Translations under genes and position numbers: made by a program
The notes under the pieces: generated by a model
Seen by the model: only the letters and a program-made list of their open reading frames with translations
The model's database searches: none
Told to the model about the DNA's origin: nothing
Part shown: piece by piece, positions 1 to 64,000 of the stretch
Layout: every line of letters starts with the position of its first letter
Position numbering within the stretch: the stretch's first letter is position 1
From: Chloroflexota bacterium
Lineage (GTDB): Bacteria; Chloroflexota; Dehalococcoidia; Lucifugimonadales; Lucifugimonadaceae
NCBI GenBank assembly: GCA_018650845.1
Contig: JABIFF010000012.1
Location: 124,001-188,000 of the forward strand
Direction: 5' to 3'
DNA: 64,000 bases

Positions 1-1385
1 CCGAACTTTACGACGCTGGAAAAGGGCGCGACGACCACCGTATGACCCAGACTGAAATCAACGATCTACTCGTTGAACTCGGCCTTCGAGGTCTCACGGT
101 CTGCCGACTCAAAGGCGGCGACCCGTTTGTGTTCGGACGTGGTGGCGAAGAAGCGCTCGATCTCGCCGCAGCAGGGGTTCCGTGGGAAGTTGTTCCCGGT
201 ATTTCATCGACTATCGCAGCTCCTGCCTATGCGGGAATCCCAGTCACCCAACGTGGCATGTCGACTTCTTTGACCATCGTTACCGGAAGCGAAGATCCCA
301 ACAAGCCTGATTCCACAATTAACTGGGATGCGCTTGCGGGCCTGTCAGGAACTCTCGTATTTGTAATGGGCTGGAAGAGCATGAACGACATCGTTGCAGC
401 CCTCACTTCCCGTGGAGTTTCGAACGAACGACCAGCAGCGCTTATTCAGTGGGGAACGACTTCCAATCAGAAAGTTGTTACTGGTCCGATAGCCGAAATC
501 GTTGCACGCGGAGTCGAAGCCGGCATCGGTGCACCAGTCGCATTGGTTATCGGTGAAGTAGCCGGTCTTCGTGACGCTATGGCGTGGTTCGATACTCGCC
601 CACTATTTGGCAAACGAGTCCTGGTTACCCGAGCACGATCACAGGCAAGTAAGCTCGTGAAGCAGCTCGAAGATCTCGGGGCTGAAGTACTCGAATATCC
701 AACTATCGAAATCGTTCCAGTGCGTGATCCTTCACCGCTCGATGAAGCTTTGCGGAATATTTCGAAGTACGACTGGATGATGTTCACCAGCTCGAACGCT
801 GTACGCGGAATCGCCGAACGCATGAAAGCAATCGGCATAGATTCCCGAGCTTTGGCTCATTTGAAATTCGGAGTGAATGGTCCTTCCACAGCGAGAGCAC
901 TCGCCGAAATCGGCATCAACGCCGATGCCATACCCGATCAGTACCTCGCTAGCGCAATGGTCGAGCTTCTGAAAAACGACGGCATCACACCGGAGAACGT
1001 GCTATTTCCACGTAGCGAAATCGGCCGAGAGACTCTCGCCAATGGATTACGCGACCTCGGTTCAAACGTCGACGAAGTAGTCGCTTACTCAACTGAGTCA
1101 CCAAACGACACTGGTGATCTCGCGAAAGCAGCCTACGAAGAAGGCATCGATTTCACCACGTTCACCAGCTCATCGACCGTTCGCAACCTGGTCGATCTAC
1201 TCGGTGGCAGTCCCGATCTAATCAACAGCAGCAAGACGGTAATCATCGGTCCCATCACCGCTGATACCGCCAAAGAACTCAACGTGAACATCGACATTCA
1301 AGCCGAAGAGCAATCCATCGCCGGAATCGTCAAAGCAATTCAATCTCACGTTGCTGAAACGCCAGAACAGGTAAAACAGGGATAA
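1..1385 (+). CDS. cobA-hemD: Uroporphyrinogen-III C-methyltransferase / uroporphyrinogen-III synthase fusion (5' partial)
   Basis: The reading frame is open to the left edge, so the N-terminus is missing; the ATG at 42 is internal, because the codons before it already encode SUMT sequence (DAGKGRDDH). The first ~190 visible residues are the SAM-dependent methyltransferase domain, with the family motif RLKGGDPFVFGRGGEE and a PGISS loop. After the linker LFGKRVLVTRARSQ comes a HemD domain of ~240 residues with FTSSNAVRG and a second TSSSTVRNL segment. Known role: HemD closes the linear hydroxymethylbilane to uroporphyrinogen III, and CobA methylates it toward precorrin-2 (sirohaem/B12). hemB follows 7 bp downstream, so the two form an operon. 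Such fusions are common in Gram-positive and Chloroflexota lineages. Confidence 0.93.
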   Translation, partial: ELYDAGKGRDDHRMTQTEINDLLVELGLRGLTVCRLKGGDPFVFGRGGEEALDLAAAGVPWEVVPGISSTIAAPAYAGIPVTQRGMSTSLTIVTGSEDPNKPDSTINWDALAGLSGTLVFVMGWKSMNDIVAALTSRGVSNERPAALIQWGTTSNQKVVTGPIAEIVARGVEAGIGAPVALVIGEVAGLRDAMAWFDTRPLFGKRVLVTRARSQASKLVKQLEDLGAEVLEYPTIEIVPVRDPSPLDEALRNISKYDWMMFTSSNAVRGIAERMKAIGIDSRALAHLKFGVNGPSTARALAEIGINADAIPDQYLASAMVELLKNDGITPENVLFPRSEIGRETLANGLRDLGSNVDEVVAYSTESPNDTGDLAKAAYEEGIDFTTFTSSSTVRNLVDLLGGSPDLINSSKTVIIGPITADTAKELNVNIDIQAEEQSIAGIVKAIQSHVAETPEQVKQG

Positions 1386-1392
1386 TAGGTAT

Positions 1393-2373
1393 ATGACCAG
1401 CGACCAATACCCTCACCTTCGCCGACTTCGCCGCAACGGCACGCTGCGCGACATGCTGAACGAAAACCGTCTCTCAGCCTCAGAGTTCATCTACCCAATG
1501 TTCGTTGTGAACGGCTCTGGCGTTCGTACTCCCATCGAGCCAATGCCGGGTATCGATCAGATCTCCGTCGACATCGCAGTTGAAGAAGCTCAAAAAGCCA
1601 TGGAAGCCGGAGTGAAATCGGTTCTCCTCTTTGGAATACCCGACGATAAAGACGCCACAGGATCGGGTGCAAGTTCGCCAGACGAGGCCGTCCAAAAAGC
1701 AGTTCAGGCGATCAAGAAAGCATCGCCTGAAACCTATGTAATCACTGACGTGTGCTTGTGTGAATACACCGATCACGGTCACTGCGGAATCGTCAAAGGT
1801 AACGATGTCGATAACGACGCAACGCTGCCGCTACTCGCACAAACCGCTGTTTCGCACGCCGAAGCCGGCGCCGACATGGTCGCTCCCTCAGCAATGATGG
1901 ACGGCCAAGTAGCTGCCATACGCGAAGGGCTCAACCAAGCAGGCTTCTCTGATACTCCGATTATGGGCTACTCGGCGAAATACGCTTCTGCGTTTTATGG
2001 ACCGTTCCGTATCGCAGCCGATTCTGCCCCGCAGTTTGGCGACCGACGCGCCTACCAAATGGCTCCAAATCAGGGTCGTGAGGCGATGCGAGAGGTCGAG
2101 GCCGATCTTGAAGAGGGTGCCGACATCATCATGGTGAAGCCCGCGCTCGCCTATCTCGACGTGATCAAAGAAGCCTCGATGCGCTTCGACACGCCGCTCG
2201 CCGCCTACAACGTAAGTGGTGAATACTCAATGATTGCCGCTGCGGGTCAAGCAGGATGGATCGACCGGGAACGTGCCATGATGGAAGTACTAACTTCGAT
2301 CAAACGAGCTGGTGCAGATCTCATCATCACCTACAGCGCAATCGAAGCAGCTGGAATCATCTCCAAAGGCTAG
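1393..2373 (+). CDS. hemB: Delta-aminolevulinic acid dehydratase (porphobilinogen synthase)
   Basis: Cytosolic enzyme that condenses two 5-aminolevulinate molecules to porphobilinogen, the second step of tetrapyrrole synthesis. The 326-residue length is typical. Both Schiff-base lysines are visible, K196 in YSAKYASAFYGPF and K249 in MVKPALAYLDV. The segment DVCLCEYTDHGHCG supplies three cysteines (C121, C123, C131), marking the zinc-dependent class rather than the magnesium/aspartate class. The ATG lies 7 bp after the cobA-hemD stop, consistent with one transcript. Identity is secure. Confidence 0.97.
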   Translation: MTSDQYPHLRRLRRNGTLRDMLNENRLSASEFIYPMFVVNGSGVRTPIEPMPGIDQISVDIAVEEAQKAMEAGVKSVLLFGIPDDKDATGSGASSPDEAVQKAVQAIKKASPETYVITDVCLCEYTDHGHCGIVKGNDVDNDATLPLLAQTAVSHAEAGADMVAPSAMMDGQVAAIREGLNQAGFSDTPIMGYSAKYASAFYGPFRIAADSAPQFGDRRAYQMAPNQGREAMREVEADLEEGADIIMVKPALAYLDVIKEASMRFDTPLAAYNVSGEYSMIAAAGQAGWIDRERAMMEVLTSIKRAGADLIITYSAIEAAGIISKG

Positions 2374-2422
2374 ATTTTCCAGTTATTCAGATAGATCAGT
2401 AACCCTGTTCACTTGATTCGAA

Positions 2423-2440
2423 TTAGACTTAAATGTCTAA
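2423..2440. promoter_or_regulatory. Palindrome upstream of the aquaporin gene
   Basis: TTAGAC and GTCTAA are perfect inverted half-sites separated by 6 bp, in the 178-bp gap between hemB and the aquaporin gene. Such an 18-bp palindrome in a promoter-sized gap is compatible with a dimeric repressor operator. A weak -35-like TTGATT at 2413 and TCTAAA at 2436 would place it inside a promoter. Function is inferred only from position and symmetry. Confidence 0.3.
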
Positions 2441-2551
2441 ACTTGAACTATTGCGCGTATAGAACACAAACCCGACGACTTATTCTGGGCTGAAACAGTC
2501 GGTTCAATTCACGGAATGCCACGGGCATCCTGAGATTCAGAGGAACTACAA

Positions 2552-3286
2552 ATGAACGAACTAACGTCTGGCAACAACCTTCGAGGTTTGATGGCAGAAT
2601 TTATTGCGACATTCACCTTCGTATTCATGGGAATCGGAGCGGTAGGAGCTGCCATCGGTGCGGGACTATCGCTAGCTGATCCATTCGACACGGCAGGGCT
2701 CATCGTTATCTCTCTTGGTCACGGTGTAGGTATCTTCGTCGGAATCATCGTTTTCGGTCGAGTTACCGGTGCGCATTTGAACCCGGCCGTTACGATCGCA
2801 GCGATCGTTTCGGGCAATATTGGAATTCTCCGTGGGTTCACTTACATCGTCGGTCAACTAGCGGGTGCAACGCTCGCAGCTTTCCTTATCGACAAGTTCG
2901 CATGGCCTATCCCGAACCTCGGAGTGCACGGGCCAAGCATCGCGGTAGGCGATGCCCTCGTTATCGAGGTAATTGTTTCGTTCTTCCTCGTATTTACGAT
3001 TTTCGCTACAGCTATCGATAAGCGAGGAAACGCCATGTTGGCTCCTCTCGCTATCGCACTCGTTGTATTCGTAGATCACCTGATCGCTGTACCTCTAACT
3101 GGCGCATCGATGAACCCAGCCCGAAGTTTCGGACCAGCATTGGTTGGCGGCTACTGGGCAGATCACTGGATCTACTGGGTAGGACCAATCGTCGGCGGAA
3201 TCACAGCTGCAATTGCTTACGTAATGATCTTCGGCGAGAAGGCCGACAAAGATAAGTTCGGTACGCTCAGTTTGGGTTCTGACTAG
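2552..3286 (+). CDS. MIP-family aquaporin / glycerol facilitator
   Basis: Integral membrane channel for water or small neutral solutes. The 244 residues contain six hydrophobic segments and the two hallmark half-helix motifs, HLNPAVTI in the first half and SMNPARSFGPA in the second; the arginine after the second NPA belongs to the selectivity filter. The spacing resembles AqpZ/AqpM-type channels more than the longer GlpF proteins, but substrate cannot be settled from sequence. It is transcribed alone, with a palindrome upstream and a strong hairpin about 80 bp downstream. Confidence 0.92.
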   Translation: MNELTSGNNLRGLMAEFIATFTFVFMGIGAVGAAIGAGLSLADPFDTAGLIVISLGHGVGIFVGIIVFGRVTGAHLNPAVTIAAIVSGNIGILRGFTYIVGQLAGATLAAFLIDKFAWPIPNLGVHGPSIAVGDALVIEVIVSFFLVFTIFATAIDKRGNAMLAPLAIALVVFVDHLIAVPLTGASMNPARSFGPALVGGYWADHWIYWVGPIVGGITAAIAYVMIFGEKADKDKFGTLSLGSD

Positions 3287-3340
3287 TTCAGAAACCACGA
3301 AGATGATCAATCTGCGTTGAGCCTGTATGGTTCTCGCAGT

Positions 3341-4591
3341 ATGGATCATCGACAGAACATAATTAGAAAGCCGGCAGCACCTGCAACATTGGTACTGCCG
3401 GCTTTCTTGTTAATTGTCCTGACCATCATTAGTTGTTCCAGCAACGGTTCAGATGGAGACGGGCGACTATCGCCTGAATCTATCGACCAAGTCAGGTCCG
3501 ATCTACAGATAGCACTCGATGATTGGCGTGACGGCGAGCGAATCACGGGAGCGACTATTTCTGTCTTCGCCCCTGCGGTCGGTGAAATTAATCTAGCCAG
3601 TGGCTTTTCTAAACTCTCGATTGATCGTGAGCGTTTTCCTGATACGCCCCTAGCGATAGACCAACCGATGTTTGTTGGCGACCTCACTCACTTACTTATC
3701 GCTTCAGCCGTCATTCAACTCAACAACGAGGAAAAGCTAGATCTTCAGCAATCGATCGAGACCTGGTTTCCAAATATCGAAAATTCATCGCTAGTCACCA
3801 TTCGAAATCTTCTCGAACACACGAGTGGAATTCCAGTCTTCTACACCGAAGAATTCCTCGACGTACTGTACGAGCGGAGTCCGAATACTGCGCAAATTCC
3901 CGACGACGTAATAGCAATAGCAGCAGCTGAGGGATCGTTCTTCCAGCCGGGTTCTCAGTACGGCTACTCAAAAACCAACTACATAGTCTTGGGCAGGATT
4001 ATCGAGCGAATCACCGGCTCAACCCTCGAAACTGAGTTACGCAATCGATTCTTCGAGCCACTCGGAATGAACGATACGTATCTGGCAGCAAGAGAAGAGA
4101 TTCCCGGGGGCTTTCCGCTTGGTTACGAGTACGCCGGATTAACCTCCGATGCGCCGACAGCGATTGACGGCCATGTGCCACAAACTCCTACTATTTCGGT
4201 AGTCAGCGCCGAATGGGCGTCAGGCGGACTGGTTTCGACAACTCAGGACCTGATCAAGCTGGTCAAGGGCATTTTCGAGTCGGACATATACGGTGATGTT
4301 CGATACGAACTTATTCGACCAGCCGTTCATCCTGCGCAGTCTGGTGGAGCTACTCAAATCAATTCAGGCGCGGGCGTATTTGTGTGGGACGACGATGGCG
4401 ATCTCGCGGTCGGTCAATTCGGCTTCATTTATCCGTTCTCTGCCCAGTTCATCTACTGGCCTGAATCTGAAATTGTCATAGCATTGATCGCAAACGAGGT
4501 CGACTCTTCACGAAATCCAAACTCGAATTTCCAACTGCCCGTGATCGAGAATCTGACGATGAAAGCAAAAGCTATTCTCGACGGTGATTAG
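3341..4591 (+). CDS. Lipoprotein with beta-lactamase/PBP fold, catalytic residues replaced
   Basis: I prefer the ATG at 3341 (416 aa) over an upstream TTG at 3317. A hydrophobic segment ends in the lipobox TIISC (C32), so the protein is probably lipid-anchored outside the membrane. The rest follows the serine hydrolase family PF00144: LLEHTSGIP, GYSKTNYIVLGRIIERITG and ASGGLVSTTQDL. The nucleophile motif S-x-x-K is absent: where the family has GSxTK this protein has GDLTH (D114, H117). YxN reads YSK, and the third HxG-type motif reads GQFG. The fold is thus supported but hydrolase activity is unlikely; a binding or scaffold role is my inference. A perfect hairpin overlaps its first codons. 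Confidence 0.8.
   Translation: MDHRQNIIRKPAAPATLVLPAFLLIVLTIISCSSNGSDGDGRLSPESIDQVRSDLQIALDDWRDGERITGATISVFAPAVGEINLASGFSKLSIDRERFPDTPLAIDQPMFVGDLTHLLIASAVIQLNNEEKLDLQQSIETWFPNIENSSLVTIRNLLEHTSGIPVFYTEEFLDVLYERSPNTAQIPDDVIAIAAAEGSFFQPGSQYGYSKTNYIVLGRIIERITGSTLETELRNRFFEPLGMNDTYLAAREEIPGGFPLGYEYAGLTSDAPTAIDGHVPQTPTISVVSAEWASGGLVSTTQDLIKLVKGIFESDIYGDVRYELIRPAVHPAQSGGATQINSGAGVFVWDDDGDLAVGQFGFIYPFSAQFIYWPESEIVIALIANEVDSSRNPNSNFQLPVIENLTMKAKAILDGD
3366..3406 (+). terminator. Perfect 12-bp hairpin at the start of the following lipoprotein gene
   Basis: GAAAGCCGGCAG (3366-3377) pairs perfectly with CTGCCGGCTTTC (3395-3406) around a 17-nt loop and is followed by a T-rich stretch (TTGTTAATTG). It would serve as an intrinsic terminator for the aquaporin gene at 2552. 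Unusually, it lies within the signal-peptide codons of the next gene if that gene starts at 3341. Confidence 0.6.
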
Positions 4592-4601
4592 CCAACCCGA
4601 A

Positions 4602-5036
4602 CTAGCTGCGAATTCGCCCTCGCAAGCTTGAACGTTTCACCGGACCGAACTTGCGGCTATCAGTCGAAGCTGAACGGTTGTCACCGAGAACAACGTACTC
4701 GTCGTCTCGAGGCCACCATTCGTGATTGTCGGTAGTGAGATCAGGGCAGTAAGCGAACGGATCCTCGACTGATTCGCCGTTCACCAGAAGATCGCCGGCA
4801 TTCAACGCCACCTCTTCGCCCGGCAAGCCAATAATTCGCTTCAATATCCAATGACCATCAGTATGAGGATCCTCTAGGCGCACAACATCGAAGCGTTGTG
4901 GTTCACGCCGACGAAACCCAGCACGCAGAGAAATTACCCACGAATTTTCGCCAATTGCAGGTTCCATGCTTCGTCCGCGAACCTTGATCAATTGCGCAGA
5001 GAATAATTCAATTAGTGCGTTAATAATGAAATTCAA
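4602..5036 (-). CDS. sodX: Nickel-type superoxide dismutase maturation protease (S26 signal peptidase family)
   Basis: A 144-residue S26 peptidase with the catalytic serine in GRSMEP (S23) and the general-base lysine in ILKRIIGLPGE (K66), followed by the conserved VVLGDNRSASTDSRKFGPV block. It is short and has only a weakly hydrophobic N-terminus, unlike ordinary leader peptidases. It is divergently oriented to a nickel superoxide dismutase gene 135 bp away. In known systems this partner removes the leader so that His1 of the nickel hook becomes the N-terminus. The start is TTG; function comes from family plus context. Confidence 0.9.
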   Translation of the reverse strand: MNFIINALIELFSAQLIKVRGRSMEPAIGENSWVISLRAGFRRREPQRFDVVRLEDPHTDGHWILKRIIGLPGEEVALNAGDLLVNGESVEDPFAYCPDLTTDNHEWWPRDDEYVVLGDNRSASTDSRKFGPVKRSSLRGRIRS

Positions 5037-5171
5037 CTGAGAATCTTGTTTCTACGTGTTAGATTTGTCGGGCTAACCGAAAGCGGAAGGTTCGGCACGT
5101 CTAGTGGCAGCCAGCATTTTTCCGCCAAAGCTGCGCACTCAATCGTGCATTTTTCACAAAAAGGAAAACTC

Positions 5172-5600
5172 ATGTTCCGTACTATCTCAAGAATTGCCGA
5201 CCGGGTACTTCCCGTCGGAATGGCCGATGCTCATTGTGACATCCCTTGCGGCATTTACGACCCTCGTGACGCCATTCAGGCAGCACAAACTGTTATCCGA
5301 ATGACTGAACTCATTCAAGGAATGGGCGTTCCGTCGACTGTCGACGAGCACAACTCATTCAACCGCTACGTTGCTGTAAAAGAAGAGCACGCAACTAAGG
5401 CCAAGAACGATATCGTTATCATCTGGACTGACTACTTCAAGCCTGAGCACCTCGCTGCTCACCCTGACCTTCACACTAAGGTTTGGGAAGCTTGCAAGCT
5501 CGGTTCACAGGTCAAACAGCACGTCGACATGGACGCCGCTGTTGCTTTCAAGGCAGCCCTCGAACAGATCGGCGAAGCCTTCGCAGAAACCAAGAAGTAA
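5172..5600 (+). CDS. sodN: Nickel superoxide dismutase
   Basis: Detoxifies superoxide with a Ni centre. I place the start at ATG 5172, preceded by AAGGAAAA, giving 142 aa; an upstream in-frame start would add 42 unsupported residues. A 20-residue leader ends just before the nickel-hook sequence HCDIPCGIY (H21, C22, C26, Y29), which matches the family signature H-C-D-x-P-C-G-x-Y exactly. Cleavage before H21 by the neighbouring SodX would expose the ligand amine. The rest is the all-alpha family core. A terminator follows at 5628. Iron-poor marine bacteria commonly use this enzyme. Confidence 0.97.
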   Translation: MFRTISRIADRVLPVGMADAHCDIPCGIYDPRDAIQAAQTVIRMTELIQGMGVPSTVDEHNSFNRYVAVKEEHATKAKNDIVIIWTDYFKPEHLAAHPDLHTKVWEACKLGSQVKQHVDMDAAVAFKAALEQIGEAFAETKK

Positions 5601-5627
5601 TCCCTTTCTAGGTATATAGTTACTTCT

Positions 5628-5665
5628 GAAAGAGGTCAGATTTCCGTCTGGCCTCTTTCTATTTA
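5628..5665 (+). terminator. Intrinsic terminator of sodN
   Basis: GAAAGAGGTCAGA (5628-5640) pairs with TCTGGCCTCTTTC (5647-5659) with one G-T wobble and a 6-nt loop, followed by TATTT. It lies 28 bp past the sodN stop codon. Confidence 0.75.
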
Positions 5666-5739
5666 ACGGCCCTTTTCTGCGCTATGCTGCCCCTGCCTCT
5701 CACATTCTTAAGAGTAGCGACCGCCAGAAAGAGTCAATC

Positions 5740-6792
5740 TTGCACATCTACGAACTCGATACGCCATCTGTCGTCATTGACCTCGACGTTCTCGAAAAGA
5801 ACATCAAAGGCATGGCAGATCACTGCAAGAAACTTGGCATCACGCTTCGCGGTCACACGAAGAGCCACAAAAATCCCGAGATCGCTAAGATGCAGGTTGC
5901 AGCAGGATCACAGGGCATAGTGTGCCAAAAACTGGGCGATGCCGAGAACATGGTTCGCAATGGACTCGACGATATTTTGATGACCTACAACATCGTCGGT
6001 CGACAAAAAGTTCAGCGCCTTTGTGAACTAGCACGCCAAGTAAAAATGACCGTTACGGTCGATTCGCTAGCGGTAGCCGAAGGAATTTCTAAACAGGCGA
6101 CGCATGACGGCGTAACGATAGGCGTACTGGTCGAAATCGATACCGGCAGCAAACGCACAGGCGTGCAATCGCCAGCTGCTGCCGAAGAACTTGGCAAGCA
6201 GGTTCAGTCCCTACCCGGTCTCGAACTACGCGGGCTAATGACTTACCCAAGCGTCGCCGAATCCAAGCCTGTCATCGACGAAGCAGTCGAACGATTTTCG
6301 AACGCTAATCTCCCGCTCGACATCATCAGTGGAGGCGGAACCGGCCATGAACAGCAATCGAAAGAACTCGGGTTCACCGAGCACCGCAGCGGGTCGTATG
6401 TCTACGAGGGGCTAACCCGGATACAGGGACGTGGCGACGGGAGCGATCTCTCACCAGAACGCTGTCCATTACGAGTAGTTGTAACGATTGTTAGTGTTCC
6501 AACTGACGATCGGCTCATTGTCGATGGCGGCATGAAAACTTTCCGACTATTTCCAGAAATGCCCTATGGTCTTGTCATCGAAGATTCCGGGTTAGTTTTC
6601 TCAGGAATGTCGGTCGAGCACGGCCATATCGACACGAGCGGATCGAATAAAAAATATGCAGTCGGTGACAGGCTAACGGTGATTCCCACTTACCAAGAGG
6701 GCGTCACGAATCTGCACGACGAAATCGTGTGGATGAGGGACGATCAGGTCACCCGTGTATGGCGAAACGAAGGCCGCGGCAAAGTGAAGTAG
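5740..6792 (+). CDS. D-threonine aldolase / D-serine dehydratase-like PLP enzyme (fold type III)
   Basis: Alanine-racemase-fold enzyme of 350 aa; the TTG start at 5740 follows a purine-rich AGAAAGAG. N-terminal LDTPSVVIDLDVLEKNI and the PLP-lysine segment RGHTKSHK (probable Schiff-base K41) place it in the DSD1/D-threonine aldolase family, and ISGGGTGHE is the expected phosphate-binding region. In characterised relatives a metal is bound near the C-terminus by H-x-C or H-x-D just before NLHD; here the segment is PTYQEGVTNLHD, so those positions are Y318 and E320. The substrate is therefore open and could be another D-3-hydroxy amino acid. It appears to be a single gene. Confidence 0.8.
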   Translation: MHIYELDTPSVVIDLDVLEKNIKGMADHCKKLGITLRGHTKSHKNPEIAKMQVAAGSQGIVCQKLGDAENMVRNGLDDILMTYNIVGRQKVQRLCELARQVKMTVTVDSLAVAEGISKQATHDGVTIGVLVEIDTGSKRTGVQSPAAAEELGKQVQSLPGLELRGLMTYPSVAESKPVIDEAVERFSNANLPLDIISGGGTGHEQQSKELGFTEHRSGSYVYEGLTRIQGRGDGSDLSPERCPLRVVVTIVSVPTDDRLIVDGGMKTFRLFPEMPYGLVIEDSGLVFSGMSVEHGHIDTSGSNKKYAVGDRLTVIPTYQEGVTNLHDEIVWMRDDQVTRVWRNEGRGKVK

Positions 6793-6843
6793 CTTCCAAG
6801 CTTTGAACGCGGTCTTTGGGGAAGTAGATACGTCGTACCGTTT

Positions 6844-6872
6844 CGAGATTCTGAATCGGGTTCAGAATCTCG
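6844..6872. terminator. Perfect 12-bp hairpin between convergent genes
   Basis: CGAGATTCTGAA (6844-6855) and TTCAGAATCTCG (6861-6872) are perfectly complementary around a 5-nt loop. It sits between the converging PLP-enzyme and YCII genes, so it probably ends both transcripts, although neither strand has a long T-tract. Confidence 0.5.
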
Positions 6873-6906
6873 GATTTCACGTTCGACTCTCACGCAACGC
6901 CCCGAC

Positions 6907-7245
6907 CTACGTTCCCGGAAGCGGCATCGCCTCGTGCACTTCGATCTCACAACCCGCGGCCCAACCTAAGTGTGGGTGTCCTTGCAACATCGCTTCGGCA
7001 GCGGCCATATTCTCGGCTTGCAAAATCGAGTAACCCGTTACATCCCTACTGCTTGATGAACTTCCGTCTGTCGTTAGTTTCTGACCTCCACCGAGTGGAG
7101 TCCCCATATCGACCAAGCCATCGCCACAGGCTTCGGCCCATGTCATCCAGGGTTTCATCCCCTCAGCCATTTCTTCGGGCGTCGCGCTCTGCATTCCGGC
7201 AAGCGCTTCTGCATCAGCGTGATAAATAACAATGTATTTGTTCAT
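6907..7245 (-). CDS. YCII-related domain protein
   Basis: A 112-residue protein beginning MNKYIVIYHAD. The start at 7245 is chosen because GGAGG lies 10 bp upstream, whereas a longer frame to 7281 has no such site. The pattern of an N-terminal beta strand, a W-rich middle, GYSILQAENMAAAEAMLQGHPHL and a final acidic strand fits the YCII/dimeric alpha-beta barrel family (PF03795), often small enzymes or stress proteins of unknown substrate. No neighbour suggests a more precise role. Confidence 0.7.
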   Translation of the reverse strand: MNKYIVIYHADAEALAGMQSATPEEMAEGMKPWMTWAEACGDGLVDMGTPLGGGQKLTTDGSSSSSRDVTGYSILQAENMAAAEAMLQGHPHLGWAAGCEIEVHEAMPLPGT

Positions 7246-7365
7246 AACAACCCAGCCTCCATGATTACCCGTGCGAACCACCGAGACTAGGTTGTGAGTC
7301 GAAAATAGTCAATTCAACTGACGCATAGCGTTATTTTGCCAAAGGCAAAAAATCAACCTCGAACG

Positions 7366-7408
7366 TTAAAAAGAAAAGCCCCTCTCCAACAGTGAAGAAG
7401 GGCTTTTC
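7366..7408 (-). terminator. Intrinsic terminator of the isocitrate dehydrogenase gene
   Basis: AAAAGCCCCTCT (7374-7385) pairs with AGAAGGGCTTTT (7396-7407) with one mismatch. Read on the minus strand the stem is followed by a T-rich TTTTCTTTTT, 20 bp past the stop of the gene ending at 7428. A second small hairpin (TTTTGCC/GGCAAAA, 7334-7350) follows. Confidence 0.75.
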
Positions 7409-7427
7409 GATTATTGATCGTTCGTAA

Positions 7428-9650
7428 CTAAACAGCGTCGATAATTGCGTTCAGAGTGTCGCTCGGGTTCATCGCCTCGGCAAGCAATTTGTCATCGCCC
7501 TTGTAGTAACCACCGAGCTTCTGAGCATCACCTTGTGAATCATTGATTTCGCCAATGATCTTGTCTTCGTTCTCGGCCATAGCCGCAGCAACCGAAGCGA
7601 ATCGCTTGGCGAGTTCAGGATCAGCCGTCTGCGCAGCCAGTGCCTCAGCCCAGTAGTACGTGAGGTAGAACGTGCTGCCACGGTTGTCCATCTCATTCAC
7701 CTTGCGTGAAGGAATACGGCCGCTTTCGAGGTATTTGCCCGTAGCCGCATCCAGAGCGTCTCCGAGAATACCGGCGCCTGCATTATCGAACTGCTCGCTC
7801 AAGTGCTGCAGCGAGGCTGCTAGAGCCATGTACTCACCAAGTGAGTCCCAACGCAGGTGCCCTTCTTCTTCGAACTGCTCCACGTGCTTAGGAGCTGATC
7901 CACCAGCACCCGTCTCGAACAGTCCTCCGCCGTTCAACAATGGAACAACGGAAAGCATTCGAGCACTTGTGCCAATTTCAAGAATTGGGAACAGGTCGGT
8001 TAGGTAGTCACGAAGCACGTTTCCGGTAACCGAAATCGTGTCCTCGCCCTTACGAATTCGTTCGAGAGAAACATTGATTGCGTCGACCGGAGCGAGAATT
8101 CGAATGTCGAGTCCATCGGTGTCTTCGTCCGGCAGGTATGCATTTACCTTCTTGATAACTTCAGCGTCGTGGCCACGTGAACTATCGAGCCAGAAAATCG
8201 CTGGCGAACCAGTCGCACGTGCTCGTCGCACCGCTAGCTTGACCCAGTCTTTGATCGGCTCGTCCTTGGTCTGGCACGCACGCCAGATATCGCCAATCTC
8301 AACATCATGCGAAAGCAGAGTTGCCCCTGCAGCATCGACGATTCGAATCGTTCCTGCTGACTCAGCTTCGAAAGTCTTGTCATGCGATCCGTACTCTTCG
8401 GCTTTCTGAGCCATCAGACCAACGTTTGGAACACTACCCATCGTTGCAGGATCGAGCTTACCGTTTGCCTGGCAATCTTCCACAGTCGCAGCGAAAATGC
8501 CGGCGTATGTGGAATCAGGAATAACGGCCTTCACATCTTGAAGTTCGTCGTTGGCGTTCCACATCTGTCCGCCGTCTCGAATCATCGGAGGCATCGAGGC
8601 GTCGATGATCACATCGCTTGGAACGTGCAGGTTCGTGATGCCCTTGGCCGAGTTGACCATCGCAATTCCAGGACCGTTTGCGAAGTCTTTTTCGATGTCG
8701 GAGACGATCGTGCCTTCAGGGTCTCGTGCAAGTCCTGCGAGTTTGGCAAGAACATCGCCGAAACCATTGTTCGGGTTCGCACCCAGCTCGTTGATTTCAG
8801 GTTCGTGATTGGTGAACAGGTTCGAGAAATAAGTTCGAACAGCGTGTCCAAACAGAATCGGGTCGGAAACCTTCATCATCGTCGCTTTCAAGTGCAACGA
8901 GTAGAGAATGTCTTTCTCTTTGGCATCCTTCACCTGAGCGTCGAAGAAATCGATCAACGCCTTGCGGCTCATGAACGTTGCATCCAGCACTTCGCCAGCT
9001 AGAAGAGGCAGTGCGCCGATCAGAGTCGTTACTTTGCCGTTCTTGGCAACATGCTCGATTTTAGCCGTGGTTGCTTCGCCCAATGTGACCGACTTCTCGT
9101 TGTGGAAGAAATCGCCACCAGTCATCGTCGAAACATGTGACTTCGAATCGGTTGGCCAGTCTTTCATCCGGCCTGGGTTCGACTTTGCAAAATCTTTTAC
9201 AGCCTTGGGAGCACGTCGATCTGAGTTGCCCTGTCGTAGAACAGGGTTCACGGCACTTCCCATTGCCTTGCCGTAGCGGGCCAGAGCGTCCTTCTCGGCG
9301 TCGGTGCCGGGGTCGTCTGGATAGTCAGGAAGTGCGTAACCCTGAGATTGAAGCTCAGCGATACATTCCTTCATCTGCGGGGTCGAAGCCGATATGTTTG
9401 GAAGCTTGATGATGTTGGCTTCTGGAAGTTCAACCAATCGACCAAGCTCAGCAAGATCGTCGTCTACAGCTTTGTCGCCAAGCAGTTCAGGGAACTGTGC
9501 GAGCACTCGTGCTGCGAGTGAAATATCACGGGTTTCCATCTCCACACCGGCGGTTTTGACGAAGGCGCTGATCGCCCGAAGAAACGCATGCGTCGCAAGT
9601 GCCGGGGCCTCATCGGTCCACGTGTAAATGATCGAAGGAGATTGGGTCAT
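7428..9650 (-). CDS. icd: NADP-dependent isocitrate dehydrogenase, monomeric type
   Basis: Oxidatively decarboxylates isocitrate to 2-oxoglutarate in the TCA cycle. The 740-residue size and sequence ([18 protein letters not shown] at the N-terminus, [67 protein letters not shown]) are those of the large monomeric class, unrelated in length to the common ~410-residue dimeric enzyme. It is transcribed alone with its own terminator. It lies near the methylcitrate genes, which feed succinate and pyruvate into the same central metabolism. Confidence 0.97.
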
Positions 9651-9783
9651 GGTGATCGCTATCGAAACTGCCGTGCTACGGCTGACAAATTGCCAACTAT
9701 GTGAAGGTCAAACGGCAATCAAGTATATGACTTAATTTGATCCGTTAACGAACACCTAGTCTGAGTTGCGTGTGAGAGCGGGT

Positions 9784-10146
9784 TTACTTCTTGAAGAAGC
9801 CGACATCATCTGAGATGTACTCTTCGCGAATTGGCGACCATATATCGAGCGCGGTGCAACCGTTCTCAGTCGCTACTACTCGGTGAGGTACATCGCCCGG
9901 AATCACGTAGTGATCGCCTTCAGTTAGCAGCTGTTCCGAATCGCCGACGTAGAACCAGGCTGCGCCTTCGAGCACTCGCCCACATTGTTCATGCGGGTGT
10001 GAATGCTCTGGCACTTCGGTATCGGGATCAATATCGATAATTCCCATCATGATCTTCTCGCCCCAGATCAGGCGAGCGTAGACGCCGGGAAGCAACTCTC
10101 GCTTCTCGACATCGTTTTCGCTATAGAAGAATTTTTCGGGAAGCAT
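9784..10146 (-). CDS. Cupin domain protein
   Basis: A 120-residue single-domain cupin. Motif 1 is visible as HSHPHEQCGRVLEG (metal-binding His/His/Glu) and motif 2 as DHYVIPGDVPHRVVA. It starts 19 bp after the stop of the TPP-enzyme gene on the same strand, so the two are probably co-transcribed. Small cupins of this form may be isomerases, dioxygenases or sensors; the sequence does not decide. Confidence 0.75.
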   Translation of the reverse strand: MLPEKFFYSENDVEKRELLPGVYARLIWGEKIMMGIIDIDPDTEVPEHSHPHEQCGRVLEGAAWFYVGDSEQLLTEGDHYVIPGDVPHRVVATENGCTALDIWSPIREEYISDDVGFFKK

Positions 10147-10165
10147 AGTTCGGTCCTAATTTGCC

Positions 10166-11845
10166 CTAGCCGTGTGAGCCAGTCTTACGGCTGATAGCAG
10201 CCTCAGCAACCGGGCTAATCACCTGTTCGATATCGATATTCAGCAACGCCGGACCATCGTGATCGAACGCACGCTTCATCGCACCGTCAAGGTCTTCAAC
10301 CTTGGTGACATGTTCGCCGTAAGCACCAAGCCCTTGAGCCACAACGTCGTATCGAGTAGGTAGAAGGTCGGTCCATACAGGTCGACCGTACAGGCCCTTT
10401 TGAATCTGCCAGTCGATGCCCCAGATTGAGTTGTTTCCAATGAACATTTTCACCGGCAAGTTGTGACGCACCATGGTGTCGATCTCCATGCCATTGAAGC
10501 CAAGAGAACCATCACCGTTACCAAGGACAACCTTGCTATCGGGCAGCGCCACCTGCGCGCCTAGTGCGTAAGGCAGTGCCACACCGATCATGCCGAAGCT
10601 TGAAACGTTGTGGAATCGGTAAGGATTGTCACGCTTGATAGAAGCTCGCAGGAAGTGGCAGTAGTCTCCGCCATCCCACGTAACGTGCGTGTCATCATCG
10701 ATAAATTTCTGGAGCGAGTTCGAAATGTCCATCGGGTGCATCGGGTTCTCGCCCTTGGCAAGATCGGCAAGACTCGCGTGCCAGTCGTCGTAAGACGTTC
10801 GCAATCGGCTGACCCATTCAGTTCGCTCTGACCAGTTTCGCTTTTCAGCGGAATCTGCCATTTGGGTAACGATTGGTCCAATGTCGCCAACAATTCCAAC
10901 AGCGGCCGTGCGAGCACGAGCGACTTGCGCTGGTGACGGATCGACAACAATAAATTTCGTGTCACTGGCGAACGGTGGGTTGCCACCAAAACCGTTCGTG
11001 TAGTCGAGTTTTTTACCCAGCATTAAAACAACGTCGGCATCACCAACATTTTTCACTGTCAGGTTGAGGGGTTGGTAGCCAAGTCCCATCGAGTATTCGT
11101 GAGAATCAGGAATCAATGCACGGGCCGAATCTTCAGAGAAGAACGGAATTCGCATCGTCTCAACAAGTCGCTGCATTTCTTCAGGTAGAGCCGTTGCGCC
11201 AGCCGATGAGCCAGCGAATATGACTGGTCGCTGAGCTGAGTTCAATATGTCTATCGCACGTTCGACTTGAGCAGGATCGCCAAGTACGTTCAGCGGTGTG
11301 CCGTACTCGTTTGGAGCGTAGCGTGCAACTTCCGCATCATCGACTTCAGCCATTTGAAAATCGTGCGGAATCGTGAGGTGAACAGGACCCTGTCGACCGC
11401 TTAGTGCAGTTCGAAATGCGAGGGCAACGTACTCTGGAATTCGAGCTGCGGTTGGAACGTCCCAAGCGCCTTTGGTAATGTGACGAGCAGCACCGATTTG
11501 ATCGAACTCCTGCATAGCTCCTCGACCCATGTTTGCCGATTCAGCAGAGCCAGCGATATTGACCAGCGGAGCCTCTGAGTGCATGGCGTTCGCTAGCGCT
11601 GGAAGTGCATTGGCGTGACCGGGTGTGGTCGAAAGCATCACACCGGCCTTGTTCAAGATTCTCGAGTACGAGTCGGCTGCATGAGCACCACCTGATTCGT
11701 GCCGGAAGTCGATCATCCGCAGCGGTGCGTCGAACATAGTGTCGAGCATGTGCAAAATGTGGTCGCCAGCGATGCCGAACACTGTGTCGACACCCTCAGC
11801 GCGGAGAGCACGAATTAGAAGATCACTACCAGTAGTTTTTGGCAT
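10166..11845 (-). CDS. Thiamine-pyrophosphate-dependent enzyme, acetolactate synthase-like
   Basis: A 559-residue three-domain TPP enzyme: N-terminal Pyr domain with the activating glutamate in DFRHESGGAHAADSYSR (E50), a central domain with PVIFAGSSAGA, and a C-terminal PP domain with NGDGSLGFNGMEI...GNN for the Mg-diphosphate site. The family includes acetolactate synthase, oxalyl-CoA decarboxylase, benzoylformate decarboxylase and sulfoacetaldehyde acetyltransferase; no regulatory small subunit or other branched-chain gene is nearby, so a catabolic 2-oxoacid decarboxylase is as likely as IlvB. The cupin gene follows in the same operon. Confidence 0.8.
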   Translation of the reverse strand: MPKTTGSDLLIRALRAEGVDTVFGIAGDHILHMLDTMFDAPLRMIDFRHESGGAHAADSYSRILNKAGVMLSTTPGHANALPALANAMHSEAPLVNIAGSAESANMGRGAMQEFDQIGAARHITKGAWDVPTAARIPEYVALAFRTALSGRQGPVHLTIPHDFQMAEVDDAEVARYAPNEYGTPLNVLGDPAQVERAIDILNSAQRPVIFAGSSAGATALPEEMQRLVETMRIPFFSEDSARALIPDSHEYSMGLGYQPLNLTVKNVGDADVVLMLGKKLDYTNGFGGNPPFASDTKFIVVDPSPAQVARARTAAVGIVGDIGPIVTQMADSAEKRNWSERTEWVSRLRTSYDDWHASLADLAKGENPMHPMDISNSLQKFIDDDTHVTWDGGDYCHFLRASIKRDNPYRFHNVSSFGMIGVALPYALGAQVALPDSKVVLGNGDGSLGFNGMEIDTMVRHNLPVKMFIGNNSIWGIDWQIQKGLYGRPVWTDLLPTRYDVVAQGLGAYGEHVTKVEDLDGAMKRAFDHDGPALLNIDIEQVISPVAEAAISRKTGSHG

Positions 11846-11981
11846 ATTTTCGAGTTTTCTATCTTTATCTAAACGGCATCTAGCGGCCGTGCACAGGTCA
11901 ACTTACAAACAGTGCAAAAGATTAGCACCGGATCGTGGAATGTGGAGTCGAATATCAGAGAGAGATCTACACCACTGAAAA

Positions 11982-13403
11982 TTACTTCGCAGGAACCAAC
12001 AAGTTCATCAGCTCATCAACTGCCATCGATTCGAGTTTCGCCGAATCTGCAAATAATTCAGCCAATCGATCAACTCGCGAATCGTCCAGTTGGGTCGCCA
12101 CTGCAGCTTTGAACTTTGCAGCAAGCAACGGCTTTGCATCTTCACGACGACGACGGTGACCAATCGGATACTCGACGGTCACGTTTTCTGTCGATGAGCC
12201 ATCTTTGAATCGAACCTGCACAGCATTGGCGATAGAACGTTTGTCAGCATCGAGATACTCGTCGGTAAATCGCTGGTCGTGCTTCATCGTCATCTTGTCT
12301 CTTAGGGCATCAACGCGAGGATCAGACGCCACATCATCCTCGTAATCTTCGGCTGTCAGACTGCCCTTCAAAAGACCGATTGCAGTCATGTACTGAATGC
12401 AGTGATCTCGATCAGCAGGGTTGTTTAGAGGGCCTGTTTTGTCGATGATCCTCAACGCAGATTCCTGCGAAGTGATAACGATCTCTTCGATGTCGTCGAG
12501 CCGCGAAGCGACTTCAGAGTGGAGCTTAAAAGCACACTCGACTGCTGTTTGTGCGTGGAACTCGGCTGGGAACGATACCTTGAACAGAATATTCTCCATC
12601 ACGTACGCATCAAGCTCACGCTCAAGTGTGATTTCTTCGCCCTTAAACCAAACGTCCTGAAAGCCCCAGCCGGGTGCAGTCAAAGCCGATGGGTAGCCCA
12701 TCTCGCCAGCCATAGCGTTCATTCCAAAACGCACTGCCCTGCCTAGCGCATCACCAGCTGCCCACGATTTTCGTGAGCCGGTGTTTGGAGCATGCCGGTA
12801 CGTTCGCAAAGTAGCATCCAGCCATGCATTCGAAACAGCGTTTTCGACTTGCTTCACATCGCCACCCAACATTGCAGTAACTACCGCTGTCGAAGCGACT
12901 TTAACCAGCAAGACGTGATCGATACCAACTCGGTTGAATGAATTCTGTAGCGCCAGAACGCCTTGAATTTCGTAAGCCTTGATAGCAGCTTTCAGGACAT
13001 CCTTCACCGTAAATTTATCCGAATCAGACTTACGGCTTAGGTGATCGGCGATAGTCAGAATCGCTCCGAAATTGTCAGATGGGTGTCCCCATTCTGCGGC
13101 GAGCCAAGTGTCGTTGAAATCGAGCCAGCGAATAGCGGCACCGGTATCGAACGCTGCCTTCACAGGGTCAAGTTCGTAACGAGTCCCTATCACTCTTGCG
13201 CCATTTGGAACTATGGTTCCTTCAACGTCAGGTCCGAGCAGCTTTGTGCATGCCTGATAGTCCATAGCCAACATCGCACAGCCGATCGAATCCATCAGTG
13301 TGAGTCGAGCTGTGTCGAGCGCTAGTTCGGAAGTCGGATCGTAATTAACCGCGTACTCTGCGATAGCAGCAATAACGCTGTCGGTCTGTTGTCCCTGTGC
13401 CAC
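11982..13403 (-). CDS. prpD: 2-methylcitrate dehydratase (MmgE/PrpD family)
   Basis: A 473-residue MmgE/PrpD protein, cofactor-free dehydratase converting 2-methylcitrate toward 2-methylaconitate in propionate oxidation. Family features include the early DSIGCAML segment, GTRYELDPVKAAFDTGAAIRWLDFNDTW and the MFGDVKQ-like MLGGDVKQVENAVSNAW. The GTG start overlaps the last base of the upstream prpC stop (TAGTG), indicating translational coupling. Position directly after prpB and prpC makes the methylcitrate role much more likely than other MmgE/PrpD activities. Confidence 0.92.
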   Translation of the reverse strand: MAQGQQTDSVIAAIAEYAVNYDPTSELALDTARLTLMDSIGCAMLAMDYQACTKLLGPDVEGTIVPNGARVIGTRYELDPVKAAFDTGAAIRWLDFNDTWLAAEWGHPSDNFGAILTIADHLSRKSDSDKFTVKDVLKAAIKAYEIQGVLALQNSFNRVGIDHVLLVKVASTAVVTAMLGGDVKQVENAVSNAWLDATLRTYRHAPNTGSRKSWAAGDALGRAVRFGMNAMAGEMGYPSALTAPGWGFQDVWFKGEEITLERELDAYVMENILFKVSFPAEFHAQTAVECAFKLHSEVASRLDDIEEIVITSQESALRIIDKTGPLNNPADRDHCIQYMTAIGLLKGSLTAEDYEDDVASDPRVDALRDKMTMKHDQRFTDEYLDADKRSIANAVQVRFKDGSSTENVTVEYPIGHRRRREDAKPLLAAKFKAAVATQLDDSRVDRLAELFADSAKLESMAVDELMNLLVPAK

Positions 13404-14518
13404 TATCCGCGATCTCCAATAGCTACGTAAGGCCTAGCTTCTGGTCCTGTGTAATCCGACAGAGGTCGAATCAGCTTGTTATCAGCACGTTGTTCGATAA
13501 CGTGAGCAATCCAGCCCGATGTGCGAGCGATAACGAATACGGGGGTGAACATCGCTGTTGGAATTCCGCACATGTGGTACGCCGTCGCTGCGTAGAAATC
13601 GAGATTCGGGAACATACCCTTCTCTCGCATCATCACTTCCTCAAGTCGTTCTGAAATGTCGTAGTAAGAAGTATTTCCAGCAGCCTCGGAAAGCTGTCGA
13701 GCAAGGTCTTTGACGATTGGTGAACGTGGGTCGCCATTCTTGTAAACCCTGTGACCAAATCCCATGACGAGTCGGCGCGCTTCCAACATGTGCAGAAGCG
13801 ACTTTTCGGCGTCCTGCGGTGAATCGAACGAGGAAACGAGTTCCATAGCGGCTTCGTTGGCTCCACCGTGAAGTGGACCCCGAAGTGCACCAATTGCTCC
13901 AGCAATTGCCGAGTAAGTGTCAGAAAGGGTTGAAGTGATAACCCGTGCCGTAAATGTCGAAGCGTTAAATTCGTGCTCGGCGTACAAGATTAGGGTGGTA
14001 TCGAGAGCGTCACGCTTCAACGGGTCGGCCGGTTTACCCGACATCAGGCTGAGGAAGTGACCTGCAACGGTGTCTTCATCCGACTCAGTATCGATTCGTT
14101 CGTTACGCAGGTGAAAGCGGTACCAGTAGGCAAGCATCGAGCCGAAGCTGGCGGTTAGTCGGTCACCAACTGAAACTGCCGTTCGGCCGCTTTCGCCTTC
14201 AGTTTCCAAAGTGCCAAGCAGCGACGTCCCAGTGCGCAAAACATCCATCGGGTGGGTGGAGGCAGGAAGTGCTTCAAGTAGAGTTTTCAGTGCGTCAGGA
14301 AGTGTTCGAAGTCCGGCAAGTTTTTTCTTGTAGGCATCCAGTTCGTTTTGTCCCGGAAGCTTGCCGTAGATAAGCAGATACGCGACTTCCTCGAAAGTCG
14401 AATTCGCAGCCAAGTCGGTGATCGAGTAGCCACGATAAGTCAGTCCAACGTCAGCCTGACCAACGGTTGAAATCGCTGACGAACCTGCCGTTACACCGTT
14501 GAGTCCCGATGAAGTCAT
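13403..14518 (-). CDS. prpC: 2-methylcitrate synthase / citrate synthase
   Basis: A 371-residue citrate-synthase-family enzyme that condenses propionyl-CoA (or acetyl-CoA) with oxaloacetate. Catalytic landmarks are the histidine in [12 protein letters not shown], the second histidine in [15 protein letters not shown] and the aspartate in [12 protein letters not shown]. The short length is that of PrpC/type II-like enzymes lacking the N-terminal extension. It lies between prpB and prpD and ends in a 1-base overlap with prpD, which supports methylcitrate synthase; dual use as the TCA citrate synthase is possible. Confidence 0.9.
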
Positions 14519-14541
14519 TTCGATTGTTTCCTATCTTGGAT

Positions 14542-15438
14542 TTAGTTAGCGTTCTGGTCGTTCGACTCAGCATCGAACAGTTCATCCAGCTTGCTTTCGT
14601 ACGTGTGATATTCGAGATATTCGTAGAGTTCGTCACGAGTTTGAAGATCGCCAACAACACTCTGTTGAGTGCCTTCAGTGCGGATGACCCTAAGTGCATT
14701 TTCAGCGGCTTTGTTGGCTGCCCGAAACGCTGTTAGCGGATACAAGGCGATATCGACATAAACGCTAGCCAGCTGTTCGACAGTAAACGCCGGTGTCTTG
14801 CCGAACTCGGTTAGATTCGCAAGCAGCGGAACACCGACAGCATCTTTAAATTTCTTGAAATCGCTAAGTTCCGTAACTGCCTCAGCGAAGATCATGTCGG
14901 CACCAGCTTCAACATAGGCAACGGAGCGAGCAATCGCGGCGTCTACGCCTTCACCGGCGATAGCATCAGTTCGAGCCATCAGCACGAAATCGTCGTACTC
15001 TTTGGCATCGGCAGCAGCCTTTAGGCGATCGCACATCTCTGTTGTTGAAACGATTTGCTTGCCGGGTCGGTGACCGCAGCGCTTTGCTTGCACCTGATCT
15101 TCAATGTGAACACCAGCCGCGCCGGCTCGCGCCATCTCTTTCATGGTGCGTGCAATCATGAACGCCCCACCCCAGCCGGTATCGACATCCACCAGTAGCG
15201 GCAGATCAGTAGCAGCGGTTATACGACGAACGTCTTCGAGCACGTTGTCGAGAGTTGTCATCCCTAGATCGGGAAGACCGTACGAGGCTGTCGCAACTCC
15301 CGATCCTGAGAGATACAGGGCATTGAAGCCAGCAGCTTCCGCCATTACGGCGTGGTAGGGATTCGTGACCCCGACTAACTGCAGCGGTGATTCAACCTGA
15401 ATTACGGAAATGAGCGATGTACCGGGAAGCATTTTCAT
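14542..15438 (-). CDS. prpB: 2-methylisocitrate lyase
   Basis: A 298-residue member of the isocitrate lyase/PEP mutase superfamily. It has the catalytic loop KRCGHRPGK (C121) and the metal-binding VDVDTGWGG. Known role: splits 2-methylisocitrate into pyruvate and succinate, the last step of the methylcitrate cycle. It is first in prpB-prpC-prpD with a 23-bp gap to prpC. The aconitase-like isomerase for the cycle is not in the window. Propionyl-CoA may come from branched-chain, odd-chain or sterol-like substrates. Confidence 0.93.
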
Positions 15439-15493
15439 GGTGAGCAGATTGTATTCCGCTTGCGTTCACCTTGAAACGGCAGAGTTTGACGAA

Positions 15494-16348
15494 CTAGCCC
15501 CAGAATGCGTCGAAGAACACCAGCGGTGAAACCGCCAAAAGCACGATACCAACCACAAGCCGAAGCTTTCGTGAGTCAACATCGCCACCCATGCGTGCGC
15601 CAGCGAACATTCCGACCATCGCCGGTACTCCGATTGCTGCAACCAGTAGCCAATCGACACGACCGCGAATCAGGTGGCCGGTGAATCCAGATGAGCCAAC
15701 GAGAATTGTGAGCGCAAGATTGGTGCCAGCTGCGAGCGATGGTTTCATCTTCAAGACGTGTATTAGCGCTGGCATTCGTAGAACGCCTAGAGCGAGTCCG
15801 ACTGCACCACCGATGAGACCGATTCCAAATCCTACGAAGCTCTCTCGAGCAACAGTCTTAGTGTTGAGATCGCCTCGACCAGCACTTGGGTCAGTGTCTT
15901 CGGCTGAGACCTTCTTGCTGCGTAGCTCACCCATCGCCCGCGTGATCATCATTACCGCTGACCAAACAAGAAGCAGAGCCACGATGGTGAGCAGTACCGT
16001 ACGAGATACAAGATCGGCGTACAGCCCACCTACGAACGATCCACCGATTGCCGGAATTCCGATCACCAGCACCACCCGATAAACGATTCTGTGCTGAAGA
16101 ATTGCAGGCCATGAACCAGCAAGTGAGCCCAACACACTAACGAACAAGTTCGTGCTTGCTGCGAGTAGCGGATCGACACCAATCGCTGTCATCACGGGGA
16201 GTCGCACTACACCGAGTGCAATTCCAACGATTCCGCCAACGATTCCGACGATCAATGACATGATCGCCAGACCGGTTAGCTGGACACCCGATAGCTCTGC
16301 ACCCGTAAGCGCCAGAGTCGAGACTGCCGAAGTTGCGTCGATAGGCAC
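15494..16348 (-). CDS. TauE/SafE-family membrane transporter (sulfite exporter family)
   Basis: A 284-residue polytopic protein with about eight hydrophobic segments. The two halves are internal repeats, each opening with a glycine-rich motif, GIVGGIVGIALGVVRLPVM and GLIGGAVGLALGVLRMPALI, as is typical of PF01925. Members export or import sulfite, sulfoacetate, sulfolactate or other organic anions. The gene sits 55 bp before prpB on the same strand, which may or may not mean a shared transcript. The substrate is unknown. Confidence 0.85.
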   Translation of the reverse strand: MPIDATSAVSTLALTGAELSGVQLTGLAIMSLIVGIVGGIVGIALGVVRLPVMTAIGVDPLLAASTNLFVSVLGSLAGSWPAILQHRIVYRVVLVIGIPAIGGSFVGGLYADLVSRTVLLTIVALLLVWSAVMMITRAMGELRSKKVSAEDTDPSAGRGDLNTKTVARESFVGFGIGLIGGAVGLALGVLRMPALIHVLKMKPSLAAGTNLALTILVGSSGFTGHLIRGRVDWLLVAAIGVPAMVGMFAGARMGGDVDSRKLRLVVGIVLLAVSPLVFFDAFWG

Positions 16349-16532
16349 TAAACCGCCACCCTAGATTTAAGGGCGGCTTCATCGACTGTTGCGCTTTGGC
16401 GGCGACAACAGTCGGACGGACAGTCGGTGGAGTCAGAATCGAGTTCGGGCAACATTTTCTCTTTAGAAACTAAATCGTTGAGAAATCGATTTTATCGTCG
16501 CCCAGCATCTGCGCAACAGCTACGTCGTCTAA

Positions 16533-17435
16533 TTATTTACCGACGAGATCGAGACTTTCGAGCAGGCTGTCGATTTCCTTGTAGTGCCCGGCGTCGGGAC
16601 GCAGCGCCGGATGTCGAGCAAAATCAGATCCTTCAGAGAAGACTCCACGTCGAACCATGATGTGCTTGTAGATCCAGTTGGCGAATCCCTGCCCTTGAGC
16701 AAGCATTCCGAACAGAGCAGCGTGTCGACGCATTTCAACGTTCGCAGCTTCTTTGTCGCCAGCCTGGTAGTGATCCCAAACCCTTACGAACATGTCGGGC
16801 AATGTCGATCCGGGCATTGTGCCGACCGATCCACGATCAAATTCTTCGACTGCGAATGCGCCACCGGCTCCACCGAACAGAACTAGTCCAGTTCCTTCAG
16901 CGAGTTTTTGAGTCTCGCCCATGCGTGGGATAGTCGGAGGAGTTTCTACCTTGATGTAGCAAAGATTCTCATGTCGCTCAGCACACGCTACAGCCATCGC
17001 TGGCGGAACAGGAGCGGTGTTTTGGTCTTGCAAGAAAATAGGTACAGAAACCGCTTCAGCGATTTTGCCGAAGTATTCCATGTTCTCTGAGGCAGGCACG
17101 GGAATGAACGATGTTGGTCGAATCATCAGTGCGTCGGCACCGAGTTCTACGGCTCGCTTGGAAAGCGCGACCGCGACGTCGGTTCCTTCGCCACCGGTGT
17201 TCATGACCACCTTCACTCGACCGTTGTTGACTCGAACGACAGTGCTAAGAATCAGGTCTCGTTCTTCTTCAGTGAACTTGTAAATCTCGGTGGCGACCGC
17301 GATGCCGAGGCCATGTACGCCCTTGCCGATCATCCATTCGACCTGGTTTTCGAGGTCTTCAATCACCAACTGCCCTTTTTCGTTTATAGGAGCAGAGAGG
17401 ATTGGGTATACACCCTTCATTGAACGGTCTGGCAT
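16533..17435 (-). CDS. Dihydrodipicolinate synthase-family aldolase/lyase
   Basis: A 300-residue (beta/alpha)8 barrel of the DapA/N-acetylneuraminate lyase superfamily. The Schiff-base lysine is in LCYIKVETPP and the substrate-carboxylate region is MNTGGEG. The catalytic tyrosine of true DapA (lYNxP) is replaced by FLQDQNTAP, so lysine synthesis is unlikely. It belongs instead to the broad set of 2-keto-3-deoxy sugar acid or related lyases. Neighbours (TauE exporter, Na+ decarboxylase subunits) suggest catabolism of a carboxylic acid, but this is inference. Confidence 0.8.
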   Translation of the reverse strand: MPDRSMKGVYPILSAPINEKGQLVIEDLENQVEWMIGKGVHGLGIAVATEIYKFTEEERDLILSTVVRVNNGRVKVVMNTGGEGTDVAVALSKRAVELGADALMIRPTSFIPVPASENMEYFGKIAEAVSVPIFLQDQNTAPVPPAMAVACAERHENLCYIKVETPPTIPRMGETQKLAEGTGLVLFGGAGGAFAVEEFDRGSVGTMPGSTLPDMFVRVWDHYQAGDKEAANVEMRRHAALFGMLAQGQGFANWIYKHIMVRRGVFSEGSDFARHPALRPDAGHYKEIDSLLESLDLVGK

Positions 17436-17592
17436 TGTCTAAATTCTCCGAGTCGAATCGAGTCACGAACCAAATTCAACGGTTCGCGTTCATGTACGTG
17501 GCGGATATTCGCGCCAGCACGGAAGAAGTGCAACAGGCGACGAACGTCGAAATACGAATTTCAGCGGAAGCTATGAGAGAGCGTTAGCTTGG

Positions 17593-18789
17593 TTACAGCA
17601 GGTTTTCGACTACTGCCAGAAGCACACCGGCAACAGTGGCAGTACCGATCACACCAGCTACGTTGGGTCCCATGGCGTGCATTAGAAGGAAGTTCTCGGG
17701 GTCTTCTTTTTGGCCCATGTCCTGAACAACTCGTGCAGCCATAGGCACCGCGGAAACTCCGGCAGCGCCGATCATTGGATTGATCTGCTCTTTGGTGACG
17801 ATGTTCATCAGCTTCGCCAGCATGATTCCAGCGACAGTAGCCGTCATGAATGCGAACAAACCAAGCAGGAAGATTCCGATAGTTTCAGGTTGCAAGAAGA
17901 TGTGCGCTGGCATGGTTGAACCAACTGCCAATCCCAGCAGAATGATCACAATGTTCATCAATGCGTTTTCAGTGACATCGGCAAGCCGAGGCACTACTCC
18001 AGAAACCTTGATCAAGTTTCCGAGCATCAACATTCCGATCAACGGGGAAGCCGAAGGAACGAGCACGCTGATGATGATCGTGGTGAGTACGGGGAACAAA
18101 ACCTGTGTGCGTTTTGACACCGGTTTTGCAGCGTATTTCATTCGAATCAAGCGTTCTTTTTTAGTCGTGAGCAGCTTGATAATCGGTGGCTGAATAATCG
18201 GCACAAGCGCCATATACGAATAGGCGGCTACTGCCGTGGCACCGACGATATCTCGAACTTCTACGTTCGGTAGTGATTCGCCAAGTTCACGCATTCGAGT
18301 TGCAATGAAAATCGTGGTTGGACCATCGGCACCACCGATGATTCCAATTGATGAAGCCTCGAGTAATCCGAACTCAAAGAAGTCGGTCATTCCGAGAAGT
18401 AACGCACCGAGTAATGCGACGAACACACCTGCCTGAGCACCGGCTCCGAGCAGCAATGTTTTCGGGTTCGACAGCATTGGCGTGAAATCAGTTGCCGCAC
18501 CAACGCCGAGGAAGATCAGAAGCGGGAATATATCGGTTTCCATTCCAACTGTTTGGAATGTCTTAAGCAGTCCGGCAGGTTCGCCATCGCCGCCTTCACG
18601 AATCAACTCACCCAGGGGTAGGTTGGCGAAGAGAATTCCCATCGAAATCGGAACCAGCAGTAGCGGTTCTTTCTTCTTCGCAATTCCGACGTACAACAAC
18701 GCACCCGCAATTAGCCACATGATGACCATGCGCGGCTCGTCGCCTATCGCCGTGAAACCTTCCCAGAGAGCTCCTAGCTCAGTCGACAT
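17593..18789 (-). CDS. oadB: Sodium-translocating decarboxylase, beta subunit
   Basis: A 398-residue membrane protein with about ten hydrophobic segments. It matches OadB/GcdB/MmdB: FPLLIFLGVGAATDFTPMLSNPKTLLLGAGAQ, SIGIIGGADGPTTIF (the aspartate implicated in Na+ transport), VLVPSASPLIGMLMLGNLIK and GAAGVSAVPMAARVVQ. Known role: uses decarboxylation of carboxybiotin to pump Na+. The biotin carrier and gamma-like genes are immediately upstream (5-bp gap). The carboxyltransferase alpha subunit that fixes substrate specificity is absent here, so it cannot be called oxaloacetate, methylmalonyl-CoA or glutaconyl-CoA decarboxylase. Confidence 0.93.
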   Translation of the reverse strand: MSTELGALWEGFTAIGDEPRMVIMWLIAGALLYVGIAKKKEPLLLVPISMGILFANLPLGELIREGGDGEPAGLLKTFQTVGMETDIFPLLIFLGVGAATDFTPMLSNPKTLLLGAGAQAGVFVALLGALLLGMTDFFEFGLLEASSIGIIGGADGPTTIFIATRMRELGESLPNVEVRDIVGATAVAAYSYMALVPIIQPPIIKLLTTKKERLIRMKYAAKPVSKRTQVLFPVLTTIIISVLVPSASPLIGMLMLGNLIKVSGVVPRLADVTENALMNIVIILLGLAVGSTMPAHIFLQPETIGIFLLGLFAFMTATVAGIMLAKLMNIVTKEQINPMIGAAGVSAVPMAARVVQDMGQKEDPENFLLMHAMGPNVAGVIGTATVAGVLLAVVENLL

Positions 18790-18794
18790 AGAGA

Positions 18795-19250
18795 CTAAGC
18801 CTGTGCAATCTCGGCCATTGTCTGACCGTGCTGTACGGCATCACCCGCAGCAACATGCACTGCGGAAACTGTGCCGTCGATTGGAGAAGCAATTGTGTTC
18901 TCCATTTTCATAGATTCAAGAACGAGAATCGGCTGGCCTTTAGTTACAGAGGCACCAACAGCGACGCTCACACTAACGATTTTGCCTGGCATCGGAGATC
19001 GAACAACACCATCGCCACCCGAAGTTGGAACGGCTGGGCGTGAGACTGCCTGTGGAGCGGGAGTAACCGTCTTAGGGGCAGCTACAGCGGGAGTCGCCGG
19101 TGAAGCGGCAGTCGGTGCGGCAGATTCTGGGATTTCGACCTGATAGGTCGTTCCATCGACAGATACCTCGACGGGTGACGATGATGTATCGCCAACTTCA
19201 ACATCGTAGGTCTGACCAGCAATTGTGATTTTGTAATTCTTAGTAGCCAC
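18795..19250 (-). CDS. Biotin carboxyl carrier protein of the decarboxylase complex
   Basis: The start is GTG 19250, overlapping the upstream TAG by one base (TAGTG), giving 151 aa; a longer frame to 19319 merely reads through that gene. An N-terminal beta domain (VATKNYKITIAGQTYDVEVG) is followed by an Ala/Pro-rich flexible linker of ~40 residues and a biotinyl domain with ESMKMENTI (biotinylated K115). It shuttles carboxylate between a carboxyltransferase and OadB. The same fold serves acetyl-CoA carboxylase, but linkage to oadB and oadG favours the Na+-pump role. Confidence 0.92.
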   Translation of the reverse strand: MATKNYKITIAGQTYDVEVGDTSSSPVEVSVDGTTYQVEIPESAAPTAASPATPAVAAPKTVTPAPQAVSRPAVPTSGGDGVVRSPMPGKIVSVSVAVGASVTKGQPILVLESMKMENTIASPIDGTVSAVHVAAGDAVQHGQTMAEIAQA

Positions 19251-19627
19251 TAATTGCGCCTCTCCCGAGCGCCAGACGAATTGGAACCGAGCACACGCAT
19301 ACGGCCGCTTTGCAACCACGATCCGGCAGATTCACCAGCTCGAGCGATTGACGAAGGAATGGATGATGCTGACTTCGGTTCAGAAAGAGCGAGTGCGACG
19401 GCTATCGCCGCTACCTGTTCGCCCGTAATTTCACCAGGGATTTCGCTCGAAGCGGATTCTTGCGCCGGTGTTGTGGATGATGCTGAGGACGCGACGCTTG
19501 CTGCCGGAGCAGGTGATGCTTCCTTATCGAGCAAGCTGATGCCTTTAATCGATAGAGCCAAGATCGCCAGCACGGCGAAAACTACGCCCATGCCTACAAG
19601 GCTCAGCGTCAGTCCATCGTTTAGCAA
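19250..19627 (-). CDS. OadG-like gamma/delta subunit of Na+ decarboxylase
   Basis: A 125-residue protein with one N-terminal membrane helix (SLVGMGVVFAVLAILALSIKGISLL), then an Ala/Ser/Pro-rich linker and a conserved VAAIAVALALSE helix typical of OadG-like subunits (PF04277). The family anchors and stabilises the decarboxylase complex. The likely start is TTG 19627. Its stop overlaps the GTG of the biotin carrier gene. Some oxaloacetate decarboxylase gammas carry a zinc-binding C-terminus, which I do not see. Confidence 0.82.
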   Translation of the reverse strand: MLNDGLTLSLVGMGVVFAVLAILALSIKGISLLDKEASPAPAASVASSASSTTPAQESASSEIPGEITGEQVAAIAVALALSEPKSASSIPSSIARAGESAGSWLQSGRMRVLGSNSSGARERRN

Positions 19628-19734
19628 ATCCTGATCGAACGTGTCAGTGCTCCCTCAACCGGTTCAGTAAACGCAGTAGCGCTGCCGTTCACGGTCATCA
19701 TCGAAAAATTACGATGACAAATTCTAGCAAAGCC

Positions 19735-20826
19735 TTACTGCTCAGCGGGGGAATATTCATCGAATGAAATCGGATAAATACTACCGTCGATATTTGCCAA
19801 GCTCACCATGCTGTTCTCAGCCACTCCCACCCGAACGTCTAAATCATCGACGAAGAAGGTCTCAGAATCGACAACGCTAGTCAGTACGCTCTCGTGGATA
19901 ACCCGCTGTCTTGCTACGAGCAATTGCTGCGCATCTTCGATTGATATAGCGGTAAACCTGATCACAGTGCCGGGTGCAGCTTGTCCGAGAATCGATAGAT
20001 CAACAGATGCAACAGTAGCGATCTTGGCGTAGCCGCCGGTTGTTTGCCTATCGGCCAGGAGAATGATCGGTTTTCCATCTCCCGGAACCTGAATAGACCC
20101 GTTCACGACAGCATCAGAGATGATGTCGTAGCGTCCTGATCGAGATTCGATTTCAGGCCCATCGAGTCGCAAACCCTGTCGATTCGACTGATCGGTGACG
20201 ATGTATTCAGAGTTCAGCAGTGTTTCGATTCCGGCTGCCGAGAATTCGTTGTCTTGTGGCCCAAGTATTACTCGCACCGAAAGTTCGCCATCAAGCGTTC
20301 GTTCATCTTCAAGAGCTAGACCTGATACATCGTCAATATTCGGTGTTCCAAGTTCAATAACATCGCCTTCTGCGACTGCTCGACCGTCGATTCCACCTAA
20401 AGCTGATGCAATGTGAGTCGAACGTGAACCAAGAGATTCAGGAGCAGCTATCCCACCAGCCATCGCCACGTAGGTGCGAAGTCCGGTTGCGACCATTCCC
20501 AGCTCAAGTCTTGCACCAGCATGAGCGACGCAAGAAACGTTCATCGCAACCGGCACACCATCGAGTTTTGGCGATGTATCTGCACCGGTAACGGCGAAAA
20601 TCGTTCGACCTAAGAATTCGATAACTAGCCCGCCAAGCAGTACTTCTAGCCCGGCGGATTTTTTGTGATTTCCTACAAGCCGATTGCCGATATCAAGAGA
20701 TTCGACGTCCACCGCGCCAGATACCGAAACACCAAGCTGCTGATAGCCGGCTCGGCCACGGTCTTGGACGAGTGTCATTGGTCCGGGCTGGACGATTCGA
20801 ATGTTGTTATCGCTGAAGTTACTCAT
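19735..20826 (-). CDS. pxpC: 5-oxoprolinase subunit C (biotin-dependent carboxyltransferase-like)
   Basis: A 363-residue protein of the KipA/PxpC family (CT_A_B, PF02626). Evidence is VQPGPMTLVQDRGRAGYQQLGVSVSGAVD near the N-terminus, GPEIESRSGRYDIISDAVVNGSIQVPGDGKPIILLADRQTTGGYAKIATV, and typical length. With PxpA and PxpB it forms the prokaryotic ATP-dependent 5-oxoprolinase that recycles pyroglutamate to glutamate. The ATG start overlaps the pxpB stop by 8 bp. Confidence 0.9.
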   Translation of the reverse strand: MSNFSDNNIRIVQPGPMTLVQDRGRAGYQQLGVSVSGAVDVESLDIGNRLVGNHKKSAGLEVLLGGLVIEFLGRTIFAVTGADTSPKLDGVPVAMNVSCVAHAGARLELGMVATGLRTYVAMAGGIAAPESLGSRSTHIASALGGIDGRAVAEGDVIELGTPNIDDVSGLALEDERTLDGELSVRVILGPQDNEFSAAGIETLLNSEYIVTDQSNRQGLRLDGPEIESRSGRYDIISDAVVNGSIQVPGDGKPIILLADRQTTGGYAKIATVASVDLSILGQAAPGTVIRFTAISIEDAQQLLVARQRVIHESVLTSVVDSETFFVDDLDVRVGVAENSMVSLANIDGSIYPISFDEYSPAEQ

Positions 20827-21541
20827 GCGATTCCACCGGAACGAATCGCACTTTTGAGCCAGGAGTAATCAACGAAGGTGAAGAATTCTCTACATCGAAC
20901 AGTTTCGCAGCAGTCCGACCTATCAATTGCCATCCGCCGGGGCTGGCGTTCGGATAGACACCAGTTTGCGATTCGGCGATACCCACGGAACCCGCGGGAA
21001 CGCTGATTCGTGGAGTCTTTAGTCGAGGCGTTGCGATCCGCTGATCTAGCCCACCCAGATACGGAAACCCCGGTGCGAAACCGATCATGTAGACCCGATA
21101 GTCGACACCTGAATGAATATCGATGACTTCTTGGCGAGAGACTCCGGCTAGCTCGGCGACGTTGTCGATATCGGGTCCGTCTTCTCCACCGTAAACAACG
21201 GGGAGTTCGATGATTTTCGGTGCAAAGCTGTTTTCGTCGCCAGATCCTGAATCAGCCCCCGAACCTGATGAATTATCCACCAAGCTCTCAAGTCGTTCGA
21301 TCATCTCCGAGTAGCTAGCGACGAGCGGATCGTAGCTAATCAAGATAGACCGATACGTCGGTACCAATTCGATCACAGCTTCAAGGCGTGATTGTGCGAT
21401 TGAATTCGCTAACGAATAGACGCGATCGTTGATCGCTGGATTTATCTCAGATCCGAGTTCGATAAGAATCGCAGAGTCTCCCGCAGGTACTACCCGCGGA
21501 AATACTCCATTTCCCACTTCAGCAGAGGCAGCGCTAGCCAC
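20819..21541 (-). CDS. pxpB: 5-oxoprolinase subunit B (KipI family)
   Basis: A 240-residue CT_C_D-family (PF02682) protein: PAGDSAILIELGSEI, VYMIGFAPGFPYLGGLDQRIATPRLKTPR, VPAGSVGIAESQTGVYPNASPGGWQLIGRT. These motifs are characteristic of PxpB/KipI. A Ser/Gly-rich insertion lies around residues 95-105. The GTG start overlaps pxpA by 8 bp. It acts with PxpC in the ATP-dependent ring opening of 5-oxoproline. Confidence 0.92.
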   Translation of the reverse strand: MASAASAEVGNGVFPRVVPAGDSAILIELGSEINPAINDRVYSLANSIAQSRLEAVIELVPTYRSILISYDPLVASYSEMIERLESLVDNSSGSGADSGSGDENSFAPKIIELPVVYGGEDGPDIDNVAELAGVSRQEVIDIHSGVDYRVYMIGFAPGFPYLGGLDQRIATPRLKTPRISVPAGSVGIAESQTGVYPNASPGGWQLIGRTAAKLFDVENSSPSLITPGSKVRFVPVESHE

Positions 21542-22322
21542 CTGCGACCAACTCGTTCATTGGAGTAATCGCCACACCGGCCGACTCAAGTGAACCGCGT
21601 ACAACAGCTGCCAATTCGACTGCCCCAGCGGTATCGCCATGTAGGCATATTGAATCGGCAGAGAAATCGATTTCAGTGCCGTCGACAGCGGTTACTTTTC
21701 CCTCGGTTGCTAGCTTTAACGAACGGGCCACGACTTCGTCGGGGTCATGCACAACCGCTCCAGGTTGCGATCTCGGCACAAGAGTGCCTTCAGCTGTAAC
21801 GGCGCGATCGGCGTAGCACTCGCGGGCGACTCTGACACCGTGCGAACGGGCGATTTGCTCCCATTGCGATCCTGCAAGGACGACGTGAATTAAATTCGGG
21901 TCAAAGGCTTTTACGGCTAAAACGATTGCCTCTGCGACTCCTGCGTCTCGAACGGCGGTGTTGTAAAGCGCACCATGCGGCTTCACATGCTGCAACTTCC
22001 TATTAGGTGCAAACGCTGCGAGTGCGCCAACCTGATAAGTCACAGCGTTGTGAACTTCTGCTGGAGTTAGATCCATATTACGTCGACCGAATCCGGCGAG
22101 ATCTGGGTAGGCTGGGTGTGCGCCAATGCCAACGCTATTATCGACTGCCAAGGCAACAGTTTTCGCCATCCAATCGGGATCACCAGCGTGAAACCCGGTG
22201 GCAATGTTGGCAGACGTTATGTACTTGACGATCTCGCTATCGAGACCAAGCTCATACCCAGCAAACGATTCGCCAATGTCGGCATTGAAATCAATTTTTC
22301 CAGTCGCACCGTTCGTCAACAA
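21534..22322 (-). CDS. pxpA: 5-oxoprolinase subunit A (LamB/YcsF family)
   Basis: A 262-residue LamB/YcsF barrel protein: KIDFNADIGESFAGYELG, TSANIATGFHAGDPDWM, GAHPAYPDLAGFGRR, VKPHGALYNTA and CLHGDTAGAVELA are all family signatures. It heads the overlapping pxpABC operon. The 141-bp gap to the divergent gene at 22464 should hold the promoter. The Na+-decarboxylase genes follow pxpC by 107 bp on the same strand, so the whole set may be co-expressed. Confidence 0.93.
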   Translation of the reverse strand: MLTNGATGKIDFNADIGESFAGYELGLDSEIVKYITSANIATGFHAGDPDWMAKTVALAVDNSVGIGAHPAYPDLAGFGRRNMDLTPAEVHNAVTYQVGALAAFAPNRKLQHVKPHGALYNTAVRDAGVAEAIVLAVKAFDPNLIHVVLAGSQWEQIARSHGVRVARECYADRAVTAEGTLVPRSQPGAVVHDPDEVVARSLKLATEGKVTAVDGTEIDFSADSICLHGDTAGAVELAAVVRGSLESAGVAITPMNELVAGG

Positions 22323-22463
22323 TCGGCTCCAATGAACGCTACTTATTTCCAGATATCAGCTTGTCATTGACGGCTGATACCTGTTGGCCAAGATCGAAAA
22401 TTTGCCAACAGTCGGAGCGTAGCACAGTAGGAGCGATTTTCCGCAGCCCTCTAAACTGTTGAA

Positions 22464-23168
22464 ATGCTCGATAGTTTTCTACAGGCAATATTGCAACGCT
22501 TTGCGTTCATTTGGCGCGTGTTCGGATCGCCTCGCATTACAGGTGACGAAAAAGCTGTGTCGTCTGTTAAGTCAGCATGGGCGAATAAAGATGCTGCACG
22601 ACAAAAAACGACGAGCATCACAGCCCGTACGCGAAACATCATTATTGGGTCTTCAGGCTTAGTCGCCGCAGTTCTACTGATTTGGTTTGTGATGTCGACA
22701 TTTGGCGGTGACGGGACCGACGAAGATTCGGTAAACGGCGGGTTCCCGACGCCCACACCGTTTGCCGGCCCAGAATTCATGACAGAGGTTCAAGCTCTCA
22801 GCCTTGCCTTAGCTGCGGCGAGAGACACTGGCTTAGTTAGCCAGAATTTCGAACATGCCGCACGGCGAATTCGGTTCGGTGAATACGCTGAAGCAATCGG
22901 AGAACTAGATCGGGCGGAACGAGGTTTTCTGGAAACTCCGCCTGAGACCGAGATATGGGCGTTCGGGTTCGTTGGCGATGTTGTGCTCGAACTGGATAAC
23001 GGTGAACGAGTCGAATACGACAATCTCACCGTTGTCATCGATGCACTTACCGGCCAAATTTACCGAGTTGAAGCGTTCTATGGCGAGTATGAATCGGAAG
23101 CACGGGCGCCCAATTGGCTAAGACCGCCAACACCAACTCCCGTGCCAAGAGTGAAACCCGCTAGCTAA
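22464..23168 (+). CDS. Single-pass membrane protein with PepSY-like C-terminus, function unknown
   Basis: A 234-residue protein with a basic cytoplasmic N-terminus, one membrane helix (IIIGSSGLVAAVLLIWFVMSTF, about residues 61-82) and an extracytoplasmic region bounded by Thr/Pro-rich stretches. The segment ending VEYDNLTVVIDALTGQIYRVEAFYG resembles the last strand-turn of PepSY domains. I do not recognise an orthologue. Its last 8 bp overlap the convergent radC gene. Confidence 0.65.
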   Translation: MLDSFLQAILQRFAFIWRVFGSPRITGDEKAVSSVKSAWANKDAARQKTTSITARTRNIIIGSSGLVAAVLLIWFVMSTFGGDGTDEDSVNGGFPTPTPFAGPEFMTEVQALSLALAAARDTGLVSQNFEHAARRIRFGEYAEAIGELDRAERGFLETPPETEIWAFGFVGDVVLELDNGERVEYDNLTVVIDALTGQIYRVEAFYGEYESEARAPNWLRPPTPTPVPRVKPAS

Positions 23169-23961
23169 ACCCTAGTTTCTTCTCTCGCATTGAAACGTAT
23201 TTGCCCTGCCCGATCACAAGATGATCGACGACTTCGATATCGAGTAGTTTGCCAGCATCGACCAGCGTCTTCGTAATCGACACATCTTCGTTGCTTGGCG
23301 TTGGATCGCCCGATGGGTGGTTGTGAACAATCGCTATTTGCGGGGCGTTTCGTCTAACCGCTGTCGCGAAAACTTCCGCAGGACGAATGAGGGCTGCGTT
23401 CACGCTACCCGAGTAAAGATCTTCGATTCCGAGCACCTGATTGCGGGTCGATAAAGTTGCGACTCGCAGATGTTCTCTATCGAATGACGACATTTCCGCA
23501 AGGAAAAGTTTTGCGAGATCTGATGGCGAAGTAATCGTTACTCGATCTTCAGGAGTTAGCGATGCGACCCTTCGGCCCAGTTCGATTCCCGCAAGGATCT
23601 GGCAAGCCTTAGCGGTCGAAATTCCTTTCAGATCGCACATCTCATCGAACGTAATTCGAGATAAGCCAGAAAGCCCACCAAACTCAGCCAGCAGTCTGCT
23701 CGCCATCACAAGGACGTTCTCGCCTTCGAGCCCCGTACGAAGCAATATAGCCAGCAGTTCCGAGTTGGAAAGATGCCCAGCGCCATAAGTTTCGAGGCGT
23801 TCCCTTGGGCGTTCGCCCGACGGAAAATCTCTGATAGCAGGATGAGTGATCGCTGAGGAACTATCGTCAGATATCGATCTACCACCCGACCCGAGCAGCG
23901 GCGATACAGTCGGCACACTCGGCATTATTTTTGGAATTGTTGAAGTAGAAGTTAAAGTCAT
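23161..23961 (-). CDS. radC: RadC-family JAB/MPN protein
   Basis: A 266-residue protein. After a Ser/Thr/Pro-rich N-terminus not typical of the family, an HhH-like region (GHLSNSELLAILLRTG...LKGISTAKACQILAGIELGRR) precedes the JAB metalloprotease-type motif VHNHPSGDPTPSNED, whose histidines and aspartate bind zinc. The family was named for radiation repair in E. coli, but that role is doubtful and the biochemical function is unsettled. The true start may lie later, near the GERPRERL segment. A repeat element begins 3 bp upstream of the ATG. Confidence 0.88.
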   Translation of the reverse strand: MTLTSTSTIPKIMPSVPTVSPLLGSGGRSISDDSSSAITHPAIRDFPSGERPRERLETYGAGHLSNSELLAILLRTGLEGENVLVMASRLLAEFGGLSGLSRITFDEMCDLKGISTAKACQILAGIELGRRVASLTPEDRVTITSPSDLAKLFLAEMSSFDREHLRVATLSTRNQVLGIEDLYSGSVNAALIRPAEVFATAVRRNAPQIAIVHNHPSGDPTPSNEDVSITKTLVDAGKLLDIEVVDHLVIGQGKYVSMREKKLGFS

Positions 23962-23963
23962 AG

Positions 23964-24019
23964 CCCCGGCAGTTTATGCGGGGGTTACTCCGAATCTAAA
24001 TCGGCGATGTCACTACTTG
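23964..24019. repeat. Left copy of island-bounding repeat
   Basis: The last 35 bp (23985-24019) match 24906-24940 in direct orientation at 33 of 35 positions; core CGAATCTAAATCGGCGATG. The first 33 bp (23964-23996) match the reverse complement of 24873-24905 at 28 of 33 positions. The element sits directly upstream of the radC start and contains a CCCCG/CGGGG mini-stem. Confidence 0.75.
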
Positions 24020-24329
24020 GCTGAACAAGGCATTCCCCGTTGCACAGGAATGTAAGTACCTTAGCGACTAGCTCACCAAATGTGGTCCATGGAAAATTTG
24101 CGTCATGCCGCCCTCGGTATTGACGGCGGAGTGTGCGTACATCGATGCCGGCATTCAGAGAAATTCTATTTTCGGGTGTTTTGTGAAGCCGTCAATCTCA
24201 ACTCCGTGAATGAGATTCCGGAATTCGTGGCTGTATCACGCGATTCCTTTCGATTCTCTCATTTTTTTGCTGTTTGGTTTAGCTTTACACGCATGGCGTA
24301 GGGGAGTACTAACGGATGAAGTGCGGTGA

Positions 24330-24380
24330 TTATTTTGCTCTGCGTCAATATCTACCCGGATTTGACGCAAAGCAAAATAA
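24330..24380. repeat. 19-bp inverted repeat (long hairpin)
   Basis: Arms 24330-24348 and 24362-24380 are complementary at 18 of 19 positions around a 13-nt loop (left arm TTATTTTGCTCTGCGTCAA). No T-tract follows on either side, so it does not look like an ordinary intrinsic terminator. It lies 113 bp before the small ORF at 24493. Confidence 0.75.
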
Positions 24381-24492
24381 GCACATTGGGTTCGGTCGCT
24401 AAAGCAAAAGAAAGGAATTGATCGGCTGTTTTCGTGAATTGTCTCCACGACAAGAGGGTGCATTCACTGATCGAAAGATAAGGAGAAAGAGC

Positions 24493-24771
24493 ATGACTAA
24501 CTACGATGCTCAGAAAGTGGTACGACACATTCAGATAATTCTGAGTCGAAAAGGGTTAACTCCCTGCCAGCTAAGAGAAGAAATTGGTGAGTTGATCGAA
24601 GATGAACTTCGCGATGACACTCTTGTCTGCGATAAAGCTTGGCAAAAATGCGAGGTAAAGGTTCCAACCATTTACCCTCTAATCCACTGGACACGCCAAC
24701 AACCGGTAGGCAGCTGTGCCACTCATAACGGCCTATTCATCAGGCCTGAACCATCCGCTACTGTTGCGTGA
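24493..24771 (+). CDS. Small protein of unknown function inside the repeat-bounded island
   Basis: A 92-residue frame beginning MTNYDAQKVVRHIQIILSRK, chosen at ATG 24493 because AAGGAGAAAGA lies just upstream, one of the best ribosome binding sites in the window. The first ~55 residues are a plausible amphipathic helical domain with charged repeats (LREEIGELIEDELRDD). The C-terminal 35 residues look less protein-like. I recognise no family. It could be a small regulator or part of a mobile remnant. Confidence 0.45.
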   Translation: MTNYDAQKVVRHIQIILSRKGLTPCQLREEIGELIEDELRDDTLVCDKAWQKCEVKVPTIYPLIHWTRQQPVGSCATHNGLFIRPEPSATVA

Positions 24772-24872
24772 TCTCATCATCTTGGCTGATTTGCGTCTGG
24801 CAGATACTTCCCGACATTAATCAGTGCGTTGGGCAATTGAACCTGAATTTAGAGGCCCGCCAATTTGTAATC

Positions 24873-24940
24873 GATTCGAAGTAACCCCTGCATAGACTGC
24901 CGAGATTACTTCGAATCTAAATCGGCGATGACACTACTTG
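24873..24940. repeat. Right copy of island-bounding repeat, with inverted half
   Basis: GATTCGAAGTAA (24873-24884) and TTACTTCGAATC (24906-24917) are perfect inverted repeats around a 21-nt spacer. 24906-24940 repeats 23985-24019 directly (33/35), while 24873-24905 is the reverse complement of 23964-23996 (28/33). The spacer is thus inverted relative to the left copy. Confidence 0.75.
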
Positions 24941-24973
24941 TTCAAGCAGCGCCCATCTGGCGAATTCGAACGA

Positions 24974-26035
24974 CTACTTGCCGGCGAGATAAACCCGCTT
25001 GCCTGTTTGCCATGATTCCTGAATAGCGTCGGTGAACACCATGTACTTCAGCGAATCGGTGAAGTTCGATCGAGTAATCGGTTCAGTTCCGCGAATAGCG
25101 TTGATGAACTCTTCTTCTACTCGCCAGCTTCCACGCTTCTCGGCTGGAACGTCGATAACGCTCAAGTCAGAATCACCCTTGCGAGCACCCGATACGACTG
25201 GATCGTTGCTCAAGCCGCTCGTGGCAATGTGAATCGTTCCTTCGGTACCGTAAATCCAGATTTCAGTTGGTGGAGCAAACGGGCCCGAAACCGTAGTTAC
25301 CGAAAGGTTTACGTTCGCCCCGTTTCCGGTTGAGTAGATGACGTCGATCTGATCGGGGATCGTCATTTCGTATCGATTCCCGTCCCAACCACGTCGATGC
25401 GGAACGCGAATCTGGGCGTTCGCAGAAACTGATTCTGCTGGTCCAACCAACCGCATCAGATTTTCGTACCAGATGCCAGTGGTCATCACGTTGTTGCCCG
25501 AAAGCTCACGAATGTGCCGCCAGTGAGCATCTTGATCTGAATCAGGGAACGCGCTGCCGTCGGTTACTCGAGCGTTGACGTTCACGATGTCGCCGACGTA
25601 GCCATCGGCAATTAGATCGATCACGTGCTGTTCACAAGCCATCAAGTGTGGCGGTGGAACTACCTGCGTAATCAGATCAGGGTTGGCGATAGAAGCGGCG
25701 AGCATGTCTTTCGCTTCGGCACCATTCATCGCCATCCGAGCTTCACACATTACGTGCTTGCCGTTATCGAGCGCAGTTAGCGTGATGGTCGAGTGCATGT
25801 ACGGCCATGTGCCAATACATACAGCGTCGATTTCTGGGTCTTCAACAAGGTCGAGCCATGTTGGGTACGCCTCGCCCAGTTCATATTTGTCGGCCGCTGT
25901 TTGGCTCGACTCTATCGATCGGTTAGCGACACCCGCCAGTTCGACGCCCTGCTGGGCTCGAAGTCCTGGAATGTGTCGTAACGCCGTGTTGGCACCTGCC
26001 CCAATGAAACCGACTTTTATCGTTTCGTTTGCCAT
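24974..26035 (-). CDS. Gfo/Idh/MocA-family oxidoreductase
   Basis: A 353-residue NAD(P)-dependent oxidoreductase. The N-terminal Rossmann fold has KVGFIGAGANTALRHIPGL, and the family region usually reading EKP is CEARMAMN here, so the conserved lysine is missing, which places it in a divergent subgroup. The C-terminal half has the typical alpha/beta domain (WIYGTEGTIHI). Members act on sugars, inositols, bile-pigment rings and many other polyols or ketones. It stands alone; substrate unknown. Confidence 0.85.
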   Translation of the reverse strand: MANETIKVGFIGAGANTALRHIPGLRAQQGVELAGVANRSIESSQTAADKYELGEAYPTWLDLVEDPEIDAVCIGTWPYMHSTITLTALDNGKHVMCEARMAMNGAEAKDMLAASIANPDLITQVVPPPHLMACEQHVIDLIADGYVGDIVNVNARVTDGSAFPDSDQDAHWRHIRELSGNNVMTTGIWYENLMRLVGPAESVSANAQIRVPHRRGWDGNRYEMTIPDQIDVIYSTGNGANVNLSVTTVSGPFAPPTEIWIYGTEGTIHIATSGLSNDPVVSGARKGDSDLSVIDVPAEKRGSWRVEEEFINAIRGTEPITRSNFTDSLKYMVFTDAIQESWQTGKRVYLAGK

Positions 26036-26195
26036 CTGGCGATATTCCTCTACTGTGAATCAAGATATCTTTATAAACATGACCGAAAATGAGTCGTGTT
26101 TCGTGAACTGAGGCTGAAGTTTACGTCATACAGACATCAGAACAATCATTAACTATCGATTCACCCGACCGAACCGAACGGAAGCTCCCAAAAAT

Positions 26196-26540
26196 ATGTC
26201 GATGTCTAGCGAATACTCTGGAAACCCGGTAAGTGTGCCGAAGCAGATAGATATGACCGGTGAGGGCGTGCAGATAGCCTGGGACAACGGGCAAACATGC
26301 ACTTATCCATACCGTTATCTTCGTTTGCAGTGCGCTTGTGCTGCCTGCGTTGAGGAGATGACGGGTCGACCGATTCTCAATGTTGCTCAGGTTCCCAACG
26401 ACATCATCGCTGCCGATCATTTGATAGTCGGAAAATATGCCGTTCAGTTCCTCTGGACCGATGGTCACGATTCAGGCATATATCCGTACCAGATGCTTTT
26501 GCGCCTTGCTGCAAATGACGATGTTGTGGTGTGCGAGTAG
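26196..26540 (+). CDS. DUF971 (gamma-butyrobetaine hydroxylase N-terminal-like) protein
   Basis: A 114-residue protein with the DUF971 pattern: IAWDNGQTCTYPYRYLRLQCACAACVEEMTGR, a C-x-C-x2-C cluster that likely binds zinc or an iron-sulfur cluster, then KYAVQFLWTDGHDSGIYPYQMLLRL. The domain is found alone in bacteria, often near iron-sulfur or Mrp/ApbC genes, and as the N-terminus of eukaryotic gamma-butyrobetaine hydroxylase. Its stop codon overlaps the GTG of the DinB gene (TAGTG). Confidence 0.85.
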   Translation: MSMSSEYSGNPVSVPKQIDMTGEGVQIAWDNGQTCTYPYRYLRLQCACAACVEEMTGRPILNVAQVPNDIIAADHLIVGKYAVQFLWTDGHDSGIYPYQMLLRLAANDDVVVCE

Positions 26541-27094
26541 TGAGCGCCCAGGATCGCCAGCTCGATCACAGAGACGTAACGCTTCAGGCGATTGGTGATT
26601 ATGGTCGCCAGTTAGAGCGTGCTCTCAAGGGATTAGAACTTGAAGAAGCTCGGTGGATGCCCACACCCGATTCGAACCACATCCTTTGGACTCTCTGGCA
26701 CATCGGTCGAATGGAAGATATGTGGGGTTGGTATCTGCGAGGCGGCGGCGATAGTGCATGGATCGAAGGTGGCTGGGCCGAGCGATTGGGAATAGATCCC
26801 GAACGTAACGGAGCTGGCGATTCGATAGAGCAGGTTCGAGATTTTCCAGATGTATCCGTTGAAGAAGTTACCGGCTACTGGAAGGCATCACGCGAGCTGC
26901 TGATTCCCAGTATTGAAGGCGTGACTGTCGATCAGCTCGAAACTAAACGACCTGACATCTGGCCGCATGCCGCCGATCGTGCACCCAACTTGCTGTGGGT
27001 ACTAGGCAGAATCCCAGTGGAGAACAGTCAACACACTGGACAAATCGCCTATATCCGCGGTCTATACACGGCGAAGTTTAAGCACGACGATTAG
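26540..27094 (+). CDS. DinB-family four-helix metalloprotein
   Basis: I choose GTG 26540 (184 aa), which shares one base with the preceding stop and so is translationally coupled to the DUF971 gene. The sequence has the DinB-like four-helix bundle with candidate metal-binding histidines in ILWTLWHIGRMEDMWGWY and ENSQHTGQIAYIRG. Relatives include thiol-dependent S-transferases (bacillithiol, mycothiol) and stress-induced DinB proteins. The role of the DUF971/DinB pair is unknown. Confidence 0.8.
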   Translation: MSAQDRQLDHRDVTLQAIGDYGRQLERALKGLELEEARWMPTPDSNHILWTLWHIGRMEDMWGWYLRGGGDSAWIEGGWAERLGIDPERNGAGDSIEQVRDFPDVSVEEVTGYWKASRELLIPSIEGVTVDQLETKRPDIWPHAADRAPNLLWVLGRIPVENSQHTGQIAYIRGLYTAKFKHDD

Positions 27095-27194
27095 TAAGTA
27101 GCCATCTTTCTGGGGTTGCCGTGATACGTCTGGCAATCTTTGACGCTTTCGTATTTCCGACAGCGTTGGCTATCTGCTTAAAAGTAGGTGTGCC

Positions 27195-27557
27195 GTGCTC
27201 AGATCGTTCTTAGTTCTCGTTGTTTTAGCAGCGCTTGCACTTGTTGTCGGCTGCACTCAGATTTCGTCGCCTGACGAATCGATACGCATCGACCGAGCGG
27301 CCACTACTACCGCGAACATTTCGGACAGTATTTCTTCAACGACTCTGAATCCAACTCTCCTAACTGAAGGGTTGAGAGTTCAAGCTGCAATGGATCTCTG
27401 GATGGCTGAATCCGACCAATGGCCTGATGCTCTCGAAGAGCCAAACGGCGATCTTTCTGCCACGGAACCAGCACTAGCACCGACCTACCTCAAAGTAGCC
27501 ACGCTTACGTGCAAGTACACGTGGGATTCGCAAGGTCACACCGAACAGCACTGCTAG
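27195..27557 (+). CDS. Small lipoprotein with pseudopilin-like C-terminus
   Basis: 120 residues from a GTG start. The N-terminus MLRSFLVLVVLAALALVVGC ends in a lipobox (VVGC, C20). The mature part has a Ser/Thr-rich spacer, then LRVQAAMDLWMAESDQWPDAL and a C-terminal ...YLKVATLTCKYTWDSQGH with a possible Cys pair. This arrangement recalls the soluble end of type II pseudopilins (helix, xxWPxxL, terminal Y-x-W strand), but the leader is of lipoprotein type. Function unknown. Confidence 0.6.
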   Translation: MLRSFLVLVVLAALALVVGCTQISSPDESIRIDRAATTTANISDSISSTTLNPTLLTEGLRVQAAMDLWMAESDQWPDALEEPNGDLSATEPALAPTYLKVATLTCKYTWDSQGHTEQHC

Positions 27558-27607
27558 CTAGCTCAAGAATTCATCGTGGATTTCGCTCCACAGTGCCGAA
27601 CTGCGTC

Positions 27608-29275
27608 CTAATCTACGTCGTGAATATGCATGGTTCCAACCCGAGGTGATGCGGTCATTTCTGGAATAACCGGCCATGGCAATGCACCTGAACGTTCGGT
27701 CCATTTCTCGTACATGGCAACCATTTTCGCAAGCACGTCTGGCCGTTCGGCTGACAGATCGTTCAACTCGGTGCGATCTGATTTCATATCGTAGAGTTCC
27801 CAAACCGTGTTGCCCTCGCTGACGAGCTTCCATTCACCGTCGCGCACTGCCCTGTTTCCTTCGTGCTCCCAGAAGATCGGAGTTGGCCTATCCCAATTCC
27901 CATTTTCAATTGCACCTTGAAAACTGTGTCCTTCAAGACCAGTGAGAGCGTTCCCGCCAATTTCTTCTGGATATTCAGTACCGCTGACGTCGTAGATGGT
28001 TGCTGCTATATCGACGATATGTGATGGCTCGGACACAAGCTGAGCCGACTTGATCTGGTCGGGCCAACTGATGATTGCCGGCGTTGAAATACCGCCTTCG
28101 TGCACCCATCGTTTGTGCAGCCGGAACGGAGTGTTGGAGGCGTTTGCCCACGGCAGATCATAGCTTTGGAACGTATCTGCGGGACCGGGATCGACATCAG
28201 GCAGGTTGCCCATTTGCATGCGGTCGCCATTCCACATCGGAGTATCGAATTCCATAGGGTCAGGCTTGCTCGAATCTTCGGCCAAGAATTCTGCACAACC
28301 ACCGTTATCCGAAAGGAAAATCACGAGGGTATTGTCTCGAACTCCTCCTGAATCCAGCGCGTCAAGAACATTGCCTACCCCTTGATCCAGCTTGTCGATC
28401 TGCGCGGCATAAACCGCCATACGGAGTGATTCCCATTCCTGGTTCTCGGCATCTTCCCAAGGAATTGAATCCCTGTCCCGAGGAGACATCTCCCACGATT
28501 CGTCCAGAATGCCGAGTTCTTTCAACTTGGCATGTCGTGAACGCCGAAGTTCATCCCAACCACCGTCGTAAACGCCGCGGTACTTCTCGATGTCCTCTTC
28601 CGGGGCATGTAGCGGCCAGTGCGGAGCTGTAAACGCTACATAAGAGAAGAACGGTTCGCCTTCGGCTGCAGATTCTTCGATCATGCGTGCCGCATGTTTC
28701 GCAATCTCATCGGTGTAGTAAAAATCGTCTCGTTCTACCGTTATCGGAGTGTCGCCATCCATCAAAGTCGGCGGTGCAAAAAACGATCCCGCTCCGGTAA
28801 GGGTGCCCCAGTAGTGATCGAACCCACGTTGCAATGGCGTCGGGTGTTTTTCATCGCCCGGCGTCGCTAACTCGGGATGGTGCAGAGGGTATTGTCCACC
28901 GACATGCCATTTGCCGGAAATTTGCGTGCGATAGCCGTTGGTTTTCAAAACCTCAGCGATCGTGGCGCAGTTCTGGTTCAGGTAGCCCTGATATTCAGGA
29001 ACGCCGTAATCACTAACCATGTGCCCAACACCCGTTTGGTGAGGGTACAAACCCGTCAGCAACGAAGCCCGTGTCGGACAGCATCGCGCCATGTTGTACA
29101 TCTGCGTAAATCGAATCCCGTCTTCCGCCATCGAATCGAGATTCGGAGTATTGATCTCAGACCCGTAACAACCGAGATCCGAAAACCCCATATCGTCGGC
29201 AAGAATCAGAACAATATTTGGCTGGTTCACAGCAGAAGCATTATCAGTTGCGGGCGATGTCAAAGAATTTCCCAT
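27608..29275 (-). CDS. Arylsulfatase-family sulfatase (type I, formylglycine)
   Basis: A 555-residue alkaline-phosphatase-superfamily sulfatase. Signature 1 is ARCCPTRASLLTGLYPHQ, where C65-x-P-x-R is the site converted to formylglycine; metal-binding DD lies in LILADDMGFSDLG, and the second metal site is FLSDNGGCAEF. The closing EGEWKLV-like DGEWKLVSEG segment is present. It cleaves sulfate esters, in marine bacteria usually from sulfated carbohydrates or aromatics. No clear signal peptide, and no maturase gene nearby. The NTF2-like gene lies just upstream on the same strand. Confidence 0.93.
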   Translation of the reverse strand: MGNSLTSPATDNASAVNQPNIVLILADDMGFSDLGCYGSEINTPNLDSMAEDGIRFTQMYNMARCCPTRASLLTGLYPHQTGVGHMVSDYGVPEYQGYLNQNCATIAEVLKTNGYRTQISGKWHVGGQYPLHHPELATPGDEKHPTPLQRGFDHYWGTLTGAGSFFAPPTLMDGDTPITVERDDFYYTDEIAKHAARMIEESAAEGEPFFSYVAFTAPHWPLHAPEEDIEKYRGVYDGGWDELRRSRHAKLKELGILDESWEMSPRDRDSIPWEDAENQEWESLRMAVYAAQIDKLDQGVGNVLDALDSGGVRDNTLVIFLSDNGGCAEFLAEDSSKPDPMEFDTPMWNGDRMQMGNLPDVDPGPADTFQSYDLPWANASNTPFRLHKRWVHEGGISTPAIISWPDQIKSAQLVSEPSHIVDIAATIYDVSGTEYPEEIGGNALTGLEGHSFQGAIENGNWDRPTPIFWEHEGNRAVRDGEWKLVSEGNTVWELYDMKSDRTELNDLSAERPDVLAKMVAMYEKWTERSGALPWPVIPEMTASPRVGTMHIHDVD

Positions 29276-29359
29276 TTCAAAATTAGTATCAATAGCTACA
29301 TCACTGGTCAGTAGCTGTGTGTGGAACGTGTTGCAGCAGTGGACAACATCGCCACAAAT

Positions 29360-29785
29360 CTAAAACGTCGGCTTGCTGGCACCATACGCCTGAGTAGCGT
29401 TTGCAAGAAACGACGAACGGAACTGCACGCCCCATTTGCCTTCGATGTTTGTGAAAATCCAAAGCGTGTCGAAGCCGTTGTACTCTGAGCCATCTTTGTG
29501 CTGTCGTGACTGACGAATTACAAGATGTACTTTCTCAGGACCAGCCTGAGCAGCTGTGACCGATTTCGTAATCGTCGTGTGCCAGCCTTCAGCGATTAGC
29601 GCCTTCGTCATATCGTCTTGAGGCGCTCGAAAATCTTCTCTGGTTGGCCATGTTTGAAATTCGGTTCCAGCAAGCCGCATGTGGGGGAAATGCATCTCGG
29701 CGATCATAGCGTCGGCATCGCGATCATTGAACGCTTGCGCCCACCGCGTAAACGTCTCGATTGCCTGTTCAGCGTAGTTACTCAA
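29360..29785 (-). CDS. NTF2/SnoaL-like domain protein
   Basis: A 141-residue protein beginning MSNYAEQAIETFTRWAQAFNDRDADAMIAEMHFPHMRL, the helical hairpin that opens the NTF2-like cone fold, followed by strands ending GVQFRSSFLA. TTG 29785 is preceded by GAGGATTT. Members are polyketide cyclases, isomerases or ligand-binding proteins; activity is unpredictable. It is 84 bp upstream of the sulfatase on the same strand and may be co-transcribed. Confidence 0.75.
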   Translation of the reverse strand: MSNYAEQAIETFTRWAQAFNDRDADAMIAEMHFPHMRLAGTEFQTWPTREDFRAPQDDMTKALIAEGWHTTITKSVTAAQAGPEKVHLVIRQSRQHKDGSEYNGFDTLWIFTNIEGKWGVQFRSSFLANATQAYGASKPTF

Positions 29786-29956
29786 GTTGAAATCCTCGCC
29801 CTATCTGTAGTTATACCGCTCGACAGTACGCCGTTGAACTTCGTTTCTGATGAGCAAAAATTCTCCAGCGGGAATAAGATAGCTCGCCGTAAGCCCAAAC
29901 GCAGCGGGTATTTGCAAGAAACGTGGCGTTCCAAGTCACTTTAGTAATCAGGAACA

Positions 29957-30853
29957 ATGATGGCAAAACGAATTAACCGAGTTATTGAACTCATCGAAGC
30001 AGGCGAACCGGTCTACTACACCGGCACCGGCGATCTCACTTACGAAAACGGTCTCAAGCAGGCAAGCACTTGGGCCGACTTCCTTATTACCGACTTCGAG
30101 CACCACGCATTCGACGTTGCGGGTTTGACGGCGTTCATGAAGGGTCTTGTCGATGGCGGGCCAACCAAAGCCGGTCACCGCACCCCTGCGGTAATTTCCA
30201 CCCTACCGTCAAACCTACGAACCATTGAAGAAATGCGAGCAAACGCTTGGCAGGTTCGTCAGGTTCTCTCGGCTGGAGTCCACGGAATTCTCCACACACA
30301 CGCCCGACAGGCCGATGCAGTTCGTGCGTTCATCGAAGAATGTCGATACCCGTTCCACAAGAGCGGACGAGAAGGTCTCGGCGAAGGTCAGCGAGGAGCT
30401 GGTGGACAGAAACAGCCTGCTGAAATCTGGGGCGTAACTCCTCAGCGATACACCGAGATTGCCGACCCATGGCCGCTAAACCCTGAAGGCGAACTGTTTA
30501 TTGGTCTCAAACTCGAGAACCAGGAATCGGCTGCTAACTCCGATGCTATTTGCCGAGTGCCGGGACTGGCGTTCGTTGAGTGGGGACCTGGTGACATGGG
30601 AATGTCGTTCGGTAACTCCGATGCGCACGACCCTCCTTACCCAGAAGAGATGAACCGAGTTCGTGAGCAGATCAAGGGCGCTGCCGATCGTAACGGTCTT
30701 AAGTTCCTGTGTTCTTGGAGCGATCCAAGCAAGACTGATGGCGAGAACATTCAGGTCCTACTCGACATGGGTGCTCACATCTTCTCCGGTGGTGGCGAAG
30801 AAAAGGCAACCGTTGGTCGCAAAATGACCAACCGCCAGATGCCGGTAGGGTGA
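29957..30853 (+). CDS. HpcH/HpaI aldolase/citrate lyase-family protein
   Basis: A 298-residue barrel with family features: LITDFEHHAFD near strand 2, LSAGVHGILHTHARQADAV, and the metal-binding pair in LKLENQESAANSD and FVEWGPGDMGMSFG. AGGAAC lies upstream of the paired ATGs at 29957/29960. Such enzymes cleave 2-keto-3-deoxy or 4-hydroxy-2-keto acids to pyruvate plus an aldehyde. An insertion rich in Gly/Glu (SGREGLGEGQRGAGGQ) follows residue ~135. It stands alone and ends in a strong bidirectional terminator. Confidence 0.85.
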   Translation: MMAKRINRVIELIEAGEPVYYTGTGDLTYENGLKQASTWADFLITDFEHHAFDVAGLTAFMKGLVDGGPTKAGHRTPAVISTLPSNLRTIEEMRANAWQVRQVLSAGVHGILHTHARQADAVRAFIEECRYPFHKSGREGLGEGQRGAGGQKQPAEIWGVTPQRYTEIADPWPLNPEGELFIGLKLENQESAANSDAICRVPGLAFVEWGPGDMGMSFGNSDAHDPPYPEEMNRVREQIKGAADRNGLKFLCSWSDPSKTDGENIQVLLDMGAHIFSGGGEEKATVGRKMTNRQMPVG

Positions 30854-30921
30854 CAGAGTCACGTTTTCTGCGATGTCGGGTGAAACCATCTGATTCGTAA
30901 AGATGACTCCGCGGTTTAAAT

Positions 30922-30961
30922 AAAAAAAGGCGGGTAGCTCGTTGTGAGCTACCCGCCTTTT
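30922..30961. terminator. Bidirectional intrinsic terminator
   Basis: GGCGGGTAGCTC (30929-30940) and GAGCTACCCGCC (30946-30957) form a perfect 12-bp GC-rich stem with a 5-nt loop, flanked by seven A on one side and TTTT on the other. It lies between the converging aldolase and E1-beta genes and serves both. Confidence 0.92.
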
Positions 30962-30993
30962 CATTTAAGTCTTTGAAAAAACTTTTCGGAAGA

Positions 30994-32061
30994 TTACTCG
31001 CGACCGAGTAAGTTTTTTACCGTTCCAACAACGTCAGCCGGCTGAGGCATGAACTCTTGCTCTAGCGCACTGTTGTACGGAACCGGAGAGTGAGGCGAAG
31101 TTACACGCTTAACAGGGGCGTCGAGGTGATCGAATGCCTTGTCGGCGATAACAGCCGCAAACTCGGAAGCCATCGAGGCACGAGGGGTGTCCTCGTCGAC
31201 GATCACAACGTTGTTTGTCTTGGCAACTGACTCGATGAGGATGTCTTCGTCAAACGGTGAAAGGGACATCATGTCGATCACTTCAGCATCGATTCCGATT
31301 TCGGCAAGCTGTTCTGCAGCTTTCTGACAGACAACTGATGTGTACGACATTCCAACCAACGTAACGTCGGCTCCACGTCGCATGTATCGGCCCTTACCAA
31401 GTTCGATAACGTAATCCTCGTCAGGAACAAATCCTGTGAGGTTGATTAGCTTCTTGTCGTTCACGAGGAACACAGGGTCGTCGTCACGAATAGCGGCAGC
31501 GAGTAGGCCCTTTACCGAATAAGGATCGGAAGGAACCACTACCTTGAGACCAGGAATGTGCGCCAGCATCGAGTAGAAACTCTCGGAGTGCTGAGCAGCG
31601 TGCCCTGTGCCTGCGCCTGATCGTGCGAACAAAGTCAGTGGAACCTTAGTCTGACCACCGAACATGTAGCGACTCTTTGCTGCATTTGATAGCAGTTGGT
31701 CGAACGCCACAGTTACGAAGTCGAAGTACATCAGGTCGACCACTGGACGCATGCCAGTGAGTGCCGAACCTACAGCTGCACCAACGAATCCTGCTTCGGA
31801 AATAGGTGCATCACGAATGCGTTCAACGCCAAATTCCTGAACCAATCCCTTGGTAGCAGCGAACGGTCCGCCCCACGCATCGAGTGGCTCTTTGGTGTCT
31901 TTGTCGAATCCGCCTGAAATGTCTTCACCCATAAGGAAAACATCGTCGTCTCGGTTCATTTCAGCCCGAAGAGTGTCACGGAAAATGTCTCGGAATCTCA
32001 TTTCCGAGCCGGCAACACCCTCGTATCCGGGGCCTAGCGGGTTTGTTTGTGAGGTCGTCAT
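30994..32061 (-). CDS. 2-oxoacid dehydrogenase E1 component, beta subunit
   Basis: A 355-residue transketolase-like beta subunit: FLMGEDISGGFDKDTKEPLDAWGGPF, DAPISEAGFVGAAVGSALTGMRPVVDLMYFDFV, LFARSGAGTGHAAQHSESFYSMLAHIPGLKVVVPSDPYSVKGLL. These match PdhB/AcoB/BkdA2. With the alpha subunit upstream (46-bp gap) it forms the heterotetrameric E1 decarboxylase. No E2 or E3 gene is in the window, so pyruvate, acetoin or branched-chain specificity is undecided. Confidence 0.92.
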   Translation of the reverse strand: MTTSQTNPLGPGYEGVAGSEMRFRDIFRDTLRAEMNRDDDVFLMGEDISGGFDKDTKEPLDAWGGPFAATKGLVQEFGVERIRDAPISEAGFVGAAVGSALTGMRPVVDLMYFDFVTVAFDQLLSNAAKSRYMFGGQTKVPLTLFARSGAGTGHAAQHSESFYSMLAHIPGLKVVVPSDPYSVKGLLAAAIRDDDPVFLVNDKKLINLTGFVPDEDYVIELGKGRYMRRGADVTLVGMSYTSVVCQKAAEQLAEIGIDAEVIDMMSLSPFDEDILIESVAKTNNVVIVDEDTPRASMASEFAAVIADKAFDHLDAPVKRVTSPHSPVPYNSALEQEFMPQPADVVGTVKNLLGRE

Positions 32062-32107
32062 ATCTATATCTAATTCTTAATTCTTGAGTAGTAGAAGAAG
32101 TACTCGG

Positions 32108-33106
32108 TTATCGCAGACCCGCAATTGGGTTGGAGTAGTTGACGTAAACATCGTCGTACAAAGTGGAGATGTCGGGCATAGGACTGCTAAGTGCGAACTC
32201 AACAGCGTGGAGCATCTCTTTTTCAATATCGTCACGGATGCTCTTCAGCTTCTTTTCCGTCATCAACTTCTGCTTGAGAACAGTTCGCTCGAAGTGCTTA
32301 ATCGCATCGAGGTTCTTGTAATACTCTTCTTCTTCCGGCTTGCGGTACTTGCTTGTATCGTCGGCGTGGAAGTGACCGTGGTAACGGTAAGTTTTCATTT
32401 CGATGAATGTTGGGCCTTCACCGGCACGTGCCCTGGCAATAGCTTCACCCGCTGCATCGTAAACAGCGAACACGTCCATGCCATCTACAACAACGCCGGG
32501 CATTCCGTAGCCCTCGGCTCGTGAGGCAATATCTTCAGCAGATACTGCGTACCAAGATGGAGTTGCTTCGGCATAGCCGTTGTTCTCGCAAGCGAAAATT
32601 ACTGGAAGCTTCCAGACTGAAGCGAGGTTCATAGCTTCGTGAAGTACGCCCTGTGAAGATGCGCCGTCACCGAAGAATGAAACTCCAACTGACTCGTTCT
32701 CGATGCCCTTGAGCTTTGCTGTCAAAGCCGCACCAACCGCGAGTGGAATCGACGCACCAACAATACCGTTAGCTCCGAGCATCCCTTTCGAGAAGTCGGA
32801 AATGTGCATCGATCCGCCCTTGCCGCCACACTGGCCTGTTGCCTTACCAAAGACTTCAGCCATCATTTTGTCGGTTTCGAGACCTTTGGAGATGCAGTGA
32901 CCGTGTCCACGGTGAGTTGAGCCGATCCAGTCCTTATCGGTTAGGTGCGCACAGATTCCGGTCGGAGGTGCTTCCTGCCCGTCAGACGTGTGAGCCACAC
33001 CCATCGAGTTTCCTTTAAGGGTCTGTTCGAGCATCGTCTCCTCGAAGCGGCGGATTCGATACATCGTGGTGTATATCCACTCCAGCTTCTCTTTGGAGAT
33101 ATCCAT
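32108..33106 (-). CDS. 2-oxoacid dehydrogenase E1 component, alpha subunit
   Basis: The start at 33106 (MDISKEKLEW, 332 aa) is chosen because GGAGG sits 9 bp upstream; a longer frame to 33163 lacks support. TPP-binding features are VSFFGDGASSQGVLHEAMNLASVWKLPVIFACENNGYAEATP (GDG...NN) and the preceding GQCGGKGGSMHI. The MxMKTYRYHGHFHADDTSKYR phosphorylation-loop-like region is typical of PdhA/AcoA. Partner of the downstream beta subunit. Confidence 0.92.
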   Translation of the reverse strand: MDISKEKLEWIYTTMYRIRRFEETMLEQTLKGNSMGVAHTSDGQEAPPTGICAHLTDKDWIGSTHRGHGHCISKGLETDKMMAEVFGKATGQCGGKGGSMHISDFSKGMLGANGIVGASIPLAVGAALTAKLKGIENESVGVSFFGDGASSQGVLHEAMNLASVWKLPVIFACENNGYAEATPSWYAVSAEDIASRAEGYGMPGVVVDGMDVFAVYDAAGEAIARARAGEGPTFIEMKTYRYHGHFHADDTSKYRKPEEEEYYKNLDAIKHFERTVLKQKLMTEKKLKSIRDDIEKEMLHAVEFALSSPMPDISTLYDDVYVNYSNPIAGLR

Positions 33107-33274
33107 CTTTAAGTGCCTCCGGCGTGCGATTTGCTTGAGCTGGAATATCTCCTGCTCAAGCACAAATATCAGATCAAGACGCGTGTTGGTTTCAGGCGAT
33201 CAAGTATCGGTCTGAGAAACAACAGTGAAACTTTAGCATTGAGAAGCCGTTCGCGTGCGTTTGAAATTGCCGCT

Positions 33275-34012
33275 TCAGTGAGATTCGTTAATCACGAGAT
33301 CAGCTTGAACAGCGGCAACAAAATTCTTGGGGCGGTCGACTGTTATGTTGATCACGCGGGAGGGAGAACCTCGTTTTACTAGTCCACGAGGATGAATTTT
33401 AGATTTCAGGAGGATAGTAACGTCTGCCTGACCAGCCGACGTAATCCAAGATTCCATCTCACCTGAATTGCCGATTTCAGAGCGAAGCCCGTCGCCGCCT
33501 TTGGTCGATTTAGCGACCCTAGCGGAAATGCTGGCGATTTCGTTCATCGGGACTATCACCTCGGCCATAATTCCGTACCGCAAGGTGAGACGCTCATCGC
33601 TGAATGAATGCGGCATCGTACGAATCGATGCATACATACCTGCAACCCAAAAGAGTCCGTAGATGCTAAACCCAGTCACCACCCATGCCACGGTCTGCGA
33701 TGGAATTAGCACGTGAACCAAAAATAGCTCAATCGGTCCGGTTACCATCGTGAATATCACCAGATATCCAAAGATTGACCTGTTCGCCGGGTAAAACTTG
33801 CTGGCATCACGCCGAGTAAACAGAAATCGCCAAACCGCTCGCCAAATTTCTAGTTCGGCAGTCACGAGTCGCAGTACCGGCTTCGGAATAACGCTTGAAC
33901 TAGATTCAGGAGTGCGCGATCGCTTCCGCTTGACGATCACGACGACAACGGTAAGAACGATCAGTATTTCGACAACGGCGGCTAGTTCCGCCATGAAGTC
34001 TGGCACTTTCAA
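33275..34012 (-). CDS. Membrane protein with PH-like domain, function unknown
   Basis: A 245-residue protein with three hydrophobic stretches: near the N-terminus (AELAAVVEILIVLTVVVVIV), about residues 85-105, and about 110-130. The C-terminal part (FSDERLTLRYGIMAEVIVPMNEIASISARV...RVINITVDRPKNFVAAV) has the alternating strand pattern of bacterial PH-like domains. It starts (TTG 34012) directly after the stop of the TrpB2-like gene, so the two are very likely translated from one message. No family can be named. Confidence 0.65.
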   Translation of the reverse strand: MKVPDFMAELAAVVEILIVLTVVVVIVKRKRSRTPESSSSVIPKPVLRLVTAELEIWRAVWRFLFTRRDASKFYPANRSIFGYLVIFTMVTGPIELFLVHVLIPSQTVAWVVTGFSIYGLFWVAGMYASIRTMPHSFSDERLTLRYGIMAEVIVPMNEIASISARVAKSTKGGDGLRSEIGNSGEMESWITSAGQADVTILLKSKIHPRGLVKRGSPSRVINITVDRPKNFVAAVQADLVINESH

Positions 34013-35377
34013 CTAGCTCCGACCGATAAATCGACCCAGCGATTTCTTCAGTGAAGCCTCTTCAGGTTTCTCGTCGTGCATAACGCCATCGAGTAGCGAA
34101 TCGTACGGCGATGACTCAGCGTTGATTGCTGGCGTAACCGTGAAGAGAATCGTATCGTCGGTGCCCTTTTCTTTAACACGCAACGCTTCCTCGATTACTT
34201 CTTTGACGGTGTACATGGCATGAGGTGAAAGAACGATTCCTTCAGCACGGGTGAACATCAGACCTGCACTGTACGATTCGATCTGACCATGGGCTACAGC
34301 CTCAATGTACTTTTCTCGATATAGCGAGGAAACGATTGGGGCAACTCCGTGATATCGCATGGCACCAGCGAGCACTCCCGGTGGTGCGTATTCACGACCC
34401 AGCGTGTACATCGGCACTTGCGGCATTAGGCCTGCGGCGTCGGCAGATTCTTCGGTGTAGACACCACGAGTCAGGCTTGGAGTGGAAGATTCCTCAACCG
34501 CCACAAATCTAGTACTCCGCCCTTGAATTCGTGCCGGTACGAACGGTGCAATAAGGCCACCAAAGTGAGAACCAGCTCCGATGGATCCGATTACGTGATC
34601 GGGCGCTTCGTTCACAGCAGCTAGCTGGCGTTGGGCTTCGAGTCCGACAATGGTTTGATGAATAAGGGTGTTGCCCATGAGAGTTGGAATTGCGAATTTC
34701 ACATCGGGATTTCGAGTCGCAACTTCATACGCTTCGGCAAGAGCTGTGGCTATGGAACCGGATTCAGGTCCTTGCTTCTTGTATTGAAGCTTGCCGACTC
34801 GGGTGCCCTCGGACGGACTTGCCTCGACATCGACTCCCCAAACACGGCCGTAAGCATCTCCCCAAGCTCGATCCGAATCGGGCTTTCGAACGCTGTACAC
34901 CTTGCTCTTCAAACCAAACAAAGATGCAGCATGACCGATAGCGCTTATCCACACGCCGCCAGCGCCACCGGTAACGATTCCATCTGCTCCGGCTTTCTTG
35001 GTGTAGAACGCTTGAGGAATGGCGGTGTTCGATTCATATGAACCGCTGGGACTACCGCCTTCCACTTTGTAATAGAGCTTGGCTGTTGTGCCGAGTTCTT
35101 TCTCCAATGCTGCCGCTCTGAACATAGGAGTTGGTCGCCACTGCTGATAAGCCTGCTTTACTTCCTTTGGAATGTTGAACGTGCGACTCTTGGCATTTAG
35201 TTCTTGCTCGATGATCTGTTTTGGAAACAGCGGTTCGAGTTCACGAGCCGTGATGGGATAGCCAGAAGGCGACATCATCGGCGGCACTCGGAATGGCAGA
35301 TCGGCCTCGACGTTGTACCAGCGAGACGGCATCTCTCTAGGACTCAACGTGATTCGATTGCCTGTGACTGTTGCCAT
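34013..35377 (-). CDS. TrpB2-like protein lacking the PLP lysine
   Basis: Start at ATG 35377 (MATVTGNRITL, 454 aa), preceded by AAGGAAT. The chain aligns along its length with TrpB2-type tryptophan synthase beta: RPTPMFRAAALEKELG, LMGNTLIHQTIVGLEAQRQL, GAGSHFGGL, PMYTLGREYAPP and AMRYHGVAPIVSSLYREKYIEAV. The catalytic core is changed: GSHKxNTA, whose lysine binds PLP, reads GSYESNTA (E115); TETGAGQ, with the catalytic glutamate, reads VTGGAGG (T136); and the C-terminal SGHG is missing. It probably cannot form the internal aldimine. No trpA or other trp gene is nearby. A membrane PH-like protein follows immediately. Confidence 0.88.
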   Translation of the reverse strand: MATVTGNRITLSPREMPSRWYNVEADLPFRVPPMMSPSGYPITARELEPLFPKQIIEQELNAKSRTFNIPKEVKQAYQQWRPTPMFRAAALEKELGTTAKLYYKVEGGSPSGSYESNTAIPQAFYTKKAGADGIVTGGAGGVWISAIGHAASLFGLKSKVYSVRKPDSDRAWGDAYGRVWGVDVEASPSEGTRVGKLQYKKQGPESGSIATALAEAYEVATRNPDVKFAIPTLMGNTLIHQTIVGLEAQRQLAAVNEAPDHVIGSIGAGSHFGGLIAPFVPARIQGRSTRFVAVEESSTPSLTRGVYTEESADAAGLMPQVPMYTLGREYAPPGVLAGAMRYHGVAPIVSSLYREKYIEAVAHGQIESYSAGLMFTRAEGIVLSPHAMYTVKEVIEEALRVKEKGTDDTILFTVTPAINAESSPYDSLLDGVMHDEKPEEASLKKSLGRFIGRS

Positions 35378-35643
35378 TATCGAGATATTCCTTAATTCAA
35401 AGCGGTCATCTGCTTTATTGCAACGAAGGTTATCGCGAATCCGTTTTGCCATTCGTTACGGAACGGGGCATTCGATGATTCGCAATGTTTCCCAACAATG
35501 GCATCCACGCCTCTCGACTGGAGTTGCGTTCCGAACTGAGGCCAAATTCTGGGCGACAGTACAATCCGAGCGATTGCGTCGCACGGGCGCGATCACTTCT
35601 TTGACCGCTGCAACGCCTAATTTCAAATCGAGTGTGGGTATAA

Positions 35644-37530
35644 ATGATTCGTCGAGTTACACCAAACCCTAAATTCGGAATTCTTCTGATTGCCATGACG
35701 TTAACTCTCGTTGCGGCAATTGCTTGCAGCGGTGGTGACCCCGAAGTTGGGCCTCAAGGATCGGCTGGCCCGCAAGGTAAAACCGGCGAAACTGGCCCAG
35801 CAGGATCGACCGGTCTTCAAGGATTCCCAGGACCTGCCGGACCTGAAGGTCCTCAGGGCGAAAAGGGTTCGGCCGGTGTCAAAGGTGACGATGGCAGATC
35901 TGGTGTTTTGGCGATTGGGGCAGGTCTCACAACCTCAGGATCGATAGAGGGTGATGTTGCATTCGTCGATTTCGCAGGAACCGGAGAAGCCGACACTGCG
36001 GCAAGAAGCGACCATGATCATGACTCCGATTATGTGACAACACGCGCTCTTGCCGAGGGTTCAGCCGATGTCGCATGGGGAGGGCTCATCGGAATACCAG
36101 GTGATCTCGGCTCAGGCGGCGGCGGTGGAGATAGCGATACTGTCGAGTGGGATTCGATTTTGAATCGCCCGGCAGGACTCGACGATGGCGATGATGGGCT
36201 GACTTCGGTCGATTGGAATGATCTGCAAAACCGACCTTCGGCCCTCAACACCACTCTCGGTGGAATGAATTGTGGATTCAATGAAGTAGTGATCCATAAC
36301 GGTTCAACTTGGGTATGTGGAGACGCAGGTCCGTCGAGTGGAGATTACGTTGCATCAGATCAGTCATGTGGTTCAGGATTTGTAGCAACCGGGGTCGATT
36401 CATCAGGGAACCTTCTCTGTGTAACGATTTCTTCCAGTGATTCGGTTCCGTACCAGCGTGGAAAGCATTTGATCACCACATTAGCGATAGGTCCCGGTGA
36501 CGCCGGTTTATGGAATTCGGTCACAGTGGGCGACGACGGCCTTCCGGTCATAGCGTACGAAGCGAGCAATTCGCTCTACCTAGCAAAATGTGATGACGTG
36601 GCGTGTACGGCATCCACACCTTCGATAGTCGAAGCTACCGGATTAGGCGATCTTCATGCATCTGTGATTATCGGCACCGATGGACTGCCATTGATCTCAT
36701 ACAGAGACTCCCTCAACAGCGATTTCAAAATTGCGCATTGCCAAACCAGCACTTGCGACACCAGTGCGAAAACTACGATTGAAGGAACCGGAAATGTCGG
36801 TGCATATTCATCGATCGTAATTGGCACTGACGGGCTTGGAATCGCCAGCTACTACGACGCTACGAACGGCAACCTGAAAGTAGCCCATTGCAACAACACA
36901 GCGTGTACTTCTGCTGACATCAATGTTGTTGATGAAATTGGCGACGTTGGGCAGTACACATCGATAACTATTGGCGCCGACGGATTCCCACTGATCAGCT
37001 ACTACGATGTTTCGAATGCCGATCTAAAAGTAGCCCATTGCACGAACGCTACATGCTCGACAAGCACGAACGAAACGATCGATTCCAGCGGCGACGTTGG
37101 CAAGAGTTCATCGATAGTCATAGGAATTGACGGTCGAGGGCTTATTAGCTACTTCGACGTGGTCAGCAATGACCTCAAGATGGCGCACTGCACTACGATT
37201 TCCTGTTCGGTTTCGACTACAGCATCGGCGGTCACAAGTGGCGGCGTGGGGAACTGGAATTCGCTGACAATAGGTACTGATGGCAGAGCTATCGTCAGCT
37301 ACGCAGATTCGTTCAACGGCAATCTTGAAATCGCTCACTGCGAAGATATTGCATGCACTAGCGCAACATCTGTAGACGCAGACACAGATTCGCTAGTTGG
37401 ACAGCACACAGCCATTACTATCGGAGCCGATGGTCTACCGCTGGTTATCTACCACGATGTGACTTCAAGGAATTTGAAGGCAGTGCACTGTTCAAACACC
37501 TACTGCCTTCCAAACGTTAGGAATCGCTAG
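35644..37530 (+). CDS. Lipoprotein with collagen-like stalk and seven 50-residue repeats
   Basis: 628 residues. The signal sequence ends in the lipobox AIAC (C28). Residues ~36-87 are uninterrupted Gly-x-y triplets (GPQGSAGPQGKTGETGPAG...), a bacterial collagen-like segment. After an Asp/Gly-rich linker, seven tandem units occupy ~290-628 with a strict 50-residue period: the core (V/I)xIGxDGxPxISY falls near 293, 341, 391, 441, 491, 541 and 591, each followed by a HC-x4-C pair (C316/C321, then every 50). Seven units suggest a closed beta-propeller with a disulfide in each blade. Probably a surface-exposed binding protein; ligand unknown. Confidence 0.85.
   Translation: MIRRVTPNPKFGILLIAMTLTLVAAIACSGGDPEVGPQGSAGPQGKTGETGPAGSTGLQGFPGPAGPEGPQGEKGSAGVKGDDGRSGVLAIGAGLTTSGSIEGDVAFVDFAGTGEADTAARSDHDHDSDYVTTRALAEGSADVAWGGLIGIPGDLGSGGGGGDSDTVEWDSILNRPAGLDDGDDGLTSVDWNDLQNRPSALNTTLGGMNCGFNEVVIHNGSTWVCGDAGPSSGDYVASDQSCGSGFVATGVDSSGNLLCVTISSSDSVPYQRGKHLITTLAIGPGDAGLWNSVTVGDDGLPVIAYEASNSLYLAKCDDVACTASTPSIVEATGLGDLHASVIIGTDGLPLISYRDSLNSDFKIAHCQTSTCDTSAKTTIEGTGNVGAYSSIVIGTDGLGIASYYDATNGNLKVAHCNNTACTSADINVVDEIGDVGQYTSITIGADGFPLISYYDVSNADLKVAHCTNATCSTSTNETIDSSGDVGKSSSIVIGIDGRGLISYFDVVSNDLKMAHCTTISCSVSTTASAVTSGGVGNWNSLTIGTDGRAIVSYADSFNGNLEIAHCEDIACTSATSVDADTDSLVGQHTAITIGADGLPLVIYHDVTSRNLKAVHCSNTYCLPNVRNR
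36514..37510 (+). repeat. 150-bp period coding tandem repeat (seven units)
   Basis: The seven blade-like units of the lipoprotein repeat every 150 bp. DNA identity between units is imperfect, so this is an old protein-level duplication, not a recent satellite. Confidence 0.85.
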
Positions 37531-37573
37531 ATAATTTGCAGCCCGGCAAAGCTGAACAGGCAAGGATGACAGC

Positions 37574-38062
37574 GTGGCAGTAGCAATCAGAGAGTACCGT
37601 CGCGCTGATCTCGACACCATTCTCGATATTGCAGTAGCAGCCTGGCAGCCCGTATTCGAATCGTCCAGAACCATCGTTGGATCCGACTTGTTCGAGACCG
37701 TCCATGGTGATCCCGACGGCAGAAAGCGCAAGCAAGTAACTCTCGCCTGCCAGGCCGACAATCCGACTCTTGTTTGGATAGCAGAGACAGACGGAGATAT
37801 AGCCGGATTCATCACAGTAACCATGAACAATGATTCGCTGGTGGCTGAGATAGGCAACAACGCTGTTTCACCTGCTCACCAGCATCAAGGCATAGGAACG
37901 AAGATGTACGACTTCGTTCTTGACCAGATGAAACAAGCGGGCATGAAGGCTGCAGTTGTGACTACAGGCGGTGATGACGCCCATGCGCCCGCGAGGCGTG
38001 CGTACGAGAAAGCTGGCTTCTCTGGGCCAGTTCCTTCAGTTGAGTACCACATCAAACTCTAG
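37574..38062 (+). CDS. GNAT-family N-acetyltransferase
   Basis: 162 residues from GTG 37574; an ATG at 37566 in another frame stops at once. Acetyl-CoA-binding motif A is NAVSPAHQHQGIGTKMYDFVL (Q/R-x-x-G-x-G/A) and motif B ARRAYEKAGF. The family acetylates amines on proteins, small molecules or antibiotics; the acceptor is unknown. The gene is 43 bp after the collagen-like lipoprotein and could share its transcript. Confidence 0.85.
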   Translation: MAVAIREYRRADLDTILDIAVAAWQPVFESSRTIVGSDLFETVHGDPDGRKRKQVTLACQADNPTLVWIAETDGDIAGFITVTMNNDSLVAEIGNNAVSPAHQHQGIGTKMYDFVLDQMKQAGMKAAVVTTGGDDAHAPARRAYEKAGFSGPVPSVEYHIKL

Positions 38063-38131
38063 CCTTGATCGTTAGCTTCCTACATCATTGGTTACACAGT
38101 TTGGAAGTGGCAGGAAGTTCGGGGGCAAATT

Positions 38132-38494
38132 ATGGATCAGCTGATGATCGATATCGAAGATAATGACAACAGTGGTTATTTTCCGATTCAGGTATTCGAG
38201 ACGCAGAGTGAACCTCGCACAGCATCTGTAATTACCATTCCGAGCATCCCCGAAAGCGATGAACCGCACGACGTCATCGGATGGTGCTCCGAAAATGGTG
38301 GCACACCGTGCGAAGCGATCGCCGTGCTTGTTGGCGATTCAGGGTCGGGTCAAGCGCTAATGATCCACGGTGGCGACCATGGAATCAGGATGCGTCCGTC
38401 CTCCTCATCCACGCCGTGGGCACTGACGTCGAGTGACCAAACAGGCGAACCCTACCTGTTGTTAACGGCCTCCGTAGAACTAGTTTTTTCATAA
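38132..38494 (+). CDS. Hypothetical protein
   Basis: 120 residues starting at ATG 38132 after a GGGGG-rich stretch. It is acidic, with no signal peptide or membrane segment, and has a Gly/Asp-rich middle (VLVGDSGSGQALMIHGGDHGI). I recognise no family. Protein-like composition and fit between genes are the only support. Confidence 0.4.
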   Translation: MDQLMIDIEDNDNSGYFPIQVFETQSEPRTASVITIPSIPESDEPHDVIGWCSENGGTPCEAIAVLVGDSGSGQALMIHGGDHGIRMRPSSSSTPWALTSSDQTGEPYLLLTASVELVFS

Positions 38495-38667
38495 TCACAC
38501 CAGCATGCAATTCCGAGCTACCCGTAATTGCCTCCTCGAAGTATTGACACTGAAAAATCACTCGTGATAGTTTTCACTTGCGCTAATTTTGAAGGGCAGC
38601 GGTGCGCGTTCGCGTTCGTTTCTAGTCCTTCTTGTTTTTATCGAAGCGGGAGCTCTGTTAGTAGAGT

Positions 38668-38958
38668 ATGGATCCGAAACCGTTATCCACGGCCGAATGG
38701 GCCGAAGTCGGTATGGCCCTTAAGTTTCTGTGGCTTGCCTTAGGTTTTGCCTTAGTCGCAGGGCCTTCACTTCTCACAGCACACGCAATTATTCCTTCAG
38801 TGGTCGACAGTAAATCTGTCGCTGCTAAATGGACGAAGTTCCGTGCCCCCCTTTACGTACTCGGCTTGGTCTGTGTAGTCGGCATTTTCGCCTCGCTATT
38901 CATGGCCTCTGAAAACGTCGAGTTCCTAGAACGAATTTACTCACGGTGGTGGCAGTAA
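38668..38958 (+). CDS. Two-helix membrane protein preceding the alternative complex III genes
   Basis: A 96-residue protein with two hydrophobic segments (LKFLWLALGFALVAGPSLLTAHAII and APLYVLGLVCVVGIFASLFMA). It lies 56 bp upstream of actA on the same strand. Alternative complex III preparations from some Chloroflexota contain an extra small membrane subunit, so it may be an accessory subunit, but nothing in the sequence proves this. Confidence 0.55.
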   Translation: MDPKPLSTAEWAEVGMALKFLWLALGFALVAGPSLLTAHAIIPSVVDSKSVAAKWTKFRAPLYVLGLVCVVGIFASLFMASENVEFLERIYSRWWQ

Positions 38959-39014
38959 ACACTGCCCCCATCCTTTACTAGCTAGCTTCGGCTCGCTCGG
39001 AATGGAAAGAACGC

Positions 39015-39719
39015 TTGGCGTCGGAAAACGATAACTCGAACTCCAAATCGTCATCTTTACCCAAGATGCTCGTACCGGTACTGGCTATTGGTGGCCTCGG
39101 TGTAGTTGCAGTTATGGGTGTAGTAGCAGCGTTCGTTATTACGGGCTGGATCGGGCAACCGGTTCCAGTACTCGGTTTCGAACAGACGTTTGACCAGCCG
39201 ATTGACTTCCCTCACACCGTTCACGCTTCACTGAAGCAGCTCGACAGAGTTGCTGCTGATGGCCAGACGATGGAAGGTCTTGGTCTCGACTGTACTTTCT
39301 GTCACCGAACGGTAACCACACAGGCAAACGCTGGCGTTCCACCTGTAGGTTTCTGTGCAACTTGTCACCAAGTGATTGGTGCCGAGGACAACGTTCAGTT
39401 GACCATTTTGCGTGACGCTGCCGACATCGTTGGCGACGACGGCGCAGAGCCAGTCAACTGGCAGCGTGTCCACCGTCTTCCAGACCACGTTCGTTTTGTA
39501 CACGAACCTCACATTCGTTATCTAACTGCTAACCCATCAGAAGTGAAAAACACTACTGATGGCGTTACTGAAGGCCCATCCGGCGTCTGCTCAACCTGCC
39601 ACGGTAACGTCGCAGCTATGCAGCAGGTCGAACAGGTCGAATCACTCAAAATGGGACAGTGTGTTGATTGCCACCGTGACAACGGTGCACCAACAGATTG
39701 TGCCGCTTGCCACTACTAG
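39015..39719 (+). CDS. actA: Alternative complex III pentahaem cytochrome c subunit
   Basis: 234 residues from a TTG start with GGAAAGAA just upstream. One N-terminal membrane helix (LVPVLAIGGLGVVAVMGVVAAFVIT) anchors a periplasmic domain with five CxxCH haem sites at residues 93, 114, 192, 216 and 229, plus extra histidines (PHTVH, VHEPH) as likely distal ligands. This is the ActA pattern of the menaquinol:electron-acceptor oxidoreductase that replaces bc1. It opens the act cluster and depends on the Ccm genes downstream for haem attachment. Confidence 0.93.
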   Translation: MASENDNSNSKSSSLPKMLVPVLAIGGLGVVAVMGVVAAFVITGWIGQPVPVLGFEQTFDQPIDFPHTVHASLKQLDRVAADGQTMEGLGLDCTFCHRTVTTQANAGVPPVGFCATCHQVIGAEDNVQLTILRDAADIVGDDGAEPVNWQRVHRLPDHVRFVHEPHIRYLTANPSEVKNTTDGVTEGPSGVCSTCHGNVAAMQQVEQVESLKMGQCVDCHRDNGAPTDCAACHY

Positions 39720-39803
39720 GCGACTTTAGGACCACTTAAGCATCCATACGGGTTTACCCGGTCGCAGCCTCAAAACTGTGACAACAGGAATAGCACTGAC
39801 CAG

Positions 39804-42116
39804 ATGAAGCTAAATCGACGAGAATTCCTAGCGCTTACCGGTAAAACGGCAGCCGGAGCTGTGATATTCGCAGCTTGCGGACTACCTGAGCGCGAGCTAA
39901 TTGTTCAGAGCCCTGTAGACCTTCCAGAGGACTTAGTACGTGGTGAGGACGCTTGGTTCGCCACTTCCATGGGAGATTTCTCAAACGGCGATGGCGTGCT
40001 AGTTCGTGTCATGCAGGGACGGGCTAAGAAGATCGAGGGAAACCCCGACCACCCTATTACCCGCGGTAAGGCAACTGCTCGTTACGACGCAGTTCTTCAG
40101 CTTCTCTACCACCCTGACCGAATTGCCGAGCCACAGCTCCGTTATTCAAAGGCAGGAAACCTGGTTGATATTTCTTGGGATCAGGCTGATGCTCGATTCA
40201 AGGAAGCCCTATCTAACGCCGATGGCGCACTGACGGTTGTAACCAACCCTCTACGTGGTCACCTCGGAGCTGTTGCAACGAACTTCGCTGCACAGTACAA
40301 CGGCAAGCACATGGCGTTCGACCCAGTCGAGCAAGGTGTATTGCACGGAGCAGTAAAGTCGGTTCTCGGCCAAGACCAGCTCCCTACATTTGATATTGCA
40401 AACGCACAGACAGTTCTTTCGTTCGGAGCCGACTGGCTCGGTACTTGGGGATCACCTGTGCAGTTTGGTGTGAAGTACGGCGAATTCCGTGAACAGGACG
40501 ACCGCGGTTACTTCATTCACGCAGAGCCACGAATGTCTCTCACAGCAGCAGCAGCCGATCTCTGGTTGGCCCCTGTTCCTGGTACCGAGGGTCACCTTGC
40601 TCTAGCCATTGCTTCGGTAATCATCGAAGAAGGGCTAGCAAGCCCACAGAACGTCGCAGCATTTGAAGCGGCAGTTCCCGGTGGTGTAAGCGGAGTAACG
40701 CTTTCTGACGCAGCTGCTCGAACGGGTGTCGATGAGCACCGAATCGAAAAGGCAGCAAAACATTTTGCAGAGCACACACCTTCTGTCGCCTTCGGTGGCG
40801 GTTCGGCTGGTGCTCACACTAACGGTAGCTTCAACCTTGGAGCAATCTTCGCTCTGAACATTCTGGTTGGTGCTGTCGACGCTAAGGGTGGAGTTACATC
40901 CAACCCTGGCTCAGCTATCGATGGTTTGTCAGCTTCGGCTACCGGCGCATCGTTTGCTGATTGGGAAGCCGAGCTTGCTGAATGGCGAGCAGGAAACGTT
41001 GAAACTGTGATCATTCGTGGTGCAGACATCGTTCACGGCATGCCTAACTCTGTCGCAATTCGTGAGGCACTTGAGCACGTTCCTAACGTAATCGCTTTCG
41101 GTGCAGTTCTCGACGACACAATGGACTTCGCTGATCTCGTACTTCCAGAAGAAACTTTCTTGGAGTCGTGGGGCATCGATATTCCAGAACCGGGTCCTGG
41201 TTATCAGGTTGTTGGTACACAGCAGCCGGTTGTAGGTCCGACTATTTCACACGACGAATCAGGGCTCATCAGTGATGCTCGTGGATTCGGCGACACACTG
41301 CTTGATATGTCCGACGGTTCTTACGGTCGAGACATGGAAAGCTTGGTACGAGGTTCGCTTTCGGATCTTCACGACACAGGTCGTGGTTCTGTTTCTGCTT
41401 CCTCTGCAGCCCTATTCACCAACGGTGCATTGCAACGTGGTGGTTGGTGGGACACCAGCAAGAGTGGTTCAGCTTCAACCGGTCGGGTAAGTGCATCACG
41501 AGGAAGCGCAAGCTACTCGAGCACCGACGGTACCGGCGAAGGCACGAGCTTCCACCTCGTTCCTTTCGTGTCGAACTCACTCGGTGATGGCAAGCTCGCT
41601 GCTGCTCCATGGGCACAGCAGACTCCTGACCCTATTTCATCGGCTTCATGGTCAACTTGGGCAGAGATCAACAGCATTCAGGCTGATGAGCTCGGAATCA
41701 AAGAGGGCGATGTCCTCAGGGTTCGTTCAACCTCAGGTGAGATCGAAGCTCTCGCATACCCGCATCCAGGTGTTCGCCCCGGTGTGATCGGCATCCCTAT
41801 GGGACAAGGTCACCACGAAGGCGGTCGATACGCTAAGGATCGTGGTTCAAATGTTCTTTCAATTCTCGTTGACGAGAAAGACGCCGAGACTGGCGCTCTT
41901 GCATGGGCTGCAACCCGAGTAACGGTTCAGCGTGCAGGCAAGCGAGTCAAGGTTCCTAAGTTCGAAGGTAACGTAGTAGCCCGACCAGTTGAACCAGGTG
42001 TACCTGTTCTTGTGGTTGGTGTTGGCGAAACTGCTCATGATGCGCAGGAAGCTAACCACCACGAGTACCAAAAACAGTTCCTCCTCGAAGGTGAGGGAGC
42101 TGACGACCATGAGTAA
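39804..42116 (+). CDS. actB1: Alternative complex III molybdopterin-oxidoreductase-like subunit
   Basis: 770 residues homologous to the large subunit of molybdopterin oxidoreductases, but in this complex the domain carries no molybdenum cofactor. The N-terminus has a twin-arginine signal (NRREFLALTG) whose hydrophobic part ends in a lipobox-like FAACG, suggesting Tat export with lipid anchoring. Features include VRVMQGRAKKIEGNPDHPITRGK and TRVTVQRAG near the end. In Rhodothermus this region is fused to the iron-sulfur domain; here ActB is split into two genes 42 bp apart. Ser/Gly-rich loops occur around residues 515-570. Confidence 0.92.
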   Translation: MKLNRREFLALTGKTAAGAVIFAACGLPERELIVQSPVDLPEDLVRGEDAWFATSMGDFSNGDGVLVRVMQGRAKKIEGNPDHPITRGKATARYDAVLQLLYHPDRIAEPQLRYSKAGNLVDISWDQADARFKEALSNADGALTVVTNPLRGHLGAVATNFAAQYNGKHMAFDPVEQGVLHGAVKSVLGQDQLPTFDIANAQTVLSFGADWLGTWGSPVQFGVKYGEFREQDDRGYFIHAEPRMSLTAAAADLWLAPVPGTEGHLALAIASVIIEEGLASPQNVAAFEAAVPGGVSGVTLSDAAARTGVDEHRIEKAAKHFAEHTPSVAFGGGSAGAHTNGSFNLGAIFALNILVGAVDAKGGVTSNPGSAIDGLSASATGASFADWEAELAEWRAGNVETVIIRGADIVHGMPNSVAIREALEHVPNVIAFGAVLDDTMDFADLVLPEETFLESWGIDIPEPGPGYQVVGTQQPVVGPTISHDESGLISDARGFGDTLLDMSDGSYGRDMESLVRGSLSDLHDTGRGSVSASSAALFTNGALQRGGWWDTSKSGSASTGRVSASRGSASYSSTDGTGEGTSFHLVPFVSNSLGDGKLAAAPWAQQTPDPISSASWSTWAEINSIQADELGIKEGDVLRVRSTSGEIEALAYPHPGVRPGVIGIPMGQGHHEGGRYAKDRGSNVLSILVDEKDAETGALAWAATRVTVQRAGKRVKVPKFEGNVVARPVEPGVPVLVVGVGETAHDAQEANHHEYQKQFLLEGEGADDHE

Positions 42117-42158
42117 TATGCAGGTTGAGATTCGCCTTAACCAAAAGGCAGTGGCGTA

Positions 42159-42905
42159 ATGACAACAGCAGAATTTGGTAGTCATAACTGGGGCATGGTT
42201 GTCGATGTAGATAAATGCATCGGCTGTAACGCATGTGTCATTGCCTGCCAGGCAGAGAACAATATTCCTCTCAACTCACAGGATCGTGTCGAGCGTGCTC
42301 GATCGATTTCCTGGATTCGAGTTGAACGATACTGGGAAGGCGACTTCCCTGACGCAAAAGCTCGGTTCATCCCGATCATGTGTCAGCACTGTGAGAACGC
42401 TCCTTGTGAGCCTGTTTGCCCTGTATACGCCACCTACCACAACTCGGAAGGTATGAACGTTCAGGTCTACAACCGATGTGTTGGTACTCGTTACTGCGCA
42501 AACGGTTGCCCTTACATTGTTCGATTCTTCAACTACTGGGAGCCAGTGTGGCCGGAGTCTCTCCGAAACCACCTGAACCCTGATGTAACAATCCGAAGCC
42601 GTGGAATCATGGAAAAGTGCAGCTTCTGCGTGCACCGAATTCGCCGTGAATCACGCAGTGCCCGAAGCGCAGGCGTCGAAATTGCCGATGGTGCAGTACA
42701 AACTGCATGTTCATCAGCTTGCCCGACAAGTGCACTAAACTTCGGTAACTTCAATGACCCGAATAGCAAGGTGTCGAAGATGAAGGAAGACAAGCGTCAC
42801 TACACGCTTCTCGACCAGTTCGGAACCGACCCTAACGTTATTTACCTAGCGAAGATCGACGCCGACAAGAAGGTTGGTTCAGGAGCCGCTGCATCGCATG
42901 ACTAA
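42159..42905 (+). CDS. actB2: Alternative complex III iron-sulfur subunit
   Basis: A 248-residue ferredoxin-type protein. Cysteine clusters are CIGCNACVIACQAE, CQHCENAPCEPVCPV, CVGTRYCANGCPY and CSFCVHRI with CSSACPTSAL, enough for four clusters (the second-last pattern is the one often holding 3Fe-4S). It corresponds to the C-terminal half of fused ActB proteins and passes electrons between quinol site and haems. The stop overlaps the next gene by 8 bp (ATGACTAA). Confidence 0.94.
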   Translation: MTTAEFGSHNWGMVVDVDKCIGCNACVIACQAENNIPLNSQDRVERARSISWIRVERYWEGDFPDAKARFIPIMCQHCENAPCEPVCPVYATYHNSEGMNVQVYNRCVGTRYCANGCPYIVRFFNYWEPVWPESLRNHLNPDVTIRSRGIMEKCSFCVHRIRRESRSARSAGVEIADGAVQTACSSACPTSALNFGNFNDPNSKVSKMKEDKRHYTLLDQFGTDPNVIYLAKIDADKKVGSGAAASHD

Positions 42906-44301
42906 TGAAGCTGTAGCACACGAGTCCGATCATCACGCACCGCCGCCTAACGTCGCTGCTGATGTAGTCGCACGGGAACTAGTCGCCACCACAACAGGTG
43001 CAAGCGGCAGGTTCAAGGCGTGGACGTGGATCCTCGGAATTCTTTCTGTTGTCGGTATCGCCGCACTTATCGTGAAATTTATCGATCAGGGTGACGACTC
43101 AACCAAATGGGGCTACGTTGCCGCAATGGTTTCGTTCTTGCTTTCTGTAGCCGGTGGCGCACCAATGGTGGCCATGGCTCCGGTAATGGCAAAGGCGAAC
43201 TGGGTACGACCTATTACTCGAATAGCTTCTCTATTCTCGTTCGCCGGCATCGCAACGCTAATCATGCTCATCCCGCTTGTGGCTATCCTGCCTCCGCTGG
43301 TGACTGAAGGCGCTCGACGACGAACTATCTGGTACATGGCTCCTGACTACTCTCCACACATTTGGAGCACTCTTGGGTTAGTACTTCTTCTTCTCACAGG
43401 CATCATGCTGTTTTACTCAGCTGCGCTTCCTGACTTCGCTTCAATGCGTGACCACTCGACTGGCTGGCGCCAGCGTTTGGGCAAGCGTCTTGCTCGTGGT
43501 TGGGTTGGTACAGATGTTCAGTGGCGAACACTCCGAATGCGTATCGGAATGTTCGGAACTTTCTACTTCTTGATTCTCGTATTCGTGAACTTCTTGATCT
43601 CGACCGACTTCGGTCAGAGCATGGTGCCCGGATGGCGTGACGCTATCTTCCCGATGTACCACACAGTATCTGGCTTCCAGGCTGGTGTAGCTGGTGTGGT
43701 TATCGCTCTCTACTTCTCACGTAAGTACATGAAGCTTGAGAAGTACATCCACTTAGATGCATTCTGGTCACTGGGTCGACTACTGTTCGCCCTGACTTTG
43801 CTCTGGATTTACTTCTTCTACTCGTCGTTCATCGTGTTCTGGTACGGTCGTTCAATGAACGACATTGCCACTCTTGATCTGCTGATCAAGGGACCAATGA
43901 TCTACGCGTTCTTTGCTGGCATGATTCTTCTATGGTTCGTACCGTGGTGGATTCTTATTTGGAACAAGGTTCGTCGTGGAACTGGTGCAATGGTCGTTGG
44001 ATCATTCGTCATTCTGCTTGGACTGCTCATCGACCGTATTCGTACGTTCGTTCCAGCATGGTCTGTACCGCCAGAGAACATTCACCAGAAGTGGCTACAG
44101 GAAATCCCAGCGACGGTTTGGCCAGATGTCTTCGACATTCTGATCATGGCTGGAGGAATTTCACTCGTGGCATTCACAGTAATGATGATGACTCGTGTTA
44201 TTCCGGTTCTTTCGGTATGGCAGGTTCAGGAATTCAACCTCCTTGCTAAGCCAATTCGATACATCAAGGGCCACGCAACTTTGGTTGCAAAGCCAGACTA
44301 A
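42898..44301 (+). CDS. Alternative complex III NrfD-like membrane subunit (ActF-like)
   Basis: Start at ATG 42898 overlapping actB2 by 8 bp; 467 aa. About ten membrane helices. LLWIYFFYSSFIVFWYGRSMND and the preceding LHLDAFWSLGRLLF-like region resemble ActF, while GAPMVAMAPVMAKANWVRPITRIAS resembles ActC, so it is clearly NrfD-like, with ActF the better match. NrfD-like subunits bind menaquinol at the membrane. Its position between actB and actC differs from the Rhodothermus order, in which actF is last. Confidence 0.85.
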   Translation: MTNEAVAHESDHHAPPPNVAADVVARELVATTTGASGRFKAWTWILGILSVVGIAALIVKFIDQGDDSTKWGYVAAMVSFLLSVAGGAPMVAMAPVMAKANWVRPITRIASLFSFAGIATLIMLIPLVAILPPLVTEGARRRTIWYMAPDYSPHIWSTLGLVLLLLTGIMLFYSAALPDFASMRDHSTGWRQRLGKRLARGWVGTDVQWRTLRMRIGMFGTFYFLILVFVNFLISTDFGQSMVPGWRDAIFPMYHTVSGFQAGVAGVVIALYFSRKYMKLEKYIHLDAFWSLGRLLFALTLLWIYFFYSSFIVFWYGRSMNDIATLDLLIKGPMIYAFFAGMILLWFVPWWILIWNKVRRGTGAMVVGSFVILLGLLIDRIRTFVPAWSVPPENIHQKWLQEIPATVWPDVFDILIMAGGISLVAFTVMMMTRVIPVLSVWQVQEFNLLAKPIRYIKGHATLVAKPD

Positions 44302-44370
44302 GAAATTTAGCGACGAATTTGCCAACGTCTGCCAAGCTATGACAGACAACTACAGGTAACTAACTAACAG

Positions 44371-45750
44371 ATGCAACAGCGACGAGAACTAGATCAGGTC
44401 TACACAAACCGTAAACTCCTTAACGGTCAGCTAGACACGCCCAAGTGGTGGCTGCCTACAGTCAGCATTCTTGGTGTTGTGGTGCTGATCGGTGTGGTAG
44501 TGATCGCAACGATGATCAACAAAGGTCTTGGCGTAACGGGTCTTGCACGACCTGTTTACTGGGGTCTGTTCATCACAACGTTCGTTTTCTGGGTTGGTAT
44601 TTCTCACGCTGGAATTATGATTTCAGCCATTCTTCGCCTTACTCAGGCTGAATGGCGTAGGCCGGTTACGAGAGCGGCAGAACTACTAACGGTGTTCTCG
44701 CTGCTAACGGCGCTGGTATTCCCGCTGATTCACGCAGGACGCCCTTGGCGAATTGCTTACTGGATCATGCCTTACGACGTTGCTCGTGGGATTTATCCAA
44801 ACATCCGATCACCGTTGATCATGGACCCGGTCGCTATTAGCACGTACCTCACAGGTTCAACCCTGTTCTTGTACATCGCTCTGCTGCCTGACCTGGGTAA
44901 CCTTCGTGACCGTACTACCGGTTGGAAGAACGCCATGTACACGGTTCTAGCACTTGGCTGGAGAGGTAACCCTCGACAGTGGAAGATGCAGACTGTTGGT
45001 GGAATCCTTCTTTCAGCATTGATGCTTCCGATTTTCGTATCGGTTCACTCAATCGTTTCGTGGGACTTTGCGATCGCAGCTGCGGTTGAAGGTTGGCACT
45101 CGACTATCTTTGCGCCTTACTTCGTTATTGGTGCTGTGCACTCTGGTGTATCGGCTGTGGTGACGATGATGGCTTTGATGCGGTGGCTGTGGAAGTGGGA
45201 CGACTTTATTCGCCCAGAACACTTCGACGCACTCGCACGACTTCTTATTGTTGTAGCAACAGGTTGGCTCGCATTCACATTCCTGGAACTCACGTTCGCC
45301 CTTTACGGTCAGGACGCTCCAGAAATCGCACTGCGTGAGATGCAGATGTTCCAGTGGCCCTGGAATGCACTCTTCATCACATTCTTCCTGACTGCATATT
45401 TGATTCCTGTGCCCATGTGGCTGTTCAAGAGGGTTCGAACCAACATCGCTTTGATGTTCTGGACCTCGATTCTCGTGAACGTTGGCATGTGGCTTGAACG
45501 ATTCCTGATTATCGTGCCTGGTTTGGCTCGCAGGACTCCGTTCGTGTACACATGGGAAGCGTATCGCCCAAGCCCGGTTGAATGGACAATCTTCATTTGG
45601 TCGTTTGCATGGGTTACGTTCCTTATGCTGTTGTTCTCAAGGTTCTTCCCGCTCGTTCCGTTGTTCGAAGCGAAGGAGAGCCAGGTATTTACTGATGATG
45701 TAATGATTGGCCGGGCAAAGGTTCCGGCAATCGTTAGGGAAGCTGACTAG
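44371..45750 (+). CDS. actC: Alternative complex III NrfD-like membrane subunit
   Basis: 459 residues, about ten membrane helices. It matches ActC closely: GLGVTGLARPVYWGLFITTFVFWVGISHAG, WRRPVTRAAELLTVFSLLTALVFPLIHAGRPW, LVNVGMWLERFLIIVPGLAR. The histidines and acidic residues in these helices are candidates for quinol binding and proton transfer. A 69-bp gap separates it from the previous NrfD-like gene, and actD begins 11 bp after its stop. Confidence 0.93.
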   Translation: MQQRRELDQVYTNRKLLNGQLDTPKWWLPTVSILGVVVLIGVVVIATMINKGLGVTGLARPVYWGLFITTFVFWVGISHAGIMISAILRLTQAEWRRPVTRAAELLTVFSLLTALVFPLIHAGRPWRIAYWIMPYDVARGIYPNIRSPLIMDPVAISTYLTGSTLFLYIALLPDLGNLRDRTTGWKNAMYTVLALGWRGNPRQWKMQTVGGILLSALMLPIFVSVHSIVSWDFAIAAAVEGWHSTIFAPYFVIGAVHSGVSAVVTMMALMRWLWKWDDFIRPEHFDALARLLIVVATGWLAFTFLELTFALYGQDAPEIALREMQMFQWPWNALFITFFLTAYLIPVPMWLFKRVRTNIALMFWTSILVNVGMWLERFLIIVPGLARRTPFVYTWEAYRPSPVEWTIFIWSFAWVTFLMLLFSRFFPLVPLFEAKESQVFTDDVMIGRAKVPAIVREAD

Positions 45751-45761
45751 AGGATCTTCTG

Positions 45762-46268
45762 ATGACGACAAGTATTCTTGGCCTGTTTCAGCAGCCCGAA
45801 CCCGCCGCAGATGCGATGGACGGACTGAAGGAAGCCGGATTTGAACTCGGTACATTCGATGTACTGACAGGTACTCCGTACCCAGAGGGTGCGTTCGGGG
45901 AACACGTTCCTCAGCACCGCCTGTTCCGCTTCCCTGCATTCGGAGCCATTATTGGTTTCACCCTGTCGGTATTCCTGACATCGGTGACTCAGCTCGCATA
46001 CCCGATGGTGACCGGTGGTAAGCCGATCCTGTCGATCTTTGCAATGCTGATCATCATGTACGAAATGACGATGCTTGCGGGTGTGATCGCAACGGTGATC
46101 GGTATCATTTTCGAGTCTCGACTCCCGAACATGAAACCGGGCATCTACGACACTCGGATTACCGAGGGTTGGATTGGTGTAGTTATTACATTCGACGACG
46201 AATCTAAAGTCGCCGATGCAGAGAGCGTGCTCAACAAGGCAGGCGCTCTGGAGATCAAGCACGCGTAA
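45762..46268 (+). CDS. actD: Alternative complex III subunit ActD (DUF3341)
   Basis: 168 residues. An N-terminal cytoplasmic alpha/beta part (ILGLFQQPEPAADAMDGLKEAGF) is followed by two membrane helices (FRFPAFGAIIGFTLSVFLTSV and FAMLIIMYEMTMLAGVIATVIGIIF) and a C-terminal ferredoxin-like part (GVVITFDDESKVADAESVL). This is the DUF3341/ActD layout. Its TAA overlaps the ATG of actE. Confidence 0.9.
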   Translation: MTTSILGLFQQPEPAADAMDGLKEAGFELGTFDVLTGTPYPEGAFGEHVPQHRLFRFPAFGAIIGFTLSVFLTSVTQLAYPMVTGGKPILSIFAMLIIMYEMTMLAGVIATVIGIIFESRLPNMKPGIYDTRITEGWIGVVITFDDESKVADAESVLNKAGALEIKHA

Positions 46269-46861
46269 TGACTTCGTTTTCAGCGAATATCAAATCAATG
46301 CTTACACGTCGCCTAGTAATGGTTGTCGGGCTACTTATGCTCGGCACCTTGGCTACATCTGCTTGTGCAGTTCAGGAAAACAACACCTACCCGGTGGAGA
46401 CATTCTCTGAGATGCATTACTCGCAGGCGTACAAGGCACAGGAGCCACCACGTCTCGCCCCACCGGCAGATTCGGTAGCTTTCAAGACCGCAGGCGACGC
46501 AAGCAACACACTCAACGTTCCTGACAAGCAAGAACGTGCGTACGACCCAGCTGTTGCCGGTAATCTTTACCGAGTCAACTGTTCGGTTTGCCACGGCGAT
46601 TCTGGACTCGGAGATGGTAAGGCAGCTCGCCACATCACCTCTGGTCAGAGTTTCTATGCAACTACTCAGGGCACCGCATACGCAGCTCCACCAAACTTGG
46701 TTGAATCTGCAGCTACTCGGCTGACTGATCGTGATGTGATGGTCGGCTTCGTAACTTCAGGTGCTGTTGTTATGCCTTCATTCGGAAAGCTACTTCCCGA
46801 AGAAGACATCAGGGACATCGTGAACTACATCTTCGACGACACTACGGGCCTTAGCCAGTAA
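46268..46861 (+). CDS. actE: Alternative complex III monohaem cytochrome c lipoprotein
   Basis: 197 residues with signal peptide and lipobox ATSAC (C33). A single haem site CSVCH (104-108) is followed by GDSGLGDG and a candidate methionine ligand in VVMPSFGKLLPEEDI. It is the probable electron exit of the complex to a downstream carrier or oxidase (not in this window). Start overlaps actD by one base. A strong terminator follows 32 bp after the stop, closing the act operon. Confidence 0.93.
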   Translation: MTSFSANIKSMLTRRLVMVVGLLMLGTLATSACAVQENNTYPVETFSEMHYSQAYKAQEPPRLAPPADSVAFKTAGDASNTLNVPDKQERAYDPAVAGNLYRVNCSVCHGDSGLGDGKAARHITSGQSFYATTQGTAYAAPPNLVESAATRLTDRDVMVGFVTSGAVVMPSFGKLLPEEDIRDIVNYIFDDTTGLSQ

Positions 46862-46892
46862 TCAATCGTTGCAGTTGTAACCTGTAAATTAG

Positions 46893-46921
46893 GGTGCGGC
46901 ATATTGCCGCACCGTTTTTTT
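46893..46921 (+). terminator. Intrinsic terminator after the act operon
   Basis: GGTGCGGCA (46893-46901) and TGCCGCACC (46905-46913) form a perfect 9-bp stem with a 3-nt loop, followed by G and seven T. Confidence 0.95.
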
Positions 46922-46968
46922 ATCCTTCGATATTTCACGAAGGATCCCTGCACGGGGAAAGTAAAGTT

Positions 46969-47574
46969 ATGGCATCAAGGATGCCGTTCGTAAAGACCGG
47001 ATCGCGAGCGCCTATCTCTAGAGCGTTCGCCGTATCTATAACTGCGCTCTTTTTCCTTCTTCTTATGTCAGCAGTGAGCTGCGTACGTGAAGAGGACATC
47101 ACTCTCGAGCAACGTGCCCATCAGCTTGCTGGCGAATTAATGTGCCCTGTGTGTGGTGGTCAGACTATCGATGGATCGAACGCACAAATCGCTATCGATA
47201 TGCGGCTCAAAGTGCGTGAACGGCTCGAAGCTGGTGATACCAACGCTGAAGTACGAGACTACTTTGTTGTTCGTTACGGACAAGAAATTCTCGCAGCCCC
47301 AGAGCGAAGCGGATTCAACCTGCTCGCATGGATCGTTCCTGTAGTCATCGTATTCGGTGGCATCGGCATCGCACTAATAACCATCAAAAATATGAGGAAA
47401 ACTGCAGCGCAAACCAACTCCGCAGGCGGAAAGGCCGCATCTTCCTCAAACAATCCCAGCGATCTTTCCAACTACTTAGCACAAGTAGATCGCGATCTCG
47501 GGATAAACAAAGAACCTATCTCTTCAGAAAGTAGCGACGTGAGCTCTAGTCAATCCGACAAGGAAAACTCCTAA
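46969..47574 (+). CDS. ccmH: Cytochrome c maturation protein CcmH
   Basis: Start at ATG 46969 with GGGGAAAG upstream (201 aa); the longer frame begins inside the terminator. A signal/anchor helix (possible lipobox AVSC) precedes the CcmH domain with redox pair CPVC (residues 59-62) in LAGELMCPVCGGQTIDGSNA and the VRDYFVVRYGQEIL segment; a second helix (LLAWIVPVVIVFGGIGIALITI) anchors the C-terminus. Known role: keeps apocytochrome CxxCH thiols reduced for CcmF. Stop overlaps ccmF. Confidence 0.93.
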   Translation: MASRMPFVKTGSRAPISRAFAVSITALFFLLLMSAVSCVREEDITLEQRAHQLAGELMCPVCGGQTIDGSNAQIAIDMRLKVRERLEAGDTNAEVRDYFVVRYGQEILAAPERSGFNLLAWIVPVVIVFGGIGIALITIKNMRKTAAQTNSAGGKAASSSNNPSDLSNYLAQVDRDLGINKEPISSESSDVSSSQSDKENS

Positions 47575-49661
47575 TGGCCGATCTCGGAGTTATGGCATTA
47601 CTGCTTGGATTAGCCCTCAGTGCCTACGCTGCAATTGGAGCCATAGTCGGCGAGAAGACCGGCATGGCTGAACTCGTAGTCAGTGCTCGCCGAGCGCTCT
47701 ATATGACCACTCTGGCAGTAACCGTGGCGTCCGGGGCGCTGATCAACGCCTTCGTGCAAAACGATTTCTCGATCAAGTACGTCGCAGATCACTCCAACAC
47801 CCTTATGGATCGAGCCTTCGTGTGGGTAGCCTTCTATGCCGGCAACGAAGGTTCACTTCTGTACATTCTTCTCGCCTTAGCGTTAATGTCCGCCTTATCG
47901 GTCTGGTTCGCACCGAAGCGACTTGCTCGAAGCATGCCGTGGACAATTGCCATTCTCGCGATCATCCAATTGTTCTACTTCATAGTTCTATCGTTCGCCG
48001 CCAACCCATTCGAGCTGCTCGACACTATTCCCTTAGACGGGCGAGGCATCAACCCTCTTCTCACGCACACTGGAATGTTTAGTCATCCCCCCATGCTAAT
48101 GGGAGGGCTCATTGCGATAACTATCCCGTTTGCGTTTGTATCGGGCGCATTGATCGCAGGTAATTACGGGGACGACTGGATCGATGTCGCCAGAGTTTCT
48201 GCAATTTTGGCTTGGGGTATTCTCGGTTCAGGCATGTTGATTGGAGCATGGTGGGCGTACACGATCCTTGGTTGGGGCGGTTACTGGGCGTGGGACCCAA
48301 TCGAAAACGTCGCTCTCATGCCATGGCTGGTGCTGACGGCGTTTATTCATTCGATCATGGTTCAAAAACGTCGCGGTATGTTCCGAATGTGGAACGTGGC
48401 GTTGCTAAACATAGCGTTCGTCCTAGCTCAGCTCGGAATGTTTATCAACCGGGGCGGCCCCGTCGTCAGTGTCCACTCGTTTGCAGCATCGGCTCTAGGC
48501 ATAATTTTCCTAACGTTCATGTTGGCGAGTTTGGTATTCGCGTTCGCCCTGTTCCTATGGCGAATGCCACAGCTGAAGTCTGACAGAGCCATGGAATCAT
48601 TCGTGTCTCGCGAGGCATCGTTCCTCATCAATAACTTTCTATTCCTTTCGGTAATGGCTGTGACGCTTTGGGGGGTTCTCTACCCACTGTTCTCCGACCT
48701 CGCCCGAGACGTCTCAGTAAGTGTGTCCGCTCCATACTTCGATCGGGCCAACGGCCCCGTACTGCTTGGGATCGTAGTAATGATGGGCATCGGCCCATTG
48801 CTACCATGGCGCAAGACTTCCGCACGTTCTTTGAAGCAATGGTTCGTGTGGCCCACGTTAATCGGCGTGCTGACTATTGGCGTACTCGTAGCGTTAGGTG
48901 TTCAACGCCCCATAGCAATTTTCGCATTCGGAGTAGTGGCGTTCGTAGCCGCCTCGATCAGTGAAGAATGGTGGCGGGGAACTTCTGCACGACATCGTTC
49001 AGGCGACAACTGGCTTCTGGCATGGTGGCGTTTGGTTAACAGCAATCGACCTCGACATGGTGGCTACATTGTTCACATTTCTATTCTCATGCTCGGGCTC
49101 GGCATTATCGGTACGAACTTCTATCAACAGCGAACAGACGGAGCATTAGCTCTTGGCGAAAGCTTGGTAATAGATAATTACCGCATCGAGTATGTCGACA
49201 ATGGCGACGAAAGCCGCGCCGACCGTATAGCTCAGTGGGCTGAGATGTCGGTCTACGAAATCGACCCCGAAGATTACGAGCAAGAAAAAAGCTTTGCAGC
49301 CGCACAGGGTTCATCGGGCTTCACGCTAAAAGACAGCACTCTGCGACCCAATGATGAATTAGTCGATACGATCGAACCATGGCACGGTTTCTATCTCGAT
49401 TTCAACATGGCGTCGGTACGTTCGGGCATTCGATCTACGATTGCTGAAGATCTTTATGTGATCCCGCGTGACTTTTTGGCTGATGGCAGAATTTCACTTG
49501 CTGTGAGTATTAACCCGCTGGCGTGGTGGTTGTGGGCATCGGGGCCATTTTTCATAATTGGCACTATGGTTGCTCTATGGCCTCAAGCCGCGGTTGAGAG
49601 AAGACCAAAGCGCCTGGCCAGTAAAACGAGTGCGAAGGATGATTCGGAAGGTGAAAACTGA
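47574..49661 (+). CDS. ccmF: Cytochrome c haem lyase CcmF
   Basis: 695 residues, about 14-15 membrane helices. The haem-handling WWD motif is WGGYWAWDPIENVALMPWL; upstream LTHTGMFSHPPMLMGG holds conserved haem-ligand histidine. A large periplasmic segment near the C-terminus (from about residue 510) is typical. With CcmH it ligates haem to cytochrome c. ccmA, B, C and E are not in the window. It is overlapped by one base at each end (ccmH upstream, CcmI-like gene downstream). Confidence 0.95.
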   Translation: MADLGVMALLLGLALSAYAAIGAIVGEKTGMAELVVSARRALYMTTLAVTVASGALINAFVQNDFSIKYVADHSNTLMDRAFVWVAFYAGNEGSLLYILLALALMSALSVWFAPKRLARSMPWTIAILAIIQLFYFIVLSFAANPFELLDTIPLDGRGINPLLTHTGMFSHPPMLMGGLIAITIPFAFVSGALIAGNYGDDWIDVARVSAILAWGILGSGMLIGAWWAYTILGWGGYWAWDPIENVALMPWLVLTAFIHSIMVQKRRGMFRMWNVALLNIAFVLAQLGMFINRGGPVVSVHSFAASALGIIFLTFMLASLVFAFALFLWRMPQLKSDRAMESFVSREASFLINNFLFLSVMAVTLWGVLYPLFSDLARDVSVSVSAPYFDRANGPVLLGIVVMMGIGPLLPWRKTSARSLKQWFVWPTLIGVLTIGVLVALGVQRPIAIFAFGVVAFVAASISEEWWRGTSARHRSGDNWLLAWWRLVNSNRPRHGGYIVHISILMLGLGIIGTNFYQQRTDGALALGESLVIDNYRIEYVDNGDESRADRIAQWAEMSVYEIDPEDYEQEKSFAAAQGSSGFTLKDSTLRPNDELVDTIEPWHGFYLDFNMASVRSGIRSTIAEDLYVIPRDFLADGRISLAVSINPLAWWLWASGPFFIIGTMVALWPQAAVERRPKRLASKTSAKDDSEGEN

Positions 49662-50035
49662 TGCCGATCATTCTGGGTACGCTGCTAGCTTTGGTATCGA
49701 TTGCAGTGATCGCTTACCCGTTTTTGGGGTCGAAACGATATCGTTTGGTTTCAGAAACCTTCGTAACCCGCGAAAAACTTCGTGCCGAACGTTTGCGAAT
49801 TTATCGCAAAATAAGTGACATAGAAGCCGATTTTGAATCTGGCGACCTGACTGAGGCTGATTATCAGCAACAGCGGGATCAACTTCGATTCGCTGCGGCA
49901 GAGATATTAAAACAAGAGTCTGGCGGAAATTCCTCCAGCGCTAAACGTGACGAAGAACTAGAAAAAGAAATCTCACGTCTGCGAAAGCAGACCGCCCAAG
50001 TGCCAGAAGCACCAGAGGGCGGAGACAACCTGTGA
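49661..50035 (+). CDS. CcmI-like small membrane protein
   Basis: 124 residues: an N-terminal membrane helix (ILGTLLALVSIAVIAYPFLG), then a cytoplasmic helical part with IYRKISDIEADFESGDLTEADYQQQRDQL, and a coiled-coil tail. The helix-plus-short-motif layout resembles the N-terminus of CcmI; the motif also resembles SHOCT domains. The same motif recurs at the C-terminus of the next protein. Position between ccmF and the TlpA gene supports a cytochrome-maturation role. Confidence 0.7.
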   Translation: MPIILGTLLALVSIAVIAYPFLGSKRYRLVSETFVTREKLRAERLRIYRKISDIEADFESGDLTEADYQQQRDQLRFAAAEILKQESGGNSSSAKRDEELEKEISRLRKQTAQVPEAPEGGDNL

Positions 50036-51402
50036 TGAACCACCACCTTTCACAAATCACCTCCCCTTACACGAAGCGCACGCCGATTCGGCTGCTGAGC
50101 CTGGCGGCGATCATCGCTCTCGCACTGGCATTCATGTTTCAGTCGGCTGCCCTCCCTGTCGCCAGTGCGCAAGCACAGGACAGTATTCTTGGCATAGTAA
50201 CCAATGGAACTGAAGGCGGCGTTCTACCTGAAAATCTTGAGGTTCTGCTGCTTTCGATTGATCTTGCGAGCAACCAAATCATTGAGCAAGAATCTACTAC
50301 TGTCGATGAAGACGGAATTTTCAGTTTCTCGAATCTAGTATCCGGGCCGGGACTCTCTTATCGGGTTGTGGTGAACTCAGGCACGTTCACGCCTTCGGTC
50401 GACATGGCGAACCAGGAAAACTGGCAGAACGTTCGTATGAAGATTTACGATGAGACAACTTCTCTCGATGAAATCACGATCAATTCTTATGTGATGATGA
50501 TCCCGACAATCGATGCCCGCAGCAAGCAGGCAGGAATTCTCACAGTCATCAATGTCGACAATCGCGGTGACGAAATATGGACGCCAGACCTGACGGATCC
50601 TGACCTAACAGGTCTCGATCTACTTCGATTCAATCTTCCTGAAGGTTTTGAAGATCTGGCTATAGAATCAGAACTTCCAACCGGAAACATTCTCGAGATA
50701 GAAACCGGTTTCGCTCTCACGAACCCAATCCCACCGGGCGAAGCTGCGGTACTTATCAGCTACATCCTCCCTTACGAGGGCGATGGCTTCGATTTCAATC
50801 TGAAACTTCCGTACGGTGCGGACAAAGTCCGGATGCTAATCCCCGATGAAGGCGGAATTATTACTGCTGAAGGGTTCGGGGGCGCAGAATCAGTCGTGGT
50901 GGCTGAGAACGTGTTCAACCAGTTCGAGGGCACCGATTACGCCGCCGGCACTGAGTTGCTTGCGAAATTCTCCGGACTTCCACAACCAACCCCTTTGCAG
51001 CAGCTTTCTGACTTCTTCAAGGGTCGAACCTATGTGATCGTAATCATCTGGGTTGTCGGAATCGCACTTCTGGCAATTCTCGGGTACGCCATGTACTCAT
51101 CACGCAAGCGTAATGATCTATCGAGCGATGATGACAACGAGCTCGTTGGCCGTGCCGATGTTATCGCCGAGATCGCAGAGCTCGACGAGGAATTCGAATC
51201 AGGCAATATCGAGGAAGACGACTATAACGATCGTCGAGACGAGCTCAAGCGACTAGTGCTCGAGTTCGACGACGACTCTTCTGATGCACTGGATCTGGAA
51301 GACGCAGATGACAACGTCGATAGCGATGTTGATAGCGCAGATCCTGCAGAATCATCGGAACCAGATTCCGAAGACGAAAAACCCAAAGAGTCGGACAAGT
51401 AG
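50035..51402 (+). CDS. Membrane protein of the cytochrome-maturation operon, function unknown
   Basis: ATG 50035 overlaps the previous TGA (TGATG); 455 aa. A signal peptide (IIALALAFMFQSAALPVASAQA) leads into a large extracytoplasmic beta-rich region with a carboxypeptidase-regulatory-like start (SILGIVTNGTEGG...), then one C-terminal membrane helix (TYVIVIIWVVGIALLAILGYAMYSS). The cytoplasmic tail holds a SHOCT-like motif (IAELDEEFESGNIEEDDYNDRRDELKRL) and an Asp/Glu/Ser-rich end. I do not know a family for the whole; context suggests a partner of CcmF/CcmH. Confidence 0.65.
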   Translation: MNHHLSQITSPYTKRTPIRLLSLAAIIALALAFMFQSAALPVASAQAQDSILGIVTNGTEGGVLPENLEVLLLSIDLASNQIIEQESTTVDEDGIFSFSNLVSGPGLSYRVVVNSGTFTPSVDMANQENWQNVRMKIYDETTSLDEITINSYVMMIPTIDARSKQAGILTVINVDNRGDEIWTPDLTDPDLTGLDLLRFNLPEGFEDLAIESELPTGNILEIETGFALTNPIPPGEAAVLISYILPYEGDGFDFNLKLPYGADKVRMLIPDEGGIITAEGFGGAESVVVAENVFNQFEGTDYAAGTELLAKFSGLPQPTPLQQLSDFFKGRTYVIVIIWVVGIALLAILGYAMYSSRKRNDLSSDDDNELVGRADVIAEIAELDEEFESGNIEEDDYNDRRDELKRLVLEFDDDSSDALDLEDADDNVDSDVDSADPAESSEPDSEDEKPKESDK

Positions 51403-51404
51403 CC

Positions 51405-51986
51405 GTGGGTCAGAGACGGTCGGTATTAGTCGGCGTCGGGATACCGGTCCTGCTCGTGCTATCCCTATTCGCTTGGGGCGTGATCCAAAACGACGGTGAA
51501 GCCGGACGGCCTGGAATCAATGACAATTTCGGCGAAGTTAATCTTTCTGTCGATCCGCTTGCTGATTTTGAACTTACGACTCTTGATGGCGATGTGATTA
51601 CACTTGCCGACTTCCGTGGAAAGATCGTCGTGATCGATTTTTGGTCGTCGTGGTGTGCACCTTGTCGAGCTGAAGGCCCAGTGCTTGCTGAGACTTACGA
51701 CAAGTGGCAAGAGCGGGGCGTTGAGTTCATTGGTATCGCCATTTGGGACAGCGAAGGACCGGTGGAAGAGTTCATCGAGCGTAACGGTATTAACTACGTG
51801 AACGGCATCGATCCATCTGGAAAGATATCGGTCGATTTCGGTGTAAGCGGCATCCCAGAGAAATTCTTCGTCACACCTGAAGGTGAGATCGTGAAGAAAG
51901 TTATCGGGCCGAACACCAGCAACACCCTCGACGACATCCTCACCGATATGACCGACGCGGCACTAGGTATCGGCTCACCCAGCTAG
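51405..51986 (+). CDS. TlpA/CcmG-like thiol-disulfide oxidoreductase
   Basis: 193 residues from GTG 51405, two bases after the preceding stop. An N-terminal membrane anchor (VLVGVGIPVLLVLSLFAWGVI) is followed by a periplasmic thioredoxin fold with FWSSWCAPCRAEGP (C84, C87) and the cis-proline region GVSGIPEKFFV. In the ccm operon it is the likely CcmG/ResA that reduces apocytochrome c or CcmH. The 3' end overlaps the convergent SDR by 4 bp. Confidence 0.92.
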   Translation: MGQRRSVLVGVGIPVLLVLSLFAWGVIQNDGEAGRPGINDNFGEVNLSVDPLADFELTTLDGDVITLADFRGKIVVIDFWSSWCAPCRAEGPVLAETYDKWQERGVEFIGIAIWDSEGPVEEFIERNGINYVNGIDPSGKISVDFGVSGIPEKFFVTPEGEIVKKVIGPNTSNTLDDILTDMTDAALGIGSPS

Positions 51987-52783
51987 TTCTGGCGAATGCC
52001 GCCGTCGACATTTAGCGCTTGGCCTGTGATGGACCTTGCACGATCGGAAGCGAGGAATGCAACTGCCTTGCCTACGTCCTCAACAGTCTGCTCACGACCC
52101 AAAGGCACCGATTCAGCAACAGTTCGCTGGAATATCTGCCTAGGAGTAAGCCCGCTACTCTGTTGATCGGTTGAACTTCGCCATTCACCGATACTCTCCC
52201 ACAGCGGAGTCCAGATCAGTCCCGGGCAAACCGTGTTGACGTTTACTCCGTGCGGAGCCAGCTTGTATGCCCACGCCTGCGACACGTTTATTGCTGCCGC
52301 CTTGGATGCTCCATACGTGGCGAAGCCGGGTCGGCCACCTCGCCCTGCGATCGATGCGATGTTCACGATCTTTCCGTAACCGCGTTCAACCATGTAGCTT
52401 TCGACCGACTGCGTTGCGTTCACGATTCCGAAGACGTTTACATCGAACGTAGCTTGCCAGTCTTCGACTGTGGGAACTTTGCGAGTCGTGAAGCCAGGCG
52501 CACCACCTACCCCGGCGTTATTGACCAAGACATCCAGTTGCCCAAACTCTTCAATGGCAACTTCGACCATGTCATCGGTCGACCACTGTTGAGTTACATC
52601 GGTTTCGCAGAAATACGACTGTGTACCACCGGCTTTGATTTCGGCGACAACGTCACGAGCCGCATCCCCGTCCATATCGGCGATTACGACGTTTGATCCG
52701 CGTTGAGCGAGTTCCAGAGCGATACCGCGGCCAATGCCTCGGGCACCGCCGGTTACTACTGCTGTTTTTCCTTCAAAATCCAT
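51983..52783 (-). CDS. Short-chain dehydrogenase/reductase
   Basis: 266 residues, classical SDR: TGGARGIG cofactor loop (11-18), NNAGVGG, catalytic Ser in NIASIAGRGGRPG and YGASK. The aspartate after strand 2 (VIADMDGDAA) favours NAD(H). Its upstream neighbour is a close paralogue in the same orientation (31-bp gap). Substrate unknown; FabG-like annotation would be unsafe, as the true FabG lies at 56200. Confidence 0.9.
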   Translation of the reverse strand: MDFEGKTAVVTGGARGIGRGIALELAQRGSNVVIADMDGDAARDVVAEIKAGGTQSYFCETDVTQQWSTDDMVEVAIEEFGQLDVLVNNAGVGGAPGFTTRKVPTVEDWQATFDVNVFGIVNATQSVESYMVERGYGKIVNIASIAGRGGRPGFATYGASKAAAINVSQAWAYKLAPHGVNVNTVCPGLIWTPLWESIGEWRSSTDQQSSGLTPRQIFQRTVAESVPLGREQTVEDVGKAVAFLASDRARSITGQALNVDGGIRQN

Positions 52784-52814
52784 AAATATTTTGGCATCAG
52801 ACTAAGCACATGGC

Positions 52815-53615
52815 CTAGCGCATGAAGAAGCCACCATCCACGTTTAAGGCTTGGCCAGTGATGTTTTTGGCATCATCAGAAACGAAGAACGCCACAGTAT
52901 CGGCAATGTCTTCGGGAGTCTGTTCTTTTTGCATTGGAATGCGCTCGGCAATCATAGAGTCGAACACTTCACGCGGGTTCATGCCTTTAAACGCAGGATT
53001 GTCGTGAGCGTATCGATCGCCAACTTGCTCCCACATGGGAGTCCACAGCAAACCGGGGCAAATGGCGTTCACAGTGATATTGAAGCGAGCGAGTTCGAGT
53101 GCAGTCGATTGCGTAAGACTAATCACCGCTGCTTTTGAAGCCGAGTAGTGCGCAAGAGACGGTCGCCCTTCCCTACCGGCGATCGATGCGAGGTTCACGA
53201 TTCGGCCGGAACGCCGTTTAGTCATTTGCGGCTTGAATACAGAGGTCACATTCGACATGCCGATCACATTCACTTGGTAAGTCTGTTTCCAGTCTTCCTC
53301 AGTTGAGTGAGATCGAGATTGCCATCCTGCAGACCCGGCGACTCCGGCGTTGTTCACCAGAAAATCGGCTGAGCCCAAATTCTCGATAGTGGCTTGAGCT
53401 AATCCTTCGCACGCTGCAACATTTGTCACATCGGTAACGAATGTTGCTGAATTACCAGAAATATCTCGTACTTCAGCGGCGGTTTTCTCGGCAGCTTCTT
53501 CGTTGATATCGGCGATCATCACTGACGCGCCCTTGTCAGCTAATTTCAGCGCGATCGCCCTGCCGATGCCAGTTGCACCGCCGGTTACCACCGCCACTTG
53601 CCCTTTGAAATTCAC
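52815..53615 (-). CDS. Short-chain dehydrogenase/reductase (paralogue)
   Basis: 266 residues, TGGATGIG, NNAGVAGSAGW, NLASIAGREGRP and YSASK. It shares with the downstream SDR the same length, the SIAGR-GRP segment, NAICPGLLWTPMWE/NTVCPGLIWTPLWE and GQALNVDGG ending, indicating a tandem duplication. ADINEEAA after strand 2 suggests NAD(H). The two probably form one operon acting on related substrates. Confidence 0.9.
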   Translation of the reverse strand: MNFKGQVAVVTGGATGIGRAIALKLADKGASVMIADINEEAAEKTAAEVRDISGNSATFVTDVTNVAACEGLAQATIENLGSADFLVNNAGVAGSAGWQSRSHSTEEDWKQTYQVNVIGMSNVTSVFKPQMTKRRSGRIVNLASIAGREGRPSLAHYSASKAAVISLTQSTALELARFNITVNAICPGLLWTPMWEQVGDRYAHDNPAFKGMNPREVFDSMIAERIPMQKEQTPEDIADTVAFFVSDDAKNITGQALNVDGGFFMR

Positions 53616-53700
53616 TATCTACCGTGCTGTTTCAACTACTACCCGCACTAAGTTTCGGGTCGGGATTATACTTGGATACGATCGATTTCAATGCCCCCAC

Positions 53701-54117
53701 ATGGAGTGGAATGTGCAGGTTTGGTGCGCGAATGGACAGCAGAATTTGACCGTATCTCGGAAACAAGCCCTAGAACACGCCTACAAACTGGTCGAGAAAC
53801 CACGATCCCACCTCAGGGTCGAACTCAACCAGGATAAGAGTGGGGTAAGTGTCACCCACAAAGGGCGGGTACTAACTCGAGTATTCCTAAATCGAAGTGG
53901 AATGAACGCCGCCGTGGCCATTTCAGAAGCCATGGGAATCAAGCTGCCTTCGCTGGGTCAGAGCAACAGTGGATTAGTCTCAACCGGTCTGCTTTATCGA
54001 GTGTTCGCACTCTCGCAACTGGATTTCCGCAACTCCGCCTCATACGAGCTAGCGGCCGAGCTAGTCGATGAAGCAATTTCGATGCAGCGTGGCGGCAGCA
54101 CGACATCTGGCGTCTGA
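53701..54117 (+). CDS. Hypothetical protein
   Basis: 138 residues if started at ATG 53701; extending upstream would overlap the SDR start on the other strand. Mostly alpha/beta with VWCANGQQNLTVSRKQALEHAYKLV and a helical C-terminus (SASYELAAELVDEAISMQRGG). No signal or membrane segment. I recognise no family, and no good ribosome binding site is visible. Confidence 0.5.
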   Translation: MEWNVQVWCANGQQNLTVSRKQALEHAYKLVEKPRSHLRVELNQDKSGVSVTHKGRVLTRVFLNRSGMNAAVAISEAMGIKLPSLGQSNSGLVSTGLLYRVFALSQLDFRNSASYELAAELVDEAISMQRGGSTTSGV

Positions 54118-54248
54118 TACTTCTCGAATCGCCATATCTCCTCGATTTTCACGTCTGATTTTTTGCTCGAATGGCAGGGCAAATTTACAATGCGTGTATT
54201 AGTTCAACTACTACTGAACGTTAGCGGCCGATCCGCACGAGGAATTTA

Positions 54249-54662
54249 TTGGCAGATCCCCTGATTTCGACCGCTGTGGTTGGACACGAATTTGGACCGT
54301 ATGACGTCACCATTCCGACCGAACGGGCGAACGCATATGCAGCCGCTGTCGGTGGTGACGAATCACCCGACTATGGCGATTCTCTCGCTCCAATCATGGT
54401 CGTTGCTGCGGCCCTTACGGAACTCATCGAAGATCTAGGGCTTTTCTCCGGCGGATTGCAAACTGTTCATGCTGGACAGGAAGTCAGCTGGGCACGACAG
54501 GTCAAGATCGGCGAGAAGGTCGACGCGGTCGGCAAGCTAGCCGCTAACTCGGTTCGCAGAGGTAACCACTTCGCTACGGTTTCGGTTTCGTATAAGGATT
54601 CCACCGGCGAAGAGATCGGGACATCGTCTACAACGATCATAGTCAGCGGGGAGGCTTCCTAA
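54249..54662 (+). CDS. FAS1-like/MaoC N-terminal dehydratase subunit (HadA-like)
   Basis: 137-residue hotdog-fold protein (VVGHEFGPYDVTIPTERANAYAAAVGGDESP...VHAGQEVSWARQVKIGEKV) of the non-catalytic MaoC N-terminal type. It overlaps the catalytic MaoC gene by one base (TAATG), the arrangement of mycobacterial hadA-hadB. Known role of such pairs: (R)-3-hydroxyacyl-ACP dehydration in FASII. The genes plsX, fabG and fabL follow, so this is the likely dehydratase of this fatty acid cluster. Confidence 0.82.
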   Translation: MADPLISTAVVGHEFGPYDVTIPTERANAYAAAVGGDESPDYGDSLAPIMVVAAALTELIEDLGLFSGGLQTVHAGQEVSWARQVKIGEKVDAVGKLAANSVRRGNHFATVSVSYKDSTGEEIGTSSTTIIVSGEAS

Positions 54663-55069
54663 TGACCTCCAAATCAGTTGGTGACGCGCTAGCCGGATTC
54701 GAACGACAGATCACCCAAGATCGAGTCGACGCCTACGCTGAAGCATCGGGCGACCACAATCCGATTCACCTCGACGAGTCGTATGCATCTACAACGCAGT
54801 TCGGCACTCGCATCGCTCATGGCATGCTGAGTCTGGCGCTGGTTACAGAAATGCTTGCGACCAATTTTCCAAATACATGGCATGCTGGCGGCAAACTGAA
54901 GGTTCGATTCAGTGCGCCAGTGTTCCCGGGCGAAACAGTTGTGACGTACGGGGAAGTGACTGCGATCAACGAATCTGAGGACGGATTGATCGCAACTTGC
55001 ACGATTGGGTGCAAAAAGCCCGATGGGACGGACGCAGTTGCCGGGCGAGCAACCGTGCCATTGGAATAA
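54662..55069 (+). CDS. MaoC-type 3-hydroxyacyl dehydratase (HadB-like)
   Basis: 135 residues with the catalytic R-hydratase motif YAEASGDHNPIHLDESYASTTQFGTRIAHGML (Asp and His of the D-x4-H dyad) and KVRFSAPVFPGETVVTYGEV. It pairs with the HadA-like protein to form one active dehydratase. Its place before plsX/fabG/fabL points to fatty acid synthesis rather than beta-oxidation, though MaoC proteins serve both. Confidence 0.88.
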   Translation: MTSKSVGDALAGFERQITQDRVDAYAEASGDHNPIHLDESYASTTQFGTRIAHGMLSLALVTEMLATNFPNTWHAGGKLKVRFSAPVFPGETVVTYGEVTAINESEDGLIATCTIGCKKPDGTDAVAGRATVPLE

Positions 55070-55124
55070 AATGAACTACCGCTTCCACCCTCTTTTGGCG
55101 TGGATCAGTAATACGGATTAGATA

Positions 55125-56138
55125 ATGACGGGAATTCCCGAAGGCATAGTTCCAATAGCTCTCGATGCGATGGGTGGCGATCACGGCCCATCGGTGACCG
55201 TGCCTGCCGCATTACAGGCCATCGGCAAAGGCGGCGTTGCTGTCGCACTTGTTGGCGATGCTGAAGCTATTCAGACTGAGCTAGACAAATATGACACGCC
55301 AGCCAAGCAGCTAGTGCAAGTTGTTCCTGCCGATGGAGTTGTCGAAGAAGGCGAAAGCCCAGCACGGGCATTCCGTTCAAAGCCGAACGCTTCGATCTTC
55401 GTATCTGCCGGTGCAGTGAAGATGGGCAAAGCCGCCGGGTTCGTGAGCATGGGCTCGACTGGCGCTTCTATCGCAGCCGCAACGGTTGTTTACGGCACGC
55501 TCGACGGTATCGATCGTGGAGCACTTGGTGGTCCTGTTGTTGGCTATGCGCCAAACACCGTAATTATTGATCTTGGCACCAACGTCGATACTCGCCCCGG
55601 ATTGCTCGTCGATTTCGCAGCACTCGGCAACGTAATGTCGAAACTTATTTACAAGAACGAAAATCCACGAGTTGCGCTGCTCAGTGTTGGATCGGAAGAA
55701 GGAAAAGGTAACGCTCTCGTCAAAGAGACGACCGACCTCCTGAATTCGACCGACCTCAACTTCATCGGCAACATCGAACCTAACGATCTACCTGAAGGTA
55801 AAGCCGAAGTAGTTCTGTGCGATGGATTCGTTGGTAACGTTATTCTCAAACTCACCGAGGGGCTTGGCGATGCGATCGTAAGCCATGTCAAAGAAGTTCT
55901 TGGTGAAACTGACGAAAGTAAAAAGCTTTCTCAGGAAATTTTCGAACGCATGAATATTCTTGAAGCGTTCGGTGGCGGACCTCTCCTCGGAGTAAACGGT
56001 CTCGCAATAGTCGGGCACGGAGCGTCTGGGGTGAATGCAGTAGCAAACGCCGTCGGAACAGCTAAATTCGTGGTCGAAACCGGATTGATCGAAGCCCAAC
56101 AGGCTGAACTCGACAGAATTAGGGCCGAAGTAAATTAA
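55125..56138 (+). CDS. plsX: Phosphate acyltransferase PlsX
   Basis: 337 residues: PIALDAMGGDHGPSVTVPAALQAI, VSMGSTGASIAAATVVYG, VALLSVGSEEGKGNALVKET, LCDGFVGNVILKLTEG and GGGPLLGVNGLAIVGHGASG are family signatures. Known role: converts acyl-ACP to acyl-phosphate for phosphatidic acid synthesis by PlsY. Often linked to fab genes, as here. A CTGGGC/GCCCAG hairpin lies in the 61-bp gap to fabG. Confidence 0.96.
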   Translation: MTGIPEGIVPIALDAMGGDHGPSVTVPAALQAIGKGGVAVALVGDAEAIQTELDKYDTPAKQLVQVVPADGVVEEGESPARAFRSKPNASIFVSAGAVKMGKAAGFVSMGSTGASIAAATVVYGTLDGIDRGALGGPVVGYAPNTVIIDLGTNVDTRPGLLVDFAALGNVMSKLIYKNENPRVALLSVGSEEGKGNALVKETTDLLNSTDLNFIGNIEPNDLPEGKAEVVLCDGFVGNVILKLTEGLGDAIVSHVKEVLGETDESKKLSQEIFERMNILEAFGGGPLLGVNGLAIVGHGASGVNAVANAVGTAKFVVETGLIEAQQAELDRIRAEVN

Positions 56139-56199
56139 CAGCACTGGGCAGTTCGCCCAGAGCACATAGTGATGAACGACACAAGGTGAGGGTCATATA

Positions 56200-56946
56200 T
56201 TGAGCGGCAATACGCCAAGAAGTGCTCTAGTAACTGGTGGATCTCGCGGAATCGGACGGGCCACAGCGCTCCGGCTAGCCGCGAACGGACATCGAGTTGC
56301 TGTGAACTACAACACTCACCCTGAAGAAGCTGAAGCCGTGGTCGAAGAAATCCGATCCGCAGGTGGAATCGCTATTGCTGTCGGTGGAAACGTAGCTGAA
56401 AAAGAATCAGCCGTTGCCATGATCGACCAGGCTGTTGAAGCACATGGTCCGATCGAAATTTTGATCAACAACGCCGGAGTCATCAACGACTCCCTGCTCA
56501 TGCGAATGAAGGACGAACAGTTCGAGTACACCATGAAGGTGAACATGTTCGGCACCTACTACTGCACCCACAAGGTAATTCCCGGAATGGTAAAAGGGCG
56601 CTGGGGTCGAATCGTAAACATCTCGTCCGTGGTGGGCATGCGCGGCAACATCGGGCAGTCGAACTACTCAGCTTCTAAGGCTGCGGTATTCGGCTTCACG
56701 CAGTCGATTGCTAAAGAAGTGGCAACTCGAGGAATCACAGCCAACGTTGTGGCTCCCGGGTACATCACCACTGCTACATCGGCTGATATTTCCGACAAGC
56801 AGCGCGACACAGTGCTGACTTGGATTCCACAGGGACGATTTGGTGAGCCCGACGAAGTGGCGCCAACTATCGTGTTCCTAACGACTGACGAAGCGCAGTA
56901 CATCACTGGCGACATCATCCGCGTCGATGGCGGAATGGCCATCTAG
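56200..56946 (+). CDS. fabG: 3-oxoacyl-ACP reductase
   Basis: 248-residue SDR from a TTG start with AAGGTGAGG upstream. TGGSRGIG, NNAGVINDSLLMRM (typical of FabG), NISSVVGMRGNIGQSNYSASK and YITGDIIRVDGGMAI. It reduces 3-oxoacyl-ACP with NADPH in FASII. Adjacent FabL and the MaoC pair complete the elongation cycle except for the condensing enzyme. Confidence 0.94.
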   Translation: MSGNTPRSALVTGGSRGIGRATALRLAANGHRVAVNYNTHPEEAEAVVEEIRSAGGIAIAVGGNVAEKESAVAMIDQAVEAHGPIEILINNAGVINDSLLMRMKDEQFEYTMKVNMFGTYYCTHKVIPGMVKGRWGRIVNISSVVGMRGNIGQSNYSASKAAVFGFTQSIAKEVATRGITANVVAPGYITTATSADISDKQRDTVLTWIPQGRFGEPDEVAPTIVFLTTDEAQYITGDIIRVDGGMAI

Positions 56947-56952
56947 GTCTGA

Positions 56953-57729
56953 GTGCACACTTTGAGTAACTCAAGCAACGATCTGTCCGGCAAAATCGCA
57001 CTGGTTACGGGCGGCTCGCGCGGAATCGGCAAAGCTATCGCCACCGAGCTTGGCGGGCGCGGTGCGACGGTGATCATCAACTACCTCAAGAATCACTCCG
57101 CTGCCCAAGCGACAGTAGATGAACTGGAGGCTGCTGGTATTACAGCGACACGTATCAAAGCGCACGTTGGTGACGAAGCAGCTGTTGAATCTCTTGTAGG
57201 CAAGATAGAAAAAGAGTTCGGTCGACTCGATATTCTCGTGAACAACGCCGCATCTGGAGTGATGCGCCCCGCAGCTGAGCTTTCGGCGAAGCACTGGGAC
57301 TGGACGCTGGATATCAACGCACGTGGGCCGTGGATGCTTGCAGTCGCCGCTTCTCGGCTAATGCCAGAAGGTAGCCGCATCATCAATCTTTCTAGTCCCG
57401 GTTCTACTCGAGTGCTTCCGGCTTATTTCGCGGTTGGTGTTTCGAAGGCTGCCATCGAGGCAGTGACTCGCTATCTGGCAGTTGAGCTTGGCCCCAAAGG
57501 CATCGCAGTGAACACGGTTTCGGCTGGGTTTGTGATGACCGATGCGATCGACGCGTTTCCAGATGAGCTTGGAGTTAAAGACATAGCTTCTCGCCCAACA
57601 CCGGCAGGACGGGTTATCTTCCCGGAGGATGTAGCCAAGGTTGTTGCGATGATGTGCGGTGCCGACTCGGAAATGATCCGTGGTCAGGTGATCATGGTCG
57701 ATGGCGGCGAAACGCTGCGGCACCAGTAG
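56953..57729 (+). CDS. fabL: Enoyl-ACP reductase III, FabL type
   Basis: 258 residues (GTG 56953; TTG 56962 is an alternative start). An SDR in which the catalytic pair is Y158-x6-K165 (YFAVGVSK), the spacing of FabL, instead of the usual Y-x3-K. The block VNNAASGVMRPAAELSAKHWDWTLDINA is diagnostic of FabL. The cofactor loop TGGSRGIGK indicates NADPH use. It performs the last step of the fatty acid elongation cycle and is usually insensitive to FabI inhibitors of the triclosan type. Follows fabG by 6 bp. Confidence 0.92.
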   Translation: MHTLSNSSNDLSGKIALVTGGSRGIGKAIATELGGRGATVIINYLKNHSAAQATVDELEAAGITATRIKAHVGDEAAVESLVGKIEKEFGRLDILVNNAASGVMRPAAELSAKHWDWTLDINARGPWMLAVAASRLMPEGSRIINLSSPGSTRVLPAYFAVGVSKAAIEAVTRYLAVELGPKGIAVNTVSAGFVMTDAIDAFPDELGVKDIASRPTPAGRVIFPEDVAKVVAMMCGADSEMIRGQVIMVDGGETLRHQ

Positions 57730-57747
57730 TTCTTCTTTGACTGGGCA

Positions 57748-57764
57748 GTTCTTGCCGTAAGAAC
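57748..57764. terminator. Short hairpin between convergent fabL and ygfZ genes
   Basis: GTTCTT (57748-57753) and AAGAAC (57759-57764) pair around GCCGT. It is short and lacks a T-tract, so it is only a weak terminator candidate. Confidence 0.3.
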
Positions 57765-57772
57765 GCCGGAAT

Positions 57773-58741
57773 TTATCGAACGGTTGCTTCTATTCCACCG
57801 GCATCGAGCACGGTCGCAGAGTCTAAGAATGCTTTGCGAACCAGTGCAAGACTCAGGAACTCGCCTGACTCAGTCTGCAATGCAGATGCACTCGTAACCA
57901 CTCCCGCTGGTTTGCCATCGTTCGTCAGTTTCACGCCTTCTTCAAGCGGCATTTCTGACTTCAGCACTTTCACGTTTCGCTGAACCTTGTCGTAGGCGTC
58001 GAGACGAGCGATGACTTCCTGCCCGACGTAGCAACCTTTGTCCCAATCGATCAAATCGAGAAGTCCAGCTTCTATAGGGTTCGAATGCTCACCGTATTCC
58101 TTGTCGGATCCGGGGATTTCGTTGTCGATTCGGAATAGTTCGAAATTGGCGGAGTCGATCTCAGCAGCACCGGCGGCAGTGATCATGCCCAGTATCATCG
58201 GAAGATTCTCGTTCTTGAAGATGATGTCGACCCACTCGTTTCCGCGTGATGAATCAGAAATGAGTTCAACGAGATCGTCTCCCAGTGAATAGATCGTGGA
58301 GATATCAACTTCAACGCTTATCTCGAACACGGAACTAGCAGTCTTCAGAGCATTCGGCCCCACAAGAGAAATACGAGTGTGGGAAGCAGACATATCGCTT
58401 AGCTCTGCATCTTCGATAATCGTGAAGTAGTCGATCGCTGAGATGAGACGTTCCGAATTTGGCGAATCCGAAACCAGCAGCAGATCATGCTCTGGTTCCA
58501 AAGTATTGGCGACGAGGAAAACGTCGACAACCCTGCCCTTGTCAGAAGTTAGCGCGGTGCGGCGAGAGTGACCGGGCTTTACGCTAAGAAGATCTTTGGT
58601 CGTTAGCCGGTGAAGCAGATCGAGTGCATCAGGCCCCTTGTGCGAAACGATAGTCGCAGCATCCCAAACGAATACTCCGCAACTATTGGCGAGCGCGTCT
58701 AGCTGAGATTGATCTGCTTTGATTGAAATAACGGGCTGCAA
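57773..58741 (-). CDS. ygfZ: Folate-binding iron-sulfur assembly protein YgfZ/GcvT-like
   Basis: 322 residues of the GcvT-like fold with the YgfZ/IBA57 signature K-G-C-Y-x-G-Q-E in WDKGCYVGQEVIARL. Known role: helps A-type carriers build or repair 4Fe-4S clusters in certain enzymes. The gene directly upstream on the same strand (47-bp gap) encodes an A-type carrier, a strong functional match. True GcvT is longer (~360 aa) and lacks this cysteine motif. Confidence 0.9.
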   Translation of the reverse strand: MQPVISIKADQSQLDALANSCGVFVWDAATIVSHKGPDALDLLHRLTTKDLLSVKPGHSRRTALTSDKGRVVDVFLVANTLEPEHDLLLVSDSPNSERLISAIDYFTIIEDAELSDMSASHTRISLVGPNALKTASSVFEISVEVDISTIYSLGDDLVELISDSSRGNEWVDIIFKNENLPMILGMITAAGAAEIDSANFELFRIDNEIPGSDKEYGEHSNPIEAGLLDLIDWDKGCYVGQEVIARLDAYDKVQRNVKVLKSEMPLEEGVKLTNDGKPAGVVTSASALQTESGEFLSLALVRKAFLDSATVLDAGGIEATVR

Positions 58742-58788
58742 GTGTTCTACCTAAATAAGATTCAGGCCGAGAAATGGCGGTGATGAGC

Positions 58789-59148
58789 CTAAACGGAGAA
58801 CGACGTGCCGCAGCCGCAGGTTTTAGCAGCGTTGGGGTTCGAGAACTCGAAGCCCTTGCCGTTCAGACCATCGGAAAAATCGAGAACGGTTCCCGCAAGA
58901 AATACGAAAGCTTTCTTTGGAACGTAAACCTCGACGCCGTGCTGCAAGATGACCTTGTCGGAATCTTCAGCACCTTCGACGATATCGAGAACGTACGTTA
59001 GACCAGAACAACCGCCGCCCTTCACTGCGACTTTCAGGCCGAATTTCTCCATGCCTTTGTCTGCAGCAAATTTTCTAACTTTTTCTGCCGCTTTTTCAGT
59101 GATCGCAATAGTGTTTATTGGGACTGAGCGTTCCGGAGCCATCGTCAT
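58789..59148 (-). CDS. A-type iron-sulfur carrier (IscA/ErpA/SufA family)
   Basis: I use ATG 59148 (119 aa); ATG 59142 is an alternative, while a longer frame to 59250 adds unrelated residues. INTIAITEKAAEKVRKFAADKG, GGGCSGLTYVLDIV and the C-terminal CGCGTSFSV give the three conserved cysteines that carry Fe-S clusters. It is transcribed with ygfZ. Target enzymes in this window could include ActB2. Confidence 0.93.
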   Translation of the reverse strand: MTMAPERSVPINTIAITEKAAEKVRKFAADKGMEKFGLKVAVKGGGCSGLTYVLDIVEGAEDSDKVILQHGVEVYVPKKAFVFLAGTVLDFSDGLNGKGFEFSNPNAAKTCGCGTSFSV

Positions 59149-59215
59149 CGATCTACACCTACTGTAGTAGTTCTGAGTTCTACCTACACAATACGCTCTA
59201 TTCTCGCGTGGAAAA

Positions 59216-59245
59216 GACTTTCGCGCAAAATATTCGCGTAAAGTC
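59216..59245. promoter_or_regulatory. Inverted repeat between the Fe-S carrier and hisH genes
   Basis: GACTTTCGCG (59216-59225) and CGCGTAAAGTC (59235-59245) are inverted around 9 bp, with one extra T in the right arm. It lies in the ~200-bp divergent intergenic region. It could be an operator for the iron-sulfur genes or hisH, or part of a leader; no regulator can be named. Confidence 0.35.
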
Positions 59246-59345
59246 CTCATGAGAACTTATTTTGCAGAGTTTTGACGAATTTAGAACTACAATTGATGCT
59301 TCGTGCAAAATCGAAGCCAGCAAAGATTCGCAGCAGATCATATAA

Positions 59346-60020
59346 ATGACTGAAAATTCCAACAAACCTCGCATCGTCGTACTCAATACTCGTGCAGCAA
59401 ACGTGCACAGCGTTGAGAAGGCGCTACGAAAAGTTGGAGCCGATCCTATCGTAACTAGCGATCCTGCCGAATTAGCTTCGGCCGACGCAGCGGTTCTACC
59501 AGGCGTCGGAGCAAGCGATGCCGTGATGAACGCACTCAACACTCTCGAAATGTCGGAGCCAGTAAAAGAGTTTGCTGCTTCGGGGAAACCGCTTTTATGC
59601 GTGTGCGTAGGCTTGCAGGTTCTATTCGATAGCTCTGAAGAGGGCGAACTCCCCGGCCTAGGTTTGGTCGATGGAAATGTGCAGTTGATACCCACCGGCA
59701 TGACCGACGAGCTCGGTTCTGCGATGAAGGTTCCGCACATGGGGTGGAACGAAGTCACTTTCGCAGGTGATGAAACCGACCGAAACCCCATGTTCAAAGG
59801 CATCCCGCAGGGTTCACACTTTTACTTTGTGCACTCGTACCGCTGCGTACCCGATCAGAAGGCTGAAGTAGCTGCTACCGCCAACTACGGTGTCGAGATT
59901 TGTGCAGCAGTAGCACGCGGTAACGTTGTCGGAACTCAGTTTCACCCGGAAAAAAGTGGTGAAGTTGGACTTCAGATCTATAAAAACTTTCTCGACCTAG
60001 CTTCGGCTCAATCTAAATAA
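59346..60020 (+). CDS. hisH: Imidazole glycerol phosphate synthase, glutaminase subunit
   Basis: 224-residue class I glutamine amidotransferase. Nucleophile C87 in KPLLCVCVGLQVLF, with the second half of the triad in VVGTQFHPEKSG (His, Glu). It supplies ammonia to HisF. Where most HisH proteins have GICLGMQ this one has CVCVGLQ, a mild variation. Starts the his gene group; hisA follows after 37 bp. Confidence 0.95.
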   Translation: MTENSNKPRIVVLNTRAANVHSVEKALRKVGADPIVTSDPAELASADAAVLPGVGASDAVMNALNTLEMSEPVKEFAASGKPLLCVCVGLQVLFDSSEEGELPGLGLVDGNVQLIPTGMTDELGSAMKVPHMGWNEVTFAGDETDRNPMFKGIPQGSHFYFVHSYRCVPDQKAEVAATANYGVEICAAVARGNVVGTQFHPEKSGEVGLQIYKNFLDLASAQSK

Positions 60021-60057
60021 ACGAATCTACAGAACTCAGAGCTTCCTAAACATCCAC

Positions 60058-60792
60058 ATGGACATCTTCCCAGCAATCGATCTAAGAAACGGACACTGCG
60101 TTCGCCTGCACCAAGGCGACTACGCAAAGGAAACCGTGTTCGATGACGATCCGGCCGCAGTCGCAAAACGCTGGGTTGATCAGGGTGCTCGCAAGATGCA
60201 CGTTGTCGATCTCGATGGCGCCCGTGATGGCGTTCGAGCCAACGCCGACGCTGTTGCAGCAATTGTCGAAGCTATCGACATCCCAGTTCAGCTCGGTGGT
60301 GGTGTACGAGACGCAGCTGAGGCACGTCGACTAATCGACATGGGTGTTGATCGTGTAATCATCGGAACGGCTGCCATAGAAGCGCCTGACGAAGTTCAAA
60401 AGGCAGTCGAAGATGTCGGCGCCGAGCACGTGATCGTGGGAGTCGATGCCAAAGACGGCATGGTCCAGACCCGCGGCTGGCTCGAAGACTCGGATGTGAC
60501 CGCTATCGACCTTGCCCGACAGATGGTGGAACGGGGTGTTAGACGGTTTATCTACACGGATACCAGTCGAGATGGCACTTTGACCCACCCAAACTTCGAC
60601 GCAGTTGCCGAACTTAGCGACAACCTGCGATATCCTATTATTGTGGCTGGTGGAATTGCGTCCATAGATGACCTCGTCGGATTGGCGAAGTTGGGTGTGG
60701 AAGGTGCAATATCAGGCATGGCTATTTATTCAGGTGCGCTTGATCTCAAGAGTGCCATTGAAACGATCGACGAAATGACGACCGCTGGTTAA
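60058..60792 (+). CDS. hisA: Phosphoribosylformimino-5-aminoimidazole carboxamide ribotide isomerase
   Basis: 244-residue half-barrel-duplicated TIM barrel: MDIFPAIDLRNGHCVRL (catalytic D8), IQLGGGVRD-like VQLGGGVRDAAEA, YTDTSRDGTLTHPN (second catalytic Asp) and IVAGGIASIDDL. It catalyses the fourth committed step of histidine synthesis. Confidence 0.97.
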   Translation: MDIFPAIDLRNGHCVRLHQGDYAKETVFDDDPAAVAKRWVDQGARKMHVVDLDGARDGVRANADAVAAIVEAIDIPVQLGGGVRDAAEARRLIDMGVDRVIIGTAAIEAPDEVQKAVEDVGAEHVIVGVDAKDGMVQTRGWLEDSDVTAIDLARQMVERGVRRFIYTDTSRDGTLTHPNFDAVAELSDNLRYPIIVAGGIASIDDLVGLAKLGVEGAISGMAIYSGALDLKSAIETIDEMTTAG

Positions 60793-60826
60793 TTACCAGT
60801 GGCTACCGTGAACGGAACAGACACGA

Positions 60827-61402
60827 ATGCCAACAAAATCTTCAGTAGACAAAGTAGAAGCTCTACTGCACCCAACGCTTGAGGAAACTTACGACCCTCA
60901 ATCGATGATCGCGTTGGTGCCGATTCACAACGACCAGAAGGTTGCCGACATCGGCTCAGGGCCTGGCTGGTTGTCGATCCCACTCGCCAAATATGTATAT
61001 GCAGGAACCTGCTACGCCATCGATGTGCAAGAAGAAATGCTCAAGCACGTCAAGGAGCAGGGCGAAGCTGCGAAGCTCGGAAACATCGAAACTATCGTTT
61101 CAAAAGAGAACTCGATTCCGCTCGACGACGAATCGCTCGATGGCGTTGCGCTTTCGAACGTTTTGAACGAAGCAAGTAAGCCGAAACTTCTCATCAAGGA
61201 AGCTGCTCGACTTCTGAAGAAGTCAGGCTGGATTTCGATTGTTGAATGGCTGCCGGTTGAAGGCAAAGCCAAAGTCGGACCTGCAGCTTCGAAGCGTGTT
61301 GTTCAGCAGGAAATGCGAGAAGCAGTTGAAGCCCTTGGGTTCACAACTCTCACATCACGACAGCTGACTCCCCACCGATACATCATCGTCGCCCGCAAGT
61401 AG
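60827..61402 (+). CDS. Class I SAM-dependent methyltransferase
   Basis: 191 residues: [19 protein letters not shown] (SAM motif I), [14 protein letters not shown] (motif II) and [13 protein letters not shown]. Small molecule or protein methyltransferase of unknown acceptor; the UbiE/COQ5-like layout is generic. It is embedded between hisA and hisF, with 34- and 15-bp gaps, so it must be co-transcribed with histidine genes. Confidence 0.85.
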
Positions 61403-61417
61403 ACCGGAGATTCCACG

Positions 61418-62224
61418 ATGTTGACGCGCCGCGTCATTCCATGTCTGGACGTCGATAACGGTCGCGTGGTCAAAGGTGTCAGCTTTGTCGACATTCGAGA
61501 CGCAGGCGATCCGGCTGAACTCGCGGCGTTGTACAACGCTGAAGGTGCCGACGAACTAGTATTTCTAGATATCACCGCGTCTTCTGACGCCCGAAATACG
61601 ATGATCGATGTTGTGGAGAAGGTTTCATCTGAAGTCTTCATTCCTCTAACGGTTGGTGGTGGTATTCGATCTGTAGACAACATGCGGCAGATGCTGGAAG
61701 CTGGTGCCGATAAGGTTGCCGTGAACTCTGCAGCAGTTGCGAACCCTCAACTTATAGAGGATTGCGCCAAAGAGTTCGGCTCGCAGTGTGTTGTGCTGGC
61801 GATGGACGTGAAGCGAGTGGATGATCCGATCATCGCCAATTTTGACGAGTACGGCGAAGTTCCAGCCGAAGCCTTATTTCAAATCGTCACCCACGGTGGC
61901 CGCCGCCCTACCGCCCTCGATGCAGTGAAATGGGCGAAGCTCGCTACCGAATCTGGGGCAGGCGAATTGCTTGTGACGAGCATGGATGCTGACGGCCAGA
62001 AGACCGGTTACGACAACGAGCTTCTATCGGTTATTTCTGATGCAGTAACGGTTCCGGTCATCGCCAGTGGCGGTGCCGGTGAGCTTGGTCACTTTTACGA
62101 TGCGCTTACAGAAGGCAAAGCCGATGCCGTCCTTGCCGCTTCACTATTCCACTTCGGTGAACTTCGAGTTTCCGAGGTCAAATCGCACCTTGCCGAACGC
62201 GGCATTCCGACCCGGGAGGTCTAA
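61418..62224 (+). CDS. hisF: Imidazole glycerol phosphate synthase, cyclase subunit
   Basis: 268 residues: [31 protein letters not shown] (catalytic Asp), [44 protein letters not shown] (second catalytic Asp) and [12 protein letters not shown]. With HisH it closes the imidazole ring and releases AICAR. The TTG of the HAD gene follows 3 bp later. Confidence 0.97.
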
Positions 62225-62227
62225 CCG

Positions 62228-62971
62228 TTGGCTGTGACTTTGAGATCGGGACAGCCTTCGCTGCCCGAGGCGATTGCGTTCGACTGTTACGACACTTTAT
62301 TTCTGAATAACCATGATGGCTGGCGAAGCAGCTTTCAGGACATCATCGATGCTCAGAATGTCCCTCTCGACAGAGCAGAATTCTGGACTCGTTGGCGTAA
62401 GTACGAAGTGAATTTCCGAAAGATTCGTACTGATCTTGGTCGACCGTACAACAGTCCGCCTTTCAAGTCGTATCGACAGGCGTGGACCGAGTGCTTTCAG
62501 CAGGTTTTCGACGATATTGAGTTCGATGGCGATGCAAATCTAGCTGGCGACCGAGCCGCTCTGCACATGACTGATCGACCAATATTTCCTGAAACTGTCG
62601 AAGCGTTGAACATGCTCAAGGGTCGAGTAAAGCTCGGAGTATTCTCTAATGCTGACGATGAGGGCGTTCGACCTCTGCTAACCAACGCAGGGCTTGAGTT
62701 CGACTTTGTGGGTAGTTCGCAGTCGGCTCAGGTATACAAACCTGCTTTGGCAGCATTCGAGTATTTGTATAAGGGTCTCGACACAGAACCAAGTAAGATT
62801 TGGTACGTCGGCGACAAATTGTTCGACGACGTTCTTGGTGGCTATCGCTCAGGTGCGACTACAGTTTGGATCAACCGCAATGAAGAGCCGGTTGACCGTG
62901 AGCCTGAACCCGATATCGAGATCACCGATTTACGTGAGCTATCAGGCATACTCGAACATATCGGCGGGTAA
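62228..62971 (+). CDS. HAD-superfamily hydrolase, candidate phosphatase of histidine synthesis
   Basis: 247 residues from a TTG start. HAD motifs: I FDCYDTLF, II GVFSNADD, III KPALAAFEY lysine, IV WYVGDKLFDDVLGG. The nucleophile is the first Asp of D-C-Y-D-T. It is translated almost contiguously with hisF and precedes hisIE. No recognisable histidinol phosphatase lies in the window, so this HAD enzyme is a candidate for that step; it may equally be a housekeeping phosphatase. Confidence 0.85.
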   Translation: MAVTLRSGQPSLPEAIAFDCYDTLFLNNHDGWRSSFQDIIDAQNVPLDRAEFWTRWRKYEVNFRKIRTDLGRPYNSPPFKSYRQAWTECFQQVFDDIEFDGDANLAGDRAALHMTDRPIFPETVEALNMLKGRVKLGVFSNADDEGVRPLLTNAGLEFDFVGSSQSAQVYKPALAAFEYLYKGLDTEPSKIWYVGDKLFDDVLGGYRSGATTVWINRNEEPVDREPEPDIEITDLRELSGILEHIGG

Positions 62972-63120
62972 GTGGCAGTGGCCACGTTTTTTATAGGTGG
63001 TAGTTTCAGCTTGTCTGATATTGCAAGAGCATCGTCACAGATCAATGCCTGATCCGAACCAAATAATATTTACTAAATAGCCAACACCTGACTACCTGAA
63101 ATAAATAGGAAGTTTTTAAG

Positions 63121-63747
63121 ATGATTCAGTTCGATGACCGTGGATTGCTAGCAGCAATTGTTCAAGACGCCGACTCAGGTCGGGTGTTGATGCACGCGTA
63201 CATGAACGAAGAGGCTCTCAAGCGAACGCTCGAAGGTCCAGATGCGTGGTTCTACTCTCGCAGTCGGCAAGAGCTGTGGCACAAGGGTGCGACCTCTGGG
63301 AACTTCCTCAAAGTAGTCGAGGTTCAGCAGGATTGTGATGGCGATGCGATCGTCGTGAGGGTGAACCCAGTTGGCGCTGCATGCCACACGGGTTCGGAAT
63401 CATGCTTCGACTCAGGTGTGCTCGACACTGCTCTGCTGGAAGCTGATGGATCGGCTGCAAAGCTGGGTCCCGGCGTTTTGCAGGAACTTCTCGATGTCAT
63501 TACTCAGCGAGTCGCAGAAAAGCCTGAAGGTTCGTACACCGTAGAGCTTATAAAAGAAGGCCCGGGTCGAGTCGCCCAGAAAGTCGTTGAAGAAGCTGGT
63601 GAGACCGCTATCGCCTCAGTGAGTCAGACTCACAACGATGTAGCAAACGAGATGGGCGATCTGCTCTACCACTGCATGGTGCTGCTAGCGTCGCTAGAGA
63701 TGCCTGCCGACGAAGTGTGGGAAGTTCTAGCCAAACGCCGCGGCTAA
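63121..63747 (+). CDS. hisIE: Bifunctional phosphoribosyl-AMP cyclohydrolase / phosphoribosyl-ATP pyrophosphatase
   Basis: 208 residues. N-terminal HisI: YMNEEALKRTLEGPDAWFYSRSRQELWHKGATSGN and the zinc/magnesium site QDCDGDAIVVRVNPVGAACHTGSESCF. C-terminal HisE: GSYTVELIKEGPGRVAQKVVEEAGETAIA and HNDVANEMGDLLYH. Performs steps two and three of the pathway. Its last 4 bp overlap the convergent DUF1385 gene. Confidence 0.97.
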   Translation: MIQFDDRGLLAAIVQDADSGRVLMHAYMNEEALKRTLEGPDAWFYSRSRQELWHKGATSGNFLKVVEVQQDCDGDAIVVRVNPVGAACHTGSESCFDSGVLDTALLEADGSAAKLGPGVLQELLDVITQRVAEKPEGSYTVELIKEGPGRVAQKVVEEAGETAIASVSQTHNDVANEMGDLLYHCMVLLASLEMPADEVWEVLAKRRG

Positions 63748-64000
63748 GCGCTGGGTGGTGGATCGGGCGCTATCGATTCCGAATCGTCGGTAGCCTGAAC
63801 AGATCCAGCCGTTGAGAACGGTTCAGACGACAGCTGAGAAGCGTCGTCACTAGGTTCTGCTGAACCTTCATCCATTGCGATTGCGTACTCAATCGCTGTG
63901 ATCGCTACTTCCATCATTCCCTCGTCAGGCTGACGTGTTGTCAGATCCTGAAGCAGGATGTTGGGTGCGTTGAACAGTCGTATCCAAAGGTTGCCCTGAT
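63744..64000 (-). CDS. DUF1385-family protein, C-terminal part (runs off window)
   Basis: An open minus-strand frame from the right edge to a TAG at 63744-63746, 85 codons. The sequence APNILLQDLTTRQPDEGMMEVAITAIEYA matches the conserved end of DUF1385 membrane proteins (P-G-L-x-L-Q-x-L-T-T-x-x-P-...-E-V-A). An Asp/Ser/Pro-rich tail of ~45 residues follows. The family has predicted metal-binding and several membrane helices, with unknown function. Start lies outside the window. Confidence 0.75.
   Translation of the reverse strand, partial: QGNLWIRLFNAPNILLQDLTTRQPDEGMMEVAITAIEYAIAMDEGSAEPSDDASQLSSEPFSTAGSVQATDDSESIAPDPPPSA

Follow-up and report, generated by a model that had tools for sequence, protein, structure and literature searches.

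A TrpB2-like protein of Chloroflexota with glutamate in place of the PLP-binding lysine

The window, by which we mean the whole stretch of 64,000 nucleotides analysed here (contig JABIFF010000012.1, positions 124,001 to 188,000), carries on its reverse strand a gene for a TrpB2-like protein that has glutamate at the position of the lysine forming the Schiff base with PLP (Table 1). We refer to it and its relatives as Lys-less, and to the orthologues in the genus of the source genome and in a second genus as the target clade. The longest open reading frame (34013-35452, reverse strand, 479 residues) opens at an upstream ATG. The start at 35377, chosen in the initial annotation, was nevertheless preferred, because an ATG stands at this position in 14 of the 14 orthologues printed, preceded by AAGGA in 8 and by a close variant in 4 (by-eye counts, with L014 and L024 shown beginning a few codons further in).

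Downstream on the same strand lie an open reading frame for a PH-like membrane protein and the genes for both E1 subunits of a 2-oxoacid dehydrogenase. E1 alpha scored 342.5 bits against TIGR03182, under the cut-off of 393.85, and E1 beta scored 321.6 bits against NF006667, for which the cut-off is 321. The divergent gene upstream (35644-37530, forward strand) encodes 628 residues, among them a run of collagen repeats recognised by Pfam (Collagen) and a long region of internal repetition. Its protein cluster occurs at 14 of the 16 loci of the genus and at none of the 5 of the second genus. Beyond this gene, at 39015-42116 on the forward strand, are genes for a multihaem-type cytochrome and a molybdopterin-type oxidoreductase, which resemble those of alternative complex III; similar frames adjoin E1-alpha in several of the 20 E1-alpha loci compared. 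No Rfam element reached the gathering score between 30000 and 40000.

Table 1. Features at the Lys-less locus (positions in the window)
Feature	Position	Strand	Remark
Lys-less TrpB2-like gene	34013..35377	-	454 aa
AAGGA, ribosome-binding-like site	35389..35393	-	label inferred from sequence
Codon GAA, Glu115 (ORF E140)	35033..35035	-	at PLP Schiff-base Lys position; Tyr before it replaces His
Codon GGT, Gly137 (ORF G162)	34967..34969	-	at catalytic Glu position
GAGSH	34565..34579	-	phosphate-loop remnant; GGGSN in most Lys-type rows
TPAI	34124..34135	-	replaces C-terminal S/C-GHG
PH-like membrane protein ORF	33275..34012	-	directly downstream; not conserved
E1 alpha gene, 2-oxoacid (pyruvate-type) dehydrogenase	32108..33163	-	conserved downstream neighbour
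E1 beta gene, 2-oxoacid (pyruvate-type) dehydrogenase	30994..32061	-	conserved downstream neighbour

That the chain follows TrpB2 from end to end, as initially proposed, was borne out by family models, by alignments and by the predicted fold. NF009057, named 'TrpB-like PLP-dependent enzyme', matched with 452.5 bits over 437 residues, above its cut-off of 366. TIGR01415 gave 390.1 bits, under its cut-off of 518.85; Pfam PALP was matched as well, and the TrpB1 model TIGR00263 reached merely 54.7 bits. The phmmer alignments with the chains of 6hul, 4qys and 6hte were ungapped across both active-site motifs. An AlphaFold model built on a 128-row alignment, which replaced a run on 15 rows with pLDDT 62.1, had pLDDT 91.9 and pTM 0.93, and its best PDB match was 6hul_B (TM 0.86 by query length, 34% identity). 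The TrpB2 fold is confidently predicted to be retained. As Lys-less proteins exceed the NF009057 cut-off, that model would label them PLP-dependent enzymes, and metabolic reconstructions for uncultured Chloroflexota would be led astray.

We then inspected the pocket through alignments, reading the aligned residues by the roles generally given to them in TrpB proteins. The TrpB2 motif GSHKxNTA reads GSYESNTA in the target protein, so that Glu115 replaces the PLP lysine, just as first described. The catalytic glutamate has gone too; the residue named in its place, Thr136, was off by one, since both the phmmer and the 128-row alignments put Gly137 in that column. The reported loss of the C-terminal SGHG also held: at the S/C-GHG position, presumably the site of the PLP ring nitrogen, target-clade rows read TPAI (the target protein itself), TPAV, TPSV or TSSV. 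The phosphate loop and core had been called well kept; the fold is predicted to be retained and part of the phosphate loop remains, with GAGSH standing in place of GGGSN in 11 of 11 target-clade rows. The Trp after the carboxylate loop, RPT and RYHG are retained.

The 128 rows were divided into groups by the residue at the lysine column, which is Lys in 107, Glu in 20 and Gln in one. Every one of the 107 Lys-bearing rows has His before the lysine, and none departs from the catalytic Glu or from the T, G, A and Q of the carboxylate loop. The 21 Lys-less rows all carry Gly or Ala in the catalytic Glu column, and V, L, E or D where the carboxylate loop otherwise has Gln. All 11 target-clade rows have Tyr-Glu at the lysine motif and GGAGG followed by V or L instead of ETGAGQ, and the phosphate loop of the outer members, those outside the target clade, is GGGS or SGGS followed by A, G or N. 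Outside the motifs, S257T, L365M and H414Y fully separate Lys and Lys-less rows. The single Gln belongs to L092 (G107:C97), where the motif is GSHQMNTA; an acidic residue at the lysine position is therefore not absolute. These results show that nearly every alignable PLP contact is changed in the target protein, and that the replacement is real and conserved. The Lys-less clade contrasts in this with a 2007 study (PMC1854888), the accessible part of which describes H81, K82 and S371 as strictly conserved in TrpB1 and TrpB2.

Conservation of the glutamate was examined in 100 genomes including the source genome. Of the 18 further genomes from the genus, 15 hold a copy (82-95% identity), as do all 5 sampled from the second genus (61-63% identity, one a fragment). 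Close homologues all bearing lysine had been foreseen as the sign of an error or a single decaying copy; instead, Glu occupies the column in every one of the 21 orthologous rows, which come from two genera (the target protein, 15 from the genus, and four full sequences and one fragment from the second). When 250 genomes from the order were scanned with an exact DNA pattern for GxYExNTA, 24 matched: 16 of the 19 in the genus, 6 of the 7 in the second genus, G084 and G872. G084 holds a more distant true member; the match in G872 and a second one in G004 are chance, being without TrpB2 similarity. The codon is GAA or GAG depending on the genome, amid synonymous differences within the same motif. 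There is no copy in G001, G003 or G006, three genomes of the genus, and the gene is thus dispensable. Its median pairwise dN/dS was 0.028, from 47 of 120 pairs with a high median dS of 2.3, the others being dropped with dS saturated or under 0.05. The values for comparison genes were 0.039 for Lys-type TrpB2 (14 of 15 pairs), 0.038 for E1-alpha (74 of 105) and 0.035 for E1-beta (65 of 105). The fold is under strong purifying selection, in agreement with the early view that the gene is not a decaying pseudogene.

The Lys-less subfamily extends beyond the two genera. When 393 genomes from the class were searched with a profile and the matches with a locus were counted, 30 loci were listed, 15 of them without Lys and 8 of these 15 outside both genera. 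Further members were added from G021, G031 and G084 of the 100-genome set and from G301, whose copy is truncated. A tree of 81 of the 128 rows (all 21 Lys-less rows, 20 with Glu and one with Gln, and 60 of the 107 Lys-type rows), computed without the motif columns by a quick method, unrooted and with no bootstrap, placed the Lys-less rows on one side of a single branch with SH-aLRT 99. With the TrpB1 of the source genome as outgroup and the motif columns masked (54 rows), they again formed one group among the Lys types, with the root unsure because the outgroup branch is 7.06 long. The subfamily is uncommon within its class: of 294 genomes from the class, 9 matched the DNA pattern for the Glu motif, and among the best 30 loci from 400 genomes of the phylum only the target gene was without Lys. 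The same pattern matched 0 of 95, 0 of 119, 0 of 119 and 0 of 120 genomes in four other phyla; as it requires Glu and a V or I codon and misses G107 (Gln, Leu) among the same 294, absence from those phyla is not proven. Among the matches listed for named genomes, 80 TrpB2 loci gave no printed non-Lys row, in a reading that would silently skip any row without the motif columns.

Turning to gene neighbourhoods, tblastn detected both E1-alpha and E1-beta in 20 of 21 target-clade loci, the contig of the remaining one (L065) coming to an end. By ORF clusters the pair was recognised in 15 of 16 genus and 4 of 5 second-genus loci, following on the same strand wherever ORF picking shows them; at L075 an opposite-strand frame was picked at E1-alpha, and L065 and L077 reach contig ends. 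In the comparison of 20 E1-alpha loci, several of which end close to E1, E1-alpha was also present without the Lys-less gene, in G006 and in other genera (for example G022, G023, G024, G042 and G044). The linkage may therefore be one of inherited position only; the gene is accessory, and synteny alone is no proof of joint function. G001 and G003 have no close E1-beta (best about 44%). The longest frame of the PH-like protein, which starts with TTG and has no NCBIfam or Pfam match, lies 0 bp from the Lys-less gene, the direct junction noted at first. The protein is not supported as a conserved partner, since copies were found solely in the source genome, in G013 (59% identical, between the gene and E1-alpha) and, split, beside E1-alpha in G007 among the loci compared.

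The outer members have other neighbours, which vary between subclades. In 11 outer loci (G301 excluded), MscS was found in 6 and OtsA and OtsB in 3. Of 20 Lys-type control loci from the same class, none had MscS, OtsA or OtsB, one had E1-alpha and one E1-beta; among 80 Lys-type loci of named genomes the counts were 0 for MscS, 0 for OtsA, 1 for OtsB and 1 for E1-alpha. For MscS, a comparison chosen after the neighbours had been seen, the difference from the 20 controls gave p 0.0006, or p 0.005 without the two loci that were query sources. All three genes lie near the Lys-less gene in L078, L243 and L244, and MscS alone in L245. The MscS and TrpB2-like frames run end to end on one strand in L078 and L245, and a TrkA_C-domain gene stands between them in L244. 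L244 and L249 share a wider block of aroC, aroE, MscS, ruvX and C47, the two chorismate-pathway genes being confirmed in L249 and represented by the same clusters (44 and 45) in L244. Because of this shared block, and because L251 and L252 are close relatives, the MscS cases are not all independent.

The source genome also carries an intact TrpB1 (GAHKINSA, ETGAG, GGGSN, SGRG) and a Lys-type TrpB2. No Lys-type TrpB2 match was found in 7 of the 16 genus genomes with the Lys-less gene, which are drafts 84-92% complete. In G013 the Lys-type TrpB2 appears as two separate frames (L057, G013:C1:62500-65300) and the Lys-less paralogue is intact.

Since the target protein no longer has what covalent PLP chemistry requires, a re-purposed and probably PLP-free protein, as envisaged from the start, is the best reading of these sequences. 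In its specific form, a pseudoenzyme whose re-used pocket serves a ligand-binding regulator, we regard this reading as moderately probable. A TrpB2 paralogue would have lost its PLP-holding and PLP-using residues, most simply once, in the ancestor of this Chloroflexota subfamily, while strong purifying selection maintained the fold. In its altered form the pocket most likely takes up a small ligand without PLP and without a covalent bond, and the protein may partner the products of neighbouring genes as a regulator or sensor, possibly E1-alpha/beta in the target clade and the MscS channel with the trehalose genes in some outer members. Counting against this reading are the dispensability of the gene, the E1 loci without it, the varying neighbours, the one Gln member, the 5 of 11 outer loci without MscS and the two class controls with an E1 subunit gene; moreover, the glycine-rich phosphate loop is in large part still there, where PLP or a different phosphate ligand might be held. 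A bolder version, rather doubtful and the more so because the MscS loci are not all independent, sees a PLP-free fold type II subfamily, arisen once in Chloroflexota, of metabolite or osmolyte sensors, tied to MscS and trehalose synthesis in outer members and, in the SAR202-type branch, to 2-oxoacid oxidation at its E1 step.

The strong constraint on the gene would suit a re-purposed enzyme, our main rival explanation though an unlikely one, in which the TrpB2 fold has taken up a reaction independent of PLP and Glu115 serves as acid/base, nucleophile or metal ligand. Among the 21 Lys-less tree rows 20 have retained Glu, E or D stands at the Gln site in 10 of 10 outer rows, and the outer loop has turned acidic, its Ala site being mostly occupied by N, D or E; however, one member has Gln at the lysine position, the other acidic residues are missing from the target clade, where G and V or L stand instead, and no new conserved catalytic pair is evident in the 128-row alignment. 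Improbable in our view is continued non-covalent binding of PLP or of some other vitamer, by a PLP carrier or an enzyme using preformed aldimines. The partly retained phosphate loop (GAGSH, or GGGS or SGGS in outer rows) would allow it, as would the Thr kept at the ring-nitrogen site in the target clade, or Ser/Thr in some outer rows, but all 11 target-clade rows differ from the Lys type at the lysine, the His before it, the carboxylate loop, the Asn of the phosphate loop and GHG, and H81, K82 and S371 are described as strictly conserved in TrpB1 and TrpB2 (PMC1854888, in the part available).

Sequencing error, pseudogene decay or an alignment artefact has a negligible chance: nothing in its favour was found, the Glu motif recurs across both genera with GAA or GAG as its codon amid synonymous differences, and a shifted alignment with another lysine filling the site is ruled out by the 107 of 128 rows that have Lys in that very column. 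TrpB proteins are dimers, and as the source genome holds both genes, an inactive subunit pairing with the Lys-type TrpB2 is conceivable; we think it very unlikely, for the seven genomes without a Lys-type match mean that such pairing is not obligate, unless all seven are assembly gaps. Just as remote is an allosteric activator of TrpA giving free indole, a role known for a catalytically dead TrpB paralogue of eudicots (PMC12727527, in its accessible text) and one with which the aroC and aroE clusters in L244 and L249 would agree. The plant protein derives from TrpB1 and ours from TrpB2, the accessible part of PMC1854888 has operon-based proteins interacting with TrpA and the target gene lies outside a trp operon, and a partial search recognised no trp gene among the neighbours printed.

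A Lys to Glu clade maintained in this way shows that the fold can lose its cofactor site and yet be kept, and simple biochemistry is able to test the PLP-free reading. In a literature search with most subscription journals outside its scope, we found no description of a Lys-less TrpB2, and PMC12727527 was the only close paper. Compared with TrpB2 (NF009057, TIGR01415; PDB 6hul, 4qys and 6hte; COG1350 in PMC1854888 as far as its text was available), the target protein is alike from end to end in sequence and predicted fold, and unlike in having no PLP lysine, catalytic Glu or GHG and in its altered carboxylate and phosphate loops. The eudicot TSB-like pseudoenzyme, according to the accessible text of PMC12727527, has lost its catalytic Glu and activates TrpA. 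That text stresses E190A and D386E and reports no loss of the PLP lysine. The plant protein is TrpB1-derived, whereas the target groups with TrpB2 rows in the outgroup tree, and its catalytic Glu has become mostly Ala, where the target has Gly and the outer members Ala. Both are nonetheless TrpB paralogues in which the catalytic Glu has been replaced and which are kept beside an active TrpB.
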